A DNA stretch of 64,000 nucleotides from Pseudomonas japonica (GTDB lineage Bacteria > Pseudomonadota > Gammaproteobacteria > Pseudomonadales > Pseudomonadaceae): positions 175,293-239,292 of the forward strand of contig NZ_FZOL01000002.1 of NCBI RefSeq assembly GCF_900188455.1, written 5' to 3'. This document shows positions 1 through 64,000 of the stretch, in pieces. The number at the start of each line of letters is the position of its first letter. Position 1 is the stretch's first letter. The translations under genes and the position numbers were made by a program. A model generated the notes under the pieces. It saw only the letters and a list, made by a program, of their open reading frames with translations. It searched no databases and was not told the DNA's origin.

Positions 1-1221
1 GCCCTGGAAGCTGATGCGCTCGCGGGCCATGTCCAGCCAGTTGTGCAGGTGGGCGTCGTCCGGGATCAGTTCCTTGACCTTGGCGTCGGTCTTGTAGATG
101 TCCTCGGCGTTGCCCGACAGCGCGGCCCAGCGGAACGGCCCGATGCCGCGGCAGAACAGCGGACGGATATAGGCCGGGACGAAGCCGGGGAAGTCGAAGG
201 CATTGGCGACGCCCTCTTCTTTCGCCATCTGGCGGATGTTGTTGCCGTAGTCGAAGGTTGGGATGCCCTGCTTCTGGAAGTCCAGCATGGCCTGCACATG
301 CACGGCCATGGACTGCTTGGCGGCCTTGACCACCGCGGCCGGCTCGGTTTTCGCGCGGTCGCGGTACTGCTCCCAGGTCCAGCCGGCCGGCAGGTAGCCG
401 TTCAGTGGGTCGTGGGCGCTGGTCTGGTCGGTGACCATGTCCGGGCGCACGCCACGCTTGATCAGTTCCGGGAGGATTTCCGCAGCGTTGCCCAGCAGGG
501 CGATGGAGATGGCCTTGCCTTCGGCGGTGTAGCGGGCGATGCGGTCCAGGGCGTCGTCGAGGTCCTTGGCCTGCTCGTCGACGTAGCGGCTGGACAGGCG
601 GAAGTCGATGCGGCTCTGCTGGCATTCGATGTTCAGCGAGCAGGCGCCGGCCAGGGTCGCGGCCAGTGGCTGGGCGCCGCCCATGCCGCCGAGGCCGGCG
701 GTCAGTACCCATTTGCCCTTGAGGTTGCCGTCGTAGTGCTGGCGACCGGCCTCGACGAAGGTTTCGTAGGTGCCCTGGACGATGCCCTGGCTACCGATGT
801 AGATCCAACTGCCGGCGGTCATCTGGCCGTACATGGCCAGGCCCTTGGCATCCAGTTCGTTGAAGTGTTCCCAGTTGGCCCAGTGCGGTACCAGGTTGGA
901 GTTGGCGATCAGCACGCGCGGGGCGTTGGCGTGGGTCTTGAACACGCCGACCGGCTTGCCGGACTGCACCAGCAGGGTCTCGTCGTCGTTCAGGTGGGTC
1001 AGGCTCTCGACGATCTTGTCGTAGCACGCCCAGTTGCGTGCCGCGCGACCGATACCGCCGTAGACCACCAGTTCTTTCGGGTTCTCCGCCACTTCCGGGT
1101 CGAGGTTGTTCATCAGCATGCGCAGCGGGGCTTCGGTCAGCCAGCTCTTGGCGGTGAGCTTGTTGCCGCGGGGGGCGCGGATTTCGACGTCACGGAATTT
1201 GTTCAGGTTGTTGTCAGTCAC
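1..1221 (-). CDS. hutU: Urocanate hydratase (urocanase), C-terminus cut by window edge
   Basis: Second enzyme of histidine degradation: it hydrates urocanate to imidazolonepropionate using tightly bound NAD+ as electrophile, in the cytosol. About 407 N-terminal residues are present of roughly 557 usual for the family. The glycine-rich NAD+ segment [10 protein letters not shown] lies near residue 175 and is followed by the conserved stretch running into [18 protein letters not shown]. The window stops just before the segment that carries the catalytic cysteine in known urocanases. The start is GTG (1219-1221) giving [17 protein letters not shown], with GGAG eight bases upstream. It is transcribed away from hutD, with its own promoter region and a HutC-type operator at 1330-1343, so induction by urocanate through HutC is expected. 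Confidence 0.97.
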
Positions 1222-1533
1222 GAAAGGGCTCCTCGAGCGATCTATCCAATCCCAACCAGGCGGTGGGCCAGCGGCGTTTACGAACAGCGCGGAGGGGACG
1301 GCCTATCCACTCATACGCACACATCTTTACTTGTACATACAAGCATATGCAATTGGATTGCCAACCCTTGAAGTGGCTTCATGAAAAAACTCGGCGCATG
1401 CCTACAGCCCTTGTGGAACAAGGCCGGGAAATCTTGCAGAGGAGAATGGAGAAGACGGGAGGGAGCGCTGGGGACCAAGGCGGCATTGCGCCACCTTGGG
1501 GCATTCGGTAACAAAGTGTGCGCGAGTGGTGCG
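1222..1533. other. hutD-hutU intergenic region
   Basis: About 310 bases without a credible gene. It carries the hutU promoter region and the HutC-type operator at 1330-1343. Short reading frames here lack ribosome sites and family resemblance. Confidence 0.6.
1330..1343. promoter_or_regulatory. HutC-type operator upstream of hutU
   Basis: CTTGTACATACAAG is an inverted repeat with six-base arms (CTTGTA/TACAAG) around a two-base centre. It matches the CTTGTA-TACAAG type of site known for Pseudomonas HutC, and lies about 110 bases upstream of the hutU start. Binding is inferred from sequence and context. Confidence 0.8.
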
Positions 1534-2112
1534 TTACCCGGAAACAGCGATGAGTTCGATCAGGCAGCAGCGACCGGTGATATCCAGAGTGCGCAGTTGC
1601 TCGTTGTCCTGCAGATAAAGGCAGTCGTACAGACCCAGCGTCTGCTCCGGATGACCGCTGACGCCGATCTGCAACGACGACTGGGCACTGAATAGCAGCA
1701 CCGTGCAGGCGGAGCTGAACACCCGGCTGTAGCCACTGAACCACTGCAGGCGCGCGCGGTAACGCTGCGGCGCGTAGATCAGGTTGAAATCACGGATCGG
1801 CCCACCCAGCAGGCGGCAACTGACCTGGCTTTCGCCGCTGAACACATAGGCATCGAACGGCAGCAGGGCGCGGCTCGGTTGACCATCGACCTGCAGAACC
1901 ATGCCGTCGCCCTGCAGCACGGTGATGATCCGCTGGTAACCGGCGAAGCTGGAGAAGTCGCCGGACTCACCGATGTCGGCGATCGACAGGCGCCAGCCGA
2001 AGCCTTCGAGGCCCTGGCCGGCGTCGCGGGTGATCTCTTCGGTGCTGCCGCCGCCATTCTTCCACGGCATGCGCGGGTAGTCGGCGGCGCGTAACAGGGT
2101 CAACTCGGTCAT
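1534..2112 (-). CDS. hutD: HutD/Ves family protein
   Basis: 192-residue cupin-fold protein of the HutD family, recognised from the N-terminal PRMPWKNGGGSTEEI segment and the later FSGYQRI-like and VFSGE-type strands. HutD has no proven enzymatic activity. In Pseudomonas it supports growth on histidine and has been proposed to limit hut operon expression by sensing an intermediate. The ATG at 2110-2112 is preferred over an upstream in-frame ATG because it overlaps the hutC stop by four bases (ATGA), the usual sign of translational coupling. The longer frame would only read hutC sequence in another frame. Cytosolic; co-transcribed with hutC. Confidence 0.93.
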   Translation of the reverse strand: MTELTLLRAADYPRMPWKNGGGSTEEITRDAGQGLEGFGWRLSIADIGESGDFSSFAGYQRIITVLQGDGMVLQVDGQPSRALLPFDAYVFSGESQVSCRLLGGPIRDFNLIYAPQRYRARLQWFSGYSRVFSSACTVLLFSAQSSLQIGVSGHPEQTLGLYDCLYLQDNEQLRTLDITGRCCLIELIAVSG

Positions 2113-2855
2113 TTGCTGAAGCGTCCTTCGAGGCGATGGCGGGAACCGGGGTGGATCAGCCGCGCGGCCGTGACCGGCAGGCGGCCCGACCAGGTGCGAC
2201 GGCGGATCAGCAGGCAGGGCTCGCTGTGTTCGATCTGCAGCAGGCTGCATTCATAGGCATCGGCGAGGATCGCCTCGACCACGTGCTCGCCTTCGGTGAG
2301 CGGCGCGACCTGGGACAGATAGGCGTAAGGCGTCTGCCGGGTGAAATCCTGGTTGAGGTAGTCCGGGGCGATCTGCGCGTTGACGTAGCGGTCCTCGATC
2401 TGCACCGGCACGCCGTCTTCGTAGTGCACGATCAATGAATGGAAGACCCGCTGGCCTTCGCGCATGTCCAGGGCCACCGCACGCTCGGAACCGGCGACTT
2501 CCTCGGCCAGGGTCACCACCTGGCAACTGTGCTGGTGACCACGGGCGGCGATCTCGTCGGCAATGTTGTGCACATCGAACAGCGCCGAGTGCGTCTTCGG
2601 TTCGGCGACGAAAGTACCAACGCCCTGCATGCGCACCAGCAACCCCTCGGCGGTCAGTTCGCGCAGGGCACGGTTGATGGTCATGCGGCTGAAGCCCAGT
2701 TCGTTGACCAGTTCGCTTTCCGAGGGCACCCGATGGTGCGGCGGCCAGGTGCCGCTCTCGATCTGCTGGACGATCATCTGTTTGACCCGGGCATACAGCG
2801 GCGCCGGCCCCTCGCCCATCTGGGCAACCAGCTTGGAGACAGGAGGTTTCGGCAC
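2109..2855 (-). CDS. hutC: Histidine utilization repressor, GntR/HutC family
   Basis: 248-residue urocanate-responsive repressor. The N-terminal GntR winged helix (about residues 18-85) contains PSESELVNELGFSRMTINRA, and the C-terminal UTRA effector domain (about 100-240) is complete. In pseudomonads HutC represses hut operons and is released by urocanate. The gene is divergent from hutF, and the palindrome at 2921-2936 between them is a likely autoregulatory site. Its stop overlaps the hutD start. Length and domain order are normal for the family. Confidence 0.96.
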   Translation of the reverse strand: MPKPPVSKLVAQMGEGPAPLYARVKQMIVQQIESGTWPPHHRVPSESELVNELGFSRMTINRALRELTAEGLLVRMQGVGTFVAEPKTHSALFDVHNIADEIAARGHQHSCQVVTLAEEVAGSERAVALDMREGQRVFHSLIVHYEDGVPVQIEDRYVNAQIAPDYLNQDFTRQTPYAYLSQVAPLTEGEHVVEAILADAYECSLLQIEHSEPCLLIRRRTWSGRLPVTAARLIHPGSRHRLEGRFSK

Positions 2856-2920
2856 TGGAAAAGTCCTTGTTCTATTGAATGAACGGTAGCTTGCCGGAGT
2901 TTACCCAGCAGGCAAACGTC

Positions 2921-2936
2921 TGTATATGTATATACA
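2921..2936. promoter_or_regulatory. HutC-type operator between hutC and hutF
   Basis: TGTATATGTATATACA is a perfect inverted repeat (seven-base arms TGTATAT/ATATACA, two-base centre) in the 107-base divergent hutC-hutF gap. It shares the TGTA-TACA ends with the site before hutU, so it probably controls both hutF and hutC. Confidence 0.75.
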
Positions 2937-2962
2937 AATAAACAGAACGAGGTGCCGTGTCG

Positions 2963-4327
2963 ATGTCCGTCTATTTTGCCGAACGCGCTCTGTTGCCCGG
3001 TGGCTGGGCTGAAAACGTCAGGATCGAGGTCGGCGCCGATGGCCTGCTGGCCTCGATCCAGGCCGACGCTTCGTCGGACGGCGCGGAAAAACTCACCGGC
3101 CCGCTGCTGCCGGGCATGCCCAACCTGCACTCGCATGCCTTCCAGCGCGCCATGGCCGGCCTGGCGGAAGTCGCCGGCAATCCCAACGACAGCTTCTGGA
3201 CCTGGCGTGAGCTGATGTACCGCCTGGTCGGCAAGATCAGCCCCGAGCAACTGCAGGTGATCGCCCGCCAGCTGTACATCGAGATGCTCAAGGCGGGCTA
3301 CACCTCGGTCGCCGAATTCCACTACGTACACCATGACCCGCAGGGCAAACCCTACGCCGACCCGACCGAACTGTCCCGCCGCATCAGCGCCGCGGCCAGC
3401 CAGAGCGGCATCGGCCTGACCCTGCTGCCGGTGCTCTACAGCCACTCGGGCTTCGGCGGGCAGGCACCGAACGAAGGCCAGCGGCGCTTCATCAACGGCA
3501 CCGAGCAGTACCTCGATCTGCAATCGCGACTGCAACCGGTACTGGCCGCGCAACCGGCACAGGGTCTGGGGCTGTGCTTCCACTCGCTGCGCGCGGTGAC
3601 GCCGGAGCAGATCGCCAGCGTGCTGGCCGCCAGCGACAAGGCCTGCCCGGTACATATCCACATCGCCGAACAGCAGAAGGAAGTCGACGACTGCCTGGCC
3701 TGGAGCGGACGTCGGCCGATCCAGTGGCTGTACGACAACGTCGAGGTGGACCAGCGCTGGTGTCTGGTGCATGCCACCCATGCGCACGCCGATGAAGTGA
3801 CGGCGATGGCCAGGAGCCGGGCGATTGCCGGGCTGTGCCTGACCACCGAGGCGAACCTGGGCGACGGGATCTTCCCCGCCGTGGATTTCCTCGCCCAGGG
3901 TGGGCGCATGGGCATCGGCTCGGACAGCCATGTGTCGCTGAGCGTGGTGGAAGAACTGCGCTGGCTGGAGTACGGCCAGCGCCTGCGCGATCAGCGGCGC
4001 AACCGCCTGTATGGCGCGGCGCAGCCGATGGTCGGGCGGACGCTGTTCGATGCGGCGCTGGACGGTGGCGCGCAGGCGCTGGGGCAGGCCATTGGCGAAC
4101 TGGCGGTGGGCAAGCGTGCGGACTGGCTGGTGCTGGATGGGGTGGATCCGTATATCGCCACGGCGGAAGGCGACAGCATTCTCAATCGCTGGCTGTTTGC
4201 CGGTGGGGATCGGCAGGTGCGGGATGTGATGGTGAATGGGCGGTGGGTGGTCAGGCAGGGCTGCCATGCCGACGAAGAGGACAGTGCCGTTGCGTTTACC
4301 GGAGTCCTGAAAGATCTGCTTGGCTGA
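2963..4327 (+). CDS. hutF: Formimidoylglutamate deiminase
   Basis: Zinc amidohydrolase that converts N-formimidoyl-L-glutamate to N-formyl-L-glutamate plus ammonia, the five-step Pseudomonas version of histidine breakdown. Visible features are the HSH metal motif (about residues 56-58, in MPNLHSHAFQRAM), a later IHIAEQ histidine and the GSDSHVSL aspartate. The protein is 454 residues, normal for HutF. A GTG two codons earlier (2957) is possible, but ATG at 2963 has the better spacing (10 bases) to GAGG at 2949-2952. Divergent from hutC, so likely under HutC control. Confidence 0.95.
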   Translation: MSVYFAERALLPGGWAENVRIEVGADGLLASIQADASSDGAEKLTGPLLPGMPNLHSHAFQRAMAGLAEVAGNPNDSFWTWRELMYRLVGKISPEQLQVIARQLYIEMLKAGYTSVAEFHYVHHDPQGKPYADPTELSRRISAAASQSGIGLTLLPVLYSHSGFGGQAPNEGQRRFINGTEQYLDLQSRLQPVLAAQPAQGLGLCFHSLRAVTPEQIASVLAASDKACPVHIHIAEQQKEVDDCLAWSGRRPIQWLYDNVEVDQRWCLVHATHAHADEVTAMARSRAIAGLCLTTEANLGDGIFPAVDFLAQGGRMGIGSDSHVSLSVVEELRWLEYGQRLRDQRRNRLYGAAQPMVGRTLFDAALDGGAQALGQAIGELAVGKRADWLVLDGVDPYIATAEGDSILNRWLFAGGDRQVRDVMVNGRWVVRQGCHADEEDSAVAFTGVLKDLLG

Positions 4328-4329
4328 TT

Positions 4330-4436
4330 TTGGGCCTGCTTTGCAGGCCTTCGCGGGCAAGCCACGCTCCTACAGGGAGTTCGCGTTCCCGGTGTAGGAG
4401 CGTGGCTTGCCCGCGAAGGACCGCAAAGCGGTCCCG
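4330..4436. repeat. Paired inverted REP elements (REPIN-like)
   Basis: Two head-to-head copies of the Pseudomonas REP core: GCGGGCAAGCCACGCTCCTA at about 4353 and its inverse GTAGGAGCGTGGCTTGCCCG at about 4394, flanked by CTGCTTTGCAGG and CCGCAAAGCGG hairpins. They lie between the convergent hutF and lipocalin genes. Confidence 0.9.
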
Positions 4437-4437
4437 A

Positions 4438-5004
4438 TCAAGGTTTGCGGGCCATATCCCGATCCGCAACCCGCCACACCAGTCGCGTCGTGTCATACCC
4501 CTGCTGCCGCGCCCTGGCCAGCAGGTTCTCGCGCTCCACCGCCGGCAAGGTCGGGGTCCGCGACAAAATCCACAGGTACTTGCGGTCCGGGTTCCCCACC
4601 AGCGCCGTCTGGTAGTCGCTGCTCACATAGAGCACCCAGTAGTTGCCCTTGGGCGCCCCGGGCAACTTCATGAACCAGTTGTCGAACGTCACCCACAGCT
4701 TGTCGGTCTTGCCCGGCACCTGCGGCGTGGCGCTGCCGCTGGCTTCCTGCCATTTGCCCTCGAGGGTCAGGCAGCGATTGAGCACCCCGACGCTGCCATC
4801 GACGCGCAGGTTGTAGTGCGCTTCGGATTGCGCGCAATCACGCTGGAAATACATCGGCAGCCGGGCCAGTTCATACCACTTGCCCTGGTAACGCTTGAAA
4901 TCGACGTGATCCACCGTCTTCGGCGGCACCGGTCCGACGTCCTGGGTCGCACAACCACCCAGCAGCAACGCCGCACCCAATGCCAGCAGCGAACGACGAA
5001 TCAT
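4438..5004 (-). CDS. blc: Outer-membrane lipocalin lipoprotein (Blc-like)
   Basis: 188-residue bacterial lipocalin with a lipoprotein signal ending LLLGGC (Cys18, followed by Ala, which predicts outer-membrane sorting). The lipocalin signature KRYQGKWYELARLP sits near residue 38, and the barrel motif NYWVLYVSSDYQTALVG near 125. The later WILSRTPTL strand is also typical. Blc binds lysophospholipids and fatty acids and is linked to envelope stress and starvation. Its ATG overlaps the stop of the upstream small lipoprotein gene by four bases, so the two are co-transcribed. Confidence 0.93.
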   Translation of the reverse strand: MIRRSLLALGAALLLGGCATQDVGPVPPKTVDHVDFKRYQGKWYELARLPMYFQRDCAQSEAHYNLRVDGSVGVLNRCLTLEGKWQEASGSATPQVPGKTDKLWVTFDNWFMKLPGAPKGNYWVLYVSSDYQTALVGNPDRKYLWILSRTPTLPAVERENLLARARQQGYDTTRLVWRVADRDMARKP

Positions 5005-5255
5005 TTCAGCCCCTGCCCCGCGTACATCAACACCTTGTCACCTGCGTACTGGACACTGATGAAGGTCTTCTCATCCCCCCAGGTACAGCTGGACACACCG
5101 AGGGCGCCGGAACATTCGGTCGGGCTCCCCAACAGGCTTTCGACCTCGGCCTTGCTCATACCGGTCTTGAGCTTGGAATAGTTTTCCTGGTTGAGCTTGC
5201 TGCACGCAGCCAGCAACACGCACAGGGACAACAGGGCGACGGAACGCAACGACAT
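5001..5255 (-). CDS. Small lipoprotein with SmpA/OmlA-like repeat
   Basis: 84-residue lipoprotein: signal sequence ending LLAAC (Cys18), then LKTGMSKAEVESLLGSP. That stretch is the characteristic start of the SmpA/OmlA (BamE-type) fold, followed by two short strands. Function unknown; it is much shorter than BamE and lies away from the usual bamE location. It leads a two-gene unit with the lipocalin (ATGA overlap), suggesting an envelope role. The start is the ATG at 5253-5255; the much longer open frame extending upstream is antisense to the chemoreceptor gene and is not real. Confidence 0.85.
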   Translation of the reverse strand: MSLRSVALLSLCVLLAACSKLNQENYSKLKTGMSKAEVESLLGSPTECSGALGVSSCTWGDEKTFISVQYAGDKVLMYAGQGLK

Positions 5256-5480
5256 GAAGGGGTACTCCTGGGAATGAAGGTGACAGGGCCAGATCACTGC
5301 CGACAGCTTAGAAGGATAAATCTCACTCCGGTTCCCGAAGGCCCTCGCTTTCAATCCCGCGCAATCGCTCACCTTTGGTCGGTTGTTGGCGGAACCGATT
5401 AATCTTTTTCGTGCAACGGACGACAAAGGGGGCGCTGCGGCGGATTGCCGCGCCCCTTCCGTGAATTGCGTGACCTCGAA

Positions 5481-7373
5481 ATGACCAAGAACCTGAAATT
5501 CAGCCACAAGATCCTGTTGGCGGCCGCCCTCATTGTGGTGCTGGCCTTCACCTGCTTCGTCCTGTTCAACGATTACCGCCAACGCCAGTCCCTGCGGGCC
5601 GGTACCGAAGCCTCGATGCAGGAACTGGGCACCCTGACCGCCGGCAACATCCGCAGCTGGCTGGACAGCCGCATCCAGATCCTCGACTCCTTCGCCCAGC
5701 AGGTGGCCGTCGACGGCCCCGGCAAGGACGCCCTGAACCGCAGCCTGGCGCTGCCGGTGTACGCCAGCAACTTCGCCCTCACCTACTTCGGCGGCAAGGA
5801 CGGTGCCATGCAGTCGGTGCCGGCCGGCAATCGTCCCGCCGACTACGACCCGCGGGTGCGCGGCTGGTACAAGAGCGCCAGCGCCGCCGGCCAGACCGTG
5901 GTCACCGAACCGTACATCTCCGCCTCCATGGGCAAGCTGGTGGTGACCATCGCCACCCCGGTGCGCCAGGCTGCCCAGCAGATCGGCGTCGCCGGCGCCG
6001 ACACGGCCCTGGACACCATCAGCGCGATCATCAACTCGCTGAATTTCGACGGCCACGGCCACGCCTTCATCGTCAACGGCGACGGCAAGATCCTCATCCA
6101 CCCCAACGGCGACCTGGCCCTGAAAACCCTGGCGCAGGCTTATCCACAGGGCACGCCGGTGATCGGCAAGGGCATGAAGGAAGTCGAGATCGACGGCCGC
6201 GCGCAGTTCATCAGCTTCACCCATGTCGACGGCGTGCCGTCGGCGGACTGGTACGTCGCCCTGGTCCTCGACCAGGACGCCGCCTTCGCCATGCTCGGCG
6301 AGCTGCGCAGCTCGGCGGTGGTGGCGACCATCGCCGCGGTGCTGATCATCATCGCCCTGCTCGGCGTGCTGATCCGCGTGCTGATGGAACCGCTGCATGT
6401 GATGGGTCGGGCCATGCATGACATCGCCGAGGGCAAGGGCGACCTGACCCGACGCCTGAACATCCACGCCCACGACGAATTCGGTGCCCTCGGCCAGTCG
6501 TTCAACCGCTTCGTCGAGCGGATTCACGAATCGATCCGCGAAGTGTCCTCGGCCACCGGCCAGGTCAACGAGGTCGCCCTGCGCGTGATCAGCGCGTCCA
6601 ATGCCTCGATCCACAACGCCGACCAGCAGTCGAGCCGCACCAGCAGCGTGGCCGCGGCGATCAACGAACTGGGCGCCGCGGCCCAGGAAATCGCCCAGAA
6701 CGCCGCCCTCGCCTCGCAGCATTCCAGCGACGCACGCGGCCTGGCCGAAGACGGTCAGCAGGTGGTCGAGCAGACCATCGAGGTGATGAACCAGCTGTCG
6801 GCGAAGATCAGCGACTCCTGCGGCAATATCGAGACGCTCAACGCCAATACGGTGAACATCGGGCAGATCCTCGAAGTGATCGCCGGCATCTCCCAGCAGA
6901 CCAACCTGCTGGCGCTCAACGCCGCCATCGAGGCGGCGCGGGCTGGCGAGGCGGGTCGCGGTTTCGCGGTGGTGGCGGACGAAGTGCGCAACCTCGCCCA
7001 CCGCACCCAGGACTCGGCGCAGCAGGTGCAGCGGATCATCGAGGAACTGCAGTCCGGCGCCCAGGTAGCGGTGAGCACCATGACCGAGAGCCAGCACCAC
7101 AGCCAGCACAGCGTGGGCATCGCCAACCAGGCGGGCGAGCGTCTGGGCAGCGTGACCCAGCGGATCGGCGAGATCGACGGGATGAACCAGTCGGTCGCCA
7201 CCGCCACCGAGGAACAGACCGCCGTGGTGGAGTCGATCAATGTCGACATCACCGAGATCAATACGCTGAACCAGGAAGGTGTGGAAAACCTGCAGGCGAC
7301 GTTGCGGGCCTGCAACGACCTGGAGCATCAGGTCGAGCGGTTGAAGCATCTGGTGGGGAGTTTCAGGATCTGA
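5481..7373 (+). CDS. Methyl-accepting chemotaxis protein, dCache_1 sensor (PctA-like)
   Basis: 630-residue transmembrane chemoreceptor. TM1 is about residues 10-30, the periplasmic double-Cache domain about 35-275, TM2 about 285-308, then HAMP and the signalling domain with the tip motif [19 protein letters not shown] near 470. Closest recognised relatives are the P. aeruginosa amino-acid receptors PctA/B/C. In the binding pocket Tyr122, Arg127, Trp129, Tyr130, Tyr145 and Asp174 match the amino-acid motif, but the position of PctA Asp146 is Ser147 (PYISAS). Ligand preference may therefore differ. The ATG at 5481 gives the typical [17 protein letters not shown] start; a TTG 12 codons upstream is less likely. 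Confidence 0.94.
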
Positions 7374-7398
7374 TGCCACTCAAGGCCTGCGCCGCCCT

Positions 7399-7449
7399 GT
7401 AGGAGCTGGCTTGCCTGCGCGGTCCTTCGCGGGCAAGCCACGCTCCTAC
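7399..7449. repeat. Paired inverted REP elements
   Basis: GTAGGAGCTGGCTTGCC and its inverse GCGGGCAAGCCACGCTCCTA, separated by only a few bases, between the convergent chemoreceptor and DUF924 genes. Confidence 0.85.
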
Positions 7450-7465
7450 CAGGTTAGCGCGGCCC

Positions 7466-8062
7466 CTAGAATCTGGACCCCGGCTCCAGCAGGAAATCCA
7501 TCTCTTCACTGGTACTCGGCCGCCCCAGCACCAGGTTGCGGTGCGGGAACCGACCGAACCGGGCAATCACCCGCTGGTGCTGCTCGGCATAGTCGAGAAA
7601 GCCCTCGAACAACCGACGATCCGCCGCCGGCTGCGCCGCCAGCAGGGTCTGGTAGCGCTCGACGCAGATGTTCTGCCAGTCCAGCACCTCGGCATGCTCC
7701 AGCACCAGCAGGATGAACACCCGCTGCAGCGGCAGCAGCTGGTAATCCCAGGCCCGGTCCAGGCCCTGCATCACCAGCACCTGCGCGCGACGATCGCCGT
7801 CGAAGGCGCGCGGCGTGTCGCGGTGGATCATGCGCGGCAACTGATCCAGCAACAGGACCAGCCCCAGCCAGCCCTGCGGACTCTGCAACCACTCGTCCAG
7901 ACCACCGGCCAGCGCCTGCTCGACCAGCGGGCCGAAGCGCTCCTGCGCCTCGGCGTCGTGGTGCTTGCCGAACCACAGCGCGCTCTTCTCGTCAGCTACG
8001 TCCTGGGGACTGGTGCCCCATCCGAACCACCACTCCAGCAACGGCTGCCAAGGTGCGAGCAT
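7466..8062 (-). CDS. DUF924 family protein
   Basis: 198-residue all-helical cytosolic protein of the DUF924 family (TPR-like fold). Recognised by the N-terminal LEWWFG segment, the LVLLLDQLPRMIHRDTPRAFDGD core near residue 68, and FGRFPHRN near the C-terminus. Catalytic function unknown. It lies 6 bases from the fbp stop and in the same direction, so it is probably co-transcribed with fbp, as in other pseudomonads. Confidence 0.92.
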   Translation of the reverse strand: MLAPWQPLLEWWFGWGTSPQDVADEKSALWFGKHHDAEAQERFGPLVEQALAGGLDEWLQSPQGWLGLVLLLDQLPRMIHRDTPRAFDGDRRAQVLVMQGLDRAWDYQLLPLQRVFILLVLEHAEVLDWQNICVERYQTLLAAQPAADRRLFEGFLDYAEQHQRVIARFGRFPHRNLVLGRPSTSEEMDFLLEPGSRF

Positions 8063-8068
8063 GGCTGT

Positions 8069-9079
8069 TTACTCCTGGTGATAACCGGTGACGCGCTGGA
8101 CTTCCTCTTTCGAACCGAGGAACACCGCCACGCGCTGGTGCAGGCTGTCCGGCTGGATGTCGAGGATGCGCTGGGTACCGTCGGTGGACGCGCCACCGGC
8201 CTGCTCGATGATGAAGGACATCGGGTTGGCTTCGTACATCAGCCGCAGTTTGCCCGGCTTGCCCGGCTCACGGGCGTCGCGCGGGTACATGAACAGGCCG
8301 CCGCGGGTCAGGATGCGATGCACGTCCGCAACCATCGAAGCGATCCAGCGCATGTTGTAGTTCTTCTTCAGCGGGCCGGTCTCGCCTTCCAGCAGTTCGC
8401 CGACGTAGCGCTTGACCGGGGCTTCCCAGTGACGCTGGTTGGACATGTTGATGGCGAACTCGGCGGTGGTTTCCGGCACCTTGATGTTCTCGTGGGTCAG
8501 GACGAAGCTGCCCAGCTCGCGGTCCAGGGTGAAGCCCTTGACGCCATTGCCCAGGGTCAGGATCAGCATGGTCTGCGGACCGTAGATCGCGTAACCGGCG
8601 GCAACCTGCTTGGTGCCCGGCTGGAGGAAGGCCTTTTCGTTCAGGCTTTCGTTCTGGCTCAGGTACTCGTTAGGGCAGCGCAGCACCGAGAAGATGGTGC
8701 CGACGGAAACGTTGACGTCGATGTTCGACGAGCCGTCCAGCGGGTCGAAGACCAGCAGGTAGGCGCCTTTCGGGTACTTGCCGGGAATCTGGTAGGCATT
8801 GTCCATCTCTTCCGAGGCCATGCCGGCCAGGTGACCGCCCCACTCGTTGGCTTCGAGGAGGATGTCGTTGGAGATCACGTCCAGCTTCTTCTGGACTTCG
8901 CCCTGCACGTTCTCGGTGCCCATGCTGCCCAGTACGCCGCCGAGAGCGCCCTTGGACACGTTGTGGCTGATTTCCTTGCATGCGCGCGCCACCACTTCGA
9001 TGAGGAAGCGCAGATCGGCAGGGGTGCTGTTGCTACGGGTCTGCTCAATCAGATAGCGACTCAGGGTAACGCGGGACAT
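8069..9079 (-). CDS. fbp: Fructose-1,6-bisphosphatase, class 1
   Basis: 336-residue gluconeogenic enzyme hydrolysing fructose 1,6-bisphosphate to fructose 6-phosphate with Mg2+. The metal-binding signature [12 protein letters not shown] is clear near residue 118, and the C-terminal GGxSTDG segment and length match class 1 enzymes. Cytosolic. It is the only committed gluconeogenic phosphatase in this window and is followed by the DUF924 gene. The start ATG (9077-9079) gives [15 protein letters not shown]. Confidence 0.97.
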
Positions 9080-9221
9080 GTATGGCTCCGGAGGATTGGG
9101 GAGGAAAAAATCCCACGCAGTTTACAGGGAGAGCACGGCGCGGGCGAGCAGTAGGACAGCCCTGCCCGATCAGACGACACATTCGGCGTCTGGTTCCCGC
9201 CGCCCGCCGCGCCGCGGCCGT

Positions 9222-11672
9222 TCATTCCAGGGCGGTCCAGATCTCCCGGGCGTACTCGCCGATGGTCCGGTCCGAGGAGAACCAGCCCATCCGCGCGGTA
9301 TTGAGCACCGCCGAGCGCCACCAGCGGTTGGGCTCGTGCCAGAGCTCGTCGACCCGCCGCTGCGCTTCCCAATAGGCATCGAAATCGGCGCAGAGCAGGA
9401 AACGGTCGTAGGCCACCAGCGAGTCCACGAGGCCGACGTAACGCGCCGGATCGTCCGGCGAGAAGACCCCGCCGCGGATCGCCTGGAGCACATCGTTGAG
9501 CCGGTGCGAGGCGCCGATGATCGGGCTGGCGCCGAAGTCGCCGTTGCGCTTGCGGCTTTCCACCTGCTGCGCGGTCAGGCCGAAGATGAACATGTGCTCG
9601 GCGCCCACCTGCTCGCACATTTCCACGTTGGCACCGTCGAGGGTGCCGATGGTCAACGCGCCATTGAGGCCGAACTTCATGTTGCTGGTGCCCGACGCCT
9701 CGTAGCCGGCGGTGGAGATCTGCTCGGAGAGGTCCGCCGCCGGGATGATGCTTTCCGCCAGGCTGACGTTGTAATTGGGCAGGAACACCACCTTGAGCAG
9801 GCCACGCACGGTCGGGTCGTTGTTGACCACCTGGGCGATGTCGTTGGCCAGCTTGATGATCAGCTTGGCCTGGTGATAGCTGGCCGCCGCCTTGCCGGCG
9901 AAGATCTTCACCCGCGGCACCCAGTCGGTGCCCGGCTCGGCGCGGATCGCCTGGTACAGGGCGACGGTATGCATCAGGTTGAGCAACTGGCGCTTGTACT
10001 CGTGGATCCGTTTGACCTGAACGTCGAACATCGCTTCCGGATTGACCGTGATGCCCAGGCGTTCCTGGATGATGCTCGCCAGGGCACGCTTGCTGTGCAG
10101 GCGCTGCTCGGCGAACTTCTTGCGGAACGCCGGCTTGTCGGCGAAGGGTTCGAGGCCGCGCAGCTTGGTTTCCGGGTTGTCCAGCACGTCATCGCCCAGG
10201 GCATCCATGAGCATGTGGGTCAGTGGCGGGTTGGCCTGGTACAACCAGCGGCGGAAGGTGATGCCGTTGGTCTTGTTGTTGATCCGCTCCGGGTAGAGCT
10301 TGTGCAGTTCGGCGAACACGGTGCTGCGCATCAGTTTGGTGTGCAGCGCCGACACCCCGTTGACGCTGTGCGAGCCGAGGAACGCCAGGTTGCCCATGCG
10401 CACCCGCCGGCCGTTGTCTTCCTCGATCAGCGACACCGCGCGCAGCACGTCGAAGTCGTGGATGCCTTTGGCCCGCAGGGCGTCGATATGGTAGGCGTTG
10501 ATCAGGTAGATGATCTGCATGTGCCGCGGCAGCATGCGCTCCATCAGGCCTACCGCCCAGGTTTCCAGCGCTTCCGGCAGCAGGGTGTGGTTGGTGTAGG
10601 CGAGCGTGTTCACCGTCAGGCGCCAGGCGGTGTCCCACGGCACCTCGTGCTGGTCCACCAGCAGACGCATCAGCTCGGCCACGGCGATCGACGGGTGGGT
10701 GTCGTTGAGCTGGATCGCCGCCTGCTCGGGCAGGTTGAGCAGGCTGTCGTGCATGTTCAGGTGGCGGCGCAGCAGGTCCTGCAGCGAGGCCGAGACGAAG
10801 AAGTACTCCTGGCGCAGGCGCAGCTCCTGGCCGGCCTCGGTGCTGTCGGCCGGGTACAGCACCCGGGAAATGCTCTCGGCGCGCGCCACTTCGGCCACCG
10901 CGCCAAGGTGGTCGCCAGCGTTGAAGCGCTCCAGGTGCAGTTCCTCCAGGGCCCGCGCGCGCCACAGCCGCAGGGTGTTGACGCTGGCGCCGCGCCAGCC
11001 GACCACCGGCGTGTCATAGGCCACCGCGCGCACGGTTTCCGCCGGCCACCAGACCTGGCGCGGCTCACCGTCGCCGCTGCTCACGGTTTCGACGCGACCG
11101 CCGAAGCTGATCGGGTAGATCACCTCGGCCCGCTCGAACTCCCAGGGGTTGCCGAAATCCAGCCAGTTCTCGGTCTGCTCCTGCTGCCAGCCATCCACTA
11201 CCGCCTGGCGAAACAGGCCGTGTTCATAGCGGATGCCATAACCGTGGGCGGCGATGCCGAGGGTCGACATGCTTTCCATGAAGCACGCCGCCAGGCGACC
11301 GAGGCCACCGTTGCCCAGCGCCGCGTCCGGCTCCAGCAGGCGGATGCGTTCGAGATCGACATCCAGCCCCTCCAGGGCTTCGCGGGCCACCTCCAGCAGG
11401 CCAAGGTTGCTCAGGCTGTCGTACAGCAGACGGCCGATGAGGAATTCGAGAGAGAGGTAATAGACGCGCTTCTGGCTCTTGCGATAGATCTGCCGGGTGT
11501 GGTCCATCCAGTGATCGACCATGTGATCCCTGGCCGCCAGGGCGATGGCTTCGAACCAGTCGTGGTCGAAGGCGTGTTCCGGGTCCTTGCCGACCGCATA
11601 GGTCAGTTTTTCCAGCACAGCGGTGCGAAATGCCGCCACCTCTGCTTCACGAGCATTCGATTCCTGAGACAT
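9222..11672 (-). CDS. glgP: Glycogen/alpha-glucan phosphorylase
   Basis: 816-residue GT35 phosphorylase, releasing glucose 1-phosphate from the non-reducing ends of glycogen. The pyridoxal-phosphate segment EASGTSNMKFGLNGALTIGT lies near residue 650, with its lysine as the Schiff-base residue. The N-terminal region contains LGNGGLGRLAACFMES, typical of the family. Length is normal. Transcribed toward fbp with a gap of about 140 bases. No other glg genes are in the window, so it stands apart from a full glycogen operon. Confidence 0.97.
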   Translation of the reverse strand: MSQESNAREAEVAAFRTAVLEKLTYAVGKDPEHAFDHDWFEAIALAARDHMVDHWMDHTRQIYRKSQKRVYYLSLEFLIGRLLYDSLSNLGLLEVAREALEGLDVDLERIRLLEPDAALGNGGLGRLAACFMESMSTLGIAAHGYGIRYEHGLFRQAVVDGWQQEQTENWLDFGNPWEFERAEVIYPISFGGRVETVSSGDGEPRQVWWPAETVRAVAYDTPVVGWRGASVNTLRLWRARALEELHLERFNAGDHLGAVAEVARAESISRVLYPADSTEAGQELRLRQEYFFVSASLQDLLRRHLNMHDSLLNLPEQAAIQLNDTHPSIAVAELMRLLVDQHEVPWDTAWRLTVNTLAYTNHTLLPEALETWAVGLMERMLPRHMQIIYLINAYHIDALRAKGIHDFDVLRAVSLIEEDNGRRVRMGNLAFLGSHSVNGVSALHTKLMRSTVFAELHKLYPERINNKTNGITFRRWLYQANPPLTHMLMDALGDDVLDNPETKLRGLEPFADKPAFRKKFAEQRLHSKRALASIIQERLGITVNPEAMFDVQVKRIHEYKRQLLNLMHTVALYQAIRAEPGTDWVPRVKIFAGKAAASYHQAKLIIKLANDIAQVVNNDPTVRGLLKVVFLPNYNVSLAESIIPAADLSEQISTAGYEASGTSNMKFGLNGALTIGTLDGANVEMCEQVGAEHMFIFGLTAQQVESRKRNGDFGASPIIGASHRLNDVLQAIRGGVFSPDDPARYVGLVDSLVAYDRFLLCADFDAYWEAQRRVDELWHEPNRWWRSAVLNTARMGWFSSDRTIGEYAREIWTALE

Positions 11673-11808
11673 GCGGTGTCCTCGGGCGAGTTTGGCGATT
11701 GCGGATGGAGATCAGACAGCCTAGACGGTTCGACACAGAGCGTTGGCGCTGGTTCGCCGGTCATCCTGCAAAAGCGGGACCGCCCCGGGGCTATTTCGCA
11801 AATGGTTG

Positions 11809-11836
11809 TTCACAATTTGATCAACTCCGGTATGAT
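11809..11836 (+). promoter_or_regulatory. Putative sigma70 promoter for the YkgJ-family gene
   Basis: TTCACA (11809-11814), 16-base spacer, TATGAT (11831-11836), ending 35 bases before the start codon at 11872. Good match to both hexamers. Confidence 0.6.
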
Positions 11837-11871
11837 CGCGCGCCTTCCTATACCTATATGCCTGACCCCTG

Positions 11872-12276
11872 ATGAAACCGACCCTGATCGCCGCCGCCGA
11901 GCTCGACCGTCTCGAAACGTGGCAGAAGTACGCCAGCCATATGTGCGGCGGCTGCATGTCCACCTGCTGCACCCTGCCGGTGGAAGTGAAGCTGAAAGAC
12001 CTGATCCGCATTGGCGTGGTGGATGAATTCGAAGTCGGCGAGCCGCCGAAGAATATCGCCAAGCGCTTGCAGAAGGACGGCATCGTCGAACGCTTCAACC
12101 AGAAGTCGGGGATCTTCACCCTGACCCGGATGAGCAATGACGATTGCCTCTATCTGGATCGCAAGACCCGCCTGTGCACCATTTACGACAAGCGCCCGGA
12201 CACCTGCCGCAACCACCCACGGGTGGGGCCGCGGCCGGGGTATTGCGCCTACAAGCCGAAGCCGGTGGCTCGCTAG
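11872..12276 (+). CDS. YkgJ family cysteine cluster protein
   Basis: 134-residue protein of the YkgJ/UPF0153 zinc- or iron-chelating family. Eight conserved cysteines are visible: MCGGCMSTCCTLPV (about residues 24-37), DDCLYLD, LCTIYDKRPDTCRNHP and the terminal YCAY. The C-x-C-x-CC spacing suggests a bound metal or cluster; the substrate is unknown. Cytosolic, single-gene unit divergent from glgP. Confidence 0.9.
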   Translation: MKPTLIAAAELDRLETWQKYASHMCGGCMSTCCTLPVEVKLKDLIRIGVVDEFEVGEPPKNIAKRLQKDGIVERFNQKSGIFTLTRMSNDDCLYLDRKTRLCTIYDKRPDTCRNHPRVGPRPGYCAYKPKPVAR

Positions 12277-12286
12277 CGCTTCCACT

Positions 12287-12447
12287 GTAGGAACTGGCTT
12301 GCCCGCGAAAGACTTGTAGGAGCGTGGCTTGCCCGCGAAAGGACTTGTAGGAGCGTGGCTTGCCCGCGAAGGACCGCGCAGCGGTCCCAAATAGCGGTGA
12401 GGTCCGGGACCGCTGCGCGGTCCTTTCGCAGGCAAGCCAGCTCCTAC
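12287..12447. repeat. REP cluster: three direct copies plus one inverted copy
   Basis: Three forward copies of GTAGGAGCGTGGCTTGCCCG (first one variant) begin at about 12287, 12316 and 12347. Then a CCGCGCAGCGG/CCGCTGCGCGG inverted pair and one reverse copy at about 12427-12447. Most copies in the window are simple pairs, so this tandem arrangement is unusual. Confidence 0.9.
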
Positions 12448-12468
12448 AAGGCCCGCGCGAAGCCCAGA

Positions 12469-12502
12469 AAAAAGCCCCCGGCCTTTCGACCGGGGGCTTT
12501 TT
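12469..12502. terminator. Bidirectional rho-independent terminator
   Basis: GCCCCCGG/CCGGGGGC hairpin flanked by an A-run on the left and a T-run on the right. It lies between the convergent ykgJ-type gene and typA and can serve both strands. Confidence 0.9.
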
Positions 12503-12517
12503 CATTTCAAGCCGGGC

Positions 12518-14340
12518 TTAGTTGGCCTTGGCTTTCTTGGCAGCGCGGGTACGCTCGCCTTCGTCGAGGATCTTCTTGCGCAGACGGATCGACTTCGGCG
12601 TGACTTCGCACAGCTCGTCGTCCTGGATGAATTCCAGGGCCTGTTCCAGGGTGAAACGAACCGGCGGAACCAGGGCGATGGTCTCGTCCTTGCCCGAAGC
12701 ACGCATGTTGTCGAGCTTCTTGCCTTTGGTTGGGTTGACGCCCAGGTCGTTGTCACGGCTGTTCAGACCGACGATCTGACCGTTGTAGATCTCCTGGCCG
12801 TGCTCGACGAACAGCTTGCCGCGCGCCTGCAGGGTTTCCAGGGAGTAGGTCAGGGCCTTGCCGGTTTCGACCGAAACCAGAACACCGTTCAGACGGCCGG
12901 ACATGTGGCCGGACTTCATGGTGTCGTAGCGATCGAAGATCGAGGTCAGGATGCCTGCACCGTTGGTCAGGGTCAGGAACTGGTTACGGAACCGATCAGA
13001 CCGCGAGCAGGGATGTTGTACTCCAGACGAACACGGCCCTTGCCATCCGGCGCCATGTTGGTCAGGTCGCCCTTACGCAGACCCATTTCTTCCATGACCT
13101 TGCCCTGGGATTCTTCAGGGATGTCGATGGTGACGTTTTCGAACGGCTCGTGCTTGCTGCCGTTGACTTCGCGGATGATCACTTCAGGACGGCCCACGGC
13201 CATCTCGAAACCTTCGCGACGCATGGTTTCGATCAGAACCGACAGGTGCAGCTCACCACGACCGGAAACCTTGAACTTGTCAGCCGAGTCGCCTTCTTCA
13301 ACGCGCAGTGCAACGTTGTACAGCAGCTCTTTGTCCAGACGCTCCTTGATGTTGCGCGAGGTCACGAACTTGCCTTCTTTACCGCAGAACGGCGAATCGT
13401 TGACCTGGAAGGTCATGGAAACGGTCGGCTCGTCGACGGTCAGCGGCTTCATCGCTTCGACCGCGTCCGGGGAGCACAGGGTGTCGGAGATGAACAGCTC
13501 GTCGAAACCGCTGATGCAGACGATGTCGCCAGCCTGGGCTTCTTCGACGTCGATGCGGTGCAGGCCGTGGTGGCCCATCAGCTTGAGGATACGACCGTTG
13601 CGGCGCTTGCCGTCGGTGTCGATGGCGACGACCGGGGTGTTCGGCTTGACGCGACCACGGGCGATACGGCCAACACCGATGACGCCGAGGAAGCTGTTGT
13701 AGTCCAGAGCGGAGATCTGCATCTGGAACGGACCATCGCGGTCAACGGCCGGAGCTGGCACGTTGTCGACGATCGACTGGTACAGCGGGGTCATGTCTTC
13801 GGCCATCTCGGTGTGGTCCAGACCGGCGATGCCGTTCAGGGCCGAGGCGTAGACGACTTTGAAGTCCAGCTGTTCGTCGGTGGCACCGAGGTTGTCGAAC
13901 AGGTCGAAGATCTGGTCCAGAACCCAGTCAGGACGCGCGCCCGGACGGTCGACCTTGTTGATCACGACGATCGGCTTCAGACCGGCTTCGAAGGCCTTCT
14001 TGGTCACGAAGCGGGTTTGCGGCATAGGGCCGTCCTGGGCGTCGACCAGCAGCAGCACGGAGTCGACCATCGACATCACACGCTCTACTTCACCACCGAA
14101 GTCGGCGTGGCCGGGGGTGTCGACGATGTTGATGTGGTAGCCATTCCAGTTGATGGCGGTGTTCTTCGCCAGAATGGTGATGCCGCGCTCTTTTTCCTGG
14201 TCGTTGGAGTCCATGACGCGCTCGTCGTTGAGCTCGTTACGCTCCAGGGTGCCGGACTGGCGCAGGAGTTTGTCGACCAGGGTGGTTTTGCCATGGTCAA
14301 CGTGGGCGATGATGGCGATGTTGCGCAGATTCTCAATCAC
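12518..14340 (-). pseudogene. typA: Translational GTPase TypA/BipA, interrupted by a one-base frameshift
   Basis: Ribosome-binding GTPase of the EF-G group, important at low temperature and under stress. The first frame (14340 down to 12973) gives 455 residues with the P-loop AHVDHGKTT, switch [14 protein letters not shown] and NKVDRPGA. It ends abnormally as ARGLIGSVTSS followed by stop. In the next frame the expected continuation FRNQFLTLTNG is read at once and runs to a normal end (KKAKAN) at 12518. Adding one base to the A-run at 12990-12991 (GGAACC instead of GGAAACC) would restore a protein of about 607 residues, the family length. So domain V and the unique C-terminal domain are lost as written. 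Either a real mutation or a homopolymer sequencing error; otherwise undecayed, which favours error or a very recent event. Confidence 0.93.
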
Positions 14341-14455
14341 TGTGTGTATCTCGATCTCAGGTATTCGGTGCCGCCGCCAGGGCAGCGGGTTTCAGTAAAC
14401 GGAGCAGGAAATCCGGTCGGGAGGACGATGGCGAGAACGGTCGCCATCGTGCTTC

Positions 14456-15910
14456 CTAGGCGGGGCGATAAACGCGCACATTGGCGTGTCCCTCACTGAG
14501 CAGGTGATGAGCATGCAGGCGGCTCATGACACCTTTATCGCAATAGAGCAAATATTGACGGTTGCCATCCAGGTGCTTGAAGCGGCTGTTCAGGGCGTAG
14601 AACGGCACGGCCTGGACCTCGATGCCGTCGAGCAGCAGAGGTTCGTCTTCCTGGGCGTCGGGGTGACGGATGTCGATGACGATCTGACCCGGCAGCGCCT
14701 CGCTCAGTTCCTCGACCTGGATGTCCTGGCCGAGTTCGTCGATCACGTTGTCGATGGAAATGTAGCGCGCGCGCTCCAGGGCGCGGTCCAGCACGGCCAT
14801 GTCGAACTGCTTCTCTTCGTGGTCGACACGGTGGCGCTTGGCGCAGGTAGTCGGGTTCACCGAGATCACGCCGCAGTATTCGGGCATGTGCTTGGCGAAC
14901 TCGGCGGTGCCGATCTGGTTGGCCTGGTCGATGATGTCCTGCTTGTGGCTGGCCAGCAGCGGGCGCAGCACCAGTTTCTCGGTGGCCGAATCGATCACCG
15001 CGAGGTTCGGCAGGGTCTGGCTGGACACCTGGGAAATCGCCTCGCCGGTGACCAGTGCGTCGATTTCCAGACGGTCGGCAACCCGTTCAGCGGCGCGCAG
15101 CATCATGCGCTTGAGGGTCACGCCCATATAGCTGTTGTCGACCTTGCCGAGGATCTCGCCGACCACTTCCTCGAACGGCACGCTGACGAACAGCACGCGC
15201 TGGCTGCTGCCGTACTTCTTCCACAGGTAGTGGGCGACTTCCATCACCCCCAGCTCGTGGGCGCGGCCGCCGAGATTGAAGAAGCAGAAGTGGGTCATCA
15301 GGCCGCGGCGCATCATCTGGAAGGCCGCCACGGTGGAGTCGAAGCCACCGGACATCAGCACCAGGGTCTGCTCCAGTGCGCCCAGCGGGTAGCCGCCGAT
15401 GCCCTTGTGCTGGTTGTGGATCACGTAGAGGCGCTTGTCGCGCACTTCGATACGGACTTCCACTTCCGGGGTGCGCAGGTCGATACCGGCGGCGCCGCAC
15501 TGCTGGCGCAGCTGGCTGCCGACATAGCGGTCGACGTCCATCGAGGTGAAATCGTGGTGGCCGCCGCGCTTGCAGCGCACGGCGAAGCGCTTGCCGGCCA
15601 GCAGGTGGCCGAAGTGCGCCTTGCACTTGGCGACGATGTCGTCGAAGTCGCCCAGCGGGTATTCGTCGACCTGCAGGAAATGCGCGATCCCCGGCATGCA
15701 GGTCAGGCGCTCGGTCATCTCGCGCAGTACTTTCTCGTCCTCGATCCGGGTGACCACTTCGAGGTTGTCCCAGACGCCGTCGACCTTGACCTCGGGATCG
15801 AGCTCACGCAACACGGCACGGATGTTACGGCCGAGCTGACGGATGAACCGCTTGCGGACCGGGCGGCTCTTGATGGTGATTTCTGGAAAGACTTTGACGA
15901 TCAGTTTCAT
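14456..15910 (-). CDS. thiI: tRNA 4-thiouridine synthase / thiamine thiazole sulfurtransferase
   Basis: 484-residue ThiI of the long type. It has an N-terminal ferredoxin-like and THUMP region (about 1-165), an AANH/PP-loop ATPase ([15 protein letters not shown] near 180) and a C-terminal rhodanese domain (about 390-484). The two mechanistic cysteines are visible in [15 protein letters not shown] and in [11 protein letters not shown]. It activates U8 of tRNA with ATP, transfers sulfur from the rhodanese persulfide, and feeds thiazole synthesis. Cytosolic. It lies upstream of typA on the same strand, about 115 bases apart. Confidence 0.97.
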
Positions 15911-16007
15911 GGAAAACAGCGCGCGAGCGGCCAGCCGAAAAAGGGGGGCGCGGATTATAGCGGAAATTGCTCAAGGTTTGACCAACTTTTGTCCGATCGC
16001 TTTGCAA

Positions 16008-16024
16008 TGCATCAATTTGGTGCG
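16008..16024. promoter_or_regulatory. NtrC-type binding site upstream of glnA
   Basis: TGCATCAATTTGGTGCG fits the NtrC pattern TGCACC-N5-GGTGCA with two mismatches. It lies about 104 bases upstream of the sigma54 -24 element, a normal enhancer distance. Confidence 0.75.
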
Positions 16025-16127
16025 CAATGGCTTTTTTGCGCATCTAAAGAGTGCAGAAAAAATCGAGATTTCCTACAGAAAGGACTGAAACGCGAGAAAA
16101 CGGGGCATAAATCCCATTTCCGGGCAC

Positions 16128-16143
16128 TGGCATGCAATTTGCT
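16128..16143 (+). promoter_or_regulatory. Sigma54 (-24/-12) promoter of glnA
   Basis: TGGCATGCAATTTGCT matches TGGCACG-N4-TTGCW nearly perfectly, with GG and GC elements ten bases apart. It lies about 100 bases upstream of the glnA start. Confidence 0.88.
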
Positions 16144-16240
16144 CCCTTGTGATGCAGGTTGCCCTGGCCGACTATTCGCGCCCGGCATCACCCAAATTGA
16201 AGGGCTGCACAGGCACGCTCTACCCCACCCGGAGGACACT

Positions 16241-17647
16241 ATGTCGAAGTCGGTTCAACTCATCAAAGATCATGACGTTAAATGGATTGATCTGCGCTTC
16301 ACTGACACCCGCGGCACTCAGCACCACGTGACCATGCCAGCCCGTGATGCGCTGGATGACGACTTCTTCGAAGTCGGCAAGATGTTCGACGGTTCCTCCA
16401 TCGCTGGCTGGAAAGGCATCGAAGCGTCCGACATGATCCTGATGCCGGTCGACGACACCGCCGTCCTGGACCCGTTCACCGAAGAGCCGACCCTGATCCT
16501 GGTCTGCGACATCATCGAACCTTCCAGCATGCAAGGCTACGATCGCGACCCACGTGCGATCGCCAAGCGCGCCGAGGAATACCTGAAAAGCACCCTGATC
16601 GGTGACACCGTGTTCGCCGGTCCAGAGCCTGAGTTCTTCATCTTCGACGAAGTGAAGTTCAAATCCGACATCTCCGGCTCGATGTTCAAGATCTTCTCCG
16701 AGCAAGGCTCCTGGATGTCCGACCAGGACGTCGAAGGCGGCAACAAGGGCCACCGTCCAGGCGTCAAGGGCGGCTACTTCCCGGTTCCTCCGTTCGACCA
16801 CGACCACGAAATCCGTACCGCCATGTGCAACGCACTGGAAGAGATGGGTCAGTCCGTCGAAGTTCACCACCACGAAGTGGCGACTGCCGGCCAGAACGAA
16901 ATCGGCGTCAAGTTCAACACCCTGGTGAAGAAGGCTGACGAAGTTCAGACCCTGAAATACGTCGTGCACAACGTTGCCGATGCCTACGGCCGCACCGCGA
17001 CCTTCATGCCGAAGCCTCTGTACGGCGACAACGGCTCGGGCATGCACGTCCACATGTCGATCTGGAAAGACGGCAAGAACACCTTCGCTGGCGAAGGCTA
17101 TGCCGGCCTGTCCGACACCGCCCTGTACTTCATCGGCGGCATCATCAAGCACGGCAAGGCCCTGAACGGCTTCACCAACCCGGCAACCAACTCCTACAAG
17201 CGTCTGGTTCCAGGTTTCGAAGCTCCGGTAATGCTGGCCTACTCGGCACGCAACCGCTCCGCCTCGATCCGTATTCCTTACGTCGGCAGCCCGAAAGCCC
17301 GTCGTATCGAAGCACGCTTCCCGGATCCGGCCGCCAACCCGTACCTGGCCTTCGCTGCCCTGCTGATGGCCGGTCTGGACGGTATCCAGAACAAGATCCA
17401 CCCAGGCGACGCCGCCGACAAGAACCTGTACGACCTGCCGCCTGAAGAGGCCAAGGAAATCCCGCAGGTCTGCGGCAGCCTGAAAGAAGCCCTGGAAGAG
17501 CTGGACAAGGGCCGCGCGTTCCTGACCAAGGGCGGCGTATTCTCCGACGACTTCATCGATGCCTACATCGCGCTGAAATCCGAAGAAGAAATCAAGGTTC
17601 GCACCTTCGTACACCCACTGGAATACGATCTGTACTACAGCTGCTGA
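16241..17647 (+). CDS. glnA: Glutamine synthetase type I
   Basis: 468-residue dodecameric glutamine synthetase making glutamine from glutamate, ammonia and ATP. It has the N-terminal beta-grasp signature [13 protein letters not shown], the catalytic-domain [21 protein letters not shown] segment, and the adenylylation tyrosine Tyr397 in NLYDLPPEE. It is therefore a GSI-beta enzyme controlled by GlnE. The ATG at 16241 has a strong GGAGG seven bases upstream; the much longer open frame to the left is antisense to thiI. Expression should be nitrogen-controlled through the NtrC site and sigma54 promoter upstream. Ends at a clear terminator. Confidence 0.98.
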
Positions 17648-17680
17648 TCCAGTGACGCTCGCGCAAGCGACGTAATCGGA

Positions 17681-17706
17681 AAAGGCCTCCTTCGGGAGGC
17701 CTTTTT
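17681..17706 (+). terminator. Rho-independent terminator of glnA
   Basis: AAGGCCTCC-TTCG-GGAGGCCTT hairpin followed by a T-run, 35 bases after the glnA stop. Confidence 0.92.
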
Positions 17707-17791
17707 CTTACAGGCGGTGACTCCCCGGCTGATAGTTCAGCCTTTCCAGGTCACCCATGCTGGCCCGCTCTTCCTTCAGCGAGGCCACGCC

Positions 17792-18718
17792 ATGATTCGC
17801 CGTCTCTCCCTCCTCTGCCTGCTGGCCCTCGTCAGTGCCTGCGGCACCACGCTCTCCGGCGACACCACCGAGCCCCAAGTCCTGCTGCGCGCCAGCGCCG
17901 CCTGGGACGGCTCGCCCTACCCTAGCTATTCGACCGGCACGCCCGAACTGAGCCTGCTGAAGATCCGCATCCCGCCCGACACCACCCTGGACTGGCATCG
18001 TCATCCGTCGCCCAACGCCGGCTACCTGCTGACGGGTGAACTGCAGGTGGAAACCCGCGAGGGCCAGCGCACACGGGTGCGGGCCGGCGAAGCCCTGGCC
18101 GAAGTGATGGATCGCGTGCACCGCGGGCGCAGCGGCAGCCAGGGCGCCGAACTGATCGTGTTCTACGCCGGAACCCCGGGTTTGCCGCTGGCGGAGAAGG
18201 AGCAGCAGGCCCCCGCCAGCGGCCAGACCTTTTCCACCGCGGCCCCCACCATCCTGACCGCCCTGCTCGACAGCATCGACCAGCGCCTCGACATGGCCAA
18301 GGCAGTGGCCCTGTACAAATGGGACCACGACCAGCCCGTGCAGGCCGCCTTACGCGAGCGCCAGGTCGTGGATCAGGCCCGACGGCAGTCCTCCGGCCAT
18401 GGCCTGGATGAGCAACGCGCCGCGGATTTCTTCGCCGATCAGATCGAAGCCAACAAGCTGCTTCAATATGGTGCACTGTCGGACTGGCACGCCGAGGGCC
18501 GCGCACCGGATGTTCCGCGCCGCGATCTCGGCAGCCAGCTACGCCCCCGCCTCGACCACCTGCGCGATGAACTGCTGGCCCTCCTGGCAGCCTTCGATCA
18601 GCAAAAGCCGCCACGCTGCGAACAAGTGCTGGCGCAAGCCCTGCAACAACGCGGCAGCGACCCGCTGCGGCGGGTGGCGCTGACCCGGGCGAGCGGACGT
18701 CTTTGCGAAGACACCTGA
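17792..18718 (+). CDS. Cupin-chorismate mutase (AroQ-gamma) fusion lipoprotein
   Basis: 308-residue exported protein with two recognisable parts. Residues 1-17 are a lipoprotein signal (LALVSAC, Cys17). About 25-140 is a small cupin: WHRHPSPNAGYLLTGELQVE with metal-type histidines, then VRAGEAL. From about 158 to the end is a periplasmic-type chorismate mutase: LLDSIDQRLDMAKAVALYKW, RERQVVD, FFADQIEANK. It also has the two late cysteines (one in PPRCEQVL, one in GRLCEDT) that form a disulfide in exported *AroQ enzymes. The reading frame crosses the junction without a break. Chorismate mutase makes prephenate; why it is exported is unknown. ATG at 17792 fits the signal peptide; the upstream extension does not. 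It sits between glnA and glnL on the same strand. Confidence 0.85.
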   Translation: MIRRLSLLCLLALVSACGTTLSGDTTEPQVLLRASAAWDGSPYPSYSTGTPELSLLKIRIPPDTTLDWHRHPSPNAGYLLTGELQVETREGQRTRVRAGEALAEVMDRVHRGRSGSQGAELIVFYAGTPGLPLAEKEQQAPASGQTFSTAAPTILTALLDSIDQRLDMAKAVALYKWDHDQPVQAALRERQVVDQARRQSSGHGLDEQRAADFFADQIEANKLLQYGALSDWHAEGRAPDVPRRDLGSQLRPRLDHLRDELLALLAAFDQQKPPRCEQVLAQALQQRGSDPLRRVALTRASGRLCEDT

Positions 18719-18731
18719 CGCGCCCCGCCTA

Positions 18732-18748
18732 TGCTCTATATTGGTGCG
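18732..18748. promoter_or_regulatory. NtrC-type site upstream of glnL
   Basis: TGCTCTATATTGGTGCG has the same half-site arrangement as the glnA site (TTGGTGCG core). It lies about 130 bases upstream of the sigma54-like element at 18876-18891. Suggests autoregulation of glnLG. Confidence 0.55.
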
Positions 18749-18875
18749 CAAACTTGCGTTCGCTGGCGCAACTCAGCCCATTTTGGGTCACGAATTCCTG
18801 AAATTCAGGTCTTTGTAGGCCTTTTTCGGGCAGATACAGGGGTTTTTCCGGGGTTTCCGCTTCTTTTCGGAGCCT

Positions 18876-18891
18876 TGGTTTGCTTTTTGCA
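18876..18891 (+). promoter_or_regulatory. Possible sigma54 promoter of glnLG
   Basis: TGGTTTGCTTTTTGCA keeps the essential GG-N10-GC spacing and the TTGCA -12 element but differs from consensus at three -24 positions. Located 87 bases upstream of glnL. Confidence 0.5.
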
Positions 18892-18977
18892 TTTTCCCGG
18901 GTTCAGCGGATTACCAGCGTTCGCGCCCCTGGCCATTGCCAGGTCCGACATGTGCCAAAAGAGGTCAAAGAAGCCGC

Positions 18978-20059
18978 ATGACCATCAGCGATGCACTGCA
19001 CCGATTGCTACTGGACAACCTGACCACCGCCACCATCCTGCTCAACGCCGACCTGCGCCTTGAGTACATGAACCCGGCGGCGGAAATGCTCCTGGCCATC
19101 AGCGGCCAGCGCAGCCATGGTCAATTCATCAGCGAGCTGTTCACCGAATCCACCGAGGCCCTCAACTCGCTGCGCCAGGCGGTGGAGCACGCGCACCCGT
19201 TCACCAAGCGCGAGGCCCAGCTCACCTCGTTGACCGGGCAGAGCCTGACCGTCGACTACGCCGTCACGCCGATCCTCAACAACGGACGCACCCTGCTCCT
19301 GCTCGAAGTCCATCCCCGTGACCGCCTGCTGCGCATCACCAAGGAGGAAGCCCAGCTGTCCAAGCAGGAAACCACCAAGATGCTGGTGCGCGGCATGGCC
19401 CACGAGATCAAGAACCCCCTCGGCGGCATCCGCGGCGCCGCCCAGCTGCTGGCCCGGGAACTGCCCGACGAGGGGCTGAAGGACTACACCAACGTCATCA
19501 TCGAAGAAGCCGACCGCCTGCGTAACCTGGTCGACCGCATGCTCGGCTCGAACAAGCTGCCGCTGCTCGCACCGACCAACATCCACGAAGTGCTGGAACG
19601 GGTCTGCAGCCTGGTCGAGGCGGAGAGCCAGGGCGGCATCACCCTGGTCCGCGACTACGACCCGAGCCTGCCGGACGTGCTGATCGATCGCGAACAGATG
19701 ATCCAGGCCGTGCTCAACATCGTGCGCAACGCCATGCAGGCCATCAGCGCGCAGAACGAACTGCGCCTGGGCCGCATCACCCTGCGCAGCCGGGCCATGC
19801 GCCAGTTCACCATCGGCCATATCCGCCATCGCCTGGTGGCCCGGATCGAGATCATCGACAACGGCCCCGGCATTCCCGCGGAACTGCAGGACACCCTCTT
19901 CTATCCCATGGTCAGCGGTCGCCCGGACGGCACCGGACTGGGCCTGGCCATTACCCAGAACATCATCAGCCAGCACCAGGGCCTGATCGAGTGTGACAGC
20001 CATCCGGGTCACACCACCTTCTCGATCTTCCTGCCACTGGAACAAGGAGCCGCTTCCTC

Positions 20060-20063
<4 letters not shown>
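18978..20063 (+). CDS. glnL: Nitrogen regulation sensor kinase NtrB (NRII)
   Basis: 361-residue soluble histidine kinase. It has an N-terminal PAS domain (about 8-120, NADLRLEYMNPAAEMLL), an H-box GMAHEIKNPLGGIRGAAQLL with the phospho-accepting His near residue 140, and a HATPase domain ending with the G-box DGTGLGLAI. With PII signalling it phosphorylates or dephosphorylates NtrC according to nitrogen state. The ATG at 18978 gives the usual MTISDALHRLLLDNL start. It overlaps glnG by four bases (ATGA), so the two are translationally coupled. Confidence 0.97.
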
Positions 20064-21496
<1,433 letters not shown>

Positions 21497-21513
21497 TTCG
21501 CCAGCTGAAAGGA

Positions 21514-21564
21514 CGCGGGGCCGGCGCCTGCCACGACATGATCGTGAGCAGGCCCGGCCCCGCG
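21514..21564. terminator. Strong hairpin after glnG
   Basis: CGCGGGGCCGG at 21514-21524 pairs with CCGGCCCCGCG at 21554-21564 (eleven perfect bases), followed by GTCGTTTC. Probably ends or stabilises the glnLG transcript; only a weak T-run. Confidence 0.55.
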
Positions 21565-21713
21565 GTCGTTTCAGCCGGGCAACGGCATGAATGCCCCATT
21601 CCTGAACCGAAAATGCCCGCCGCGCACCGCCGCAAGGCAAAAACCCTGGAAACAGCACCGGAATTCTCCGCCAGCCCCCCTGAAAGCCTTGTATTTACTG
21701 GACTTCACAAAGT

Positions 21714-21728
21714 TGGCACAGCGCCTGC
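21714..21728 (+). promoter_or_regulatory. Sigma54 promoter downstream of glnG (nrsZ-type)
   Basis: TGGCACAGCGCCTGC keeps a perfect TGGCAC -24 element and GG-N10-GC spacing. No protein gene follows on this strand before trmL, whose start is about 500 bases on. The DUF gene in between runs the other way. In P. aeruginosa the NtrC/RpoN-dependent sRNA NrsZ starts from such a promoter just downstream of ntrC. Confidence 0.7.
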
Positions 21729-21739
21729 ATTAATACAGA

Positions 21740-21795
21740 CATCTCCAGTTTTGGGGACCTTGGTACAGGCAGGCCGGGGAATCCCCTCTTTTATT
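21740..21795 (+). ncRNA. nrsZ: Putative nitrogen-regulated sRNA (NrsZ-like)
   Basis: Expected transcript from the sigma54 promoter at 21714-21728, beginning about 12 bases past the -12 element. It contains GGGG/CCCC stretches and a small GGGG-AAT-CCCC hairpin followed by TCTTTTATT at 21776-21793 that could terminate it. P. aeruginosa NrsZ is longer (over 200 bases, processed), so the 3' end here is uncertain. Position and promoter support the identification; the RNA sequence alone does not. Confidence 0.42.
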
Positions 21796-22231
21796 CGTGC
21801 AGTCTCACCTGCACTCGCCAGCGGTCCTCCACTGACTCACCCGCCCAGCGGGCCTGCAGTGGACGGGCCGCCACCAGGCTCAACAACAATCCCCCATCGG
21901 TCTTGCGCACTCGCCAGCTCACCGGTTTGTCGCCGAAGCTCAACTGGCCTTTCGCCGGCTTCCCTTGCGCATCGAACAGCAGCGCCACGCTGCCATCCAC
22001 CACTTCGCCATGCAGTTTCGGCTCTTCGTTGAACCACAGGTCCAGGCCACCCGCGACCACCTCGATGCGTTCCAGCTCGCGGGGCTCCGGCGTGGTCAGG
22101 CGGCCGATCATCAACCCCACCAGCATGCCGAACAGGGCCAGGGAGAAGAGGAAGCGGGGCCAGTATTTCGAACGCGGTTCCGGCTCGTCAGGAGTAGAAT
22201 GCGCGTCATCTTTATGCTCGGAGCCGTGCAT
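21791..22231 (-). CDS. Conserved single-pass membrane protein of unknown function
   Basis: 146 residues: a charged, Asp/Glu/Pro-rich cytoplasmic start, one transmembrane helix (FLFSLALFGMLVGLMIG, about 28-44), then a roughly 100-residue predicted periplasmic domain of beta-strands (LDLWFNEEPKLHGEVVDGSV). No enzyme signature. It appears conserved beside trmL in other pseudomonads. Its start codon (22229-22231) overlaps the trmL start codon on the other strand within CATG, so the two genes are strictly head-to-head. Confidence 0.8.
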   Translation of the reverse strand: MHGSEHKDDAHSTPDEPEPRSKYWPRFLFSLALFGMLVGLMIGRLTTPEPRELERIEVVAGGLDLWFNEEPKLHGEVVDGSVALLFDAQGKPAKGQLSFGDKPVSWRVRKTDGGLLLSLVAARPLQARWAGESVEDRWRVQVRLHE

Positions 22232-22685
22232 GTTTCACGTGATCCTTTTTCAACCAGAAATTCCGCCGAATACCGGCAACATTATCAGGCTCTGCGCCAA
22301 CAGCGGCTGCGATCTGCACCTGATCGAGCCGATCGGCTTCGAGCTGGACGACAAGCGCCTGCGCCGCGCGGGCCTGGATTATCACGAGTACGCCCCGCTC
22401 AAGCGTCATGCCGACCTCGCATCGTGCCTGGAAAGCCTCGGGCGGCCGCGCCTGTTCGCCTTTACCACCAAGGGTTCGCAGCCGTTCCACGAGGTGGCGT
22501 TCGAGCCGGGCGATGCGTTCCTGTTCGGGCCGGAGAGCCGCGGGTTGCCGGCGGAGGTGCTGGATGCGCTGGAGAGCGGGCGGCGCTTGCGCCTGCCGAT
22601 GCGGCCGGGGTGCCGGAGTTTGAACCTGTCCAATACCGTGGCGGTGGCCGTCTACGAGGCCTGGCGCCAGCAGGGCTTCGCCTGA
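22230..22685 (+). CDS. trmL: tRNA (cytidine(34)-2'-O)-methyltransferase
   Basis: 151-residue minimal SPOUT (SpoU) methyltransferase that 2'-O-methylates the wobble base of tRNA-Leu isoacceptors. The start MFHVILFQPEIPPNTGNI is diagnostic, as are the knot motifs FGPESRGLP and the terminal RSLNLSNTVAVAVYEA. ATG at 22230 has GGAG seven bases upstream; the longer frames upstream are antisense to the neighbouring membrane protein gene. Cytosolic. Confidence 0.95.
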   Translation: MFHVILFQPEIPPNTGNIIRLCANSGCDLHLIEPIGFELDDKRLRRAGLDYHEYAPLKRHADLASCLESLGRPRLFAFTTKGSQPFHEVAFEPGDAFLFGPESRGLPAEVLDALESGRRLRLPMRPGCRSLNLSNTVAVAVYEAWRQQGFA

Positions 22686-22692
22686 AAGAACA

Positions 22693-22766
22693 TCGCGGGC
22701 AACGCCCGCTCCCACAAGGTCCGGTGGTGTACGCGAGACCTGTGGGAGCGGGCGTTGCCCGCGATG
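22693..22766. repeat. REP-like inverted pair, second sequence type
   Basis: GCGGGCAACGCCCGCTCCCA and its inverse GTGGGAGCGGGCGTTGCCCG, about 26 bases apart. A different REP subtype from the GTAGGAGCGTGG class that dominates the window. Lies between convergent trmL and secB. Confidence 0.85.
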
Positions 22767-22799
22767 AGGCCGTCAGTTTCACCACAGACCCCACCTGCA

Positions 22800-22830
22800 T
22801 AAAAAAACGCCCCGAAGGGCGTTTCTTTCA
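22800..22830 (-). terminator. Rho-independent terminator of the secB operon
   Basis: ACGCCC-CGAA-GGGCGT hairpin; reading the minus strand it is followed by seven T residues. Confidence 0.9.
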
Positions 22831-22842
22831 TTCCGGCATCGC

Positions 22843-23322
22843 TTACTGCAGCGAAGGCGCTTCGCCGGCTTCCTGCATGCGCTGCATTTCCTGCGCGTAC
22901 AGGGCGTCGAAGTTGACCGGGGACAGCATCAGCGCCGGGAACGAACCGCGGGTGACCAGGCTGTCCAGGGCTTCGCGAGCGTACGGGAACAGGATGTTCG
23001 GGCAGAACGCACCCAGGGTGTGGCTCATCGACGGGGCGTCGAGGTTCTTGATCAGGAAGATGCCGGCCTGCTGGACTTCAGCGATGAAGGCCACTTCCTC
23101 ACCGTTCTTCACGGTGACCGACAGGGTCAGGACCACTTCGTGGAAGTCGCCTTCCAGGCCTTTCTGCTTGGTGTTCAGGTCCAGGGCAACGCTCGGCTCC
23201 CACTGCTGACGGAAGATCGCCGGGCTTTTCGGCGCTTCGAACGACAGGTCACGCACGTAGATGCGCTGCAGGGAGAATTGTGGTGCGTTGTCTTCGGCAG
23301 CGCCGTTGTTTTGCTCGGTCAT
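22843..23322 (-). CDS. secB: Protein-export chaperone SecB
   Basis: 159-residue tetrameric chaperone that keeps preproteins unfolded and delivers them to SecA. Typical sequence features are [19 protein letters not shown] near the N-terminus, then [15 protein letters not shown] and the end region [15 protein letters not shown]. Cytosolic. Third gene of the rhodanese-grxC-secB unit, and followed by a terminator. The ATG at 23320-23322 is preceded by a purine-rich site; the longer frame reads into grxC. Confidence 0.97.
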
Positions 23323-23362
23323 GGCAGATCCTTCCTTGCAGGGTCTTAGAGGGTTTGGAATT

Positions 23363-23617
23363 TCAGGCGTTGAGCAGGGCGTCGAGCTTGCCGGCGCGCT
23401 CCAGCGCATAGAGGTCGTCGCAACCACCGACGTGGGTATTGCCGATCCAGATCTGCGGCACCGAGGTGCGGCCGGCCTTCTGGGCCATGTCCGCGCGCAC
23501 CTGGGGTTTGCCATCGACCTTGATTTCTTCGAAGGCCACATCTTTGCTCGCCAGCAACTGCTTGGCGCGGATGCAATAAGGGCAGTAGTCGCTGGAGTAG
23601 ACGATGACCTGGGTCAT
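23363..23617 (-). CDS. grxC: Glutaredoxin 3
   Basis: 84-residue dithiol glutaredoxin with active site CPYC (Cys12 and Cys15), the cis-proline TSVPQIWI segment and GGCDDL glutathione-binding motif. It reduces disulfides and glutathionylated proteins at the expense of glutathione. Cytosolic. Immediately downstream of the rhodanese gene (one base between its start region and that stop) and upstream of secB, an arrangement also seen in enterobacteria. Confidence 0.96.
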
Positions 23618-23618
23618 G

Positions 23619-24035
23619 TCACTTCACCAGCGGCAGGTTGTCGGCTTTCCAGCTGGACACGCCGCCAGACAGCTTGGCGGCGGTGAAGCCGGCCTTGAGC
23701 AGATCGCGGCAGATGGCGCCAGAGTGCTGGCCCATGTTGTCGACGATGATCAGGGTCTTGTTGCCTTTGTGCTTTTCCAGCTCGCCGGTACGGGCAGCGA
23801 ACTTGTCCTGCGGGATATTGATCGCACCGACGATGTGGCCGGCGGAGAAATCCTTGCTTGGACGGATATCGATCACCAGACCCTTGTCGCCGTTGACCAG
23901 CGCGGTCAGCTCGCCGTTGCTCAGGCTGCGGCCACCCTTGCGGGCTTCGTAGACGATCAGCAGAACCAGCAGAACCAGGAAGAGAGCAACCAGCAGGTAG
24001 TGATTTGTCGCGAATTCAATCAGATGAGCAACCAT
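23619..24035 (-). CDS. Membrane-anchored rhodanese-like protein (YibN-type), active Cys missing
   Basis: 138 residues: an N-terminal transmembrane helix (YLLVALFLVLLVLLIVY, about 13-29) and a rhodanese domain. The loop normally read as C-x-x-G-x-R-S is DNMGQHS here, so the catalytic cysteine is replaced by Asp and sulfur transfer is unlikely. Members of this group sit upstream of grxC-secB in many gammaproteobacteria. The real start is ATG at 24033-24035; the far longer open frame upstream is antisense to gpmI. Confidence 0.9.
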   Translation of the reverse strand: MVAHLIEFATNHYLLVALFLVLLVLLIVYEARKGGRSLSNGELTALVNGDKGLVIDIRPSKDFSAGHIVGAINIPQDKFAARTGELEKHKGNKTLIIVDNMGQHSGAICRDLLKAGFTAAKLSGGVSSWKADNLPLVK

Positions 24036-24239
24036 CGGAGGGTGTTCCAGGTCATAGAAAATGGCGGCCAGTATACACAGCAGCCATGGGCCGCCAAAGC
24101 CCGTCAACGGGGGTTGTTGACAGCAATTCTCATCCCTGTGCTGCAGCCCGTCGCCCCGGCGATACGCGGAATTCGTCACGGCTGACCAATTTGCCCTAAA
24201 ATGCGGTCCTTTCTCATCTACAACCGTGAGTAGATTTTG

Positions 24240-25775
24240 ATGACGAGCACGCCCAAGCCTTTGGTCCTGATCATCCTGGATGGTTTCGGTCACAGCGAAA
24301 GCCCCGAGTACAACGCCATCTATGCCGCCAACACCCCGGTCTACGATCGCCTGCGCGCTACCCAGCCGCACGGACTGATCTCCGGTTCCGGCATGGATGT
24401 CGGCCTGCCCGACGGGCAAATGGGCAACTCCGAGGTCGGCCACATGAACCTCGGCGCCGGCCGGGTCGTGTACCAGGACTTCACCCGCGTGACCAAGGCC
24501 ATTCGCGACGGTGAGTTCTTCGCCAACCCCGTGCTCACCGGCGCGGTGGACAAGGCGGTCGGCGCCGGCAAGGCCGTGCACATCCTCGGCCTGCTCTCCG
24601 ACGGCGGCGTGCACAGCCACCAGGACCATCTGGTGGCCATGGCCGAACTGGCCGCGCAACGGGGTGCCGAGCGCATCTACCTGCACGCCTTCCTCGACGG
24701 TCGCGACACCCCGCCGCGCAGCGCGCAATCCTCCATCGAACTGCTCGACAGCACCTTCGCCAAGCTGGGCAAGGGCCGCATCGCCAGCCTGATCGGCCGC
24801 TACTACGCGATGGACCGCGACAACCGCTGGGACCGCGTCAGCGCCGCCTACAACCTGATCGTCGACAGCGTCGCCGAATACAGCGCCGACACCGCCGTGG
24901 CCGGCCTGGAAGCAGCCTACGCCCGCGACGAAAGCGACGAATTCGTCAAGGCCACCCGTATCGGCGAAGCCGTGAAGGTCGAGGACGGCGACGCCGTGAT
25001 CTTCATGAACTTCCGCGCCGACCGCGCCCGCGAGATCTCCCGCGTGTTCGTCGAAGCCGACTTCAACGAATTCCCGCGTGCGCGCCTGCCGAAGCTGGCG
25101 GCCTATATCGGCCTGACCCAGTACTCGGCGAAGATCCCGGCACCCGCGGCCTTCGCCCCGTCCAGCCTGCACAACGTGCTCGGCGAATACCTGGCGAACA
25201 ACGGCAAGACCCAGCTGCGCATCGCCGAGACCGAGAAATACGCCCACGTCACCTTCTTCTTCTCCGGCGGGCGCGAAGAGCCCTTCGAAGGCGAAGAGCG
25301 CATCCTGATCCCGTCGCCGAAGGTCGCCACCTACGACCTGCAGCCGGAAATGAGCGCCCCGGAGGTCACCGACCGCATCGTCGAGGCCATCGAGCAGCAG
25401 CGCTATGACGTGATCGTGGTCAACTACGCCAACGGCGACATGGTCGGCCATACCGGTGTGTTCGAGGCCGCGGTCAAGGCCGTGGAAGCCCTGGATGGCT
25501 GCGTCGGACGCATCGTCGAGGCGCTGGACAAGGTCGGCGGCGAAGCCCTGATCACCGCCGACCACGGCAACGTCGAGCAGATGGAAGACGAATGCACCGG
25601 CCAGGCGCACACCGCCCACACCACCGAACCGGTACCGTTCATCTATTACGGCAAGCGTGACCTGAAAGTCCGCGAAGGCGGTGTGCTGGCGGATGTGGCA
25701 CCGACCATGCTGACGCTGATGGGCATGGAGATTCCGCAGGAGATGACCGGTACCAGCATTCTGGTTGATGCCTGA
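24240..25775 (+). CDS. gpmI: Phosphoglycerate mutase, 2,3-bisphosphoglycerate-independent
   Basis: 511-residue Mn2+ enzyme of the alkaline phosphatase superfamily interconverting 3- and 2-phosphoglycerate. Seen: N-terminal [11 protein letters not shown] metal site, the phosphoserine motif [15 protein letters not shown] (Ser near 62), the RDTPPRSA loop, [12 protein letters not shown] and [10 protein letters not shown]. Length is normal. ATG at 24240 is chosen over an adjacent TTG. Cytosolic; divergent from the rhodanese gene. Confidence 0.97.
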
Positions 25776-25793
25776 CAGGCTTGCGCGAATGTT

Positions 25794-25907
25794 GTAGGAG
25801 CGTGGCTTGTCGTGTGACGAACCACCGCGAAGGCCCGCAAAGCGGTCCCCGATGGCGGTGAGATCCGGGCCCGCTTTGCGGGCCTTCGCAGGCAAGCCAG
25901 CTCCTAC
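25794..25907. repeat. Paired inverted REP elements
   Basis: GTAGGAGCGTGGCTTG start at 25794 and inverse GCAGGCAAGCCAGCTCCTA ending at 25907, with a CCCGCAAAGCGG/CCGCTTTGCGGG pair between them. Confidence 0.88.
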
Positions 25908-25946
25908 AATGGTCATGCATTGGGCCAGAGGCCCCGGATTTCCAGA

Positions 25947-25974
25947 CAAACGCCCTATCAGGGCGTTTTTTTTG
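25947..25974 (+). terminator. Rho-independent terminator downstream of gpmI
   Basis: AAACGCCC-TATC-AGGGCGTTT hairpin with a run of T residues, 55 bases before the EnvC-like gene. Confidence 0.88.
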
Positions 25975-26028
25975 CGGTCAGCGGCGGGCATACTAGGCCA
26001 GTCTCCATCCCCTGGTTATCGCCATTCC

Positions 26029-27327
26029 ATGCTTCGCGCCCTGATCGTTCTAGCCCTGACCTGCCTGCTCGGCCCGGCCTTCGCCGACGAGCGCGCGCAA
26101 ACCCAGCAACAACTGGACGCCACGCGCCAGGACATCGCCGAGCTGAAAAAGAAGCTCGGCCAGCTGCAGGAAGAGAAATCCGGCGTGCAGAAGGACCTGC
26201 GCGGCACCGAAACCGACATCGGCAAGCTGGAGAAGCAGGTGGAGGACCTGCAGAAAGAACTAAAAAAGAGCGAGGGCGAACTGGAGCGCCTCGACACTGA
26301 AAAGAAGAAACTCCAGTCCGCCCGCCTCGAACAGCAACGCCTGATCGCCATCCAGGCCCGCTCCGCATACCAGAACAACGGCCGCGAGGAATACCTCAAG
26401 CTGCTGCTCAACCAGCAGAACCCGGAGAAGTTCGCCCGGACCCTGACCTATTACGACTACCTGAGCCAAGCCCGCCTGGCCCAGTTGCGCAGCTTCAACG
26501 AAACCCTGCGCCAGCTGGCCAACGTCGAGCATGACATCGCCCAGCAGCAGGCCCAGCTCCTGGTCCAGCAAGGCACCCTCGACGCCCAGCGCCAGGAACT
26601 GGAAAAGGTCCGCGCCGAACGCCAGGAGATCCTCGCCAAGGTCAACAGCAACCTGAAGAACAACGACCAGAAGCTCGCCGCCCGCGAACAGGAGCAGGCC
26701 GAGCTGGGCAAGGTGCTCAAGACCATCGAGGAAACCCTCGCCCGCCAGGCCCGCGAAGCCGAGGAAGCGCGCCAGCGTGCGTTGCTGGCCGAACAGGAAG
26801 CCGAGAAGAAACGCCAGCGCGAGGCCGCCCTCGCCGCCCGCGAAGCACGGGACGACGAACCGAAGAAGCCGGTGAAAACCCCGGGCCCGCTGGTGTCCAG
26901 CGACGGCGCGGTGTACGGCGGCGCATTTTCCGCGGCACAGGGAAAACTTCCATGGCCGGTCAATGGTCGATTGTTGGCACGCTTCGGTGAAACCCGTGGC
27001 GACGATGCCCGGGCCCGATGGGACGGGGTGATGATCAGTGCATCGGCCGGCAGCCAGGTGCATGCGGTGCACGGCGGACGCGTAGTGTTCGCCGACTGGT
27101 TGCGCGGGGCCGGACTTCTGGTCATCCTCGACCACGGTAACGGTTACCTCAGCCTCTACGGTCACAACCAGACCCTGCTCAAGGACGCTGGCGATATCGT
27201 CAAGGCCGGTGAAGCGATCTCCACCGTTGGCAACAGCGGTGGCCAGAGCACGCCGGCGCTGTACTTCGCCATCCGCCAGCAGGGCCGGCCGACCGACCCC
27301 ACGCAGTGGTGCCGCGGCCAAGGATAG
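26029..27327 (+). CDS. Murein hydrolase activator, EnvC-like (coiled coil plus M23/LytM)
   Basis: 432 residues. Signal peptide (about 1-20, GPAFA/DERA), two long coiled-coil blocks (about 22-110 and 165-265) and a C-terminal LytM/M23 domain from about 310. The metal-binding histidines of active M23 peptidases appear degenerate in the visible HAVHGGRVVFAD and LVILDHGNGYLSLYGHN segments. EnvC-type proteins activate amidases at the septum rather than cutting peptidoglycan. Periplasmic. ATG at 26029 precedes an ordinary signal sequence. Upstream of ctpA on the same strand with an 86-base gap, the usual Pseudomonas order. Confidence 0.92.
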   Translation: MLRALIVLALTCLLGPAFADERAQTQQQLDATRQDIAELKKKLGQLQEEKSGVQKDLRGTETDIGKLEKQVEDLQKELKKSEGELERLDTEKKKLQSARLEQQRLIAIQARSAYQNNGREEYLKLLLNQQNPEKFARTLTYYDYLSQARLAQLRSFNETLRQLANVEHDIAQQQAQLLVQQGTLDAQRQELEKVRAERQEILAKVNSNLKNNDQKLAAREQEQAELGKVLKTIEETLARQAREAEEARQRALLAEQEAEKKRQREAALAAREARDDEPKKPVKTPGPLVSSDGAVYGGAFSAAQGKLPWPVNGRLLARFGETRGDDARARWDGVMISASAGSQVHAVHGGRVVFADWLRGAGLLVILDHGNGYLSLYGHNQTLLKDAGDIVKAGEAISTVGNSGGQSTPALYFAIRQQGRPTDPTQWCRGQG

Positions 27328-27413
27328 GCTTCACCTTTTTTCACGCGCCAGTCACCCGGTGACCGGCGCGAGGCTCCTCACGGGGCTCACACAGGATCAG
27401 GAGTTCGTTCGAC

Positions 27414-28745
27414 ATGCTGCATTCGCCTCGCCTTACTTCGCTGGCCCTGGCCGTCGCCCTGGTCAGCGGCGCGTCCCTGGCCTTCGCGGCCGAGCCGGTC
27501 AAGCCCGCGGCGGCGGTCGCGCCGACCACGGTCAGCGCCAAGGCGCCGCTGCCGCTGGACGAGCTGCGCACCTTCGCCGAGGTGCTGGACAGGGTCAAGG
27601 CGGCCTATGTCGAGCCGGTGGATGACAAGACCCTGCTGGAAAACGCCATCAAGGGCATGCTCAGCAACCTCGATCCGCACTCCGCCTACCTCGGCCCCGA
27701 GGACTTCCAGGAGCTGCAGGAAAGCACCAGCGGCGAATTCGGCGGTCTCGGCATCGAGGTCGGCATGGAGGACGGCTTCGTCAAGGTGGTCTCGCCGATC
27801 GACGACACCCCGGCCTCCCGCGCCGGCATCGAGGCCGGCGACCTGATCGTCAAGATCAACGGCGCGCCGACCCGCGGCCAGACCATGACCGAAGCCGTGG
27901 ACAAGATGCGCGGCAAGATCGGCGAGAAGATCACCCTGACCCTGGTCCGCGACGGCGGCACGCCGTTCGACGTGACCCTGGCCCGCGCGGTGATCCAGGT
28001 GAAGAGCGTGAAGAGCCAGTTGCTGGAGTCCGGCTACGGCTACGTCCGCATCACCCAGTTCCAGGTCAAGACCGGCGAGGAAGTCGGCAAGGCCCTGGCG
28101 AAACTGCGCAAGGACAACAACGGCAAGCTGCGCGGCCTGGTCCTCGACCTGCGCAACAACCCCGGCGGCGTGCTGCAGTCGGCCGTGGAAGTGGCCGACC
28201 ACTTCCTGACCAAGGGCCTGATCGTCTACACCAAGGGCCGCATCGCCAACTCCGAACTGCGCTTCTCCGCCGATCCGGCCGACGCCAGCGAGGGTGTGCC
28301 GCTGGTGGTGCTGATCAACGGCGGCAGCGCCTCGGCCGCGGAAATCGTCGCCGGCGCCCTGCAGGACCAGAAACGCGGCGTGCTGATGGGCACCGACAGC
28401 TTCGGCAAGGGCTCGGTGCAGACCGTGCTGCCACTGAACAACGACCGCGCGCTGAAGATCACCACCGCGCTGTACTACACCCCCAACGGTCGTTCGATCC
28501 AGGCCCAGGGCATCGTCCCCGACATCGAGGTCAGCCGGGCCAAGATCACCCGCGAGCAGGACACCGAGAACTTCAAGGAAGCCGACCTGCAGGGCCATCT
28601 CGGCAACGGCAACGGTGGCGCCGACCGGCCATCCAGCAGCAAGGCCAGCGGCACGAGCAAGAAGGAGCGTCCGCAGGACGACGACTTCCAGCTCAGCCAG
28701 GCCCTCAGCCTGCTCAAGGGTCTGAGCATCACCCGCGACAAGTGA
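27414..28745 (+). CDS. ctpA: Carboxyl-terminal processing protease, S41 family
   Basis: 443 residues: signal peptide ending near SLAFAAEP (about residue 24), N-terminal helical region, PDZ domain (about 100-185, GGLGIEVGMEDGF then SRAGIEAGD), and the S41 protease domain with the Ser/Lys dyad. The serine is in NGGSASAAEIVAGAL (near 307) and the lysine in DSFGKGSVQ (near 332). Pseudomonas CtpA degrades periplasmic peptidoglycan cross-link hydrolases. AGGAG nine bases upstream supports ATG 27414. Its stop overlaps the start of the next gene, so the two are coupled. Confidence 0.95.
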   Translation: MLHSPRLTSLALAVALVSGASLAFAAEPVKPAAAVAPTTVSAKAPLPLDELRTFAEVLDRVKAAYVEPVDDKTLLENAIKGMLSNLDPHSAYLGPEDFQELQESTSGEFGGLGIEVGMEDGFVKVVSPIDDTPASRAGIEAGDLIVKINGAPTRGQTMTEAVDKMRGKIGEKITLTLVRDGGTPFDVTLARAVIQVKSVKSQLLESGYGYVRITQFQVKTGEEVGKALAKLRKDNNGKLRGLVLDLRNNPGGVLQSAVEVADHFLTKGLIVYTKGRIANSELRFSADPADASEGVPLVVLINGGSASAAEIVAGALQDQKRGVLMGTDSFGKGSVQTVLPLNNDRALKITTALYYTPNGRSIQAQGIVPDIEVSRAKITREQDTENFKEADLQGHLGNGNGGADRPSSSKASGTSKKERPQDDDFQLSQALSLLKGLSITRDK

Positions 28746-29512
28746 TGCGCGCGTTCTGCCTCGCCCTGCTCTGCCTGCTGGCCGGTGCCGTTCACGCGGC
28801 ACCGGCCACGACGCAAAAGGCCTACCTCAGCATCATCATCGACGACCTTGGCCAGAGCCCGGCCAAGGATTCGCGCACCCTCGCCCTGCCCGGCCCGGTC
28901 ACCATGGCGATCATGCCGGACACACCCCATGCCACCGACTTCGCCCGCCAGGCGCACAAGGCCGGGCGCACGGTGATCCTGCACATGCCGATGGACCCGG
29001 CCACCGGCCCTTACGCCTGGCACCCGGACCTGGCACCGACGGAGCTGGAGCGGCGCCTGGATGCGGCGTTGGCCAAGGTCCCCTACGCCGCCGGCGTGAA
29101 CAACCACATGGGCAGCCGCATGACCGCGCAGCCGGAGGCCATGGCCTGGCTGATGGGCGAACTGCAGCGTCGCGAGCTGTTCTTCGTCGACAGCCGCACC
29201 AGCGCCGCCACCGTCGCGGCGGCCAAGGCCCAGGCCATTGGCCTGGCCAGTGTGTCGCGGGATGTCTTCCTCGATGACGTGCGCACGCCCGAGGCGATTG
29301 CCGGGCAACTGCGCCTGGCCGTGGAGCTGGCCCGCAAGCAAGGCACCGCGGTGGCGATCGGGCACCCTTATGCCCAGACCCTGGACGTGCTGGAGCGCGA
29401 ATTGCCGCGGCTCAAGGCCCAGGGTGTCGAGTTGATCGAACTGCATCAGATGATCGGCGAGCGCAGCAATCGCGCCATGCCCGCCCACGGCAAGGGCGGG
29501 ATCTACAGGTAG
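28745..29512 (+). CDS. Divergent polysaccharide deacetylase family protein
   Basis: 255 residues with a signal peptide (about 1-19, ending VHAA) and a NodB-related fold of the DUF610/YibQ type. Visible are LSIIIDDLGQSPAKD, ILHMPMDP and NNHMGSRMTAQ, in which deacetylase metal-site positions are partly kept. Periplasmic. The substrate is unknown; the usual partners EnvC and CtpA upstream suggest a peptidoglycan or envelope role. ATG at 28745 shares one base with the ctpA stop; a GTG at 28742 is also possible. Confidence 0.88.
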   Translation: MRAFCLALLCLLAGAVHAAPATTQKAYLSIIIDDLGQSPAKDSRTLALPGPVTMAIMPDTPHATDFARQAHKAGRTVILHMPMDPATGPYAWHPDLAPTELERRLDAALAKVPYAAGVNNHMGSRMTAQPEAMAWLMGELQRRELFFVDSRTSAATVAAAKAQAIGLASVSRDVFLDDVRTPEAIAGQLRLAVELARKQGTAVAIGHPYAQTLDVLERELPRLKAQGVELIELHQMIGERSNRAMPAHGKGGIYR

Positions 29513-30237
29513 CGGGCGAAGGTGGCGTCGACGAAGCCGTCTTCGCGCATCTGCTCCAGGCAGGCCTGCAGCTTGTTCACCACCTCGTCCGGCACGCTCT
29601 TGTTCAGCGCCAGGTACAACTGGGTGCCGTTGAAGCGCAGCACGGTCTTGAACGCGGTCATGCCGATCTGCCGCGCCAGGTAGCGGCCGGCGGGGTCGCC
29701 GGTGGCCCAGAGGTCGATCTCGCCGCTGGACAGTTTCTTCGCGTTGTCCTGGTCACGCAGGACCAGGACCGGCTTCAGGCCGCTCTTCTGCAGGCTTTCG
29801 GCGATGGCGTCGCCCTTGTAGGCACCGATGCGCAGGCCCTTGGCCTGTTCCAGGTTGTCCAGCTGCAGCGTGCTGCCGGCGCGGGCCAGCAGTACCCAGT
29901 CGTCCGGGCCCAGCGGACCGACCCATTTGAACAGCGGCTCGCGGTCCGCCTGGCGGGCGAGGACGAAAACGCCGTGGTTCGGCGTGTCCTTGGCCTGCTG
30001 GTAGACACGGGTCCAGGGGAAACGCAGGGTCATGCTGTAGGGGATGTCGGCGCGGCGGAACATCTCGCGCACCAGATCGGCGGCGATGCCCTGGATTTCA
30101 GGCTCGCGGGCGAAGCTCTTGCCGTCGCTGGACATGTTGTACGGCGGGAAGTTTTCGGTGAGCAGGACCAGGGGTTCGCTGGCCTGGGTTGTGGCAGAGA
30201 AGGAGAGCAGCAGGAATAGCGCCAGGCGGGTGAGCAT
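29503..30237 (-). CDS. Periplasmic solute-binding protein, family 3 type
   Basis: 244 residues: signal peptide ending SATTQASEP (about 1-21) and a two-lobed SBP_bac_3 domain. It starts LVLLTENFPPYNMSS and contains GLRIGAYKGDAIAESL and FNGTQLYLALNKSVPDEVV. No transporter genes are adjacent, so it may be an orphan receptor or work with a distant permease. The last ten bases overlap the end of the convergent deacetylase gene. Ligand unknown, most likely a polar amino acid. A long frame running upstream past 30237 reads hisF in another frame and is not real. Confidence 0.88.
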   Translation of the reverse strand: MLTRLALFLLLSFSATTQASEPLVLLTENFPPYNMSSDGKSFAREPEIQGIAADLVREMFRRADIPYSMTLRFPWTRVYQQAKDTPNHGVFVLARQADREPLFKWVGPLGPDDWVLLARAGSTLQLDNLEQAKGLRIGAYKGDAIAESLQKSGLKPVLVLRDQDNAKKLSSGEIDLWATGDPAGRYLARQIGMTAFKTVLRFNGTQLYLALNKSVPDEVVNKLQACLEQMREDGFVDATFARYL

Positions 30238-30256
30238 AGGTTGAACCCTGAGATTT

Positions 30257-30365
30257 GGGGCTGCTTTGCAGCCCTTCGCAGGCAAGCCAGCTCCTACAAG
30301 AAGCGGGCACCACCGATCACCCGTAGGAGCGTGGCTTGCCCGCGAAAGGACCGCAACGCGGTCCC
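30257..30365. repeat. Paired inverted REP elements
   Basis: GCAGGCAAGCCAGCTCCTA near 30279 and GTAGGAGCGTGGCTTGCCCG near 30323, flanked by CTGCTTTGCAG and CCGCAACGCGG hairpins, between hisF and the solute-binding protein gene. Confidence 0.88.
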
Positions 30366-30374
30366 ATTCAAATG

Positions 30375-31145
30375 TCAGCGAACGACAATCCCACGCTGCG
30401 CCATATAGGCCTTCGCCTCGGGCACCGTGTACTCGCCGAAGTGGAAGATGCTCGCCGCCAGCACCGCGCTGGCGTGGCCTTCGAGAATGCCGTCGGCCAG
30501 GTGCTGCAGGTTGCCCACGCCACCGGAGGCGATCACCGGAATGCCCAGGGCATCGCTGATGGCCCGGGTCACGCCGAGGTCGAAGCCGCTCTTCATGCCA
30601 TCCTGGTCCATGCTGGTCAGGAGGATTTCGCCGGCGCCCAGGCCTTCCATCTTCTTCGCCCACTCCACCGCATCCAGCCCGGTAGGCTTGCGCCCGCCGT
30701 GGGTGAAGATCTCCCAGCGCGGGGTTTCGCCCGGGCCGGAAACCTTTTTCGCGTCGATGGCGACGACGATGCACTGCGAACCGAAATGCGCCGCCGCTTC
30801 GCCGACGAACTCCGGATTGAACACCGCCGCGGTGTTGATCGAGACCTTGTCGGCCCCGGCGTTGAGCAGGTTGCGGATGTCCTGCACGGTACGCACGCCA
30901 CCGCCCACGGTCAGCGGGATGAACACCTGACTGGCCATGCGCTCGACGGTATGCAGGGTGGTGTCACGGCCATCGACGCTGGCGGTGATGTCGAGGAAGG
31001 TGATCTCGTCGGCACCCTGCTCGTCGTAGCGACGGGCGATTTCCACCGGATCGCCGGCATCGCGGATGTTCTCGAACTTGACGCCCTTGACGACCCGGCC
31101 GTTGTCCACGTCCAGGCAAGGGATGATGCGTTTGGCCAGGGCCAT
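30375..31145 (-). CDS. hisF: Imidazole glycerol phosphate synthase, cyclase subunit
   Basis: 256-residue TIM barrel that, with ammonia from HisH, turns PRFAR into imidazole glycerol phosphate and AICAR. Catalytic Asp11 is in [15 protein letters not shown]. The second aspartate is in VVAIDAKKV (near 130), and the GGG and ASGG phosphate loops are intact. ATG at 31143-31145 with a good Shine-Dalgarno; 10 bases downstream of the hisA stop. Last gene of the his cluster. Confidence 0.98.
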
Positions 31146-31155
31146 GGCGTTCTCC

Positions 31156-31893
31156 TCAGCCTTTGTAGCTGTCGCAGAAGGCTTGCGCCTCGGCGACATC
31201 CAGGGTGCCTTCGTAGATCGCGCGACCGGTGATGGCGCCGATGATGCCCGGGGCCTTCGCGTCCAGCAGGGCCTTGATGTCGCCCAGGTTGTGGATGCCG
31301 CCGGAGGCGATCACCGGGATCTTCGTGGCTTCGGCCAGGGCCTTGGTGAAGGGCACGTTGCAGCCCTGCATCATGCCGTCCTTGGCGATGTCGGTGTAGA
31401 CGATCGCCGAGACGCCATCGGCCTCGAAACGCTTGGCCAGGTCGATGACCTGCACCGAGCTGACCTCGGCCCAGCCGTCGGTGGCGACGAAGCCGTCCTT
31501 GGCGTCCAGGCCGACGATGACCTTGCCCGGGAAGGCGCGGCAGGCTTCGGCGACGAACTCGGGCTGCTTGACCGCCTTGGTGCCGATGATCACGTAGCTG
31601 ACGCCGGCCTTGACGTAGTGCTCGATGGTTTCCAGCGAGCGGATGCCGCCGCCGATCTGGATCGGCAGGTTCGGATAGCGCTTGGCGATCGCGGTGACCA
31701 CTTCACCGTTGACCGGCTGGCCTTCGAAGGCGCCGTTGAGGTCGACCAGATGCAGACGGCGGCAGCCCCCTTCCACCCATTTGGCGGCCATGCTCACCGG
31801 GTCGTCGGAGAACACGGTGGAATCTTCCATGCGGCCTTGGCGCAGACGTACGCAGGCACCGTCCTTGAGATCGATAGCGGGGATAATCAGCAT
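31156..31893 (-). CDS. hisA: ProFAR isomerase (HisA)
   Basis: 245-residue TIM barrel that isomerises ProFAR to PRFAR in histidine synthesis. Catalytic Asp8 lies in [26 protein letters not shown] and ASGGIHNL are the phosphate-binding loops. Cytosolic. Preceded by the DUF2164 gene (42-base gap) and followed by hisF. Confidence 0.98.
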
Positions 31894-31935
31894 CTGGAAA
31901 ACCTGTCTATTCGGTAAACAGTGATGCCCGGGAAG

Positions 31936-32196
31936 TCAGTTCTTCTCGAGCGCCCACAGGTCGCTCTCGATGCTCTCGAAGCGCTCCTTGAGCTGCGCCT
32001 GAACATCGAAGATCGCCCTGTTGTAGTAGTGCGGTGCGATTTCTTTGCCGATCAGTTCCAGGACCTCGGCCACCTCGAACGACCCCAACTGCAGCTCGAA
32101 ACGGTCTTCGAGGAAGCGCTTGAGGGTGTCCAGCGCCTCACGCTCCTGTTCGGAGCTGAGGGTCATGACCGGGGTCTTGTTCCTGGAGCGGCTCAT
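31936..32196 (-). CDS. DUF2164 family protein inside the his cluster
   Basis: 86-residue helical protein of the DUF2164 family, recognised by the core VLELIGKEIAPHYYNRAIFDVQ and the terminal ESIESDLWALEK. Function unknown. Its start overlaps the hisH stop by one base (TAATG), so it is translated from the his message. Placement between hisH and hisA is usual in pseudomonads and hints at a link with histidine synthesis, but nothing in the sequence shows one. Confidence 0.9.
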   Translation of the reverse strand: MSRSRNKTPVMTLSSEQEREALDTLKRFLEDRFELQLGSFEVAEVLELIGKEIAPHYYNRAIFDVQAQLKERFESIESDLWALEKN

Positions 32197-32834
32197 TACC
32201 AGCGGCCATCCCAGGCGGCGAAGTTCTGCAGCAGCTGCAGGCCGTGGGTGTGGCTCTTCTCCGGGTGGAACTGGGTGGCGAAGCGCGAGCCTTCGGCCAG
32301 TACCGCGGCGAAATCGACGCCGTAGTGACCGCGACCGACCACCTGGGACGGCTTGCCGGACTCGATGTAGTAGCTGTGCACGAAGTAGAAGCGCGCGCGG
32401 TCCGGGATGTCGTGCCAGAGCGGGTGATCGACCACCTGGCTGACTTCGTTCCAGCCCATGTGCGGCACTTTCAGGTGCTCGCCATCCTCATGCAGGTCCT
32501 TGCCGAAGAAGCGCACCTTGCCGGGGAACAGGCCGATGCCGTCGACACCGTCGTTCTCCTCGCTGTGATCGAGCAGCGCCTGCATGCCGACGCAGATGCC
32601 GAGGAACGGCCGGTCCTGGCTGACCTCGCGGACCAGGGCGTCGAAGCCCAGGCGGCGGATCTCGGCCATGCAGTCGCGCATCGCACCGACACCGGGGAAC
32701 ACCACGCGATCAGCTTCGCGGATCACGCTGGCATCGCTGGTGATCAGCACCTTGCCGGCCCCCACGTGCTCCAGGGCCTTGGCCACGGAGTGCAGGTTGC
32801 CCATGCCATAGTCGATAACGGCGACGGTCTGCAT
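32196..32834 (-). CDS. hisH: Imidazole glycerol phosphate synthase, glutaminase subunit
   Basis: 212-residue class I glutamine amidotransferase supplying ammonia to HisF. The nucleophile is in [19 protein letters not shown] (Cys near 83), and the His/Glu pair in [10 protein letters not shown] near 193. Start ATG at 32832-32834 overlaps the hisB stop by one base; its own stop overlaps the DUF2164 start. Cytosolic. Confidence 0.98.
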
Positions 32835-33427
32835 TACAGGCATCCCTTGGTCGACGGCATCTGCCCGGCCATGCGCTCGTCCAGCTCGATGGCCATGCGC
32901 AGCGCGCGGCCGAAGGCCTTGAACACGGTTTCGATCTGGTGGTGGGTGTTGTGCCCGCGCAGGTTGTCGATGTGCAGGGTGACGTTGGCGTGGTTGACGA
33001 AGCCCTGGAAGAACTCCTGGAACAGGTCGACGTCGAAGCCGCCCACGCTGGCGCGGGTGTACGGCACATGCATCTGCAGGCCGGGACGACCGGAGAAGTC
33101 GATCACCACGCGCGACAGCGCTTCGTCCAGCGGCACGTAGGCATGGCCGTAGCGGCGGATGCCTTTCTTGTCGCCGATGGCCTGGTTGAAGGCCTGGCCG
33201 AGGGTGATACCGACGTCCTCGACGGTATGGTGATCGTCGATATGCAGGTCGCCCTTGCACTCGATGTCCAGGTCGATCAGCCCGTGACGGGCGATCTGAT
33301 CCAGCATGTGCTCAAGGAAAGGCACGCCGATATCGAATCGGGCCTTGCCAGTGCCATCCAGGTTGATCGAGGCCTTGATCTGGGTTTCCAGGGTATTGCG
33401 CTCGACGGATGCCTTACGTTCGACCAT
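32834..33427 (-). CDS. hisB: Imidazoleglycerol-phosphate dehydratase
   Basis: 197-residue monofunctional IGPD (no histidinol phosphatase domain, unlike enterobacteria). It has the Mn-binding signatures [25 protein letters not shown] and [18 protein letters not shown]. It dehydrates IGP to imidazole acetol phosphate. ATG at 33425-33427 gives [12 protein letters not shown] as in other pseudomonads; a GTG one codon earlier is less likely. First gene of the hisB-hisH-DUF2164-hisA-hisF unit. Confidence 0.98.
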
Positions 33428-33565
33428 CACCAGCTCCGCAAAATCATTGGGCGAAAAAGGCGGTCATTATAGGCCGAGAACGTCGCATCTTGAAACGAAG
33501 ATGACATATGGCGATCAGGTCTTGCCGGCAAAGAATCTCGAACGGGCTTTACCCGCGAAAATCCC

Positions 33566-33669
33566 GTAGGAGCGTGGCTTGCCCGCGAAGGACCGCGCAG
33601 CGGTCCCAAAACGGTATCAACCGGATCGGGCCTGCCTTGCAGGCCTTCGCGGGCAAGCCACGCTCCTAC
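33566..33669. repeat. Paired inverted REP elements
   Basis: GTAGGAGCGTGGCTTGCCCG at 33566 and inverse GCGGGCAAGCCACGCTCCTA ending at 33669, with a CCGCGCAGCGG hairpin and a CTGCCTTGCAGG hairpin between. Lies between hisB and the MFS gene. Confidence 0.9.
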
Positions 33670-33703
33670 GAAAAGCGGGCGCTACCGCGCCCGAGCAACG
33701 GGT

Positions 33704-35362
33704 CTACTGGAACAACACCGCCGTCTTCTGCAGCGTCACCCACACCCCCCACGCCAGCGGAATGCCCACCGCCAGCCAGGCGGCGATCACCAGCGGCTTG
33801 CTCGCCGGCGCGGCCGACCACTCCAGCACGGTGCTGCTGTCGGCGCCCTTGTCATGGCCCAGCGCCTGCTCCGCGGCCAGTTCGGCATCGGTCATGAAGT
33901 GCTTGTCGGCCACCGGACGCACCAGGGCGTTGCAGATGAAACCCAGCACCAGCAGACCGGCGAGGATGTACAGGGTGATGTCGTAGGCTGCGGCCCGCTC
34001 CACGCCAATCTTCAACTGGTACTCGCGCAGGTAGTTGACCAGCACCGGCCCGAGCACACCCGCCGCGGCCCAGGCGGTCAGCAGGCGGCCATGGATGGCA
34101 CCGACCATCTGCGTACCGAACAGGTCGGCCAGGTACGCCGGCACCGTGGCGAAACCACCGCCATACATCGACAGGATGATGCAGAACGCCGCGACGAACA
34201 GGGCGATGTTGCCCAGGTGACCCATGTTCGGCACCAGCGAATACAGGGCAAAGCCCAGCGCGAAGAAGGCGAAGTAGGTGTTCTTGCGCCCGATGTAGTC
34301 GGAGAACGAGGCCCAGAAGAACCGCCCGCCGATGTTGAACAGGCTGAGCAGGCCGGTGAAGCCGGCGGCGATCACTGCGATCTGGCCGAGTTGCGCGGCG
34401 TCCAGCTCACTGAAGGTCAGGTTGTTGCCCAGCAGCTTGCCGGCGAAGACCTCCTGCAGCAGCGGCGAGGCCATGCCGAGGATGCCGATGCCGGCCGAGA
34501 CGTTGAGGCACAGCACCAGCCAGATCAGGGCGAACTGCGGGGTCTTCCAGGCCACGCTGACATGCACATGGCGGTGGGTGATCATCGCGTTGCTGGCCTT
34601 CTTCGCCGGGGCGATCCAGCCTTCCGGCTTCCAGCCGGTGGGCGGCACGCGGTAGGCCAGGGCGCCACCGATCATGAACACGAAGTAGATCGCCGCCATC
34701 ACCACGAAGCTCTGCCACACGCCGACGCCTTCAGGGCTGGCGAAGTGGTTCATCAGTGCCGCCGCCAGCGGCGCACCGACCATCGCGCCGCCGCCGAAGC
34801 CCATGATCGCCATGCCGGTGGCCATGCCGCGCTTGTCCGGGAACCACTTGATCAGGGTCGAGACCGGCGAGATGTAGCCCAGGCCCAGACCGATACCACC
34901 GATCACCCCCGAACCGAGCCACATCAGCCAGATCTGGTGGGTGTACACGCCCAGCGCGGAAATCAGCAGACCGCCGCACCAGCACAGCGCCGAGACCACA
35001 CCGGCCTTGCGCGGCCCGGCGTGCTCCAGCCAGCCACCCCAGATCGCCGCCGAGCAGCCGAGGAAGATGAAGAACAGGGTGTAGATCCAGCCCAGCATCG
35101 AGATCGGCCAGTCGCAGCTGGACGAGAAGACCTGGGCGAAGAACCCGATGTCCGCCGAACAGGCGACCGGCGCGCTGATGCCGATGGCCTTGGACAGCGG
35201 CAGCCAGAACACCGAGAAGCCGTAGGCCATGCCGATGCACAGGTGGATGGCCAGGGCGGCCGGTGGAACCAGCCAGCGGTTGAACCCGCTGCGAGCGACG
35301 ATGCGCTCCTTGGAGAGGAAGCCCGGCGTGCTGTCGACGGCTCCCGCGGTGATGCTGCTCAT
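33704..35362 (-). CDS. OFA-family MFS transporter with fused small-subunit-like C-terminal helix
   Basis: 552-residue inner-membrane carrier of the oxalate:formate antiporter (OFA) group. It has about twelve helices, the GYISPVSTLIKWFPDKRGMATG loop between helices 4 and 5, and AYLADLFGTQMVGAIHGR late in the protein. After the twelfth helix there is a charged linker (about 490-515) and one more helix, LVIAAWLAVGIPLAWGVWVTL, up to the C-terminus. That tail resembles the separate MFS small-subunit proteins found beside OFA carriers elsewhere. Substrate unknown, probably a small carboxylate. ATG at 35360-35362 is preferred over the longer frame, which adds a basic, non-conserved N-terminus. Confidence 0.88.
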   Translation of the reverse strand: MSSITAGAVDSTPGFLSKERIVARSGFNRWLVPPAALAIHLCIGMAYGFSVFWLPLSKAIGISAPVACSADIGFFAQVFSSSCDWPISMLGWIYTLFFIFLGCSAAIWGGWLEHAGPRKAGVVSALCWCGGLLISALGVYTHQIWLMWLGSGVIGGIGLGLGYISPVSTLIKWFPDKRGMATGMAIMGFGGGAMVGAPLAAALMNHFASPEGVGVWQSFVVMAAIYFVFMIGGALAYRVPPTGWKPEGWIAPAKKASNAMITHRHVHVSVAWKTPQFALIWLVLCLNVSAGIGILGMASPLLQEVFAGKLLGNNLTFSELDAAQLGQIAVIAAGFTGLLSLFNIGGRFFWASFSDYIGRKNTYFAFFALGFALYSLVPNMGHLGNIALFVAAFCIILSMYGGGFATVPAYLADLFGTQMVGAIHGRLLTAWAAAGVLGPVLVNYLREYQLKIGVERAAAYDITLYILAGLLVLGFICNALVRPVADKHFMTDAELAAEQALGHDKGADSSTVLEWSAAPASKPLVIAAWLAVGIPLAWGVWVTLQKTAVLFQ

Positions 35363-35763
35363 TATTGTTGCCCTCGTAGATAGGTAGGGTTCCCCTGTCG
35401 AACCGGACACCCATCGACTTTGGCGCACGCAGGCAGCGAGTCGTTCTTTTGCAGGCAGCCGGCCCTGTCGCGACAAACCGTCGCAGCAAGACCCGGGAAC
35501 CGGGCAAGAGTAGCACTTAGCTTGCTAACAGAAGTCAAACTGATATCGCAGAATTGCACGCAACTGAGACCCTCTTCGCGGAACTGTCGCTCGATGCAGG
35601 GTCGAAATGGCCAACTGCTGATGCCTTGGCGTACAGGGTGGCGCTACCCGATCCGACAGGCTTTATCCATTTCCCCCACACCCAGGACTAATCGCAGTCG
35701 CCAAGGTCGCAAGGCTATACTCTGCGGCTGAATTTTCAGACATCGGACTACAAGGACTCGCCC
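35363..35763. other. Divergent intergenic region between MFS and asmA-type genes
   Basis: 400 bases without a credible gene. A TATACT hexamer at 35716-35721 may be the -10 of the asmA promoter; no good -35 accompanies it. No operator-like palindrome stands out. Confidence 0.5.
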
Positions 35764-38006
35764 ATGAAAGCGTTTGGCAAAATCCTGGGACTGGTGGTTC
35801 TCGGGCTGTTGCTGATCGTCGTGGCAGGAGGCTTCGCCCTCACCCACCTCTTCGATCCCAACGACTACAAAGACGAGATCCGCCAACTGGCTCGCGACAA
35901 GGCTCATATCGAGCTGACCCTCAACGGCGACATCGGCTGGAGCCTGTTCCCCTGGCTCGGCCTGGAGCTGCACGAAGCGAGCATTGCCACGCTGAACAAG
36001 CCCACCGAACCGTTCGCCGACCTGCAGATGCTCGGCCTGTCGGTGCGCGTGCTGCCGCTGCTGCGCCGCGAAGTGCAGATGAGCGACGTGCGCGTGGAAG
36101 GGCTGAACCTGACCCTCAGCCGTGACGAAAACGGCCACGGCAACTGGGAAGATATCGGCAAGCCACTGCCGGCCAGCACCCCGGCGGCCAGCGGCGAAAC
36201 CGCGCCCGCCACGCCACCCGCCACGCCGAGCGAAAGCAAACCGGCGGCCGGCGAGCGTCCGCTGAAACTGGACATCGACAGCCTCACCGTCAACAACGCC
36301 CGCGTGCAGTACAACGACGCGCGCAGCGGCCAGAGCTTCAGCGCCGAAAGCATCCAGCTGAGCACCGAGGCCGTGCATGACGGCGTCAACATCCCGCTGA
36401 AACTCACCGCCTTCCTCAGTTCCGGCCAACCGGTACTGCGCGCACGCATCGAGCTCAACGGCGAGGCCCGCTTCGACCGCGCGCTGCGCCGCTACCAGCT
36501 GGAAGACATGAAGCTCAGCGGCGAGCTCTCCGGCGAGCCGCTGCAGCAGAAGAGCATGACCTTTTCCGCCCAGGGCCAGTTGCTCGCCGACCTGGCCGCC
36601 AACGTCGCCGAGTGGAACGGCCTGAAGCTCTCCGCCAACCAGTTGCGCGCCCTCGGCGAGCTGCATGTGCGCGACCTGAACAGCGAGCCGAAACTCACCG
36701 GCGGCATTTCCATCGCCCAGTTCGACCTGCGCAAGTTCCTCGACAGCGTCGGCGTCGCCCTGCCGGCGATGAACGACCCGAGCACCCTGACCAACGTCGA
36801 ACTGGTCGGCCGCCTGGAAGGCACGAAAACCAGCCTGGCCCTGGAAGACCTGGCCCTGAAGCTCGACGCCAGCACCTTCACCGGCCGCCTCGCGGTGGAG
36901 GACTTCGCCAGGCAGGCCCTGCGCATCCAGCTGAAGAACGACAAGTTCGACGCCGACCGCTACCTGCTGGCGAAAAGCGAAGCCGCGGCCAGCGCCAGCG
37001 CCGCGCGCCAGGCCGAGGTCAAGAGCAACGAGAGCAGCGCCCTCTCCGGCCCAAGCACTTCGCCGCTGCCGGAGGCGCCGACCCAGGTCGCCTGGAGCAG
37101 CGACAAGCTGCTGCCGGTGGATCGCCTGCGCGCCCTCGACCTGCAGGCCGACCTGAGCTTCGGCATGCTGACCCTGGACAAGTTGCCGATCCGGAATGCC
37201 GAGCTCAAAGCCAGCGGCCAGGGTGGCCTGATCACCCTCCAGGCCCTGCGCGGCGGGCTGTACAACGGCAGCTTCGACACCCGCGGCACCCTCGACGTGC
37301 GTCCGGACATCCCGCAGATCGGTATCACCGGCAAGATCGACCGGGTGCCGGTGGAACACTTCATCAAGCACGATGGCGATACCCCGCCGCTCAAGGGCCT
37401 GCTCACCCTGAACAGCGACCTGACCGCCAGCGGCAACAGCCAGAAAGCCCTGATCGACACGCTCAACGGCAACGCCAGCTTCGTCATCAACGACGGCGTG
37501 CTGATCAACGCCAACCTCGAACAGCAACTGTGCCAGGGCATCGCCACCCTCAACCGCAAGACCCTGAGCGGCGAGCCGCGCGGCAAGGACACCCCGTTCC
37601 AGGAACTGAAAGGCAGCCTGGTACTGCGCAACGGCGTGGCCAGCAACCCGGACCTGAAGGTGCGCATCCCCGGCCTCACCGTCAACGGTAACGGCGACAT
37701 CGACCTGCGCGTGCTGGGCATGGACTACCGCGTCGGGGTCATCGTCGAAGGCGACAAGCGCGACATGCCGGACCCGGCCTGCCAGGTCAACGAGCGCTTT
37801 GCCGGCCTGGAATTCCCGCTGCGCTGCCGTGGCCCGCTGGAGCTGGGCGCGCGGGCCTGCCGGGTCGACCAGGAAGGCGTCGGCAAGCTGGCCGGCCAGG
37901 CGCTGGGCAACCGCATCAACGAAAAACTCAATGAAAAACTCGACGAAAAGCTCGGTGACAAGGTCAGTCCCGAGCTCAAAGACGCACTGAAGGGCCTGTT
38001 CAAACG

Positions 38007-38010
<4 letters not shown>
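35764..38010 (+). CDS. AsmA family protein
   Basis: 748-residue inner-membrane-anchored protein of the AsmA group. One N-terminal helix (LVVLGLLLIVVAGGFALTHLF, about 9-29), then the typical FDPNDYKDEIRQLARDKAHIELTLNGDIGWSLFPWLGLEL start, long beta-rich repeats, and a C-terminal AsmA domain (about 500-690). A Pro/Ala-rich linker lies near 138-160. AsmA-like proteins are thought to bridge the periplasm and move phospholipids to the outer membrane. Its stop overlaps the mutY start by four bases. The asmA-mutY-yggX order is common in pseudomonads. Confidence 0.93.
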
Positions 38011-39070
<1,060 letters not shown>

Positions 39071-39074
<4 letters not shown>

Positions 39075-39343
39075 CCCGCACCGTTATGTGCCGCAAGTAC
39101 AAAGAAGAGCTGCCAGGCCTGGAGCGCCCACCGTATCCGGGCCCCAAGGGCCTGGACATCTACGAACACATCTCGCAGAAGGCCTGGGCCGACTGGCAGA
39201 AGGAGCAGACCATGCTCATCAACGAAAAGCGCCTGAACATGATGAACGCCGAGGACCGCAAGTTCATCCAGGGCGAGATGGACAAGTTCTTCTCCGGCGA
39301 GGCATTCGAGAAGGCCGAAGGCTACGTTCCGCCCAGCGAATGA
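39071..39343 (+). CDS. yggX: Probable Fe(2+)-trafficking protein YggX
   Basis: 90-residue protein that helps protect or repair iron-sulfur proteins under oxidative stress. Recognised by [27 protein letters not shown] at the start (conserved Cys7) and the C-terminal [20 protein letters not shown] helix. Coupled to mutY by a four-base overlap; pairing with mutY is conserved across gammaproteobacteria and fits a joint oxidative-damage role. Confidence 0.97.
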
Positions 39344-39395
39344 CCCCCTGGGAACGTAAGCGTCGGTATTAATTAAAAAAATTTTGAAATTGTTG

Positions 39396-39424
39396 TTGAC
39401 GCAAACCTGAAAAACCCTTTTAAT
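39396..39424 (+). promoter_or_regulatory. Promoter of tRNA-Phe
   Basis: TTGACG (39396-39401), 17-base spacer, TTTAAT (39419-39424), with an A/T-rich upstream tract. Places the transcript start a few bases before the tRNA at 39435. Confidence 0.8.
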
Positions 39425-39434
39425 GCGCCCCGTT

Positions 39435-39510
39435 GCCCAGATAGCTCAGTCGGTAGAGCAGAGGATTGAAAATCCTCGTGTCGGCGGTTCGATTCCGTCT
39501 CTGGGCACCA
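39435..39510 (+). tRNA. tRNA-Phe (GAA)
   Basis: 76 bases from GCCCAGA to TCTGGGC-ACCA with an encoded CCA end. D loop AGCTCAGTCGGTAGAGC, anticodon arm GAGGA-TTGAAAA-TCCTC with anticodon GAA, and T arm GGCGGTTCGATTCCGTC. Reads UUC/UUU. Confidence 0.98.
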
Positions 39511-39520
39511 AATACCGAGA

Positions 39521-39557
39521 AACCCCAAGGAACCCTGTGTCCTTGGGGTTTTTTCTT
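39521..39557 (+). terminator. Terminator of tRNA-Phe
   Basis: AACCCCAAGGA pairs with TCCTTGGGGTT, followed by a run of T residues. Confidence 0.9.
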
Positions 39558-39942
39558 GCCTGCGATTTCAGAGTGCATGAACCACTTCTGGACCGTTGCG
39601 TGGGGCGGGTGGTCGCCAGCCCTCCAGAGTCGTTCCGGACATCTCGGCACCGAACCTCAAAAGGCGCCTCTCGCTGCCACTCCAGCGCATGCATTCCAGA
39701 GCAAAGAATCTCCTTCTCCCTTGTGCGAGCATGGCAACGTCAGCAAGTCGAACGGACACGCCATAGCTCACGGAGAGCCTGATGCGAATCCATCAAGTCG
39801 AGCTCAAGAGTTTTCGTCTTCCAGCTGACGTCAACCTGGCGCTGGCAGCGCAAACATCCGCAGCCACCTGTGACGCAGTGAGAATGATCAAGCCACATAC
39901 TGACTTACGGCCACCCCAGCGACTCGCATCCGCACGAAGAAG
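39557..39942. other. Intergenic stretch after tRNA-Phe
   Basis: About 385 bases with no well-supported gene. It contains the doubtful small frame at 39782-39958. No direct repeat of the tRNA 3' end was seen, so no attachment site can be claimed. Base composition drops toward its right end. Confidence 0.5.
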
Positions 39943-39958
39943 CTATCTATTTTCATGA
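39782..39958 (+). CDS. Doubtful small ORF, possible gene remnant
   Basis: 58-codon frame with GGAG six bases before ATG. The start MRIHQVELKSFRLPADVNL resembles the first strand of SMC/RecF-like ATPases (which often open with a similar IxNFR pattern), but no P-loop follows and the frame ends quickly. It may be the start of a deleted ATPase gene or chance. It overlaps the end of the convergent lipoprotein gene. Confidence 0.22.
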   Translation: MRIHQVELKSFRLPADVNLALAAQTSAATCDAVRMIKPHTDLRPPQRLASARRSYLFS

Positions 39959-40767
39959 GCGCTTTTAACCGTCGCGTAGAGATTGCCTACGAAGTCTACG
40001 TATCGTTGCGGGAAATCATTCTTTCTCATGTAGTCGATCGCATTTTTATAGAGAGCGGCATAATAGCCATCCGACCGATCCATTTGCTCAGGCGTTGGAG
40101 TAACTCCCGATGTGAAGCCGCTCTTTTGCCCAATAATTTCATGCTGCTGCTTCATCTTGATGATCACGTTGGCAATAAAAGACTCAGCATAATACGCCTC
40201 TGCAGGAGGCAGATATTTGTGCGCATCCTTGACAAACTCATCAGTCGATTCAAATCGGGCCAACCCCTCACAGCAATACTCCCTTCTGTAACCGTAATAC
40301 AACCGCTCCATAGCGTCCATCCAGGCGGAATAAAACTCTTCGGAGGTGGGTTTTCGCTCCAATCTGACTTGATTCATGTAAATCAACTGACAGGTTTCAA
40401 AACAGGTACTTTCAGAAGGAGCCCAACTGGCCGTAGCCGCCTGATTCATGTTCCTTTTCTTGAGCGCGTACAGGAAAAACAGGGATTTGGCGTGGGCGCG
40501 CTGATTAAAGAACATCTTCGGAAGTAGCTCTTCGGCTTTCAGGCAAAAAGAATCTGCTCCGCTCGTTCCCTTGACACAGTGTTCCTGATATTCGCTTTCG
40601 ACTCTTTGGGTGACGGCATCAAGGTCCGGTGCACCTTCCTTGGGTACGCCGGTACGCTCTAGCTCAGCACGCTTCGCATCCCAGTATTCCCAGCCCTGAT
40701 CTGTTGCGCAGCCATGTATCAACAGTGTTAAGGAAATGAAACAGATAAAGGCGATTGGCTTTTTCAC
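39943..40767 (-). CDS. Lipoprotein of unknown function
   Basis: 274 residues with a lipoprotein signal (MKKPIAFICFISLTLLIHGC, Cys20, then Ala, which favours the outer membrane). The mature part is mostly helical and holds several cysteines (EHCVKG, SFCLKA, STCFETCQ, EYCCEG), which could form disulfides in the periplasm. No family recognised. Its composition is visibly less G+C-rich than the core genes around it, and it sits directly behind tRNA-Phe, suggesting acquisition by transfer. Confidence 0.72.
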   Translation of the reverse strand: MKKPIAFICFISLTLLIHGCATDQGWEYWDAKRAELERTGVPKEGAPDLDAVTQRVESEYQEHCVKGTSGADSFCLKAEELLPKMFFNQRAHAKSLFFLYALKKRNMNQAATASWAPSESTCFETCQLIYMNQVRLERKPTSEEFYSAWMDAMERLYYGYRREYCCEGLARFESTDEFVKDAHKYLPPAEAYYAESFIANVIIKMKQQHEIIGQKSGFTSGVTPTPEQMDRSDGYYAALYKNAIDYMRKNDFPQRYVDFVGNLYATVKSAHENR

Positions 40768-40876
40768 AGAGCCCCCTACTGATGATGATTTACCAATTAA
40801 CGCCAGTAAATCGAGCCTCTGACACTTGGCTGAGCTAATGTTCAGGTTAGTCCAGCATTATCGACGCTGCAAAAAA

Positions 40877-40897
40877 CATGAACGCCCGACGTTCATG
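40877..40897. promoter_or_regulatory. Operator-like inverted repeat
   Basis: CATGAACG-CCCGA-CGTTCATG: perfect eight-base arms. It ends eleven bases before the GGAGG ribosome site (40908-40912) of the gene at 40918, so it could act as a repressor site or as a small hairpin in the leader. Confidence 0.45.
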
Positions 40898-40917
40898 AAT
40901 GATGATTGGAGGATTAA

Positions 40918-41616
40918 ATGAAATCGCTTCTCGTTCTTGTACTTGCCTTTGCAGGTACACCTATTGCTTTAGCCGATAGCTGTCCAGATGTTTTAAATAC
41001 GGCAAGTGGATCCGTTGATCTACGAAGCTTCATCAATACCTATGGCGCGAACGCATTGGCCAACGCTCAATTAGGCCTGGATCAAAGTCGTGCGCAAGAT
41101 TGCTCAAGCGTATTGAACTCTGAAGAGTGCGAGGCGACTGTTGAGCTGGCAGCATTGATGGTTAGCACGCTGCAGAGCTGTTTGAGCAAGGTGATAACCG
41201 AGTCCATATCCAAGCCTTCGCCCCCCAGTAATCCTCCCGAAAAAAAGAGTAAATCCATCGATAAAGTCGCTGCCGATGCCGCCAATGATCCTGCAAGCAA
41301 CCCGTGGGCCTCGGAAGGGAATAACTCAAAAGCCAAGTCACCAAACAACGAAAAGGTGAATATTGAAGCCCAGGGCTGCCCCTATGTAATACAGGACATT
41401 CCAGGAGCCTTTCACTCGCCAAAAACTTATATTTGCTATCAGGGTCGAACCCAGAAGTGTGATATCAGCGGAAAAAAAAATGGAACCGTGACTTACGGAT
41501 GGCGAGTTACCAACCAGTCGGACTGCATACACCCCGAGGGCTGGATTGATGTTGTAACGGTAGAGTCGAATGCGGCCTTTGCTCGGAAGCAGACCAAGGT
41601 ACATGAAGATGAATAA
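40918..41616 (+). CDS. Secreted protein of unknown function
   Basis: 232 residues: signal peptide (about 1-19, GTPIALA/DS), then a helical N-terminal part with four cysteines (SCPDVL, QDCSSV, EECEAT, QSCLSK). A Ser/Pro/Lys-rich linker follows (about 98-145), then a small C-terminal domain with four more cysteines (GCPYVIQDI, YICYQ, QKCDISG, SDCIHPEGW). Periplasmic or exported. No family recognised. A strong GGAGG precedes the ATG. Lower G+C than core genes; divergent from the lipoprotein gene, and the two may belong together. Confidence 0.72.
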   Translation: MKSLLVLVLAFAGTPIALADSCPDVLNTASGSVDLRSFINTYGANALANAQLGLDQSRAQDCSSVLNSEECEATVELAALMVSTLQSCLSKVITESISKPSPPSNPPEKKSKSIDKVAADAANDPASNPWASEGNNSKAKSPNNEKVNIEAQGCPYVIQDIPGAFHSPKTYICYQGRTQKCDISGKKNGTVTYGWRVTNQSDCIHPEGWIDVVTVESNAAFARKQTKVHEDE

Positions 41617-41625
41617 CGCGAGTCC

Positions 41626-41766
41626 ATGTCGCCAGAGCAGATCTACCTGATTGATGACTCCACCGAAAACGTCCGGACAGCAAGAAGCTTCGGATGGAAA
41701 GCTGTTGAATGGCGCAAAGGCTCGAAGCTTGCAATTGAGATGAGTCGACTCACGGCCGAAAACTAA
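41626..41766 (+). pseudogene. C-terminal remnant of a HAD-superfamily hydrolase
   Basis: 46-codon frame reading IYLIDDSTENVRTARSFGWK followed by AVEW. This closely matches the final catalytic-loop region of HAD phosphatases (hydrophobic-DDS-x-x-N-x-x-x-A-x-x-x-G). The N-terminal nucleophile motif DxDxT is absent upstream, where the unrelated secreted-protein gene ends nine bases earlier in the same frame. Likely the tail of a gene cut by insertion of the accessory segment. Confidence 0.6.
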
Positions 41767-41891
41767 TGCCGGATTCAGGTTTTTTGTTCGTGCGCGAAAA
41801 ACCACCCGCGCATTGATCGATATCAATACGCCATCACTCGATCTATGTAAGTTGTGGGTTGGACATTCGAAGGAACAGAAGGCCCGATCCC

Positions 41892-42938
41892 ATGAGTGAA
41901 GAAACCCCCGTCCTGCCGCTCCCAGAGCCCGGGGTAAGCACGCACCACGTCACACCCCACAAGCCCGCCACCCCGCGCCCGCCACGCCGCTCACGCAAGC
42001 CTTCGCCGATCGTCGAGACCGATATCGAGCCGAACAGCCCGGCCGCCCTCGAAATCGCCCATGCACCGCATGGCACCGACGAAGACAGCGCGTCGGCGCA
42101 GTTGCCGCACAGTTATCCGTACAGCACGCGCATGCGCCGCGCCGAGTACGACAAGGCCAAGCACGCGCTGCAGATCGAACTGCTGAAGGTGCAGAACTGG
42201 GTCAAGGAAACCGGCCAGCGCGTGGTCATCCTGTTCGAAGGCCGGGATGCCGCGGGCAAGGGCGGCACCATCAAGCGCTTCATGGAGCACCTGAACCCGC
42301 GCGGCGCGCGGATCGTCGCCCTGGAAAAACCGTCCGAGCAGGAAAAGGGCCAGTGGTATTTCCAGCGCTACATCCAGCACCTGCCGACCGCGGGCGAGAT
42401 GGTCTTCTTCGACCGCTCCTGGTACAACCGCGCCGGCGTCGAGCGGGTCATGGACTTCTGCACGCCGCTGCAGTACCTGGAGTTCATGCGCCAGGCCCCG
42501 GAGCTGGAGCGCATGCTGTGCAACAGCGGCATCCTGCTGTTCAAGTACTGGTTCTCGGTGAACCGCGAGGAACAACTGCGCCGCTTCATCTCGCGCCGTG
42601 ACGACCCGCTCAAGCACTGGAAGCTGTCGCCCATCGACATCAAGTCGCTGGACAAGTGGGGCGAGTACACCGCGGCCAAGGAAGCCATGTTCTTCCACAC
42701 CGACACCGCCGATGCGCCATGGACCGTGATCAAGTCGGACGACAAGAAGCGCGCGCGGCTCAACTGCATCCGCCACTTCCTGCACTCGCTGGATTACCCG
42801 GGCAAGGACTTCCGCGTCGCCCACGAACCCGACCCGCTGCTGGTGGGCCGTGCTTCGCGTGAGATCGAGGAAGACCGTCGCGACGAGGAAGACGTGCAAC
42901 TGCAGAGCCGGGTCAGCTCCCTGGTGCTGCCGCGCTGA
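41892..42938 (+). CDS. ppk2: Polyphosphate kinase 2
   Basis: 348-residue one-domain PPK2 transferring phosphate between polyphosphate and nucleoside diphosphates. Walker A is FEGRDAAGKGGTIKRF (near 117), Walker B FFDRSWYNRAGVERVM (near 175), then a lid with the paired basic residues FISRRDDP. A Pro/Arg-rich, poorly conserved N-terminal extension of about 80 residues precedes the kinase core. ATG at 41892 is preferred to an in-frame start 11 codons upstream. Cytosolic, single gene. Confidence 0.94.
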   Translation: MSEETPVLPLPEPGVSTHHVTPHKPATPRPPRRSRKPSPIVETDIEPNSPAALEIAHAPHGTDEDSASAQLPHSYPYSTRMRRAEYDKAKHALQIELLKVQNWVKETGQRVVILFEGRDAAGKGGTIKRFMEHLNPRGARIVALEKPSEQEKGQWYFQRYIQHLPTAGEMVFFDRSWYNRAGVERVMDFCTPLQYLEFMRQAPELERMLCNSGILLFKYWFSVNREEQLRRFISRRDDPLKHWKLSPIDIKSLDKWGEYTAAKEAMFFHTDTADAPWTVIKSDDKKRARLNCIRHFLHSLDYPGKDFRVAHEPDPLLVGRASREIEEDRRDEEDVQLQSRVSSLVLPR

Positions 42939-43067
42939 AGCCTGCAGTGCGCCCGGCATGCCGGGCGCCGCTGCCTGCGGTCCGTTAATCCCCTCGCCGG
43001 CTTGGGTTTCCCGGTCAACTGCGCTTCAATACGCGCCATTTGACTGACTTCGCACAAGGGAATCCCC

Positions 43068-43502
43068 ATGGCCTCGAACACCAAACAACAGAAACGCGCC
43101 AAACGCGCCGCCACCAAGGCCCGCGAGAACCGCATGGTGCGCAGCGGCCAGGCAGTCAAGGGCGGTGGCGAAGCCTCCAGTGCCAGTGTCCAGCAGGTAT
43201 TCGACAAGGCGATGAGTTCGAACAGCTACGCCGGGCTGTTCGACAAGATGAAGAAAGCCCAGGAGACCAGCCTGGAAGCGATGATCGCCGTGTTCATGGT
43301 CGACCCGCTGCTGACCCTGGTGCTCAAGGGCCACAAGGAAGAGCACGCGACCGACTACATCTGCATGGTCTTCTGCGCCTACCGCAAATGGCTGGACGGC
43401 ACCGAGGAAGCCGAGGCCATGGCCTGGCTGGAGAGCGAGGAGTTCCAGGACGCCTATGTGGCGGCGTCGGAGCTGGTGTCGAAGCAGAAGAAGTTTGCCT
43501 GA
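43068..43502 (+). CDS. Conserved hypothetical protein
   Basis: 144 residues with a very basic N-terminus (KQQKRAKRAATKARENRMVRSG) and a helical remainder containing FDKMKKAQETSLEAMIAVFMVDPLL and YICMVFCAYRKWLDG. No signal peptide. Function unknown; the basic start could bind nucleic acid or ribosomes, but no motif proves it. Same strand as ppk2, 129 bases downstream, and followed by a terminator hairpin. Confidence 0.78.
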   Translation: MASNTKQQKRAKRAATKARENRMVRSGQAVKGGGEASSASVQQVFDKAMSSNSYAGLFDKMKKAQETSLEAMIAVFMVDPLLTLVLKGHKEEHATDYICMVFCAYRKWLDGTEEAEAMAWLESEEFQDAYVAASELVSKQKKFA

Positions 43503-43546
43503 CCCACGCAGAGCCGCGCTCCTGCAACGGACGTTCTCGTGCCAAT

Positions 43547-43577
43547 GAAAAAGGTCGCGATCCAGTCGCGGCCTTTT
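43547..43577. terminator. Rho-independent terminator
   Basis: AAAAAGGTCGCGA pairs with TCGCGGCCTTTTT around a short loop. It lies between convergent genes, so it can serve both directions. Confidence 0.85.
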
Positions 43578-43593
43578 TGCATTTCCAGCTCGA

Positions 43594-44988
43594 TCAGTTA
43601 TCCAGCACCAACCGCCCAGCCTTCTCCGCCTTGCGCTTGCGCGCCACCAGCAGACCGGCGGCCACCACGGCAATGCTCAGCAGCCCGGTGGAAATCACCT
43701 CGGCACGATGGTCCGGACGCACCAGCATCAGGGTCAGCACAGCAATGATGAAGAAGATGGTGGCCCAGGTCAGCACCGGGAATGCCCACATCTTGAACGC
43801 GATCTTCTCGCCACGGGCCATGCGCTGACGACGCATGCGCAGTTGCGACACGGCGATCACCAGGTACACCAGCAAGGCAATGGCGCCCGAACTGGCCAGC
43901 AGGAACTCGAACACCTGCGCCGGCGCCACATAGTTGGCGAACACCGTGAGGAACGCCGCCGCGGTGGACAGCAGCACCGCCCAGTGCGGCGTGCCGCTGG
44001 CGTTGGTGCGCTGGGCGAGCGCCGGGGCATCGCCGCGCTTGCTCAGGGAGAACAGCATGCGCGACGAGGTGTACAGCGCCGAGTTCAGGCAACTGGTCAC
44101 GGCGATCAGCACGACGATGTCGACGATCAGCTTGGCATGCGGGATGCCCATCAGTTGCAGCACGGTCTGGTACGAACCGACTTCCGCCAGCTCGCCGGCA
44201 TTCCACGGCACCAGGGCGACGACGATGAAGATCGAGACGAGATAGAACAGGAAGATCCGCCAGATCACCGAGTTGGTCGCCTTGCTGATCTGCCGGCCCG
44301 GATCCTTCGACTCGGCGGCGGCGATGGTGACGATTTCGGTCCCCATGAACGAGAACATGGTGGTCAGCATGGCGCCCAGCACCGCGCCGAGGCCGTTGGG
44401 CATGAAGCCCTGGGTGTCGAACAGATGGCTGACACCGCTGACCTGGCTGTTCGGCATGAAACCGAAGATCGCCGCCAGGCCGAGAATGATGAAGCCGATG
44501 ATCGCCACCACCTTGAGCAGGGCGAACCAGAATTCGAACTCACCGTAGTTCTTCACGCTGAACAGGTTGGTCGCGGTCAGCAGCAGGGTGATGACCAGGG
44601 TGAACACCCAGATCGCCACATCGGGGAACCAGGCATGCAGGATGGTCGCGGCGGCATTGGCCTCCAGTGGGATGACCAGCACCCAGAACCACCAGTACAG
44701 CCAGCCGATGGTGAAACCGGCCCAGTGCCCGATGGCACGGTCGGCGTAGGTGGAGAAGGAACCGGTGTCCGGCGAGGCCACGGCCATTTCGCCGAGCATG
44801 CGCATCACCAGTACCACCAGCGTGCCCGCCGCGGCGTAGGCCAGCAGCACGGCCGGACCGGCGGCGGCGATGGCATGGCCGGAGCCGACGAACAGACCGG
44901 CACCGATCACGCCAGCGATGGACAGCATGGTCACATGCCGTTGCTTGAGCCCCTGAGCGAGGTCATTGGAATTGTGCTTACCGCTCAT
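43594..44988 (-). CDS. gabP: Amino acid permease, GABA permease-like (APC family)
   Basis: 464-residue twelve-helix inner-membrane symporter of the APC/AAT group. It opens DLAQGLKQRHVTMLSIAGVIGAGLFVGSG, the substrate-site glycine loop of helix 1, and includes the AAT signature GEMAVASPDTGSFSTYA. Closest recognised type is GabP (4-aminobutyrate:H+ symport), but specificity among AAT permeases cannot be fixed from sequence. ATG at 44986-44988 gives MSGKHNSNDLAQG and family length; an upstream in-frame start would add a non-conserved tail. Confidence 0.85.
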   Translation of the reverse strand: MSGKHNSNDLAQGLKQRHVTMLSIAGVIGAGLFVGSGHAIAAAGPAVLLAYAAAGTLVVLVMRMLGEMAVASPDTGSFSTYADRAIGHWAGFTIGWLYWWFWVLVIPLEANAAATILHAWFPDVAIWVFTLVITLLLTATNLFSVKNYGEFEFWFALLKVVAIIGFIILGLAAIFGFMPNSQVSGVSHLFDTQGFMPNGLGAVLGAMLTTMFSFMGTEIVTIAAAESKDPGRQISKATNSVIWRIFLFYLVSIFIVVALVPWNAGELAEVGSYQTVLQLMGIPHAKLIVDIVVLIAVTSCLNSALYTSSRMLFSLSKRGDAPALAQRTNASGTPHWAVLLSTAAAFLTVFANYVAPAQVFEFLLASSGAIALLVYLVIAVSQLRMRRQRMARGEKIAFKMWAFPVLTWATIFFIIAVLTLMLVRPDHRAEVISTGLLSIAVVAAGLLVARKRKAEKAGRLVLDN

Positions 44989-45595
44989 AAAACTACCTAT
45001 GCAAAGAATGGGGGATCTTCCCGCGTTCGAGGCCGCATGCCCTTTTGGGGCGCCCTGGGTCTCGTGAGAGGTGGATGGCAATAAGCGGGCCAGGTTGATG
45101 AACCGTTTATGTCGAAATACCCCGTAACCACGACAGACAAGGCCTGCGGCGCTTTCAGCCAGCCATTGGCCGAAAGGCCGCCAAACTTGCCAGACTTCGC
45201 CGGATTACTGAAATACCCACTTACAATTAGAAATGGGTGCGCCATAACCGAACACAGGTAACACCCAGTGCAACTTTACGAATCAAAAAGGTGCAACCTT
45301 AAGGCGTGAAAGTGCTTCACACAGGCGCCACCCGCCATCGCCGCGACCAAATACAACTTTCCAGCGGCGGCCAAAAATGGCACCATCGCGCCTTTTTTCA
45401 TGCCGGCTCCGGCCCCGCGAAGCGGAATGGCGGACAGCGACGCGACAGTCCCCTGCGACGATGCGACACCCGCCGCCCCCATGGCCGACCACACTGCTCG
45501 ACCTTCTTGGCTGCGATCCGAGCGCTATGCTAGCGTGGCGCCTCGCCAGGACGGCCGCCAACAAGCAGAACGCACAGAACATATGAGGACCGCAC
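44989..45595. other. Long gabP-ABC transporter intergenic region
   Basis: About 600 bases with no convincing gene; the open frames are G+C-rich shadows lacking ribosome sites. It must hold the divergent promoters. Two direct GTGCAAC copies (45268 and 45291) lie in an A/T-rich patch and may mark a regulator site. Confidence 0.55.
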
Positions 45596-46369
45596 ATGGC
45601 CCAGGCCACGCCCGCGCTGGAAATCCGCAACCTGCACAAACGCTACGGTGAACAGGAGATTCTCAAAGGCATTTCCCTCACCGCCCGCGACGGCGACGTG
45701 ATCTCCATCCTCGGTTCCTCCGGTTCCGGCAAATCGACCTTGCTGCGCTGCATCAACCTGCTGGAAAACCCGCACCAGGGCGAAATCCTCGTCGCCGGCG
45801 AAGCGCTCAAGCTCAAGGTCGCGCGCAATGGCGAGCTGGTCGCCGCCGACGGCAAGCAGATCAACCGCATGCGCAGCGAAATCGGCTTCGTCTTCCAGAA
45901 TTTCAACCTGTGGCCGCACATGACCATCCTCGACAACATCATCGAGGCGCCACGCCGCGTACTGGGCCAGAGCAAGGCCGAGGCGATCGAGCATGCCGAA
46001 GCGCTGCTGGACAAGGTCGGCATCCACAACAAGCGACACAGCTACCCCAGCGAACTCTCGGGCGGCCAGCAGCAGCGCGCGGCCATCGCCCGCACCCTGG
46101 CGATGAAGCCCAAGGTCATCCTGTTCGATGAACCGACCTCCGCACTGGACCCGGAAATGGTCCAGGAAGTCCTCAACGTCATCCGCGCGCTGGCCGAAGA
46201 AGGCCGCACCATGCTGCTGGTGACCCACGAAATGAGCTTCGCCCGGCAGGTGTCCAGCGAAGTCGTCTTCCTCCATCAGGGCCTGATCGAAGAGCAGGGA
46301 ACGCCGCAGCAGGTTTTCGAAAACCCGACCTCGGCGCGTTGTAAGCAATTCATGTCCAGCAACCGCTAA
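45596..46369 (+). CDS. Polar amino acid ABC transporter, ATP-binding protein (HisP/AotP-like)
   Basis: 257-residue ABC ATPase: Walker A GSSGSGKSTLLRC (near 39), the insertion typical of HisP/ArtP types (about 65-85), Q-loop VFQNFNLWPH, signature LSGGQQQRAAIARTLA (near 150), Walker B VILFDEPTSALDP. Inner face of the membrane. First of four genes ATPase-SBP-permease-permease; the SBP starts 13 bases downstream. Confidence 0.94.
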   Translation: MAQATPALEIRNLHKRYGEQEILKGISLTARDGDVISILGSSGSGKSTLLRCINLLENPHQGEILVAGEALKLKVARNGELVAADGKQINRMRSEIGFVFQNFNLWPHMTILDNIIEAPRRVLGQSKAEAIEHAEALLDKVGIHNKRHSYPSELSGGQQQRAAIARTLAMKPKVILFDEPTSALDPEMVQEVLNVIRALAEEGRTMLLVTHEMSFARQVSSEVVFLHQGLIEEQGTPQQVFENPTSARCKQFMSSNR

Positions 46370-46382
46370 CGGAGCAACACGC

Positions 46383-47138
46383 ATGCAGACCTACAAGAAA
46401 TTCCTCCTGGCCGCTGCCGCCACGCTGGTGTTCTCGGCCAATGCCATGGCCGCGGAAAAACTGCGGATGGGTATCGAGGCGGCCTACCCGCCGTTCAACA
46501 GCAAGGACGCCAGTGGCCAGGTGGTCGGCTTCGACAAGGACATCGGCGACGCCCTGTGCGCCAAGATGAAGGTCGAGTGCGAAGTGGTCACCTCCGACTG
46601 GGACGGCATCATCCCGGCCCTGAACGCCAAGAAGTTCGACTTCATCGTCTCGTCGCTGTCGATCACCGACGAGCGCAAGCAGGCCGTCGATTTCACCAAG
46701 CGCTACTACTCGAACAAGCTGCAGTTCATCGCGCCGAAGAACGTCGACTTCAAGACCGACAAGGACGCCCTGAAAGGCAAGGTCATCGGTACCCAGCGCG
46801 CCACCCTGTCCGCCACCTGGCTGGAAGACACCTACGGCAGCGACATTGAAGTGAAGCTGTACGACACCCAGGAAAACGCCTACCTCGACCTGACCTCCGG
46901 CCGTGTCGACGCGCTGCTGGCCGACAAGTACGTGAACTACGACTGGCTGAAGTCCGATGCCGGCAAGAACTACGAGTTCAAGGGCGAACCCGTGGTGGAA
47001 AGCGACGAAATCGGTATCGCCGTGCGCAAGGGTGACAAGCAGCTGGTCGACAAGCTGAACACCGCGCTGGACGAAATCATCGCCGACGGCACGTACAAGA
47101 AGATCAACGACAAGTACTTCCCGTTCAGCATCTATTGA
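46383..47138 (+). CDS. Polar amino acid ABC transporter, periplasmic binding protein
   Basis: 251 residues: signal peptide (about 1-23, NAMA/AEKL), then an SBP_bac_3 fold with IEAAYPPFNSKDASGQVVGFD. The aspartate and arginine ligand-binding segments SSLSITDERKQAVDFT and IGTQRATLSATW are those of the lysine/arginine/ornithine and histidine binding group. Basic amino acids or histidine are the likely ligands; opine-type ligands are possible. Confidence 0.92.
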   Translation: MQTYKKFLLAAAATLVFSANAMAAEKLRMGIEAAYPPFNSKDASGQVVGFDKDIGDALCAKMKVECEVVTSDWDGIIPALNAKKFDFIVSSLSITDERKQAVDFTKRYYSNKLQFIAPKNVDFKTDKDALKGKVIGTQRATLSATWLEDTYGSDIEVKLYDTQENAYLDLTSGRVDALLADKYVNYDWLKSDAGKNYEFKGEPVVESDEIGIAVRKGDKQLVDKLNTALDEIIADGTYKKINDKYFPFSIY

Positions 47139-47193
47139 TTCGCCCCGACCGGCATCGCCCTGCGCGGTGCCGGTCCCTTGAACACTCCTGCCC

Positions 47194-47889
47194 ATGAATA
47201 TTGATCTACACGGATTCGGGCCGGCGCTTGCCGCTGGCACGCTGATGACCGTCAAACTGGCGCTGTCGGCGCTGTGCCTGGGCCTGGCCCTCGGCCTGCT
47301 CGGTGCATTGGCCAAGACCTCGCCGTACAAACCCCTGCGCTGGGTCGGCGGCAGCTACTCGACCATCGTTCGCGGCGTACCGGAACTGCTCTGGGTACTC
47401 TTCATCTATTTCGGCTCGGTCACCCTGATGAGCCAACTCGGCGACCTGCTGGGCATCCCCGGCCTGGAACTGAGCGCCTTCGCCGCCGGCGTCATCGCCC
47501 TCGGCCTGTGCTTCGGTGCCTATGCCACGGAAGTGTTCCGCGGCGCGCTGCTGGCGATCCCCAAGGGCCACCGTGAAGCGGGCCTGGCGCTGGGCCTGTC
47601 GAAGGGGCGGATCTTCTCGAAACTGGTGCTGCCGCAGATGTGGCGCATCGCCCTGCCTGGCCTCGGCAACCTGTTCATGATCCTGATGAAGGACACCGCG
47701 CTGGTGTCGGTGATCGGCCTTGAAGAGATCATGCGCCAGTCGCAGAACGGCGTGACCAGCACCAAGGAACCGTTCACCTTCTACATGGTGGCGGCCATGA
47801 TCTACCTGGGCCTGACCATCCTCGCCATGACCGGCATGCACTTCATGGAAAAACGCGCCGGACGCGGCTTCGCGAGGGCCAACTCATGA
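47194..47889 (+). CDS. Polar amino acid ABC transporter, permease (HisQ-like)
   Basis: 231-residue inner-membrane permease with about five helices. The N-terminal signature SYSTIVRGVPELLWVLFIYFG is typical of the HisQ type. The EAA loop, HREAGLALGLSKGRIFSKLVLPQ (near 130), contacts the ATPase. Overlaps the next permease by four bases. Confidence 0.93.
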   Translation: MNIDLHGFGPALAAGTLMTVKLALSALCLGLALGLLGALAKTSPYKPLRWVGGSYSTIVRGVPELLWVLFIYFGSVTLMSQLGDLLGIPGLELSAFAAGVIALGLCFGAYATEVFRGALLAIPKGHREAGLALGLSKGRIFSKLVLPQMWRIALPGLGNLFMILMKDTALVSVIGLEEIMRQSQNGVTSTKEPFTFYMVAAMIYLGLTILAMTGMHFMEKRAGRGFARANS

Positions 47890-48575
47890 ATTGGGAAGTC
47901 ATCATCAAATGGCTGCCGCGCCTGGCCCAGGGCGCGACCCTGACCCTGGAACTGCTGGCCATCGCCGTCATCGTCGGCCTGATCATCGCCATCCCGCTGG
48001 GCATCGCCCGCTCCTCGCGGCTGTGGTACGTGCGCGCACTGCCCTATGGCTACATCTTCTTCTTCCGTGGCACGCCACTGCTGGTGCAGCTGTTCCTGGT
48101 CTACTACGGCCTGGCGCAGTTCGACGCGGTCCGTTCCAGCTCGCTGTGGCCGTACCTGCGCGACCCGTTCTGGTGTACCGCGCTGACCATGACCCTGCAC
48201 ACCGCGGCCTATATCGCCGAGATCCTGCGTGGTTCGCTGCAGGCCATCCCGCGTGGCGAGATCGAAGCGGCGCGGGCACTGGGCATGTCCCGCGCCACCG
48301 CGATGCTGCACATCCTGCTGCCGCGCGCCGCGCGCATCGGCCTGCCGGCGTACAGCAACGAAGTGATCCTCATGCTCAAGGCCAGTGCCCTGGCCAGTAC
48401 CGTGACCCTGCTGGACATCACCGGCATGGCCCGCACGATCATCGCCCGGACCTACATGCCGGTGGAGATCTTCTTCGCCGCGGGCGTGTTCTACCTGGTG
48501 ATCTCGTTCGTCCTGGTGCAGGCGTTCAAGCTGCTGGAGCGCCGGCTGCGGGTGGACGCGACCCAGGGTCGGTAA
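47886..48575 (+). CDS. Polar amino acid ABC transporter, permease (HisM-like)
   Basis: 229-residue partner permease. FFRGTPLLVQLFLVYYGLAQF near residue 58 and the EAA loop GEIEAARALGMSRATAMLHI near 120 are typical of HisM. Forms the heterodimeric channel with the upstream permease. Followed four bases later by a perfect hairpin (48579-48610), the likely end of the operon. Confidence 0.93.
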   Translation: MNWEVIIKWLPRLAQGATLTLELLAIAVIVGLIIAIPLGIARSSRLWYVRALPYGYIFFFRGTPLLVQLFLVYYGLAQFDAVRSSSLWPYLRDPFWCTALTMTLHTAAYIAEILRGSLQAIPRGEIEAARALGMSRATAMLHILLPRAARIGLPAYSNEVILMLKASALASTVTLLDITGMARTIIARTYMPVEIFFAAGVFYLVISFVLVQAFKLLERRLRVDATQGR

Positions 48576-48578
48576 GCT

Positions 48579-48610
48579 GAAATCGGGGCCGCGCAGGCGG
48601 CCCCGATTTC
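48579..48610. terminator. Hairpin ending the ABC transporter operon
   Basis: GAAATCGGGGCCGC-GCAG-GCGGCCCCGATTTC: fourteen perfect pairs with a four-base loop. The downstream T-run is lacking, but placement right after the last permease suggests termination. Confidence 0.75.
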
Positions 48611-48629
48611 ATGGGCAACCACAATCCCC

Positions 48630-48667
48630 GTGGGAGCGAGCTTGCTCGCGAATGGCCGCAAAGCGGC
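48630..48667. repeat. Single REP-like element
   Basis: GTGGGAGCGAGCTTGCTCGC followed by the GCCGCAAAGCGGC hairpin. An unpaired copy of a third REP subtype between the permease and methyltransferase genes. Confidence 0.7.
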
Positions 48668-48701
48668 TACCCCCTCCCTCCTCGATCCCCCGGGCCCGCC
48701 C

Positions 48702-49949
48702 ATGACCGCCTACCTGGAAAACGACCAACTTCTCCCCCGCTTCCAGGCCCTGGACCAATTCCTGCGCGACCACCATCACCTCTGGCACCCGCGCCCGTTC
48801 ACCAGCCTGCGCCTGCCTTGGGAAACCACCCACCCGGAACTGGCCGAATGGCTGCGCGGCCAAACCCTCGCCGACGCCGAATCCGCCCATAACGATCCCT
48901 GCCACGTTCTCGCCCCGGCCCCCTATCCACAACTGGCAGCCGAGGCCCAGGCCCTGGCGACCGTGGGCGACTTATCCACAACTGCCCTCGCCCCCGCCAG
49001 CCCGCGCCTCAACGTCGACGTTCCCGGGCGCAAATGGCAGCAGATCGAAGCCTTCGCCAGCCACCTCGACTTCGCCCGGCGCGCGCGCCACTGGCTCGAC
49101 TGGTGCGCCGGCAAGGGCCACCTCGGCCGCCGCCTGCTGGGCGAGGAACAGCGCCTCACCTGCCTGGAACACGACAGCGCGCTGGTCGCCGCCGGTGAAC
49201 ACCTCAGCCGGCACCACCAGTTGCCGGCCGAGCACCGCCTGCAGGACGTCATGGCCGAAAGCGCTGCCGCCCAGCTCAGCGCGGACCATACCCCCGTGGC
49301 CCTGCATGCGTGCGGCGATCTGCATGTGCGCCTGATCCAGCTCGCCAGCGCCAACGGCTGCCAGCAACTGGCGATCGCGCCCTGCTGCTACAACCGCACC
49401 AGCGGCCCCGGGTACACACCGTTATCCAGCGCCGCTCGCACCTCGACACTGCGCCTCGACCTCGACGACCTCGGCCTGCCCCTGAGCGAAACCGTCACCG
49501 CCGGCAACCGCGTGCGTCGGCAGCGGGACCAGTCAATGGCCTGGCGCCTGGGTTTCGACCTGTTGCAGCGCCAACTGCGGCAGAGCGACGACTATCTGCC
49601 GACCCCGTCACTGCCGAGCAGTTGGCTGCAGAAGTCCTTCGCCGACTACTGCCACGACCTTGCCGCCCTCAAGGGCCTGACCGTGACGAACGCTCCTGAC
49701 TGGCCGGCTCTGGAAGCCGCCGGCTGGCAGCGTCTGGCCCAGGTGCGCAACCTGGAGCGGGTGCGCAACCTGTTCCGTCGCCCGCTGGAACTCTGGCTCG
49801 TCCTCGACCGTGCGCTGTATCTGCGCGAACAGGGCTACAACGTCCGCCTCGGCACCTTCTGCCCGCACCAACTGACACCCCGCAACCTGCTGTTGCTGGC
49901 GGAACAACCTGTGGATAACTCTGTGAGCAACTTCACCGTTCCGGGCTGA
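48702..49949 (+). CDS. SAM-dependent methyltransferase of the GSTCD/Methyltransf_32 type
   Basis: 415 residues. An N-terminal region of about 120 residues is of unknown role. A Rossmann methyltransferase core follows with motif I LDWCAGKGHLGRRLLG (near 143) and acidic loop CLEHDS. Next come ALHACGDLH and the double cysteine IAPCCYNRTSG (near 230). These match the DWCAGKGH/HACGDL/CCYH pattern of this little-studied family, thought to act on RNA or protein. Substrate unknown. ATG 48702 gives the family start; a GTG 24 codons earlier reads the REP element. The gene carries unusually many DnaA-box sequences. Confidence 0.85.
   Translation: MTAYLENDQLLPRFQALDQFLRDHHHLWHPRPFTSLRLPWETTHPELAEWLRGQTLADAESAHNDPCHVLAPAPYPQLAAEAQALATVGDLSTTALAPASPRLNVDVPGRKWQQIEAFASHLDFARRARHWLDWCAGKGHLGRRLLGEEQRLTCLEHDSALVAAGEHLSRHHQLPAEHRLQDVMAESAAAQLSADHTPVALHACGDLHVRLIQLASANGCQQLAIAPCCYNRTSGPGYTPLSSAARTSTLRLDLDDLGLPLSETVTAGNRVRRQRDQSMAWRLGFDLLQRQLRQSDDYLPTPSLPSSWLQKSFADYCHDLAALKGLTVTNAPDWPALEAAGWQRLAQVRNLERVRNLFRRPLELWLVLDRALYLREQGYNVRLGTFCPHQLTPRNLLLLAEQPVDNSVSNFTVPG
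48923..48980. promoter_or_regulatory. Two DnaA-box sequences inside the methyltransferase gene
   Basis: CTATCCACA (48923-48931, one mismatch) and a perfect TTATCCACA (48972-48980), same orientation. A perfect inverse copy, TGTGGATAA, lies at 49910-49918 near the end of the same gene. Confidence 0.5.
49910..49918. promoter_or_regulatory. DnaA-box sequence (inverse orientation)
   Basis: TGTGGATAA is the exact complement of TTATCCACA, close to the 3' end of the methyltransferase gene. Confidence 0.5.
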
Positions 49950-50184
49950 AAAGTCGCGTTGCTGAGCGGGTCCACGGATTGAATGTATATTTCCGCACCT
50001 GTTAAACGCCTGAGAAAACAGCCGTTTGCACAGGCGTCAATGCGGCGAGGCAGCGCACTTGCATGGGGTGCAAGGGATCGATGTGGTTTGTGCATAAGCG
50101 TTAAAGCGAATTAGGCGGGGGTAGTTCAGATTCGGGTTGGGTGGGGTGTCGTGTCGGCTTCTGCGTGGGAGTGCACCGCGGTCA

Positions 50185-50225
50185 GTGCAGGAGCGGATTC
50201 ATCCGCGATCGGCGGCGCAGCCGTC
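50185..50225. repeat. Degenerate REP-like element
   Basis: GTGCAGGAGCGGATTCATCC followed by GCGATCGGCGGC: a diverged relative of the REP family, unpaired. Confidence 0.45.
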
Positions 50226-50346
50226 GTAAAACCTGAATCCCGAATCTGCCTGATCCCACCTGGGTACCAGACCTCCCAAAACCCACCACCCAAAAACACC
50301 GAAAGCCCCGAAATACGGGGCTTCCAACAGGATCACAACGAATAGG

Positions 50347-50374
50347 TTTACAGAACCAAACCGATCGCTATAAT
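50347..50374 (+). promoter_or_regulatory. Promoter of tRNA-Thr
   Basis: TTTACA (50347-50352), 16-base spacer, consensus TATAAT (50369-50374), 14 bases before the tRNA. Confidence 0.85.
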
Positions 50375-50388
50375 AGCGCGCCTACCTT

Positions 50389-50464
<76 letters not shown>

Positions 50465-50506
50465 TTCAAGGTTCCATAGAAAGCTTTCAAAATCTCTGGA
50501 ACCCCC

Positions 50507-50537
50507 GAAAAACCCGCCTTATGGCGGGTTTTTTCGT
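50507..50537 (+). terminator. Terminator of tRNA-Thr
   Basis: AAAACCCGCC-TTAT-GGCGGGTTTT hairpin and T-run. Confidence 0.92.
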
Positions 50538-50707
50538 TTTGGCGTTCCGTCGGATTTCGAGGGGAGCCACAGCTCATAAGGGTATTTCCAGTTCGATTTT
50601 GGAAAGCATCCTGATGGCCGGACCACCGCCCCGCTCATAGACACCGACTGCCGCACGGCAAGGTCAGAGAGTGCAAGCACAAGCTTTTTCGATGGCGTCG
50701 ACCGCAG

Positions 50708-50753
50708 CTCACAAGACAAGGGCCCACACTGCTGCGGGCCTTTGTCTTGTGAG
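50708..50753. repeat. Long inverted repeat at the end of the glycan operon
   Basis: Left arm CTCACAAGACAAGGGCCC (50708-50725) and right arm GGGCCTTTGTCTTGTGAG (50736-50753) pair over eighteen positions with one non-Watson-Crick pair; the loop is ten bases. It lies 39 bases past the stop of the last gene of the minus-strand operon. Could terminate or protect that transcript, though there is no terminal T-run. Confidence 0.75.
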
Positions 50754-50791
50754 GTGGCTAAATCGAAGTTGATCCGAAACGGCTCGCACCG

Positions 50792-51928
50792 TCAGCGCAC
50801 AGCTCGCTCCAACGCATCCACAACTCGCGCTTGCTGCTCAGCAGTCATCCCGACCCAAAGCGGCAAACGGATCAGCCTGGCCGCCTGGTTGACGGTAACC
50901 TCCAGAGCACCCTGCACCCGGCCATACCTGCGCCCGCCAGGCGAATCATGCAGGGGTACATAATGGAACACTGCCTGCACACCTTGCGCCTTGAGATAGT
51001 CGAGCACAGCCGGACGATCCAATTCTGGAGAAAGCAAAACGTAATACATGTGCGCATTGTGCTGGCATTCGACTGGTATGACGGGGCGGCGAATGGCACC
51101 AGTGGCCTCCAGCGGCTTTAGTGCGGAGTCATATCGCTGCCAGATGGCCAGACGCTCGTTGGTAATCCATTGAGCCTCCTGTAATTGCGCCCAGAGGAAA
51201 GCCGCCGTGATTTCGCCAGGCAGGAATGACGAACCCACTTCCTGCCACGTGTATTTGTCGACTTCGCCACGGAAGAAACGACTGCGGTCAGTCCCTTTCT
51301 CACGGATGATTTCCGCCTGCAACGCGCTTTCCGGTGAATTCACCAGCAAGGCGCCACCTTCACCACAAATCACGTTCTTGGTTTCATGAAAACTGAATGC
51401 ACCATAGTCACCTATGGCTCCCAGCGCACGTCCCTTGTAACTGGCCATCACCCCCTGTGCCGCATCCTCGACCACCTTCAGGCCGTAACGACCAGCGATC
51501 TCCATGAGGCGGTCCATCTCGCAGGCCACACCGGCATAGTGCACAGGTACGATGGCGCGGGTCCTCGGCGTGATGGCTTCTTCCACCAAGGACTCGTCGA
51601 GATTGAGCGTATCCGCACGAATATCGACGAATACCGGGACTGCGCCGCGCAGCACGAAGGCATTGGCGGTCGAGACGAACGTGAACGAAGGCAGGATTAC
51701 TTCATCCCCCGGTTGCAACTCCAGCAACAAGGCGGCCATCTCCAGAGCCGCTGTGCACGAATGCGTCAGCAGCGCCTTGCTGCTGCCCGTGCGCTCCTGC
51801 AGCCACTGATGACAACGTTTGGTGAAACCACCGTCCCCCGCCAACCTGTTCTGAAATTTCGCCTCGGCAATGTGGAACAACTCCTTGCCTGTCATGTAGG
51901 GACTATTGAAGGGGATAAGGTCAGCCAT
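50792..51928 (-). CDS. wecE: dTDP-4-amino-4,6-dideoxygalactose transaminase
   Basis: 378-residue DegT/DnrJ/EryC1 aminotransferase, clearly of the WecE/RffA type: MADLIPFNSPYMTGKEL, LCGDGG-like AGDGGFTKRCHQWL, SFTFVSTANAFVLRGAVPVF and VPVHYAGVACEMD. The PLP lysine is Lys184 in FSFHETKN. The known reaction is transfer of an amino group from glutamate to dTDP-4-dehydro-6-deoxy-D-glucose, giving dTDP-Fuc4N. RmlA/RmlB, which would make the substrate, are not in the window. Last gene of the seven-gene glycan operon. Confidence 0.93.
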   Translation of the reverse strand: MADLIPFNSPYMTGKELFHIAEAKFQNRLAGDGGFTKRCHQWLQERTGSSKALLTHSCTAALEMAALLLELQPGDEVILPSFTFVSTANAFVLRGAVPVFVDIRADTLNLDESLVEEAITPRTRAIVPVHYAGVACEMDRLMEIAGRYGLKVVEDAAQGVMASYKGRALGAIGDYGAFSFHETKNVICGEGGALLVNSPESALQAEIIREKGTDRSRFFRGEVDKYTWQEVGSSFLPGEITAAFLWAQLQEAQWITNERLAIWQRYDSALKPLEATGAIRRPVIPVECQHNAHMYYVLLSPELDRPAVLDYLKAQGVQAVFHYVPLHDSPGGRRYGRVQGALEVTVNQAARLIRLPLWVGMTAEQQARVVDALERAVR

Positions 51929-51994
51929 CGTTACCAGCCTCAGTTAGAGAATGAAGATCCGAGCTGTTCCATGATCTCGCGCATAAGCTGAACG

Positions 51995-52879
51995 TCATGG
52001 TCTCTTCCGTGATTGGGTCTTGCTGATTCGGCAGTCGATTATGGGTTGCATGCTCGCGGGGATGAAGCTCAAGAGCTTGTGCAAACGCACCTTCACCATC
52101 GCGGTGATCAGAGAACACACAAGAGGGGAACGGCGACGAGCGAACAGTGGGTCGCTCAATATGCGCTCAAAGGCGCAGACCAGCATGCTGCGGTCGAATC
52201 TCACCTGCATCCGTCCCGACCGACGGACAATACCGGCAACCTGCGGCACGGTGATCCAGTTCAGCGACCGCCACGTCCCAACGGGATCGGTAACCCTTCT
52301 ACTGTTGAAAATCCTGGGTCCGAGCACTCTCTCGGTCAACCTCTTGGAAAACAGGGTGGGCAAGTTGAAGTGAGGCTCGTAGGGGAACAGATAGTTGGCG
52401 CATGTGAAACGATAAGTCGCGCCAGCCTTCAGACTATCCGCGACACGCTCCAGCGTAGCGCCGACATCATCCACGTGCTCCATTACGTTGACGGAGAATC
52501 CATAGTCGAAAGTGTCTGGCTGATCCAACTGCTCGGCGCGAATGGCACATAACGTTGGCTCGAAGCCCCCCTCGCCCGCACTCTCCAGCACAACCTGGCG
52601 CATGCGCTCGAAATGCGAGAAGCCACTTCCAGTAGGCTCCAGCGCCGTAACCTTGAAGCCTTCCCGGGTCAGTTGACTGCTAAGCAACATTGCGCCAGCA
52701 CCTACTTCAAGGATGGCACTGCCGGCCGGCAGGTGCTCCAGGTCAGGCGCAATCAGACGCCGGCCGAACAAGGCCTCTTCCGCATACGTGTCGAACAGGG
52801 TCTGCGCCTCTGCATCGGGCATACGCGCACGCAAGTGCGCGAACCATTGCTGCATGCCTTCGAGGATCGACTCAAGCAT
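51995..52879 (-). CDS. Class I SAM-dependent methyltransferase
   Basis: 294 residues with motif I AILEVGAGAMLLSSQLTREG (near 55), an acidic ALEPTGSGF strand end and the motif FSVNVMEHVDDVGATL. The C-terminal third is basic and may carry amphipathic or membrane-associated segments (SPLVCSLITAMVKVRLHKLLSF). In this setting it probably methylates a sugar or lipid-linked sugar; the acceptor is unknown. Its start overlaps the end of the small transporter gene by eight bases. Confidence 0.85.
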   Translation of the reverse strand: MLESILEGMQQWFAHLRARMPDAEAQTLFDTYAEEALFGRRLIAPDLEHLPAGSAILEVGAGAMLLSSQLTREGFKVTALEPTGSGFSHFERMRQVVLESAGEGGFEPTLCAIRAEQLDQPDTFDYGFSVNVMEHVDDVGATLERVADSLKAGATYRFTCANYLFPYEPHFNLPTLFSKRLTERVLGPRIFNSRRVTDPVGTWRSLNWITVPQVAGIVRRSGRMQVRFDRSMLVCAFERILSDPLFARRRSPLVCSLITAMVKVRLHKLLSFIPASMQPIIDCRISKTQSRKRP

Positions 52880-53240
52880 CGGAGGACATCCCCAGAAGGA
52901 TACCGCCCAGAATCAGCAACGCGGCCATAATCTTCGCCCAACCCAGTGCCTCACCAAGGATCATGTGGCTACCCACCAGCACCAGCAGGAAGGTAGTACC
53001 GATATAGACCGGAAAGGCGACAGCCAGCGGCATGCGGGCCACGACGAACAACCAGACGAAGGAGGCGATAAGGGCAGCGGCATAGCCCGACATCAGAACC
53101 GGATCTTTCAGGAACGCCATCAAGCGATCGATCACTTGATCGGAGGGCGCCGCCGGGGTGGCCTGGGCACGCCATTTCACAATCAGCTGGCTGTAGCTGA
53201 CCAGTAAGGCGACGGGCAGGATGAGCAAGTAATATTTCAT
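52872..53240 (-). CDS. Small four-helix transporter, ArnE/EmrE-like (probable lipid-linked sugar flippase)
   Basis: 122 residues with four predicted helices and the EamA/SMR pattern: LLVSYSQLIVKWRAQ in helix 1, MPLAVAFPVYIGTTFLLVLVGSHMILGEALGW later. The membrane glutamate that couples drug export to protons in EmrE is absent from helix 1 (hydrophobic there). That argues against a multidrug pump and for the ArnE/ArnF-like branch that flips undecaprenyl-phosphate sugars. Neighbours support the flippase reading. Confidence 0.8.
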   Translation of the reverse strand: MKYYLLILPVALLVSYSQLIVKWRAQATPAAPSDQVIDRLMAFLKDPVLMSGYAAALIASFVWLFVVARMPLAVAFPVYIGTTFLLVLVGSHMILGEALGWAKIMAALLILGGILLGMSSDA

Positions 53241-53265
53241 GGATAACTTTCCGCGTGTACGGTTT

Positions 53266-53952
53266 TCAATGCGCAGAACCGGGGTAATCGGCGATGCGTT
53301 GCCACATGGCTTGATCTAGAAGCCCGTGATCCAACGCGACGTCCGGATTGACGAAAACAGGGCGGCCACCCAGTTGGTGAGTACTGCACGGCAAGGCAGG
53401 AGAACCGCCATGCAGGAGAATCGCGTTGAGCAGACTCAGGCAGCCAGCGCGGAAAACGATATCCATCACCGAGGCAACAGCGTCGCCCGGTTGCAACGGA
53501 ATAGCGCCCTGCACCAGGGGGCGACCGGTATCCACGCCGCTATCGACCAGATGGGCCGTCACCCCGGTAAATGGACTGCCCGCCTCGAGGGCTGCGGCGA
53601 CCGGTGTGGTTCCGATCGTTGCGGCATAGGCCGGCAGCAGGGAATAGTGCAGATTCAGCAGGCGACCTGCGAAAGCCTCGACCACCTCCGGCACGATGAT
53701 GCGATGCACATTGGTAATGACTACGTCAGGGCCTGCCGCATCCAGCATTCGCGCCAGACTCACCTGCCCGGGCTCGCTGAAATCGATGACCTCGCTGGGA
53801 ATATGGTGTTCGAGTGCAAAGCGATTGGCCAGGCACTCCCGGTCGGTGATGACCGATACCAACTGTGCCGGTAGTACGCCAAGTCGGATGACCTCGGAGA
53901 TGAAGCGCAGGTTGCCTCCGCCACCGGAGCAGAGAAAAGCAATCCGTATCAT
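53266..53952 (-). CDS. Formyltransferase-fold protein, probable sugar N-formyltransferase
   Basis: 228 residues of the PurN/methionyl-tRNA formyltransferase fold. It opens MIRIAFLCSGGGGNLRF as PurN does, and keeps the catalytic triad Asn100-His102 (LLNLHYSLLPAY) and Asp141 (VDSGVDTGRP). So N10-formyl-tetrahydrofolate-dependent formyl transfer is likely. In a cluster with WecE the natural acceptor would be the 4-amino group of a nucleotide sugar, giving a 4-formamido sugar. It overlaps the upstream glycosyltransferase by four bases. A second purN is ruled out only by context. Confidence 0.85.
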   Translation of the reverse strand: MIRIAFLCSGGGGNLRFISEVIRLGVLPAQLVSVITDRECLANRFALEHHIPSEVIDFSEPGQVSLARMLDAAGPDVVITNVHRIIVPEVVEAFAGRLLNLHYSLLPAYAATIGTTPVAAALEAGSPFTGVTAHLVDSGVDTGRPLVQGAIPLQPGDAVASVMDIVFRAGCLSLLNAILLHGGSPALPCSTHQLGGRPVFVNPDVALDHGLLDQAMWQRIADYPGSAH

Positions 53953-54878
53953 TTTTTATGCCCTTGATAAATCTGGCGAACGATGGAATACGGACGCTGC
54001 TTCACTTCGGAAAAGATCTTCGACAGATAGATACCGATGACCCCTACCGAAGATATCAACATCCCGCCGATCAGCCAGATGGACGCCATCAAGGATGTCC
54101 AGCCGCTGAGCGTACGGCTGAAGAAGAGCCAGTTCAGTACCAGATACACATTGGCCGCCAGCGCCAGCGCCGAAATGAATGCACCGATATAGAAGATCGC
54201 AGTCAATGGCTTGTTGGAAAATGAAGTGATGGAATTGACCAGCAGCGCGATCTTGTGTCGCAACGTATAGGTGGATGCTCCACGGCTGAGCTTATGGACC
54301 ACGAAAGGTATCTGCTTGAAGCCAGTAATATGCCAGAGGCCGGCCATGAACACTTCGCGCTCCTCATGGCGCACCAGCGCGTCGACATAGCGGCGGGTCA
54401 TCAGCCGTGCTGTAACGATGTTGGGCGTCAGGGACATATCGGTAAGCGCGTTGAACATGCTCCAGAACCAGCTCCCGCTCCAGCGCTCGAACAGACCGCC
54501 CTTGCGGGCCTCCTGGACGCCGTAGACCACATCGGCCTGCCCCTGTGCCAAGGCGTCAGCGAAGGGTGAAAGCCACTCGGGGTCTTCTTCCAGATCGCTG
54601 TCGATCAGGAAGACAAGGTCCGCAGTGCTGTGCGCCAGCCCGGTCATCATCGCCTTGTGATGTCCGAAGTTACGCGACAGGTCCACCACCACTACGCGGG
54701 GATCAGCGTCCGCCAGTGCCATCGCCAGCGCCAGCGAGTCATCGGGCGACCCATCGTTGACCAGAATGAGTTCATAGTCATCACCGGCATACGCAACCGC
54801 CGCCGCACTGGCACGACGGTGGAACTCGGCGAGAAAGGACGCGGACTTGTACAGGGTGGCTACGATGGAAAGTTTCAT
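53949..54878 (-). CDS. Family 2 glycosyltransferase, ArnC/GtrB-type
   Basis: 309 residues: GT-A domain with LSIVATLYKSASFLAEF at the start, ILVNDGSPDDS, DLSRNFGHHKAMMTGL and LIDSDLEEDPEWL (DxD-like). It then has two C-terminal membrane helices (about 230-255 and 265-290). This layout is that of polyprenyl-phosphate glycosyltransferases (ArnC, GtrB, DPM1), which move a sugar from a nucleotide to undecaprenyl phosphate on the inner leaflet. Coupled by overlaps to both neighbours. Confidence 0.93.
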   Translation of the reverse strand: MKLSIVATLYKSASFLAEFHRRASAAAVAYAGDDYELILVNDGSPDDSLALAMALADADPRVVVVDLSRNFGHHKAMMTGLAHSTADLVFLIDSDLEEDPEWLSPFADALAQGQADVVYGVQEARKGGLFERWSGSWFWSMFNALTDMSLTPNIVTARLMTRRYVDALVRHEEREVFMAGLWHITGFKQIPFVVHKLSRGASTYTLRHKIALLVNSITSFSNKPLTAIFYIGAFISALALAANVYLVLNWLFFSRTLSGWTSLMASIWLIGGMLISSVGVIGIYLSKIFSEVKQRPYSIVRQIYQGHKK

Positions 54879-55570
54879 TTCTGCACGAACTTCATGTAGG
54901 TGGCAGCATTAGGGCCGCAGTTGAATAACAGATCGAGCACGCTGACCTCATGCACGAAGTCGCCCCACAACTGGGCGTAGTCGGGATAGCCAGAGTAATC
55001 GAAATAGGTCACCTTGATTCCTTCCCTGGCGAACAGCCCTTCTTCGAGGTAGGCGCGCGCCGCACCACCAGTGACATACTCCGTGGCCCCGGCTTGCTTG
55101 CACAGGTTGATCAGTCTTTCGGTCTTGTCCCCCTCGAGCACATAGTCGGTCGAACGGCTCAGTCGGGTAGAGATACCCAGATAATTGCAGATAGCCCCCA
55201 GAAGGGCTTGATTGATCTCGGACAGGTTGTCGAGACCAGAGGTATAGAGTGGGCGCAACCAGCCCGAGATCTCGTCGAAGAAGGGACTACGGCGATAGTT
55301 CGCTTCCAGAGTATTCCAGTGTCGTACTGCCCAGCGCGAATCGCTGACGGTCACATCGCAGATACGCCGATGGATAGCTCCACCCACGGGAACGCTCAAC
55401 CATTGCAAACCCTGTGGCGTCTTGATCTTGTTGCGATTGCGCCAATCATTCTTGGTGTACTGCATCTCGTCGTAAAAGATGAACTCGTCCACGCACGCAA
55501 TCATATCCACATAACCTTTCCAGGGAATGTAGTTCGATTGCAGAATCGCAATTGATTTCTCTCTGCCCAT
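54875..55570 (-). CDS. WbqC family protein
   Basis: 231-residue cytosolic protein of the WbqC family: IAILQSNYIPWKGYVDMI at the start, DEMQYTKNDWRNRNKIKT, then GLQWLSVPV and NYLGISTRLSRSTDY. Such genes occur in O-antigen and other polysaccharide loci, often with DegT aminotransferases, but no reaction is established. It may modify the amino sugar or its acyl group. Overlaps the following glycosyltransferase by four bases and starts 3 bases after the preceding stop. Confidence 0.9.
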   Translation of the reverse strand: MGREKSIAILQSNYIPWKGYVDMIACVDEFIFYDEMQYTKNDWRNRNKIKTPQGLQWLSVPVGGAIHRRICDVTVSDSRWAVRHWNTLEANYRRSPFFDEISGWLRPLYTSGLDNLSEINQALLGAICNYLGISTRLSRSTDYVLEGDKTERLINLCKQAGATEYVTGGAARAYLEEGLFAREGIKVTYFDYSGYPDYAQLWGDFVHEVSVLDLLFNCGPNAATYMKFVQK

Positions 55571-55573
55571 TTT

Positions 55574-56839
55574 TTATCCCGCCCGCGCGCCCAGCATGCC
55601 CCACGCAGGGAAATAACAATCCGTGCAATTCCCCGCCTGGGCAATTTTGGTCAGGTTGAACTGGATCAGAAACGCCAGGACAAACAGCCAAACCAGATAG
55701 TGACTGGAAAATGCTTCTCGAGTAGCGAAGTTGATCACTGCCCATGCCACCAAGGGCCCTACCAGCAGCGCGTCATATAGATACGGGTGAATCGAAACCG
55801 CCTGGGGCCAGAACAACAGCATCAGGAGGTAGACCGAGAACAGTTGCAATATGCCGTGCGTATCGCTCACCTGGTGCGATGCCAGAGCGCTCACAGCCGA
55901 CTGCCAGCGGCAATAGGCGAACTGGACGCACAGCAGAAGTACAGGAATAGCGATCAGGTAAAAGGGACGATTGAATTGCGGTGCTACAACCGAATCGATG
56001 AAGTTCCCGTAGAAACGCATATCTCCATCAAGACCGGAACGGAACAGCCACGTGCTGTTTTCGCTGGAAAACCCCAGTGCTTTGGCCACCAGTACCGGTT
56101 GCAGATAAACCACGATTGAAACCGCCATCAGTATCAGGGAGGCCATTATCCTGCGCTTCTCGCCGCGATGAACCAGCAGCGCCATGCCCAGCATGAACAC
56201 ACTGAAGAGCGCCGAGGCCATCGGCATGACCAGGCACAGTGACAAGCTGCTGATCCAGAACGCTTTCCCTTTGGCACTGTCACGCTCCAGCAGAACGCTG
56301 GTCAGCATCAGCAAGGGAAAGACGAAGACGAAGCCATTATCGACATTGAATTTCCCCAGCGAAATCCAGAACCCCGGCAAAGTCAGGAAATACAGGAAGG
56401 CGGCCAGTACCAGCAGACCGCGACGCCAATCACTGATGGCCAAAAGCGGACGTCGCACCGAAAACCAGATAACGCCCAGCGAAGCCAGCATGGCCAGGGT
56501 GGCGCCGGTCATCCGCATGGTCAGCGCTGGCGCCCATTGCTGTAGCTGGAACAGGCCTCTCATGAACCATAGATAAACGGTCGAGTGGTTGGCGTAGGCC
56601 TCGTGCTTGGCATAGGCATCGGCGGTCAGGAAAGTCAGGAAACCGTGCTGGGCCAGCGACTCGCTGTGCCAAACAGGGAATGTGAAGTCCCGCAGCCTTT
56701 CAGGGGCTGCATCGGCACGCACTGCCATAGCGTGAAAGCCCAGGTGATAGACCAGCGAAAATCCGATAACTACGGTCAAGCAAAACGCAAACGTAAAGAC
56801 TAGACGCTTCGACATTGGGAAGGGGCCGGCATGCTTCAT
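55574..56839 (-). CDS. Multi-pass membrane protein, probable GT-C-type glycosyltransferase
   Basis: 421 residues with about ten membrane helices. After the first helix there is a roughly 60-residue periplasmic loop with acidic and aromatic residues (DFTFPVWHSESLAQHG, YAKHEAYANHSTVYLWF), the layout of lipid-phosphate-sugar-dependent GT-C enzymes such as ArnT and the serotype Gtr proteins. No close family recognised. It would attach the flipped sugar to its acceptor. First gene of the operon. The start is 56839 or the ATG at 56813-56815 (MSKRLVF); neither has a strong ribosome site. Less G+C-rich than core genes. Confidence 0.75.
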   Translation of the reverse strand: MKHAGPFPMSKRLVFTFAFCLTVVIGFSLVYHLGFHAMAVRADAAPERLRDFTFPVWHSESLAQHGFLTFLTADAYAKHEAYANHSTVYLWFMRGLFQLQQWAPALTMRMTGATLAMLASLGVIWFSVRRPLLAISDWRRGLLVLAAFLYFLTLPGFWISLGKFNVDNGFVFVFPLLMLTSVLLERDSAKGKAFWISSLSLCLVMPMASALFSVFMLGMALLVHRGEKRRIMASLILMAVSIVVYLQPVLVAKALGFSSENSTWLFRSGLDGDMRFYGNFIDSVVAPQFNRPFYLIAIPVLLLCVQFAYCRWQSAVSALASHQVSDTHGILQLFSVYLLMLLFWPQAVSIHPYLYDALLVGPLVAWAVINFATREAFSSHYLVWLFVLAFLIQFNLTKIAQAGNCTDCYFPAWGMLGARAG

Positions 56840-57092
56840 GGAAAGATGAGGACTGGATTAATAAATTTTCACGATCATACACAGTTATTTCTGCATCGTT
56901 AAAGACAACGACTTTCACAGCGGCGAGGAGGCTACGCAGGGGATAGTTGTCGGCGTGCAGATGCGTCGCAAGGTGCCGTCGGTTGGAAATCACTGGAACT
57001 TAATGCATCTGACAACGGGCTAATCCATATGAATAGCGAAATCGCAAGACTGTGAGGTCGCCATCGTCTTCCAAACCCGAGCGAGCCCTTCC

Positions 57093-58109
57093 GTGAGCGA
57101 CCCTCAAATCCTCCCCGCCGGCCTCCACTACGTCGACGACACCACCCGGGGCCTCTCCCGCCGCAAGCTCCGCGGCAAATTCGCCTACTTCAACACCCTG
57201 GGCCAACGCATCCGCGTCCCCGAAGAGATCCAGCGCATCAACGCCCTGGCCATTCCCCCCGCCTACACCGACGTGTGGATCTGCCCCGACCCCAACGGCC
57301 ATCTCCAGGCCACCGGCCGCGATGCCCGGGGCCGCAAGCAGTACCGCTACCACCCACGCTGGCGCGAGATTCGCGACGAGGACAAGTACGCCAGCCTGCT
57401 GGCCTTCGGCAAGGCCCTGCCCAGCCTGCGCGAAACCCTGCAGCAACACCTGGCCCTGACCGAGCACAGTCGCGAAAAGGTTCTCGCCACGGTCATCCAC
57501 CTGCTCGACGAAACCCTGATCCGCATCGGCAACACCCGCTACGCCGAGCAGAACCGCTCCTACGGCCTGACCACCCTGCGCAACCGTCATGTCGATGTCA
57601 GCGGCAGCACCATTCGCTTCCACTTCCGCGGCAAGAGCGGCATCGAGCATGAGGTCAGCGTCAACGACCGGCGACTGGCGCGCATCATCAAGCGCTGCCT
57701 GGAATTGCCCGGCCAACAGCTGTTCCAGTACCTGGACGAGAACGGCGAACGCCACAGCGTCACGTCCAGCGATATCAATCGCTATCTGCAGGAACTGACC
57801 GGCGCCGAATTCACCGCCAAGCACTACCGCACCTGGGCCGGCAGCGCGCTGGCCCTGACTCTGCTGCGTGAACTGGAATGGCAGCCGGAAACCACGGCGA
57901 AAAAACACGTGGTGGCAATCATCAAGGAAGTCGCCCGCGAGCTGCGCAATACGCCGGCCGTGTGCCGCAAGTGCTATATCCACCCGGCATTGATCGAGGC
58001 CTTCCACGCCGGAGAACTGGCCGGCCTGCGCATGGCCGCGGCGCGCAAGGGGCTGCGGGAAGAGGAGAGCCTGCTGATGCGCTTTCTCGAAAAACTGGCC
58101 CAGGCCTGA
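57093..58109 (+). CDS. DNA topoisomerase IB, poxvirus/bacterial type
   Basis: 338-residue monomeric type IB enzyme relaxing supercoils. N-terminal bacterial topo IB domain (LHYVDDTTRGLSRRKLRGKFAYF, IPPAYTDVWICPDPNGHLQATG), catalytic domain with HFRGKSGIEHEVSV, KHYRTWAGSAL (arginine) and the nucleophile Tyr295 in CRKCYIHP. GTG start at 57093; no better in-frame ATG is nearby. It sits just beyond the glycan operon, in the opposite direction. Confidence 0.95.
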   Translation: MSDPQILPAGLHYVDDTTRGLSRRKLRGKFAYFNTLGQRIRVPEEIQRINALAIPPAYTDVWICPDPNGHLQATGRDARGRKQYRYHPRWREIRDEDKYASLLAFGKALPSLRETLQQHLALTEHSREKVLATVIHLLDETLIRIGNTRYAEQNRSYGLTTLRNRHVDVSGSTIRFHFRGKSGIEHEVSVNDRRLARIIKRCLELPGQQLFQYLDENGERHSVTSSDINRYLQELTGAEFTAKHYRTWAGSALALTLLRELEWQPETTAKKHVVAIIKEVARELRNTPAVCRKCYIHPALIEAFHAGELAGLRMAAARKGLREEESLLMRFLEKLAQA

Positions 58110-58152
58110 CTCAAAAGGCCCACCTCGCGGTGAGCCTCCCCGCAACGAAGCG

Positions 58153-58467
58153 CTAGTTGCTCACACCCAGACGCCCCATCTCGATGCCGTCGAGCACCGC
58201 ATCCACCAATCCCTTCGCCATTTCCGCCGAATACATCGACGAGAAGAGCATCCCGTTCCGGGGCACCTCTTCGGCGAATTCAGTGAGTTGCTGGAGGGTG
58301 TCGTGGATCCCTTTGATCAGCAGGGATGCCTGGACGAGCGCGTCTTCCGCCTCGATTCCCGCGCGGACGGTGAACATGGGATGGTGTCCGGCCTTGCAGT
58401 GGCCGAAGGCGACCATGGCCGTTTTGCCAAAGATGGCGGAGGGGGGATCTGGAACGATCTTGTTCAT
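58153..58467 (-). CDS. DUF6124 (DUF3077-type) family protein
   Basis: 104-residue protein of a group nearly confined to Pseudomonas. It has MFTVRAGIEAEDALVQASLL followed by a helical C-terminal half (LTEFAEEVP, MYSAEMAKGLVDAVLDGIEMG). Function unknown. Monocistronic and convergent with the topoisomerase gene. Confidence 0.85.
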   Translation of the reverse strand: MNKIVPDPPSAIFGKTAMVAFGHCKAGHHPMFTVRAGIEAEDALVQASLLIKGIHDTLQQLTEFAEEVPRNGMLFSSMYSAEMAKGLVDAVLDGIEMGRLGVSN

Positions 58468-58820
58468 GGTGAATCTCCTTTTATGTCTTTAAGAAGAAGT
58501 CACCGCCTGCGACCAAACAGGTTGGTGACGACTGTGCGCAGGTTGGTCGACCGAGACAAAAAGGCAAAACCCGGCAGGCACGAATGCCTCCCACGCACAG
58601 CCGCCATAGCACGAACCTACAGACGTAGAACGCCCGTACACGTGGATGAACAGCGATAGCATTTTTGTCAGCCGGGCGACCAAACCCGATCGCCAAACCG
58701 CAGCGACCGCGAAAGCCTACCGTCCAACCCCGGATGAGGCAAGGAAACGCTGCCATCGGCATCGTTGAGGTATCGTTACCCATCAACCTGCGAAAAAAGC
58801 AGCCGCCCGAGGAGAACCTA
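58468..58820. other. Intergenic region before the AlbA_2 regulator gene
   Basis: About 350 bases between divergent genes. Frames on both strands extend across it but lack ribosome sites or recognisable protein; the in-frame extension upstream of 58821 is not conserved-looking (Arg/Pro-rich). Confidence 0.5.
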
Positions 58821-60665
58821 ATGCCGCAAGCCTCCATGACTCTGGATGCGCTGCTGAACCTGCTGCAGCTTGGCGAAGATCAGGAAGTCGAGTTCAAGTC
58901 CGCCAGCGGCGGCCTGCCCAAGTCGTTATGGGAAACGTTTTCGGCCATGGCCAATAGCGAAGGGGGTTGCATTGTCCTGGGCGTCGTAGAGCGCCGAGGC
59001 GCCTGCGTCCTGGAACCGCTGCGAGATACCAGTGCTTTGCGCAAGGCATTCTGGGACTTGCACAACAACCCGCAAAAGCTCAGCGCCCCATTGTGTCGAG
59101 ACAGCGATCTGACCGTCCTGCCCAGCGGGGATGGTGAAGTGCTCATCATCCAGGTCCCCCGCGCAAAGCGGCAGCAACGTCCTGTGTACCTCAATGGCAA
59201 TCCGCTGGTTGGCAGTTACAAGCGCAACCATGAAGGTGACTATCGGTGCTCTGAAGCCGAGGTCAAACAGATGTTGCGTGACGCCTCGGACGAAGCTCAG
59301 GACGCCAGGCTGCTGACTGGCTTCCAGCGCCAGGACCTGGACGATGCCACCTTGGCCGCGTTTCGCAATCGCTTTTCCGCTCGCGACCCAGACCATCCTT
59401 TCCTGGCTCAAGATGAAAAAACCTTTCTCGAAAGCCTGGGCGCCTGGCGCCGTGATCGGCAGAGCGGACAAGAGGGCGTGACACTTGCCGGGCTATTGAT
59501 GTTCGGCAAGGAACGCAGCCTGCTGGATGCACTGCCGCATTATCAACTGGATTATCAGGAACAACTGACCAGCGACCCTGACGTACGCTGGACCTATCGA
59601 CTGACACCTGACGGCAAATGGATACCTAATCTGTTCAACTTCTACTACGGCGTATTCCCGCGCCTCAGCAAAGAGTTGGACGTGCCCTTCAAGACTGATC
59701 GTCTCGGCACTCGTCAAGGCGAAACCCATGTTCATGAGGCATTGCGCGAAGCGCTGGTCAATAGCCTGGTCCACGCCGACCACCAATCCAGCCGCCCCAT
59801 TACCGTCATTCGCCGATCAGACTCGTTCGTCTTCAGCAACCCCGGCTTGTTACGAGTTCCCCGTGATCAGCTCTACCAAGGAGGCGTGAGCGATCCACGC
59901 AACCCCGATCTGTTGAAAATGTTCCAGTTGCTGGGGCTTGGCGAACGTGCCGGATCAGGATTCCAACGCATCGTAAGGGCATGGCGCGAGCAGAACTGGT
60001 TGGTTCCACTGGTCTCCGAGCTGATTGGCCTGGAAATGACGGAAATCAATCTGCCGCTGGCAAGCATGATTCCAGAAGACGTCGAACGCGAATTACGGGC
60101 ATTAGTCGGCGATGCGTATCCCGCGCTGGACGATTTGAGCCGAACCATCCTGATCATCGCGCACAGCTTCGGCGAAGTACGCAATCTCGACCTCCAGCCC
60201 CAACGCTCGGAACACCCTCGCGTCATCGGTGAGCATCTGAGCCAGTTGGCAAATGCGGGATGGCTGGTAAAGCAGGGCCATGGCAAAGGCACCCGCTATC
60301 GTTGGCCTGGCGAAACACCCGCAGATCTGCTGATGAATGCCGAGCGTTCAAGCCACTCTCCCCTTCCCACCGGGGAAGTCACTGGGGAAGTCACTGGGGA
60401 AGTCACCGGGGAAGTCACCGGGGAAGTCACCGGGGAAGTCGCGAGGCTCGTCCGGACTTTGCGCGGCGAGATGAAACGCTCGGATATGCAGGATGCCCTC
60501 GGTCTCAAACATGAGGACTACTTTCGGACTGCGTACTTGAAACCTGCTCTGACCAATGGCTTGATCGAAATGACAATACCCGACAGGCCCCGCAGTCGCC
60601 TGCAACGCTATCGCCTCACTGCCCAAGGCCGTTCGCTCCAGGAAGCACTCAGCCAGAATGGCTGA
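58821..60665 (+). CDS. AlbA_2 (Schlafen-type) / HATPase_c_4 regulator with TGEV repeats
   Basis: 614 residues. An N-terminal AlbA_2 domain (about 10-130) includes GEDQEVEFKSASGGLPKSLWE, ANSEGGCIVLGV and the later NPLVGSYKRNHEGDYRCS. The ATP-binding region near 310-420 has VHEALREALVNSLVHADH and GERAGSGFQRIV. A winged-helix part follows, then six tandem Thr-Gly-Glu-Val units (about 517-540) and a final winged helix like that of Fic proteins (LIEMTIPDRPRSRLQRYRLT). Members (COG2865) are poorly characterised nucleic-acid-binding regulators often found in defence and mobile regions. ATG 58821 has GGAG seven bases upstream. The fic gene follows 112 bases later. Confidence 0.88.
   Translation: MPQASMTLDALLNLLQLGEDQEVEFKSASGGLPKSLWETFSAMANSEGGCIVLGVVERRGACVLEPLRDTSALRKAFWDLHNNPQKLSAPLCRDSDLTVLPSGDGEVLIIQVPRAKRQQRPVYLNGNPLVGSYKRNHEGDYRCSEAEVKQMLRDASDEAQDARLLTGFQRQDLDDATLAAFRNRFSARDPDHPFLAQDEKTFLESLGAWRRDRQSGQEGVTLAGLLMFGKERSLLDALPHYQLDYQEQLTSDPDVRWTYRLTPDGKWIPNLFNFYYGVFPRLSKELDVPFKTDRLGTRQGETHVHEALREALVNSLVHADHQSSRPITVIRRSDSFVFSNPGLLRVPRDQLYQGGVSDPRNPDLLKMFQLLGLGERAGSGFQRIVRAWREQNWLVPLVSELIGLEMTEINLPLASMIPEDVERELRALVGDAYPALDDLSRTILIIAHSFGEVRNLDLQPQRSEHPRVIGEHLSQLANAGWLVKQGHGKGTRYRWPGETPADLLMNAERSSHSPLPTGEVTGEVTGEVTGEVTGEVTGEVARLVRTLRGEMKRSDMQDALGLKHEDYFRTAYLKPALTNGLIEMTIPDRPRSRLQRYRLTAQGRSLQEALSQNG
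60369..60440 (+). repeat. Twelve-base tandem repeat, six copies, within the AlbA_2 gene
   Basis: Six in-frame copies of ACYGGGGAAGTC (Y is C or T), encoding Thr-Gly-Glu-Val each time. Copies differ only at the third base, so the array is nearly perfect and prone to slippage in whole codons. Confidence 0.95.
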
Positions 60666-60706
60666 TCGGAAGACGAATGGGCCGAGCATCCCTTGCCAAC
60701 GCTCGT

Positions 60707-60767
60707 GAGCCGAATAAACTCCTTATTCGGCTCACGTAATGAGCCGAATAAGGAGTTTATTCGGCTC
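60707..60767. promoter_or_regulatory. Nested palindrome (four GAGCCGAATAA half-sites) before fic
   Basis: Two 27-base blocks (60707-60733 and 60741-60767) are exact reverse complements of each other, separated by ACGTAAT. Each block is itself a palindrome: GAGCCGAATAA, five-base spacer, TTATTCGGCTC. The GGAGG ribosome site of fic begins at the very next base (60768). A possible promoter, TTGCCA (60693-60698) then 16 bases then TAAACT (60715-60720), overlaps the first block. Best read as an operator array for a dimeric or tetrameric regulator, or as a leader hairpin. Confidence 0.85.
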
Positions 60768-60777
60768 GGAGGTAGCG

Positions 60778-61947
60778 ATGGTACCGTTCTGGATCTGGCA
60801 ACAGCCGCACTGGCCAGCCTTTCACTGGCAGGTGGATCAACTTGCTGACCTTCTGCGTCAATGCATTCATCAACAAGGCCATCTGCTCGGCAAGATGGGC
60901 TCGGTCGGCGATGCACAATGCCGCCAGAGCATGCTCGATGCCCTGCTGCAGAACATCGTCACGTCCTCCGCCATCGAAGGCGAGACGCTCAATGCCAACT
61001 CGGTGCGCTCCTCTCTGGCCCGCCGGCTGGGTGTGGATGAACCCGACGTGAACCAGACCACCGCACGCAGCGAAGGCCTTGCCGAGCTGATGCTCAACGC
61101 CATCGCCCAACCCGACCAACCCCTGACGCTGGAACGTCTGCTGCACTGGCACGAGTTGCTGTTCCCGAATCAGGAGACGACCTTGGCGCACCGTCCCCTG
61201 CGTGTCGGCAGCCTGCGCGGCGACGAACCGATGCAGGTGGTTTCAGGCCGCCTGGACCGCCCGGTCGTGCATTTCGAGGCCCCGCCGCGCAAGGGCCTGG
61301 AGCAGCAGCTGAACACATTCATCCACTGGTTCAACGACGACTCACGAACGCTTGAGCCGCTGTTGCGCGCCGGCCTCGTCCACCTCTGGTTCGTCACCCT
61401 GCACCCCTTCGACGACGGCAACGGCCGCCTGACCCGCGCCCTCACCGATCTGGCTCTGGCCCAGGGCGAGCGCCAGGCGATTCGTTTCTATGCCATGTCG
61501 GCGAGCATTCTCGACAACCGCCAGGGCTACTACCGAATCCTCGAACAGGCCCAGAAAGGCACGCTGGATGTGACGCAGTGGCTGGTGTGGTTCCTGCAGA
61601 CCCTGCTGGCGGCGATGGAACAGTCGCTGGCCACCATCGACCGAGTGCTGGACAAGGCGCGTTTCTGGCAGACGCATCGGCAGACGCCGTTGTCGGCAGA
61701 ACAGTTGAAGGTGGTGAACCGCTTGCTCGATGGCGGCGCCAAAGGCTTCGAAGACGGGATCAGCGCCGCGCAGTACCAGGTCGTTGCCAAGGTGAGCAAG
61801 GCGACGGCAACACGGCATCTGGCGGATATGCTGGCGAAAGGTGTGCTGGAAAAGTTGCCGGGTGGGGGGCGTAGTACACGCTATCGGATCGTGAGCAGCA
61901 GTGCAGGTGCGGAGGGTGCCGCCCGAAGTAACGGATTGCCGTCATAA
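60778..61947 (+). CDS. Fic family protein, DUF4172 N-terminus, C-terminal winged helix
   Basis: 389 residues. DUF4172-type start (FWIWQQPHWPAFHWQVDQL), inhibitory motif SSAIEGE (about 63-69, fitting (S/T)xxxE(G/N)), and the canonical Fic loop HPFDDGNGRLTR (209-220) with all catalytic residues. It ends in a winged helix (SKATATRHLADMLAKGVLEKL, about 338-358). So it is probably an active, intramolecularly inhibited AMP-transferase with DNA-binding capacity. ATG 60778 has GGAGG five bases upstream. An earlier in-frame ATG (60739) would force translation of the palindrome and lacks a ribosome site. Confidence 0.92.
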   Translation: MVPFWIWQQPHWPAFHWQVDQLADLLRQCIHQQGHLLGKMGSVGDAQCRQSMLDALLQNIVTSSAIEGETLNANSVRSSLARRLGVDEPDVNQTTARSEGLAELMLNAIAQPDQPLTLERLLHWHELLFPNQETTLAHRPLRVGSLRGDEPMQVVSGRLDRPVVHFEAPPRKGLEQQLNTFIHWFNDDSRTLEPLLRAGLVHLWFVTLHPFDDGNGRLTRALTDLALAQGERQAIRFYAMSASILDNRQGYYRILEQAQKGTLDVTQWLVWFLQTLLAAMEQSLATIDRVLDKARFWQTHRQTPLSAEQLKVVNRLLDGGAKGFEDGISAAQYQVVAKVSKATATRHLADMLAKGVLEKLPGGGRSTRYRIVSSSAGAEGAARSNGLPS

Positions 61948-62042
61948 GAAGATCGGGTGCAGGTCGCGGCTGCGGTATTCGTCAGCCCGCACGGGCATCA
62001 GAGCGCTGTAACCGGCGATGACTCCAACCTCACCAAAGACCG

Positions 62043-62075
62043 GAAAAAAAGGGGCCGCATAAGCGGCCCCTCTTT
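62043..62075 (-). terminator. Terminator of the oprD-family porin gene
   Basis: AGGGGCCGC-ATAA-GCGGCCCCT hairpin; on the minus strand it is followed by a run of seven T residues. Confidence 0.9.
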
Positions 62076-62089
62076 GTACGACATCAGAA

Positions 62090-63370
62090 TCAGAAGATGC
62101 TGATCGGGTACTCGACGAAGATACGGACTTCGTTGCCGTCGTCGTTGTAGCCGTTGACGCGGACGTTTTCCGAAGTACGCAGCCAGGAGCCACGCAGTTT
62201 CAGGCTCAGGTCCTTGGCAGGGCCTTCCTGAACGACGTATTTGACCTGGTTGAAGATTTCGCGCTCGGTGCCTTCACCCAGACCGTGGGTGTTGATGTTG
62301 TCACCACGCACGTAGGCGATGTTGTAGGTCAGGCCCGGTACGCCGAAGGCGCCGAAGTCCAGACCGTAGGCGATCTGCCAGGAACGCTCGTCTTCAGCGT
62401 TGAAGTCGGACCAGTAGGAGTTGGCCAGGTAGATGGTCGAACCACCGTCACCCACGCCGCCCTGGTTCTGGTACCAGCCGTACTGGTAGCCGGTGCTGCC
62501 GGTGCTGCGCTGGTGCGCCAGGGTCACCGAGTGAGGACCGAAGGCGTAGGTCGCCGCCAGGCTCCAGATGGTGTTGTCGTCGCCGGTCAGGCCTGCCTTC
62601 TGTACGTACTTCTTGTCGATGTCCGACTTGTAGCCGTTGAAGTCCAGGGTCAGGGACTGGTCCTTGGCGATGGCGTGGACGTAGTTCAGGCCCAGGTAGT
62701 GCTTCTTCAGCACGTCTTCGACATCGGAGGTGTACAGCGAGGCGGTCAGGTTCGGCATGAACTTGTAGCTACCGCCGAAGACGTTGATCGACTTCAGGCC
62801 GCTGTCACGCTGCTCGGTGGACTTGCGCGCTTCGCGGGTGTAACGACCGGCGTTCAGCTCCAGGCCTTCGATTTCCTTGGAGTTGATCGAAGTACCGGTG
62901 TAGCTCTCTGGCAGCAGACGGGCGTCGTCGTATTGCAGTACTGGCAGCGCAGGCATCTGGTCGCCGTACTTCAGTACGGTGTTGGAGACGCGGAACTTGA
63001 CCGCTGCGCCACCACGGGAGATGTCGTGCTGGGCATTGCCGCTGTCGCCACGCTTGAAGAAGTCGATGCCGCCACCGGTGTTGTGACCGCTGCCGCCATC
63101 CAGACGCACGCCGTACAGGCCGAAAGCGTCAACGCCGACACCGACGGTGCCTTGGGTGAAGCCGGAGCTGAACTTGCCGATGAAGCCTTGGCCCCATTGC
63201 ATCTGGTCAGGGTTGCCGTGCTTCTTGTCACGGTTCATGTAGGCATTGCGCAGCAGCAGAGTGGCGCTGCTGTCTTCGACGAAGCCCTTGGAGGCGGCCT
63301 GGTCGTTGGCCATTGCTTGAGTAGCGGCCATGAGCCCCAGTGCGAGCAGACTGATCCGGGTTTTCAACAT
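62090..63370 (-). CDS. OprD-family outer membrane porin
   Basis: 426 residues: signal peptide (about 1-20, ATQAMA/ND), then an 18-strand OprD-type barrel. It includes FVEDSSATLLLRNAYMNRDKK at the start, LYGVRLDGGSGHNTGGGIDFF, EGLELNAGRYTREARKSTEQRD and the terminal VEYPISIF ending in Phe. OprD porins take up basic amino acids, peptides or small carboxylates; the subgroup here is not fixed. ATG at 63368-63370 fits the signal peptide; the upstream extension does not. Confidence 0.95.
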   Translation of the reverse strand: MLKTRISLLALGLMAATQAMANDQAASKGFVEDSSATLLLRNAYMNRDKKHGNPDQMQWGQGFIGKFSSGFTQGTVGVGVDAFGLYGVRLDGGSGHNTGGGIDFFKRGDSGNAQHDISRGGAAVKFRVSNTVLKYGDQMPALPVLQYDDARLLPESYTGTSINSKEIEGLELNAGRYTREARKSTEQRDSGLKSINVFGGSYKFMPNLTASLYTSDVEDVLKKHYLGLNYVHAIAKDQSLTLDFNGYKSDIDKKYVQKAGLTGDDNTIWSLAATYAFGPHSVTLAHQRSTGSTGYQYGWYQNQGGVGDGGSTIYLANSYWSDFNAEDERSWQIAYGLDFGAFGVPGLTYNIAYVRGDNINTHGLGEGTEREIFNQVKYVVQEGPAKDLSLKLRGSWLRTSENVRVNGYNDDGNEVRIFVEYPISIF

Positions 63371-63465
63371 CTTGTTTTCCTTATTACGTGATTTGATACG
63401 CGCTGTGGCCAAACGCCAGACCACGCCCCCTGCGTGGGTTGACGCTCACGGACTGCAAATGAAAA

Positions 63466-63500
63466 GCCCGCGTGCGAGCGATCGCAGCGGGCCTTTTATT
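63466..63500. terminator. Hairpin with T-runs on both strands in the porin 5' region
   Basis: GCCCGC (63466-63471) pairs with GCGGGC (63487-63492), followed by CTTTTATTTTTC on the plus strand and by TTTTC on the minus strand. It lies about 95 bases upstream of the porin start. Confidence 0.5.
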
Positions 63501-63721
63501 TTTCGAGTCACGGCCGATGGGCCTACAGGCGTTGGACCGAATCCTAGCCGCGGGTGGAACGGCATGTCAAAAAATCGTGAACATATGGTGGCAAGTTTCA
63601 TGTTTTTCGTGATTTACCTCATGAATTCCTACGAATACGACCGATTCGGCTGAGTGCGCCAAAAGCCAAAACCCACCCATACAGCGCAAATGCCTGCGAT
63701 TTGTTCGGGTTTTCCCCGCAA

Positions 63722-63740
63722 GAATTCAAGAATCATTCTC
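63722..63740. promoter_or_regulatory. Weak Fur-like box
   Basis: On the minus strand GAGAATGATTCTTGAATTC agrees with the 19-base Fur consensus at 11 positions, mostly in its first half. About 120 bases upstream of the receptor gene. Confidence 0.35.
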
Positions 63741-63793
63741 GACACACTTAGAAACAAATATCCAAAGAGAGTACGACTAAAAGGTTAACGTTT

Positions 63794-63812
63794 GTAAATG
63801 CCAAGCATTATC
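63794..63812. promoter_or_regulatory. Fur box upstream of the TonB-dependent receptor
   Basis: GTAAATGCCAAGCATTATC matches the 19-base Fur consensus at 14 positions. It lies about 50 bases before the start codon, a normal place for iron repression. Confidence 0.7.
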
Positions 63813-63862
63813 ATTCGCGCGCCTTGCATAACACTCAACACCATCTTCGGATATTCATTCAA

Positions 63863-64000
63863 ATGCCTTCCCCCTGCCGCCTTTTCCCGTTGTCCCTGGG
63901 CCTTTCCCTGTTGTTCGGTTCCAGCCTGGCGATGGCCGCCAGCACCACCCTGCCGGAGCTGTCGGTCACCGCCGAAAGCGACAGCGAGCGCGATGATCCG
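63863..64000 (+). CDS. TonB-dependent siderophore receptor, N-terminus only
   Basis: The first 46 codons are in the window: signal peptide MPSPCRLFPLSLGLSLLFGS then SLAMAAS (cleavage after AMA), followed by TLPELSVTAESD, the usual beginning of the mature TonB box/plug region. Outer-membrane iron-siderophore uptake is likely given the Fur box upstream; the siderophore cannot be told from this part. Cut by the window end. Confidence 0.75.
   Translation, partial: MPSPCRLFPLSLGLSLLFGSSLAMAASTTLPELSVTAESDSERDDP

Follow-up and report, generated by a model that had tools for sequence, protein, structure and literature searches.

An operon of Pseudomonas japonica proposed to make and display a modified 4-amino-4,6-dideoxy sugar, and WbqC proteins as candidate ligases that aminoacylate such sugars

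What sugar would a seven-gene operon of Pseudomonas japonica make, and what might a WbqC family protein do in it? Here, we report an analysis of seven tightly packed minus-strand open reading frames at 50792-56839 of the window (i.e., the whole 64,000-nucleotide stretch of DNA analyzed), all of them confirmed at the coordinates that an earlier note on this DNA had given (Table 1). The gaps (+) and overlaps (-) between genes, calculated from the ORF coordinates in transcription order, are +3, -4, -4, +25, -8, and +66 bases, in agreement with the earlier description of genes that mostly overlap or nearly touch. We lean, with modest confidence, toward an operon that builds a modified 4-amino-4,6-dideoxy sugar and displays it, using WecE, WbqC, a PurN-like formyltransferase, a GtrB-type enzyme, an SMR-type protein, and a GT-C enzyme.

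Table 1. Features of the operon and its borders (positions in the window)
Feature	Position	Strand	Basis
Predicted GT-C fold membrane glycosyltransferase, 421 aa	55574..56839	-	ORF, AlphaFold2 model, structure matches
WbqC family protein, 231 aa	54875..55570	-	PF08889, predicted model
Predicted GtrB/ArnC-type polyprenyl-phosphate glycosyltransferase, 309 aa	53949..54878	-	PDB matches
PurN-like formyltransferase (predicted), 228 aa	53266..53952	-	PDB profile matches, catalytic residues
ArnF-like SMR-type protein (putative), 122 aa	52872..53240	-	NF002816 sub-threshold; operon position
SAM-dependent methyltransferase (predicted), 294 aa	51995..52879	-	Methyltransf_23/11
Predicted WecE/RffA-type dTDP-4-keto-6-deoxyglucose 4-aminotransferase, 378 aa	50792..51928	-	TIGR02379, PDB matches
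Inverted repeat, terminator-like	50705..50756	.	directly 3' of operon
tRNA-Thr flanking operon	50389..50464	+	ARAGORN
Weak promoter-like match, 5' of first gene	56874..56902	-	motif scan

The inverted repeat has 24-nt arms (88% complementary) and a 4-nt loop, and a terminator-like site lies on the minus strand at 50740-50721, such sites being fewer here than in shuffled sequences. Promoter-like matches in the region (two observed, 3.1 on average in shuffles) give no evidence of function. The operon had been described as a lower-G+C block beside tRNA-Thr; the tRNA gene is there and the contrast on the left holds (G+C 0.547-0.588 in the operon and 0.609-0.676 in the flank at 42-51 kb, both in 2-kb windows), but the right-hand boundary of such a block is weak because the right flank has 0.579-0.621 in windows of the same size. 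No repeat of tRNA-Thr, sought as a sign of integration, was found within 50300-57200. The site by tRNA-Thr is variable, since in one relative (G009) ~3 kb of other sequence separates the tRNA gene from the same topoisomerase gene; in the 17-kb stretches fetched from two other relatives, the topoisomerase gene is present and the tRNA gene absent.

The 378-aa protein belongs to the DegT/WecE group and scores above the curated cut-offs of TIGR02379 (611.1 bits, cut-off 434.85) and NF008687 (603.5 bits, cut-off 375), with 6blg (E 2.7e-145) and 4piw (E 1.7e-143) among its PDB profile matches; it is predicted to be a WecE/RffA-type aminotransferase. The contig also carries genes for RmlB and RmlA, both above cut-off, at a distance of ~14 kb. 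The methyltransferase is predicted to act on N or O.

PurN formylates the glycyl amine of glycinamide ribonucleotide (GAR). The 228-aa protein matches the Formyl_trans_N family, and its 17 best PDB profile matches are all PurN/GART (E 3.7e-29 to 1.7e-18), whereas the best match to a sugar formyltransferase reaches only E 6.4e-10, which makes it, as judged from sequence, an enzyme of the PurN kind, nearer to PurN than it is to the sugar formyltransferases. Asn100, His102, and Asp141 are invariant in 7/7 aligned sequences, bearing out the Asn-His-Asp noticed earlier. A housekeeping PurN was ruled out, because a separate PurN of the same genome (at C50) scores 259.7 bits with the PurN model, above the cut-off of 150.1; the operon's own protein scores 98.3 bits, below it. 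At E 1e-40 a search with the formyltransferase matched 1/398 in the phylum, i.e., the window's own genome.

For delivery of the sugar, the 309-aa protein (Glycos_transf_2 family) shows sub-threshold similarity over almost its whole length to PgfS (182.7 bits, cut-off 500) and ArnC (133.7 bits, cut-off 529), and it matches PDB 5ekp (sll0501; E 1.5e-42, residues 2-303) and ArnC 9hwj (E 1.4e-34); we assign it a predicted GtrB-type polyprenyl-phosphate glycosyltransferase activity. The 122-aa protein has no Pfam match and 28.1 bits with NF002816 (ArnF), below the cut-off of 99. Its first membrane helix (approximately residues 2-22, by eye) contains no Glu, so the EmrE glutamate seems to be absent, as had been said of this small ArnE-like protein. 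Among 80 loci found through WbqC, flippase genes linked by the gene chain were GtrA in 29, SMR in 29, both in 0, and neither in 22; on the GtrB tree, although its resolution is poor, the starred branches require at least five GtrA/SMR switches. Because GtrA occupies the place of the ArnF-like protein in homologous operons and the two never occur together (0/80), the latter is supported as the proposed undecaprenyl-phosphate-sugar flippase, exchangeable with GtrA. The 421-aa protein has no family match, and its AlphaFold2 model is of moderate confidence (pLDDT 69.8). The first eight PDB matches of the model in Foldseek are all GT-C (STT3, AglB, ArnT, AftB, DPY19; best E 1.2e-3), VIA aligns it with ArnT 5f15 over 337 residues (Z 14.5), and PglB is also among the Foldseek and VIA matches, consistent with a GT-C fold glycosyltransferase predicted to transfer to a periplasmic glycan. 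When 50,697 phage records were searched with this gene at E 1e-3, none matched. The earlier note had proposed this membrane protein as the final GT-C enzyme of a Gtr-type three-part system joined to its own dTDP-sugar synthesis, and the GtrB-type enzyme, the ArnF-like protein, the GT-C-like model, and WecE all point the same way.

The 231-aa protein is a WbqC family member (PF08889, 271 bits, cut-off 21.3) and its AlphaFold model has a pLDDT of 94.4. The closest structure is BshC (4wbd; VIA Z 14.7, rmsd 3.2, 221/231 residues), followed by class I LysRS (Z 11.3) and, more weakly, by TyrRS and PPAT/CoaD (Z ~8). The predicted fold is BshC/class I aminoacyl-tRNA-synthetase-like over nearly the whole length. 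Sequence proof of kinship with BshC was dropped because the profile alignments were not significant (hhalign E 0.34 and 0.12 for two WbqC alignments of 60 and 138 rows against 25 BshC sequences); the BshC Pfam model PF10079 matched 0/60 WbqC members. By eye, a glycine-rich N-terminal loop and Y-x-x-G-P-x(4)-Y appeared as candidate shared motifs, the latter near residue 165 in most aligned WbqC proteins and near residue 350 in one BshC, with Gly for Pro in the window's protein; these motifs are not counted, since a second profile alignment paired other regions. WbqC has matches in 3 phage and 37 plasmid records, DegT-type genes accompany it in 64/80 loci and in 22/24 viral contigs, and two WbqC proteins had no match in PHROGs. 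No function is described in titles or abstract openings of the literature naming WbqC, which is weak evidence because subscription journals mostly fall outside this set.

Escherichia coli O-antigen clusters allow genes to be compared with sugar structures from the literature, in two serogroups with WbqC (O121 and O123) and one without (O116). O121-type WbqC was found in 13/5426 E. coli genomes, and DegT and GNAT genes touch the match in every one. For example, one locus (L157) reads rfbB-rfbA-DegT-WbqC-GNAT-wzx(O121), and the Qui4N of O121 is described as N-acetylglycyl (PMC3210612). The O123/O186 clusters read DegT-WbqC-324aa-GNAT-MaoC, and the Qui4N of O123 is given as N-[(S)-3-hydroxybutyryl]-D-alanyl (PMC10609480). 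In clusters with the wzx of O116, O7, or O39, VioA is paired with an acetyl/acyltransferase and WbqC is absent from the stretches fetched; the O116 sugar carries a plain acetyl (PMC3210612). Aminoacylated amino sugars are reported in many bacterial surface antigens (PMC10609480), but the literature consulted, in the portion available, names no enzyme that couples the amino acid to Qui4N or Fuc4N at the 4-amine. Please note that the window's WbqC is 23% identical to the O121 protein and 29% to the O123 protein, and we infer its role across this distance. Given the WbqC fold, the aminoacylated 4-amines of E. coli, and the closeness to PurN, formylation of an aminoacyl amine is likelier than formylation of a sugar amine; the 4-formamido sugar expected in the earlier note is, in that simple form, unsupported on the same three points.

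The seven-gene order of the window was seen only in the window and two other loci (L027 and L039) among those examined, yet it belongs, as one variant, to a modular operon type that is widespread. The earlier remark that the exact combination was unfamiliar thus holds for the gene order and fails for the operon family, which is common.

We propose that RmlA and RmlB, whose genes are present, would supply dTDP-4-keto-6-deoxyglucose, which WecE would aminate at C4 to give dTDP-Fuc4N. WbqC may then join an amino acid to the 4-amine, as its predicted fold and the E. coli O antigens suggest; glycine seems likeliest, from O121 and the PurN analogy. The PurN-like enzyme would formylate the free amine of the aminoacyl group, as PurN does on GAR, and the methyltransferase would add a methyl to N or O. 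By family, GtrB would transfer the sugar onto undecaprenyl phosphate, the ArnF-like SMR protein would flip the lipid-linked sugar, and the GT-C enzyme would pass it to a periplasmic acceptor, e.g., O antigen, LPS core, or another glycan, leaving a 4-(N-formylaminoacyl)amino-4,6-dideoxy-galactose side group. In its full form, the proposal is that the WbqC family (PF08889) comprises stand-alone, tRNA-independent ligases of BshC/class I synthetase fold that, across many bacteria and phages, aminoacylate 4-amino sugars, and that the window's product is 4-(N-formylglycyl)amino-4,6-dideoxygalactose with three-component delivery; this we put forward tentatively, at a little under even confidence.

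Several observations count against it. WbqC and BshC lack significant sequence similarity, and the identity to the E. coli WbqC proteins is low. A hexapeptide acetyltransferase occurs in 48/80 loci, and 13/54 loci having both GtrB and WecE contain neither this enzyme nor the formyltransferase. The one acetyltransferase tested belongs to the NeuD/PglB/VioB family, whose members typically modify the sugar amine itself, which would suit direct formylation of dTDP-Fuc4N and a plain 4-formamido sugar as the product, with WbqC doing another job, e.g., at another position. The kept Asn-His-Asp and the nucleotide amino sugar formyltransferases among the weaker PDB matches also favor such direct formylation, but the enzyme is closer to PurN, O121 links WbqC to an aminoacyl group, and WbqC would be left unexplained though it is common to operons with and without the formyltransferase; we regard direct formylation as unlikely, if worth keeping in view.

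The E. coli clusters also hold points against it. The 324-aa protein beside WbqC in O123/O186, which has no Pfam match, could be the ligase there instead of WbqC; the O121 cluster has an asnB-type gene further along (its far end lies beyond the stretch fetched), which counts against a WbqC ligase; and one of the 13 genomes with O121-type WbqC is labeled O103. Other ligases may serve elsewhere, since an E. coli plasmid locus reads DegT-GNAT-PALP-ATP-grasp without WbqC. The 324-aa protein, the plasmid locus, the frequent link with DegT enzymes, and the PPAT/CoaD matches would fit WbqC as an accessory protein (nucleotidylyltransferase-like or an aminotransferase partner), with the amino acid attached by a different enzyme or missing altogether. 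Against this, only WbqC and the GNAT gene lie between the aminotransferase and wzx in O121, and the BshC match is well above PPAT, covering 221 residues versus ~120-130, so that we consider an accessory role improbable. It is very improbable that the operon is ordinary three-component glycosylation machinery with no new chemistry: GtrB, a small flippase, and a GT-C enzyme are indeed a known set (PMC11127046, PMC8035078), and the flippase candidate of Citrobacter youngae is a small four-helix protein similar to ArnE and EmrE (PMC11127046), but the window's operon adds WecE, WbqC, and the PurN-like enzyme, genes that do not appear in the three-component accounts of these two papers as available. 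Our preferred reading makes WbqC a candidate enzyme for joining an amino acid to the 4-amine of a sugar, a testable reaction that fits both the predicted fold and the serotype structures; if true, WbqC becomes a predictor of surface chemistry, and the window's operon repeats purine chemistry on a surface sugar. The loci also show operons for lipid-carried side sugars in which the putative flippase is exchanged like a module.

Purine synthesis takes an amino sugar to a glycyl amide and then places a formyl on the glycyl amine (PurD, PurN). PurD is an ATP-grasp enzyme; WbqC is not, and a PurN proper is encoded elsewhere in the genome. The Arn pathway (ArnB-ArnA-ArnC-ArnE/F-ArnT), in which the formyl that ArnA places on the sugar amine is later taken off, likewise combines a 4-aminotransferase, a formyltransferase, a polyprenyl-phosphate transferase, an SMR-type flippase, and a GT-C enzyme. 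The window's operon differs in its PurN-like formyltransferase, in the dTDP-linked sugar expected, and in its WbqC, and none of its seven genes is for a deformylase. BshC, the bacillithiol cysteine ligase, joins an amino acid to an amino-sugar amine, and BshC and MshC share with WbqC a synthetase-like fold and, if our reading holds, an amide bond of this type, but bacillithiol and mycothiol are low-molecular-weight thiols, and the solved BshC has 540 residues, more than twice WbqC. MshC couples an amino acid through an amide bond to the amine of an amino sugar (PMC2922099), and NmbA N-methylates the cysteine amine of bacillithiol (PMC12719100). Seryl-tRNA-synthetase-like systems have been predicted to ligate an amino acid to a cell-surface sugar amine, through a synthetase paralogue, a carrier protein, and another ligase, Atu2574; the word WbqC does not occur in the available text (PMC2922099). 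The E. coli O121 cluster has a 4-aminotransferase, WbqC, and an N-acyl enzyme as here, but the sugar belongs to a Wzx/Wzy O-antigen backbone and is acetylated rather than formylated, and its WbqC is divergent. In Gtr-type systems (Shigella GtrA-GtrB-Gtr; Citrobacter youngae O1/O2, PMC11127046), a polyprenyl-phosphate sugar synthase, a small flippase, and a GT-C enzyme act as proposed here, the C. youngae flippase candidate being called a MATE transporter on top of its ArnE similarity, with flipping not directly shown in that account (PMC11127046); unlike these, the window's operon carries its own WecE, WbqC, PurN-like, and methyltransferase genes.

The seven genes of the operon run head to tail with spacings of +3, -4, -4, +25, -8, and +66 bases, and all seven ORFs were found, overlapping or short-spaced, confirming the tightly packed operon of the earlier note. 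A 24-nt inverted repeat lies 3' of the last gene, with tRNA-Thr farther out; rmlB and rmlA, each above cut-off, are on this contig too, beyond the window and some 14 kb away from the operon. From tRNA-Thr to the topoisomerase IB gene the sequence is variable: the operon occupies this stretch here, and a relative's genome has some 3 kb of different sequence instead. Separately, the window encodes a 666-aa protein that has a Schlafen AlbA_2 domain and, in its C-terminal portion, a series of TGEV repeats.

Coordinates of the operon and of other features discussed (L, compared locus; C, contig of the window's own genome; G, relative's genome)
Feature	Location	Strand	Detail
Operon	window 56839-50792	minus	transcription order: GT-C, WbqC, GtrB/ArnC-like, formyltransferase, ArnF-like, methyltransferase, WecE
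Variable stretch	window 50464-57093		tRNA-Thr to topoisomerase IB gene
Its counterpart in G009	L199:8613-11664
AlbA_2 domain protein	window 58665-60665
Protein with weak GH130 match	L030:9659-10579		306 aa; homologues in other loci
Second WbqC gene and adjoining DegT aminotransferase gene	L033:6780-8659 (C36)
O123/O186 protein without Pfam match	L158:9801-10775		324 aa
E. coli plasmid locus	L189:5947-9393
Short viral DegT-like protein	L122, L123, L125-L138, L140, L142		203-219 aa

A WbqC profile scan of genome contigs gave at least 551 relatives among 590 pattern matches, and the best 80 were kept; these loci were selected by WbqC, so its presence is no evidence, and many of them are mutually related (L028/L063 and L029/L070 probably represent two loci that were each counted twice). 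A search for the conserved gene set was proposed in the earlier note; among these best 80 of at least 551, the same seven-gene order occurs in L027 and L039, with near variants in L042, L041, and L102. In the same best 80, a GtrB gene follows WbqC on its 3' side within 100 bases in 65 loci, and a WecE-type gene is present anywhere in 64; of the 16 loci without one, four are on contigs shorter than 6 kb and at least six others span roughly 20 kb (L049, L053, L077, L083, L090, and L110). WbqC is also present, with partly similar neighbors, in the three Rhizobium-group plasmid loci that were examined, two having rffA and rmlA and one of these also rmlB. The operon is real and well-formed and belongs to a modular type that is widespread. 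The window's genome has another WbqC gene, distantly related (28% identity), which adjoins a DegT aminotransferase gene.

The GT-C protein matched no family in Pfam or NCBIfam. Its AlphaFold2 model (nine sequences, pLDDT 69.8) has GT-C enzymes as all top eight Foldseek matches (best E 1.2e-3), and the top 42 VIA rows (Z 8.4 to 15.1) include OST, ArnT (Z 14.5, 337 residues), PglB, AftA/B, Pmt4, ALG, and Emb proteins, row 43 being a designed protein at Z 5.4. The gene is scarce in the genus (5/398 genomes, the window's own counted in). In same-strand chains around WbqC, again among the best 80 of at least 551, GtrA occurs in 29 loci, an ArnF-like SMR protein in 29, both in none, and neither in 22 (one-sided Fisher p 3e-8, kinship of loci ignored); the 54 of these chains with both GtrB and WecE divide into 25 with GtrA, 25 with SMR, none with both, and four with neither. 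On a poorly resolved GtrB tree of 57 rows (8/54 inner branches starred, several long rows), flippase type changes 16 times by parsimony, at least five changes being forced by starred branches, and 48-55 of 500 shuffles were equally low. Since two unrelated small membrane proteins swap within one operon, there is good evidence that GtrA and the ArnF-like SMR protein serve the same function. In a Citrobacter youngae three-component system, the proposed flippase is a four-helix protein similar to ArnE and EmrE, termed a MATE transporter by the authors, who state that flipping lacks direct demonstration (PMC11127046). With GtrB, an exchangeable small putative flippase, and a GT-C-like fold all present, the three-part Gtr-type system suggested earlier is very probably the correct reading.

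The E. coli O-antigen clusters offer a natural test of WbqC. A vioA probe matched 171/5426 genomes, and 11 aminotransferase loci were examined, with serogroup taken from wzx annotation or strain name. WbqC was absent from the stretches examined at eight (O7, O116, O39, with vioA frameshifted in the strain examined, O49, strain Z142-3, strain H14, with an O116-type wzx and vioA without an acyltransferase listed alongside, a capsule-like locus, and a plasmid locus) and listed at three, O121 and two O123/O186. Probes for these two forms, which would miss more diverged WbqC genes, found the O121 form in 13/5426 genomes (five of the records carry the name O121, one the label O103, and the others are unlabelled) and the O123/O186 form in 10/5426. 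In print, Qui4N with N-acetylglycyl is attributed to O121 and with acetyl to O116 (PMC3210612), N-acetylglycyl to S. dysenteriae D7, and N-[(S)-3-hydroxybutyryl]-D-alanyl to O123 (PMC10609480). Gene content and printed structures together indicate that both WbqC serogroups, O121 and O123, carry an amino acid on the 4-amine of the sugar; O116, the single control without WbqC for which these two papers give a structure, has plain acetyl. Only WbqC and a GNAT acetyltransferase lie between aminotransferase and wzx in O121, consistent with the latter acetylating the glycyl amine; additional genes including asnB come after (the stretch examined stops before the cluster end). In O123/O186, a protein without Pfam match separates WbqC and the GNAT gene. 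The plasmid locus L189, where WbqC is not listed, has an aminotransferase, a GNAT acetyltransferase, a PLP enzyme, and a PylC-like ATP-grasp protein, and possibly encodes an alternative amino-acid ligase with the same role.

In bacillithiol synthesis, BshC acts as the cysteine ligase. The WbqC model (60 sequences, pLDDT 94.4) has BshC (4wbd) as its top Foldseek match (E 4.6e-3, probability 1.00; no match reaches 1e-3), and VIA ranks BshC (Z 14.7, 221 residues), class I LysRS (11.3, 172 residues), then tyrosyl-tRNA synthetases and phosphopantetheine adenylyltransferases (Z near 8); sequence comparison of WbqC with BshC was below significance. BshC is listed as a bacillithiol synthesis enzyme (PMC12719100). 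A second paper describes MshC, a class I synthetase relative coupling cysteine to a glucosamine amine in mycothiol, and predicts a further synthetase-based system in which an amino acid is ligated to the amine of a cell-surface sugar (PMC2922099). We consider WbqC a likely amino-acid ligase. The family name probably stems from the O121 cluster, to which wbqE and wbqF belong (PMC5005322). The WbqC-aminotransferase link holds beyond cellular genomes, since 22 of 24 viral contigs with WbqC have a DegT-like gene in the available stretch, 18 in a short form (three also in full form) and four in full form alone. The short gene is within 50 bases of WbqC on 6 of the 18 contigs and farther in the remainder, and two of the proteins align with a portion of the aminotransferase family in PHROGs. 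Judged by eye, the short protein keeps the regions about the apparent cofactor aspartate and lysine; relative to the usual enzyme of 370 aa, it lacks a middle stretch and the C-terminal portion.

Among the best 80 of at least 551 loci, a formyltransferase is present in seven, a hexapeptide acetyltransferase in 48, both in one, and neither in 26. The single hexapeptide acetyltransferase that was tested exceeds the cut-off of the NeuD/PglB/VioB model (164.9 vs 160.8 bits); two of the seven formyltransferases (L082, L083), at just 67 and 50 bits, may be of another kind. In the same best 80 of at least 551, the protein with a weak GH130 match goes with the hexapeptide acetyltransferase (46 loci vs 48). 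Against the PurN model, the window formyltransferase reaches 98.3 bits, below the cut-off of 150.1, and it is 31% identical over 173 aligned positions to the genome's own PurN, encoded elsewhere (259.7 bits). When solved structures are searched with a profile of seven sequences, PurN takes all of the first 17 places (3.7e-29 to 1.7e-18); formyl-THF deformylases and methionyl-tRNA formyltransferase come next, and the highest-ranked sugar formyltransferase stands at 6.4e-10. The formyltransferase of the earlier note is present, but a formyl group placed directly on the sugar amine is less likely, the enzyme being nearer PurN than sugar formyltransferases. We slightly favor formylation at the aminoacyl amine, i.e., the PurN-like enzyme would formylate the amine of the aminoacyl group that WbqC would have put on the sugar. 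Glycinamide ribonucleotide, on whose glycyl amine PurN itself places a formyl group, is a glycyl amide of an amino sugar, so a PurN-like enzyme beside a putative amino-sugar glycyl ligase is chemically apt.
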